DNA from: Bdellovibrio sp.
Lineage (GTDB): Bacteria; Myxococcota; SpSt-1050
DNA: 9,119 nucleotides
Direction of reading: 5' to 3'
NCBI GenBank assembly: GCA_020725805.1
Contig: DYEF01000049.1
Coordinates: 1-9,119, forward strand
Both the position numbers and the translations under genes were made by a program. This document shows, in pieces, positions 1-9,119 of the stretch. Under the pieces are notes generated by a model. That model was given only the letters and a program-made list of their open reading frames with translations. It did not search any database and was not told where the DNA came from. Numbering within the stretch: the first letter of the stretch is position 1; each line of letters opens with the position of its first letter.

Positions 1-603
1 CAGATTGCGTGGTATGGAGATTATGAGCCATTTGGAAAGGTGAATATATTGGTTGAGAGAACAACAAATAACTTCCGCTTCCCGGGACAATACTTTATAG
101 AAGAGACAGGACTATACTACAACTGGTGGAGGTGGTACGGGAGTGAGGTAGGAAGGTATATGGAAAAGGATCCAGATATGTCGAATGAAAAGAGAGAAAG
201 AAGTATTAATATTTCTCAGTATAAGAATATCGAGATATATGTATATGCTATAAATAATCCATTCTTGTTTGTAGATAAGGATGGCAGAGATTGCTTAAAA
301 GTTGATGGCTGTCTGAGATGCTTAGGTCTGTTTGGAAACCCAGTTGTGCAGAACGCTATGGATAAGTTAGTCGGATGGGGTTGTGACCAAGAAGGGGAAG
401 GGTGTCCAGATGGGAAAAGGACTTGCTGTGGATATGCGGATGTTGGTTCGGGTTTTATATACATAACAAATATTGTCTCTCCAACCTGTTCAAGACATTG
501 CTTTGTGATTCTTCACGAGATAGCACACGCTGTCATCGGTATTGTTAATGATGATTCAGCAAGTTACTGGGCTGAAAAAAATCTTCCTGATTGTTGTAAA
601 TGA
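1..603 (+). CDS. RHS-repeat protein, C-terminal end, with Cys-rich HExxH toxin-like domain (5' partial)
   Basis: The reading frame is open from base 1, so the gene begins upstream; 200 codons and the TGA are visible. Visible residues 1-60 are the RHS-repeat-associated core, with the hallmark strings FRFPGQY, EETGLYYN and GRYMEKDPD. YVYAINNP..FVDKDG (about 80-95) ends the conserved shell. From residue 97 on, the sequence is variable: 11 cysteines in about 100 residues and a zinc-metallopeptidase motif HEIAH at 172-176 (bases 514-528), with Glu192 as a possible third ligand. RHS proteins of polymorphic-toxin systems form a shell around a C-terminal toxin that is released into competitor cells, and HExxH peptidases are one known toxin class. 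The toxin role is inferred from architecture. The cysteines suggest disulfides or a bound metal and action outside a reducing cytoplasm. The next gene, 10 bases downstream, is a candidate immunity gene. RHS identity is secure; peptidase activity is not shown. Confidence 0.88.
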   Translation, partial: QIAWYGDYEPFGKVNILVERTTNNFRFPGQYFIEETGLYYNWWRWYGSEVGRYMEKDPDMSNEKRERSINISQYKNIEIYVYAINNPFLFVDKDGRDCLKVDGCLRCLGLFGNPVVQNAMDKLVGWGCDQEGEGCPDGKRTCCGYADVGSGFIYITNIVSPTCSRHCFVILHEIAHAVIGIVNDDSASYWAEKNLPDCCK

Positions 604-613
604 AGATTTAGAA

Positions 614-1639
614 ATGCATAAATATTATTTATTAATCATTTTTTTAATTGAATCTATTTGTAATGGAGAGACTATAAAGATAATTGAAATTCAAAAAAAT
701 CTTCCTATAATTAATGTAAAAATCTATCATATTCTTATTGAGGAAAATAAATATGAAATAGATATATTTTCAAATGCTGAGGTAAATAAAAATAATTATT
801 TATCAATGCGATGTAAAATAGATAATCGAATGAAACAGATACTAACAGAAATAATGAGCAGGGAATATGATTTTTTGCTTATGAATGAAATAATCGATGG
901 ATCTGTAAATGACTATAGTGAGTATTTTATTCTGTTTAATAATGTAAGGATATATTTGGGAAAAGGACAATATAATATTAAGAATAAAGACCCATCTGTT
1001 AATGAACTGATAAAGATACTCAATGAAAATACAGAATGTTCCGATATTGATGAGAATGAATACTTTACTATGCATAATATTCTTGGCGAACTGAATAGCT
1101 TAGCAGAAATTAAGGAATTTTTTGACAAGAGAGATCTAATAAACATTTTGACAGGTGAGATATTATCAGAATATATTCCAGAAACAGAGAATATGTTCGA
1201 ATACGAATATTTATTGATATCTATCAATGAGGGATTAACTATATTTCCGGGTAACATAGCAATATTTATGAATATAAGCAAGAATGAGTTTCTAATAAAG
1301 AAAATCGATAGTAGTGAGGGATTAATGTGCCAATTAAGTAAGGATAAATTGGCCTTTCTGGAAAATGAGATCCATTACTTTGAATCATCATTTCAAAGCA
1401 GTAATATGAGTAAAGAAATAAAAAAATATAAGCCGACAACCTGCCCGTATAAAAAGATCGTTTTAATTGATGGAAGAAATCAGCAAATATTAGGATTTTT
1501 TGGTAGCTTAGGTCGGGATAAGCATACTGGATCTTTGAACCTAAAAGAGATGGAGAAGATTATTAGAACGGGTTGTGACTGTAAGAGAACAAACCTACCT
1601 GTATTGTTTGATAATCATATTAAATGGCTTATAGAATGA
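614..1639 (+). CDS. Hypothetical exported protein, candidate immunity protein of the RHS toxin
   Basis: A 341-residue protein I do not recognise. The frame is open further upstream to an ATG at 542, but that start would overlap the RHS gene by 62 bases and add residues with no export signal. The ATG at 614 lies 10 bases after the RHS stop, has a weak GAAG at 602-605, and begins with a signal-peptide-like sequence (basic MHK, hydrophobic core YYLLIIFLI, residues 1-18). Cys16 is not in a good lipobox because Ile precedes it, so a soluble periplasmic or inner-membrane-anchored product is more likely than a lipoprotein. The body is rich in Ile, Asn, Lys and Glu, with no recognised domain; a C-terminal GCDC pair is at residues 320-323. 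Base composition is strikingly AT-rich compared with the genes after 1797, as is common for toxin-immunity cargo. Position just after the toxin tip suggests immunity; a co-delivered or unrelated protein remains possible. Confidence 0.7.
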   Translation: MHKYYLLIIFLIESICNGETIKIIEIQKNLPIINVKIYHILIEENKYEIDIFSNAEVNKNNYLSMRCKIDNRMKQILTEIMSREYDFLLMNEIIDGSVNDYSEYFILFNNVRIYLGKGQYNIKNKDPSVNELIKILNENTECSDIDENEYFTMHNILGELNSLAEIKEFFDKRDLINILTGEILSEYIPETENMFEYEYLLISINEGLTIFPGNIAIFMNISKNEFLIKKIDSSEGLMCQLSKDKLAFLENEIHYFESSFQSSNMSKEIKKYKPTTCPYKKIVLIDGRNQQILGFFGSLGRDKHTGSLNLKEMEKIIRTGCDCKRTNLPVLFDNHIKWLIE

Positions 1640-1796
1640 AGAGAATTTATTATCTCATTTGTTTCGAGATGAAGTCTGTAATTACCGGTCTGAAATAGAC
1701 GAGAGACTTGTAGTGCTTAAGGGTGCTGATATGTGTGTAACTCTTTAGGTCTGTAGTTGAGTTGAAGATTTCGGTTTATAATTTATGAGGGTGAAA
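1640..1796. other. Intergenic gap between convergent genes
   Basis: This separates the plus-strand RHS cluster from the minus-strand acyl operon. No strong GC-rich hairpin with a T-run was found for either direction; GAGA..TCTC at 1641-1656 is only a 4-bp stem. A 20-codon reading frame starts at 1636 in ATGA overlap with the preceding stop and ends at 1698. Another frame stays open over about 1639-1749. Neither can be supported as a gene. Confidence 0.6.
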
Positions 1797-2915
1797 TTAT
1801 TTTATCCCGTAGAACGGAAAGATGTTCTCTTTGTAATAATAGAGAATTCTCTCTGCCTCTTTTGTTGCTATCTCCTTTTCGGGGCCGGATACAAAGAGAT
1901 TCATATCCTTAAGACCTGATACGGATAATTCCTGACTCCCCATAAATGTCCCGCCAAGTGTTGCCGAATAGTAGTCGTCTGTCTCCACGTCATTTAGGAC
2001 TGCCCATGCAAGTGTATATCCCTTTGAAATATTGTCGGGATTATAACCTCCGCCCCCGAAAGCAATCAGTCTCTTCGATTTGTCCCTGATTATCCTGACC
2101 GCCTCGGTATAGGAGTTGTTGGTAAGCCTCAGGTGTGTGAGCGGGTCCGTGCTCATCATATCCACGCCTATCTGTGCTACCGTAACATCGGGATTGAATT
2201 CTTCGATTATTGGTACAAAGATGTTCTTAAACAGGAAGAGGAATATTTCATCATCGGCATAGCAGTTGAGGGGAATATTCAGATTATAATATTTACCGTC
2301 TCCGCTTCCAGTTTCATCCTCGAATCCGCCGAAAGGAAAGAGGGTTTTGCCTGATTCGTGAAACGACATCTTGAGGATATTGGGATTGTCGTAAAATCCG
2401 CTTTGAATACCATCACCGTGGTGAGCATCGATATCGATATAAAAAACACGTTTTCCGGCTCTCAGGAGAAGCTCAATGAGTATGCCGGCATCGTTTATGT
2501 AGCAGAAGCCGGCCGCCCTGTTTCTCATTGCGTGGTGAAGTCCACCTACAGGTACAAATATCCTGTCTGTATTCTCAAAATTCAGGAATGCATCCTTTGC
2601 CATTGAGGTATGCAGAAGGGCCACATCGAATATCCCTCTGAAGACAGGGTTGTCCGGAAGTCCGATACCATATTGAAGGAATTCGGCCTCGATCTCCCCG
2701 CTGTTTGCCCTTTTCAGAATCTCTGTATATTCTTCGGTGTGGAAGAGTCTTATATCTTCCTCACTTCCGGTTCCTGTCCCGAGTATATCATCATCCTTTA
2801 TCAGACTGAGTCTTGCCGCAGAATTGAGAAAGAGTCTCCCCCTGTCGAGTCTAAACGGATGATTTGCGCCATAGGTATATTTTTCGAATTTCTCCGAGTA
2901 GATTATCTTTGCCAT
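1797..2915 (-). CDS. Class I histone deacetylase-like (AcuC-type) protein deacetylase
   Basis: A 372-residue zinc hydrolase of the arginase/deacetylase fold, about the usual length for AcuC-type proteins. The key residues of the family are visible: charge-relay His127-His128 in GGLHHAM, zinc ligands Asp163 and His165 in DIDAHHGDG, the third ligand Asp252 in GVDMMSTDPL, and the transition-state Tyr291 in GGGGYN. All are intact, so it should be active. AcuC in Bacillus removes acetyl groups from lysines of acetyl-CoA synthetase, opposing the GNAT enzyme AcuA; other members act on acetoin-related or polyamine substrates. Here it is the last gene of an operon, 4 bases after a gene carrying a GNAT acetyltransferase domain, which favours protein-lysine deacylation. 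The ribosome site is GAGG, unusually close to the ATG (2 bases) and overlapping the upstream stop, suggesting translational coupling. No signal peptide, so cytoplasmic. The physiological substrate is not evident. Confidence 0.92.
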   Translation of the reverse strand: MAKIIYSEKFEKYTYGANHPFRLDRGRLFLNSAARLSLIKDDDILGTGTGSEEDIRLFHTEEYTEILKRANSGEIEAEFLQYGIGLPDNPVFRGIFDVALLHTSMAKDAFLNFENTDRIFVPVGGLHHAMRNRAAGFCYINDAGILIELLLRAGKRVFYIDIDAHHGDGIQSGFYDNPNILKMSFHESGKTLFPFGGFEDETGSGDGKYYNLNIPLNCYADDEIFLFLFKNIFVPIIEEFNPDVTVAQIGVDMMSTDPLTHLRLTNNSYTEAVRIIRDKSKRLIAFGGGGYNPDNISKGYTLAWAVLNDVETDDYYSATLGGTFMGSQELSVSGLKDMNLFVSGPEKEIATKEAERILYYYKENIFPFYGIK

Positions 2916-2919
2916 AGCC

Positions 2920-4761
2920 TCAGAACTTAACTTTCAGCGAATATGTATCCTCGTCCAGCTTTGTCTCTACTTTCATATCGATTTTGTAGAACACACGGAG
3001 CATCTTCTTGTTGGTAGCCAGCACCTCTGCCTTAAAGCCGGATATCCCTCTCTCCATCGCTATCTGGCTGATAAATTTCAGCATATATGTGCCTATGCCC
3101 CTGTTCTGATAATCATCTCTGACTACAATTGCCACCTCTGCAAAATTGTCTGACGGGTCCCTGTTGTATCTCACAATTCCGATAATCTCTTCGTTTTCGG
3201 GTGGCCCTATGATTGCCACGATTGCCATCTCGTCCTGATAGTCGATATTTACAAGGTGCTGAAGTTTTTCGTGCGGCAGGGCCTTGAGATATGAGAAGAA
3301 TCTGAAATAGATGGTTTCATCCGATAATCTGTAGAAGAATTCCCTCTCGAGCGGTTCGTCGGTCGCCTTTATCGGCCTGAAAAATACAGTAATGTCTCCG
3401 AATTTCTCATATTTTTCGTACTGCTGCGGATAGTATTTTCCCATAGGTGTAAGGGGCAGCTGGTCCTTCGGTACAAAGCCGAGTTCCTTTGCCTCTTCCA
3501 GAAGTTTATCCCTGAAGTCGGGATGTGCAATGGCTATCAGTTGCATGGCTCTGTCTCTTATATTCTTCCCGTGTAGGTAGGCGACACCATATTCCGTAAT
3601 TACATAATGAACGTCTGCCCTCGATGTAACAACGCCTGCACCCGGCGGAAGTTTCGAGACTATTCTGGATATGGTTCCGCCTTTTGCTGTGGACGGCATT
3701 ACGATAATCGGTTTACCACCCCTGCTCCTTGCGGCCCCTCTTATGAAATCTACCTGTCCGCCGAATCCGGAGTAAAAGTAATAGCCTATTGAATCTGCAA
3801 CGACCTGACCGGTGAGGTCTATCTGAATCGCCCCGTTTATCGAGACCATCTTGTCATTCTGGGCGATTATGAACGGGTCGTTTGTATATTCGATCGGGTG
3901 AAATTCTATAATCGGATTATTGTCCACGAACTGATAGAGCTTTTTGCTTCCCATACAGAAGGAGGCAATGACTTTGTCCTTGTGGAGGGTCTTGAGTTTG
4001 TTGGTGATATTTCCGTTTTCGATAAGGTCTATAATCCCGTCCGAGAACATCTCCGTATGAACGCCGAGGTCATTCTTGTTTTTCAGTTCCTGCATAACTG
4101 CATCGGGGATTGTGCCGATTCCTACCTGCAGTGTTGCCCCGTCCTCGACGAGTTTTGCAACGTTTTTCCCTATTTTTTGTGCAATCTCGTTTGGCTTCGG
4201 ATGTTTGAGTTCGATGAGCGGCATATCTGTTTCTACGATGTAGTCAATCTGTGAGATGTGGATGAATGAATCGCCAAGGGTCCGTGGCATCTGTCTGTTC
4301 ATTTCTGCTATTACAATTTTTGCGCTCTCGGCGGCGGCCTTTACGATGTCTACATTTACACCGAAGCTGCAGAATCCGTATTTGTCGGGAGGGGCAACGG
4401 ATATAATGGCAACGTCAATCTTGATCCTGTTCTTCTTGAAGAGGTCGGGAATCTCGGAGAGAAATACAGGTATGTAATCACCTCTTCCCTGCTGAACGGC
4501 GTCTCTTATTGTAGGACCGATGAAGAGTGCCGAGTATCTTACATTCTTCTTGAAGGGTTCCTGTTCGTATGGTGTGAGTCCCAGTGTGAGGATGTGCAGA
4601 ATCTCCATATCCTCGGTGTATCTGATCTTCTCGTTTATTGCACCTATGACGGTTCGGGGCTCTGCCGCACCGGAGCCTAAAAAGATTCTCATACCCGGTT
4701 CAATCAGTTCCGCAATGGCCTCCGGTGTCCTGATCTTCTCTCTGTATTTTTCCAAAACCAT
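2920..4761 (-). CDS. Acetyl-CoA hydrolase/CoA-transferase fused to Pat-type GNAT acetyltransferase
   Basis: A 613-residue cytoplasmic two-domain protein. Residues 1-440 form an acetyl-CoA hydrolase/4-hydroxybutyrate CoA-transferase unit: SVAPPDKYGFCSFG (121-134), CoA-binding GIGTIP (214-219), the putative catalytic Glu237 in HTEMFSDG, GGQVDF..GAARS (334-346) and ITEYGVAYLHGK (388-399). The Glu forms a glutamyl-CoA thioester in this family. Residues about 458-613 are a GNAT domain opening with FRPIKATDEP and LSDETIYFRFF, resembling the GNAT half of the lysine acetyltransferase Pat, with the acetyl-CoA loop QNRGIG at 552-557. Pat normally carries an acyl-CoA-synthetase-like domain, so here a CoA-transferase takes that place. 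The architecture occurs in databases as a bifunctional hydrolase/GNAT protein. It starts 16 bases after the kinase-transacylase gene, with a good ribosome site, and ends 4 bases before the deacetylase. Likely roles are CoA transfer between short-chain acids and lysine acetylation; acyl specificity cannot be read from the sequence. Confidence 0.92.
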   Translation of the reverse strand: MVLEKYREKIRTPEAIAELIEPGMRIFLGSGAAEPRTVIGAINEKIRYTEDMEILHILTLGLTPYEQEPFKKNVRYSALFIGPTIRDAVQQGRGDYIPVFLSEIPDLFKKNRIKIDVAIISVAPPDKYGFCSFGVNVDIVKAAAESAKIVIAEMNRQMPRTLGDSFIHISQIDYIVETDMPLIELKHPKPNEIAQKIGKNVAKLVEDGATLQVGIGTIPDAVMQELKNKNDLGVHTEMFSDGIIDLIENGNITNKLKTLHKDKVIASFCMGSKKLYQFVDNNPIIEFHPIEYTNDPFIIAQNDKMVSINGAIQIDLTGQVVADSIGYYFYSGFGGQVDFIRGAARSRGGKPIIVMPSTAKGGTISRIVSKLPPGAGVVTSRADVHYVITEYGVAYLHGKNIRDRAMQLIAIAHPDFRDKLLEEAKELGFVPKDQLPLTPMGKYYPQQYEKYEKFGDITVFFRPIKATDEPLEREFFYRLSDETIYFRFFSYLKALPHEKLQHLVNIDYQDEMAIVAIIGPPENEEIIGIVRYNRDPSDNFAEVAIVVRDDYQNRGIGTYMLKFISQIAMERGISGFKAEVLATNKKMLRVFYKIDMKVETKLDEDTYSLKVKF

Positions 4762-4769
4762 ATTTTATG

Positions 4770-4775
4770 CTCCCT
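4770..4775 (-). promoter_or_regulatory. Ribosome binding site of the CoA-transferase/GNAT gene
   Basis: The minus strand reads AGGGAG 8 bases before the ATG at 4761. It lies inside the 16-base gap after the upstream stop, supporting this start and independent initiation within the operon. Confidence 0.75.
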
Positions 4776-4777
4776 TG

Positions 4778-7135
4778 TTATGTCTTCTTGATGTTCATAA
4801 GAGTGTATAGTAGGATTCCGAGCGATATCGATGCAAGTTTGCTCTGTGATGTATCTCCTCTGGATGTCAGAATCAGCGGTACTTTTCCCCCGACGACTAC
4901 TCCGGCTATCTTTGCGTGGCTGGAAACTGTCAGGGTTTTGTAGATGATATTCCCCGCCTCGATGTCAGGCATAATCAGAATGTCTGCGTCGCCTCTGATT
5001 CTGCCCTGATATTTCTTCTCCTCTGCGATGCGCGGATTTATTGCCACATCGACCGATAGCGGGCCTTCGATTATAAATTCGCTGCTACCCGACAGTTCAT
5101 CTGCTATCTCTTTTGCCTCGACGGAGGACAGGACAGAGGGATTGACCTTTTCGACCGCAGAGATTATTGCAATCTTCGGGCATTTGATGTTGAGAGCCTT
5201 TGCAACCGATACCGAATTCTGGATAATCTTCTTCTTGGCGTTCTTGTTCGGGGCGGGATTTATTGCGGCATCTGATATGAGCAGGAGTTTCGGATATGCC
5301 GGTACTTCGAATACACCTACATGCGAGAGGAAGACCTTTTCGTCAGGGGAGAGCATGGATTTGGTAGTCTCAATGAAGGAGCGCATAATCTGCTCTGTCA
5401 TTATTGCTCCCTTCATGAGCATATTTACCACGCCGTTTTTGTAGAGGGACATAGACTTTTCTACGGGATTCTCGGCGTCCACGATAGTGAAGTTGTCGTT
5501 GTCGATGAGTATATCATAATCCCATGCTATCTGCGATATCTCGGCAAACGGGCCAATAAGCAGAAACTTTGCAATTCTGAATCTCCCCTCTGAGTTTGCA
5601 AGATTTGCGGCCTCTATAGCCTCTTCGTTGTTTCCTCCTACTATACCTATGCGGGGACATCCGTATTTTGCAGCCTGCTCCTTTGCCATAAATATAATGT
5701 CATTGATGCATCTCGCCGGCATCTGCGGCTTGACTCTCAGTACCGGTGCATCGAAGAGTTTTGCATCCAGCGTCTTCCTGATATTTGCGATATTGCGGCT
5801 GAAGATAAGTTTCTCCTTTGAATAATCCTGCAGTCTTTCGGGTCTTACACGGGAGAGTATGTTTTCAGTTGCCAGCAGTTCGAGGTCAAATGTCTCGCAG
5901 AAAGGTATAACGGGGACATTCAGGTGTATCATTTCGTAAATAAGCCTCATAATCTCATCCGAACGGGATAGACCGCCAGAGACTGCAATTATAAACGGGA
6001 GTCCCTTCTCTGCCGCGACTGTCATTACTGATTTGGCTATGGCTCTGGTAAAGAAGCTGATTATCAGGTTTATCTTCTGTCTCTGGATATCGCTCGAACC
6101 CATATCCCTGAAGTCCAGAAGGGTTTTGAAATCATTTGTGCCGGCAAGACTCAGAAGACCGCCTTCGTTATATATCAGTCTTTTTAGTTCCTCGACTGAG
6201 ATTCTGCCGTTTTTGATCTCTTCCAGAACAACTTCTATCGGAATATTTCCGGCCCTGTTGGAACCCGGCATATCCGAAAAGGCATTCATCACAGCAGTGA
6301 TTTTTCCGCTCTGGTGTCTTGCCGTGGAGATTCCTCCTCCTGCGTGAGTTGTGATGAAGATACTCTCCTCGTATCTTCTCCCTGTAAGACCACACAGTAT
6401 CTTTGCAATACTGCGGTGATTCAGATAATGTGCCCCTGAACCCTTTCTGAAATAACCGAATACACCGAGCATCCTCTCTGCATCAAGCATCTCATCCGTG
6501 GATACCGGGTCAGTGGTGGTAAGTAGTATATCACTCTTTCTCGACCTGAGTCTTTCGCCTATGATTATACCGAGATTTGACGGATGTTCCAGCGGGGAAT
6601 TCAGGGTATCTTTTATCATCTCCTCGTCTACAAGGAATGTCCCGCCCTCTGCCGGATGCAGATATCCTCCCTTGACCGCTATTCCCGATATCATCTCAAG
6701 CGAAATTCTGTTGTTGCCAAGAAGTGTTCTTATCTGATTTACCCTGAAATCGGCATCTGTGTTCTGCTGAACCGGGAGTGGGATATCCTCCTTTATCAGA
6801 GTACTGGTTCCTCTGTATACCGCAACTTTGGTAGATGTGTTCTGTGGAATAACAGAGAGGGTCAGTTCGTCTTTGCCTGTGCGGCTCAGAAGTTCCATCT
6901 CTTCAGCGGCAAAGAGCTGGAATACCTTTTCAGAGTTTTCGGGAGCGGCTAATCCCTTTATTTCCTGTATCAGGATTGATTCGATTCTTCTTCTGATATT
7001 TCTGTACTCGTCACAATCTTTCATATTAATCAGATGTTCGATTACCCTGCCCAGAGTCTCGGGCTCACAGGGTATAACCCTGCTTTCGATCTTCGAGAGC
7101 AGATTCTCTATATCCTGCGGGAATATTTTTTCCAT
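4778..7135 (-). CDS. Butyrate kinase-phosphate butyryltransferase fusion
   Basis: One uninterrupted 785-residue protein. Residues 1-90 are a charged, probably helical N-terminal region I do not recognise. Residues about 91-440 are a butyrate-kinase-like ASKHA domain: phosphate loop PQNTSTKVAVY (97-107), TDPVSTDEM (208-216), LNHRSIA (238-244), THAGGGIS (263-270), SNRAGNIP (292-299) and adenosine loop SGGLS (386-390). Residues about 470-785 are a phosphotransbutyrylase domain: LMKGAIMT (573-580), LSHVGVFEVP (603-612), SDAAINPAP (621-629), VEKVNP (661-666), GDADILIMPDIEAGN (715-729) and VVGGKVPLILTSR (747-759). In clostridia these are separate adjacent enzymes that convert butyryl-CoA to butyryl-phosphate and then to butyrate plus ATP. 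Fusion could channel the acyl-phosphate. Some kinase active-site positions deviate (Ile96, Lys155), so the kinase half may be altered. It is the first gene of the operon, with GGAGG 5 bases before the ATG and a strong promoter upstream. Acyl preference (acetyl, propionyl, butyryl or branched) is not determinable. Confidence 0.92.
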   Translation of the reverse strand: MEKIFPQDIENLLSKIESRVIPCEPETLGRVIEHLINMKDCDEYRNIRRRIESILIQEIKGLAAPENSEKVFQLFAAEEMELLSRTGKDELTLSVIPQNTSTKVAVYRGTSTLIKEDIPLPVQQNTDADFRVNQIRTLLGNNRISLEMISGIAVKGGYLHPAEGGTFLVDEEMIKDTLNSPLEHPSNLGIIIGERLRSRKSDILLTTTDPVSTDEMLDAERMLGVFGYFRKGSGAHYLNHRSIAKILCGLTGRRYEESIFITTHAGGGISTARHQSGKITAVMNAFSDMPGSNRAGNIPIEVVLEEIKNGRISVEELKRLIYNEGGLLSLAGTNDFKTLLDFRDMGSSDIQRQKINLIISFFTRAIAKSVMTVAAEKGLPFIIAVSGGLSRSDEIMRLIYEMIHLNVPVIPFCETFDLELLATENILSRVRPERLQDYSKEKLIFSRNIANIRKTLDAKLFDAPVLRVKPQMPARCINDIIFMAKEQAAKYGCPRIGIVGGNNEEAIEAANLANSEGRFRIAKFLLIGPFAEISQIAWDYDILIDNDNFTIVDAENPVEKSMSLYKNGVVNMLMKGAIMTEQIMRSFIETTKSMLSPDEKVFLSHVGVFEVPAYPKLLLISDAAINPAPNKNAKKKIIQNSVSVAKALNIKCPKIAIISAVEKVNPSVLSSVEAKEIADELSGSSEFIIEGPLSVDVAINPRIAEEKKYQGRIRGDADILIMPDIEAGNIIYKTLTVSSHAKIAGVVVGGKVPLILTSRGDTSQSKLASISLGILLYTLMNIKKT

Positions 7136-7140
7136 AAAAA

Positions 7141-7145
7141 CCTCC
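7141..7145 (-). promoter_or_regulatory. Ribosome binding site of the kinase-transacylase gene
   Basis: The minus strand reads GGAGG, 5 bases (all T) before the ATG at 7135. It is a near-perfect Shine-Dalgarno and fixes the start of the fusion protein, including its N-terminal extension. Confidence 0.85.
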
Positions 7146-7216
7146 GAAAAATATCCCCCACCCTGTATTTGTTATTTGCTGAATAATTTGACACCAGCCT
7201 GAAAATCATTGGCTTT

Positions 7217-7245
7217 TGTATAGAGTATAAGTTTTACTATGTCAA
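7217..7245 (-). promoter_or_regulatory. Sigma-70 promoter of the acyl-metabolism operon
   Basis: On the minus strand a perfect -35 box TTGACA (7245-7240) and a -10 box TATACA (7222-7217) are separated by exactly 17 bases. Transcription would begin near 7210, giving a leader of about 75 bases before the ATG at 7135. No terminator was seen after mglA, so some read-through from mglBA is also possible. The rest of the gap 7136-7342 holds no gene; it includes a 12-bp palindrome at 7286-7297. Confidence 0.78.
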
Positions 7246-7342
7246 TGAATAAAGGCTTTTTGGTAAAGAAATGCAGCACAGAATAAGTAAATTTACTGTT
7301 AATATATGGCGTCAGTAATAAGAGCTTTATATTTGAATCTAT

Positions 7343-7927
7343 TTATCTTGATTTGAGTTCCAAAAGGACAAGTTTGGCTATGGCCTTGAGCGTTTCGAAG
7401 ACCCCCACGCCCTTTGATGCCACCGCCTCAAAATCAGGTACATTGCGGTAGTTTAGTGCCTTTCTGAGTTCTGCAACAGGCATTACGTTGGGGAGGTCGC
7501 GTTTGTTGTACTGAATGACAAACGGCATTTTGTCCAGGTCGAATCCGTGTTCTTTGAGATTTATCTTTAGGTTGTCGAGTGATTCCAGATTTGCCTCCAT
7601 CCTTTCGATCTGGGAGTCCGCAACAAAGACTACTCCGTCGGCGCCTTTGAGTATAAGTTTTCTCGAGGCGTCATAGAATACCTGTCCCGGGACCGTATAA
7701 AGGTGAAATCTCGTCTTGAAACCCTTGATATCGCCAAGAGACAACGGCAGAAAATCGAAGAAGAGGGTCCTTTCGGTCTCGGTGGCAAGTGATATGAGCT
7801 TCCCTTTTGCCGAAGGGTTGGTCTTGGCGTAGATATACTGAAGATTCGTTGTCTTTCCGCAGAGACCGGGTCCGTAATAGACAATTTTGCAATTAATTTC
7901 ACGAGCTGAATAATTTATAAAAGACAT
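7343..7927 (-). CDS. mglA: MglA, Ras-like polarity GTPase
   Basis: A 194-residue small GTPase, the same size as M. xanthus MglA and, from memory, very similar along its whole length. P-loop GPGLCGKT is at 19-26, the switch regions include [12 protein letters not shown] (48-59), the G3 region is TVPGQ (78-82) with the Thr78 characteristic of MglA instead of Ras Asp, the specificity motif NKRD is at 141-144 and ASKG at 170-173. Arg53 and Gln82, used for GTP hydrolysis when MglB repositions the active site, are both present. In myxobacteria MglA-GTP marks the leading pole and controls gliding and type IV pilus motility; in other bacteria MglA sets pole identity. No motility genes are in this window. 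It is translated 17 bases after mglB, with AGGTG at 7935-7939 as ribosome site. Cytoplasmic, cycling to the pole or membrane. Identification is firm; the process it controls here is not shown. Confidence 0.97.
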
Positions 7928-7944
7928 ATATTAGCACCTAAAAA

Positions 7945-8430
7945 TTAAAAATCTCCGAAGAGTTTGTCTATATCCCCTTCGGTAATATCTATAGCCCCCT
8001 GTGAATCCTTCTCCTTCTCTGTTTTGGAGAATATGGCATCGAATATCCTGATAAGCTCCTCGGTGGACTTCTTTACCTTTAGTCTCACAAGTCCCTGATT
8101 GGTCCTTTTGTCAAATATTACAACCAGAATCATCCGTGCCCCGATCAGTGAAATATGAACGGAATCGTTCTCTCCCTCATGAAAGAGGACCGAGAATTCC
8201 TTCTCACCCAGAATTTTGGCAAGTCCGCCGGTGGCTGCCACATTCCCTGCCGTAAGTGATGCGAGTGAAGTTGTGTCCATTCTGGATACATCCCCGGAGA
8301 CTGCGATCAGCTGCCCGTTTTTATCGACGATGAAGACTATTTTGGAGTTTGATTCCCTGAACAGCCGGTCGCATATGAGTTTTATTGCCTCATATTCCTT
8401 TTCGTGTAGAACTAACTGGGGATTAAACAT
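7945..8430 (-). CDS. mglB: MglB, roadblock-domain GTPase-activating protein
   Basis: A 161-residue Roadblock/LC7 protein, close to the roughly 159 residues of M. xanthus MglB. Family stretches include VFIVDKNGQLI (32-42), DTTSLASLTAGNVAATGGLA (52-71), FHEG and VVIFDKRTNQGLVRLKVKK. The homodimer binds MglA, stimulates GTP hydrolysis and marks the lagging pole. The acidic C-terminal tail ending DIDKLFGDF (153-161) matches the conserved extension that in M. xanthus contacts MglA as a second, regulatory site, so that feature appears retained. It is the first gene of the mglBA operon and is divergent from the lipoprotein gene. Ribosome site AAGG at 8437-8440 lies 6 bases from the ATG. Identification is firm from family resemblance and from the immediate pairing with mglA. 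Confidence 0.97.
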   Translation of the reverse strand: MFNPQLVLHEKEYEAIKLICDRLFRESNSKIVFIVDKNGQLIAVSGDVSRMDTTSLASLTAGNVAATGGLAKILGEKEFSVLFHEGENDSVHISLIGARMILVVIFDKRTNQGLVRLKVKKSTEELIRIFDAIFSKTEKEKDSQGAIDITEGDIDKLFGDF

Positions 8431-8452
8431 ATGTTACCTTACCACCAATGGA

Positions 8453-8470
8453 TAAAACATTCAGGTTTTA
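8453..8470. promoter_or_regulatory. Inverted repeat in the mglBA leader, possible operator
   Basis: TAAAAC (8453-8458) and GTTTTA (8465-8470) form perfect 6-bp arms around ATTCAG. The repeat abuts the candidate -10 box and covers the likely start of mglBA transcription, where a repressor could act. It is AT-rich and short, so chance is not excluded. Confidence 0.3.
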
Positions 8471-8497
8471 ATTATCAGATTGCATACCTTAATTCAA
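8471..8497 (-). promoter_or_regulatory. Candidate mglBA promoter
   Basis: The minus strand carries TTGAAT (8497-8492) and GATAAT (8476-8471), 15 bases apart. That spacing is shorter than the preferred 17. Start near 8464 would leave a leader of about 34 bases. It is the best match in the 256-base divergent gap, but only moderate. Confidence 0.38.
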
Positions 8498-8633
8498 GTA
8501 AAAAATTCAGTAAATTCGGTATTACAATTACCTGCGGAAAAGGAAGAGACGGATATCTGTATTTTCGGTGGTCTCAGTCAGGGCAATAAAGGTTTATACC
8601 CCGGCAAATATTTTCTGTCTATATCTATTAAGT

Positions 8634-8662
8634 TTGCTTTTCACTTTCACAAATATTATAAT
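8634..8662 (+). promoter_or_regulatory. Sigma-70 promoter of the lipoprotein gene
   Basis: TTGCTT (8634-8639) and a perfect TATAAT (8657-8662) are separated by exactly 17 bases. Transcription would start near 8669, about 19 bases before the ATG at 8688. No open frame in the gap 8431-8687 looks like a gene. Confidence 0.68.
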
Positions 8663-8676
8663 GATAGTTGTAAGCC

Positions 8677-8681
8677 GGAGG
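8677..8681 (+). promoter_or_regulatory. Ribosome binding site of the lipoprotein gene
   Basis: GGAGG ends 6 bases before the ATG at 8688. A nearer ATG at 8683 runs into a stop after two codons, so the site selects 8688. Confidence 0.85.
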
Positions 8682-8687
8682 TATGTC

Positions 8688-9119
8688 ATGAAATCACGAT
8701 TTTTACTTTTTATATTATTCCTTGTTATGGTTGTTGGGTGCACCTCCACTGCTACGGATAATTCCGCAGGCGGTGATGTCACAGGAGATATCAATATCAG
8801 CAAAGACGGGAGTACAGGTCCTGACGGAAGCAGCACAGGTTGTAAACACGGCTCCGTTGAGAGCTGTTATTCAGGTCCTGCAAAGACGAAGAATGTAGGT
8901 ATATGCAGAGAAGGGAAGAAATACTGTATCGAAGGGGAATGGAGCGGGTGTGAGGGAGAGATACTCCCGAAATCTGCCGAGCTCTGTGGTAATAATGCGG
9001 ATGACAACTGCAACGGGAATGTGGATGAGGGGTGTCCGTGTTCGATAGGGTCGGTAAGGGAGTGCTACGGGGGAGCGCCTGAGACAAAGAATGTGGGGAT
9101 ATGTAAAAGCGGTTATCAG
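8688..9119 (+). CDS. Modular Cys-rich lipoprotein with DDNCNG..DE motif (3' partial)
   Basis: 144 codons are open from ATG 8688 to the window edge, so the gene continues. Residues 1-17 are a signal peptide (MKSR, then a hydrophobic core) ending in a lipobox VVGC with Cys18 as the acylation site. There is no Asp at +2, so outer-membrane sorting is possible. Residues 19-51 are a low-complexity Gly/Ser/Thr/Asp linker. From Cys52 a 66-residue Cys-rich module runs to residue 117 and restarts at Cys118 (CSIGSVRECYGG, TKNVGIC). Each module pairs a C..GS..CY.G...TKNVGIC segment with LCGNNADDNCNGNVDEGC, similar to the MopE-type putative metal-binding motif and to modules abundant in myxobacterial surface proteins. 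The acidic DD/DE residues suggest calcium or another metal; this is inference. It is divergent from mglBA, with its own promoter and ribosome site. A surface or adhesion role is plausible but unproven. Confidence 0.88.
   Translation, partial: MKSRFLLFILFLVMVVGCTSTATDNSAGGDVTGDINISKDGSTGPDGSSTGCKHGSVESCYSGPAKTKNVGICREGKKYCIEGEWSGCEGEILPKSAELCGNNADDNCNGNVDEGCPCSIGSVRECYGGAPETKNVGICKSGYQ
8841..9119 (+). repeat. Protein-level tandem repeat, 66-residue period
   Basis: Unit 1 is bases 8841-9038 and unit 2 starts at 9039 and is cut at the edge. Both begin C-x-x-G-S-V, then CY-x-G and TKNVGIC at matching positions. The DNA has diverged between the units although the protein is conserved, which points to an old duplication under selection. 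Confidence 0.8.

Follow-up and report, generated by a model that had tools for sequence, protein, structure and literature searches.

The 9,119-nucleotide stretch of DNA analysed here (the window) carries a three-gene operon encoding a butyrate kinase-phosphotransbutyrylase fusion (Buk-Ptb), a CoA-transferase-GNAT fusion (CoAT-GNAT) and a class I HDAC-like deacetylase. We propose, with a probability of about 0.6, that these genes form a co-inherited control unit through which the metabolism of short-chain acyl-CoA and acyl-phosphate would be coupled to the reversible acylation of protein lysines, with activities, substrates and direction of regulation all predicted. This reading is preferred because of the linkage of the genes, their fusions, the conserved catalytic residues and the clade formed by the operon HDACs. 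The Pat-type GNAT would write acyl-lysine from acyl-CoA that is supplied or sensed by its fused CoA-transferase, the phosphotransbutyrylase would connect the acyl-CoA pool with acyl-phosphate, and the co-transcribed HDAC would erase the acyl-lysine mark. By analogy with AcuA/AcuC, the likeliest main target would be an AMP-forming acyl-CoA synthetase (ACS), at the lysine of its A10 motif. The kinase domain of the window genus is probably non-catalytic and may be kept as a structural or ligand-binding part.

The operon and its surroundings

The window is contig C44 of a 3.29-Mb genome, and a same-genus relative is placed in Myxococcota. The features of the operon are:

1797..2915 (-), class I HDAC-like deacetylase gene, 372 aa (Pfam Hist_deacetyl; HH, DxH, D and Y present)
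2920..4761 (-), CoA-transferase-GNAT fusion gene, 613 aa (Pfam/NCBIfam)
2923..3435 (-), Pat-type GNAT domain (Glu of AEVAIVV and CoA loop QNRGIG both retained)
3463..4761 (-), CoA-transferase domain of 4-hydroxybutyrate/butyryl-CoA:acetate type (Glu237 aligned with Glu238 of 3GK7)
4778..7135 (-), Buk-Ptb fusion gene, 785 aa (Pfam/NCBIfam)
4781..5725 (-), phosphotransbutyrylase domain, aa 471-785, conserved motifs intact (motif alignment, structure match)
5801..6871 (-), ASKHA butyrate-kinase domain, aa 89-445, degenerate active site (alignment with 1SAZ, the genome's own canonical Buk and 31 fusions)
6872..7135 (-), fast-evolving N-terminal helical extension of Buk-Ptb, ~88 aa (43% identity to the same-genus ortholog; AF2 model)
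7141..7145 (-), candidate ribosome-binding site GGAGG, ahead of the ATG of the first gene
7217..7245 (-), candidate promoter TTGACA-17-TATACA, 10/12 consensus bases (consensus match)

Gaps of 16 bases (Buk-Ptb/CoAT-GNAT) and 4 bases (CoAT-GNAT/HDAC) separate the genes. An earlier sequence-only reading of this DNA had the coordinates, strand, gene number and spacing of the operon right. Its product families also agree with Pfam and NCBIfam for all three proteins, although the label 'kinase' holds for the fold and fails for the active-site motifs. The same reading described one strong promoter, a strength that is not established because 213 of 2000 dinucleotide shuffles (~11%) of the upstream gap of ~208 bases also score at least 10/12 promoter bases. 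The candidate was absent from the output of a standard promoter scan.

Upstream of the operon lies an MglA/MglB-like gene pair (7343-8430, -), which is conserved in the genus (96% identity). This pair was considered as a part of the operon and rejected, being ~207 bases away and unlinked to the module elsewhere. On the other strand, the window holds the C-terminal part of a YD/Rhs-repeat-like protein with a terminal HEIAH motif (1-603, +), an overlapping 365-aa frame without a Pfam match (542-1639, +) and the start of a Cys-rich, lipoprotein-like frame that runs past the contig end (8568-9119, +).

Active sites of the encoded proteins

An AF2 model of the window Buk-Ptb (pLDDT 89.5) contains both expected folds, as revealed by structural matches to 1x9j for butyrate kinase (Z 41.3, rmsd 2.0, 359 aligned) and to 7vg9 for phosphotransbutyrylase (Z 39.0). 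The corresponding family models score below their cut-offs in the window protein (TIGR02707, butyrate kinase, 175.5 against 289.1; TIGR02706, phosphotransbutyrylase, 227 against 410.5). In the kinase domain, the phosphate-1 motif NPGSTSTK reads IPQNTSTK (aa 96-103) with loss of Asn and Gly, the conserved Arg of RGG is replaced to give KGG (aa 155), and the adenosine-side motif GSNEE reads ETFDL (from aa 414) with Gly and Glu replaced. The corresponding sequences of the same-genus ortholog are IPHNTSTK, KGG and EIFDL. Judging from the substitutions, the kinase of the window genus probably cannot make acyl-phosphate from ATP. The sequence-only reading had the operon making or draining this donor; the making is unsupported for the window operon because the kinase active site is degenerate. 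The genome also carries a canonical buk/ptb pair in another operon, together with indolepyruvate oxidoreductase-like genes.

Relaxed selection on the window kinase was considered and is not shown, its dN against the same-genus ortholog (0.127) being close to that of the genome's canonical Buk (0.109). At the amino-acid level the domain has diverged only slightly faster than the canonical enzyme, so it is still under constraint. The dN/dS ratio was unusable for this pair due to saturation of synonymous sites. The idea of a dead kinase in all relatives is ruled out: outside the genus, the kinase could be scored in nine HDAC-linked relatives, and every kinase motif is intact in all of them (9/9).

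The catalytic Glu of the window CoA-transferase is present (Glu237, aligned with Glu238 of 3GK7). Its assignment to an exact substrate class is tentative because the TIGR03948 score (305.5) falls below the cut-off of 674.8. The match of the GNAT domain to NF058543 is likewise below the cut-off of that model, and its closest matches are protein acetyltransferases (9isq and mycobacterial Pat).

The deacetylase was previously read as an intact class I enzyme. Its family, its fold and all catalytic residues are confirmed, including the Zn ligands and Tyr (HH, DxH, D, Y), with deacylation itself a prediction. The model (pLDDT 81.9) matches HDAC2 with a Z of 43.7; by sequence, the nearest solved relatives are HDLP and HDAC1/2/3. 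The matches listed by sequence and by fold include no acetylpolyamine amidohydrolase. In a phylogenetic tree, the operon HDACs form one clade with the HDAC of a same-order genome (G002) and that of locus L150 (12 rows, 96/95), which is nested in a wider clade of 20 rows (100/100). Outside the wider clade fall 26 other HDAC rows from these genomes, including the second HDAC of the window genome. The L150 and L153 sequences sit on long branches, and their exact positions are unsure. An alignment of the linked set revealed that the catalytic residues of HDAC, GNAT and phosphotransbutyrylase are kept throughout.

Conservation and variation of the module in relatives

When one genome per GTDB species was scanned with the alignment of the fusion, 34 loci encoding a Buk-Ptb fusion turned up. 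They belong to Myxococcota, Krumholzibacteriota, Latescibacterota and UBP1, and assembled metagenomes are the source of nearly all the homologues. CoAT-GNAT is linked to Buk-Ptb in 19 relatives. The HDAC gene lies directly upstream of Buk-Ptb in nine relatives (Krumholzibacteriota, Latescibacterota and UBP1); seven of these have the order CoAT-GNAT>HDAC>Buk-Ptb (L080, L083, L084, L087, L089, L105 and L112), with a 4-base overlap of CoAT-GNAT and HDAC in 5/7. The other two show HDAC>Buk-Ptb at contig ends (L081, and L082 with a partial HDAC). The window genus has the order Buk-Ptb>CoAT-GNAT>HDAC. Across several phyla the linked genes are ~40% identical and their order is permuted. Such conservation of the gene set goes far beyond what chance would give, and the test that the sequence-only reading had set for its own refutation, a lack of conserved gene order in relatives, did not refute it.

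In other Myxococcota, Buk-Ptb stands with CoAT-GNAT and an ACS-like protein of the AMP-forming kind, joined in some loci by an NDP-forming synthetase. With the window counted, HDAC is linked in 12/35 fusion loci, an ACS-like protein in 17/35 and both together in none, a pattern for which phylogeny and short contigs confound testing. As many fusion loci lack a linked HDAC, this gene is not an obligatory part of the operon. A Sir2 gene was observed directly 3' of Buk-Ptb in one genome (L067:10299-11072, +, on the same contig as L101), where it perhaps stands in for the HDAC. The earlier description of the operon as self-contained is too simple and unsupported, because relatives carry a decayed ACS-like protein in place of the HDAC and one has a sirtuin there. 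As a separate observation, a divergent BcrAD/BadFG-DUF2229 gene and a conserved gene of ~412 aa (no Pfam match) lie upstream of Buk-Ptb in L097, L103 and L111; in L101 the same pair lies upstream of the ACS-like gene.

The ACS-like proteins beside Buk-Ptb in L095, L097, L102, L103, L106 and L111 have lost motifs A3, A5 and A8 and retain an intact A10 lysine motif; these six are likely pseudoenzymes, to judge by their motifs. The A3 motif is noncanonical in every protein covering that region, and the A10 Gly-Lys is kept in 17/17 linked proteins. Among 559 eight-residue windows of the alignment, A10 is the most conserved and the A3 ATP motif ranks 367th. The A10 lysine is the residue of AcsA acetylated by AcuA (PMC11255334). 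This pattern suggests that the linked ACS-like proteins may have been retained as acylation acceptors. In the window itself no ACS gene is linked to the operon; a canonical ACS, its A10 motif intact, is encoded on another contig of the genome (C92).

Two Myxococcota genomes other than that of the window join the writer and the eraser in one protein. L150 (G034:C184, 4324-7479, -) has CoAT, GNAT and HDAC in one 1051-aa frame, and L151 (G030:C342, 1848-4291, +), which is 68% identical to it, has the same frame interrupted by the contig end. These were the only CoAT-into-HDAC matches among those listed from 195 genomes of the phylum. In both, the CoAT has lost the GIG loop and its catalytic Glu is replaced by Asp, and the GNAT Glu is kept. 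All HDAC residues are kept in L150, as are those ahead of the contig end in L151.

Known systems and competing explanations

In Bacillus, the AcuABC system comprises a GNAT and an HDAC-like enzyme that act on ACS (PMC13039410, PMC11255334), and AcsA-AcuA can acetylate lysine from acetyl-phosphate through a coupled Pta reaction (PMC11255334). In families and arrangement, the window operon resembles acuABC/AcsA: a GNAT and a Zn-dependent HDAC-like deacetylase share an operon that is tied to acyl-CoA metabolism. Unlike acuABC, its GNAT is fused to a CoA-transferase, a Buk-Ptb fusion is added, no AcuB (CBS + ACT) domain was found in any window protein scanned and no AMP-forming acetyl-CoA synthetase gene is adjacent in the window. 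In Pat enzymes, inactive acyl-CoA-synthetase domains serve as acetyl-CoA sensors (PMC8556138). As in type I Pat (PatZ of E. coli, Pat of Salmonella), a Pat-type GNAT that has both its CoA loop and its Glu lies C-terminal to a large acyl-CoA-metabolism domain in the window fusion. In the window protein that domain is a CoA-transferase of 4-hydroxybutyrate type whose Glu is intact, whereas in type I Pat it is an inactive NDP-forming acyl-CoA synthetase. None of the five GNAT types distinguished in PMC8556138 covers this architecture. Because the AcuB, adjacent-ACS and NDP-synthetase features fail, the module is filed neither as acuABC nor as type I Pat.

Buk-Ptb has the same two enzyme folds and families as the clostridial ptb-buk operon, but the two are joined in one chain, Buk before Ptb and a helical extension at the N-terminus, and the kinase of the window genus is degenerate. 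Similarly, the HDAC has the fold and all catalytic residues of Aquifex HDLP and class I HDACs but belongs to a separate clade, has its own C-terminal region and is GNAT-linked or GNAT-fused. Judged by sequence, the module differs from AcuABC and Pat in its CoA-transferase-GNAT architecture, its Buk-Ptb fusion and its direct GNAT-HDAC fusion. No literature on CoAT-GNAT or GNAT-HDAC fusions was found in the open-access subset.

Points against the control-unit reading are the lack of a linked ACS gene in the window, the ability of HDAC-family enzymes to act on small molecules, the many fusion loci lacking a linked HDAC and the metagenomic origin of nearly all homologues. A set of Buk, Ptb and CoA-transferase would also be expected of a purely catabolic acid-activation operon, which likewise counts against it. 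In such a short-chain fatty-acid activation or energy-conservation operon, Buk-Ptb and CoA-transferase would interconvert acid, acyl-phosphate and acyl-CoA, and the GNAT and HDAC would be generic ACS regulators with no privileged tie to it. HDAC-linked relatives do retain all kinase motifs, and other Myxococcota operons add a nearby NDP-forming acyl-CoA synthetase and a BcrAD/BadFG-type gene, as acyl-CoA metabolism predicts. However, the window kinase is degenerate while a working-looking buk/ptb pair sits in another operon, the linked ACS-like proteins are without the ATP motif, and the tri-domain CoAT has lost its Glu whereas GNAT and HDAC have kept theirs. We regard a catabolic operon as possible but rather improbable. 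Distinctly less likely is that the HDAC is a small-molecule amidohydrolase of an uncharacterised catabolic pathway, with the GNAT acetylating the same molecule. Several bacterial HDAC-family enzymes act on small molecules such as acetylpolyamines or acetylated acids, the operon HDAC clade has no known substrate, and the missing acetylpolyamine amidohydrolase among the listed matches does not exclude such a function. The proximity of the HDAC to HDLP, HDAC1/2/3 and, by fold, HDAC2 argues against it, as does that of the GNAT to protein acetyltransferases. No evidence was found for an accidental grouping of unrelated metabolic genes, a reading that is refuted by the linkage of the same genes in several phyla at ~40% identity in permuted order and by the fusion of CoAT, GNAT and HDAC in one frame in two genomes.

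The coupling of short-chain acid flux to lysine acylation, as put forward in the sequence-only reading, is partly supported, by conserved linkage, the tri-domain fusion and intact writer and eraser residues; acyl-phosphate making and self-containment drop out of it. A more tentative and, in our estimate, doubtful extension is a sensory acylation system, in which one acyl-metabolism part per lineage would be a likely pseudoenzyme acting as ligand sensor or dedicated acceptor while the GNAT and eraser stay catalytic. That part would be the kinase in the window genus, the ACS-like protein in other Myxococcota and the CoA-transferase in the CoAT-GNAT-HDAC proteins, an assignment held just as tentatively. 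If this were true, the decayed ACS-like protein, in which no site is better conserved than the A10 lysine, would act as a dedicated switch. The control-unit reading addresses the open question of how bacteria link acyl-CoA and acyl-phosphate levels with protein acylation. Here the genes for writer and eraser are tied to those for the donor-handling enzymes, two genomes have writer and eraser in one protein, and the module may offer a compact, expressible system for asking whether acylation is metabolite-gated.
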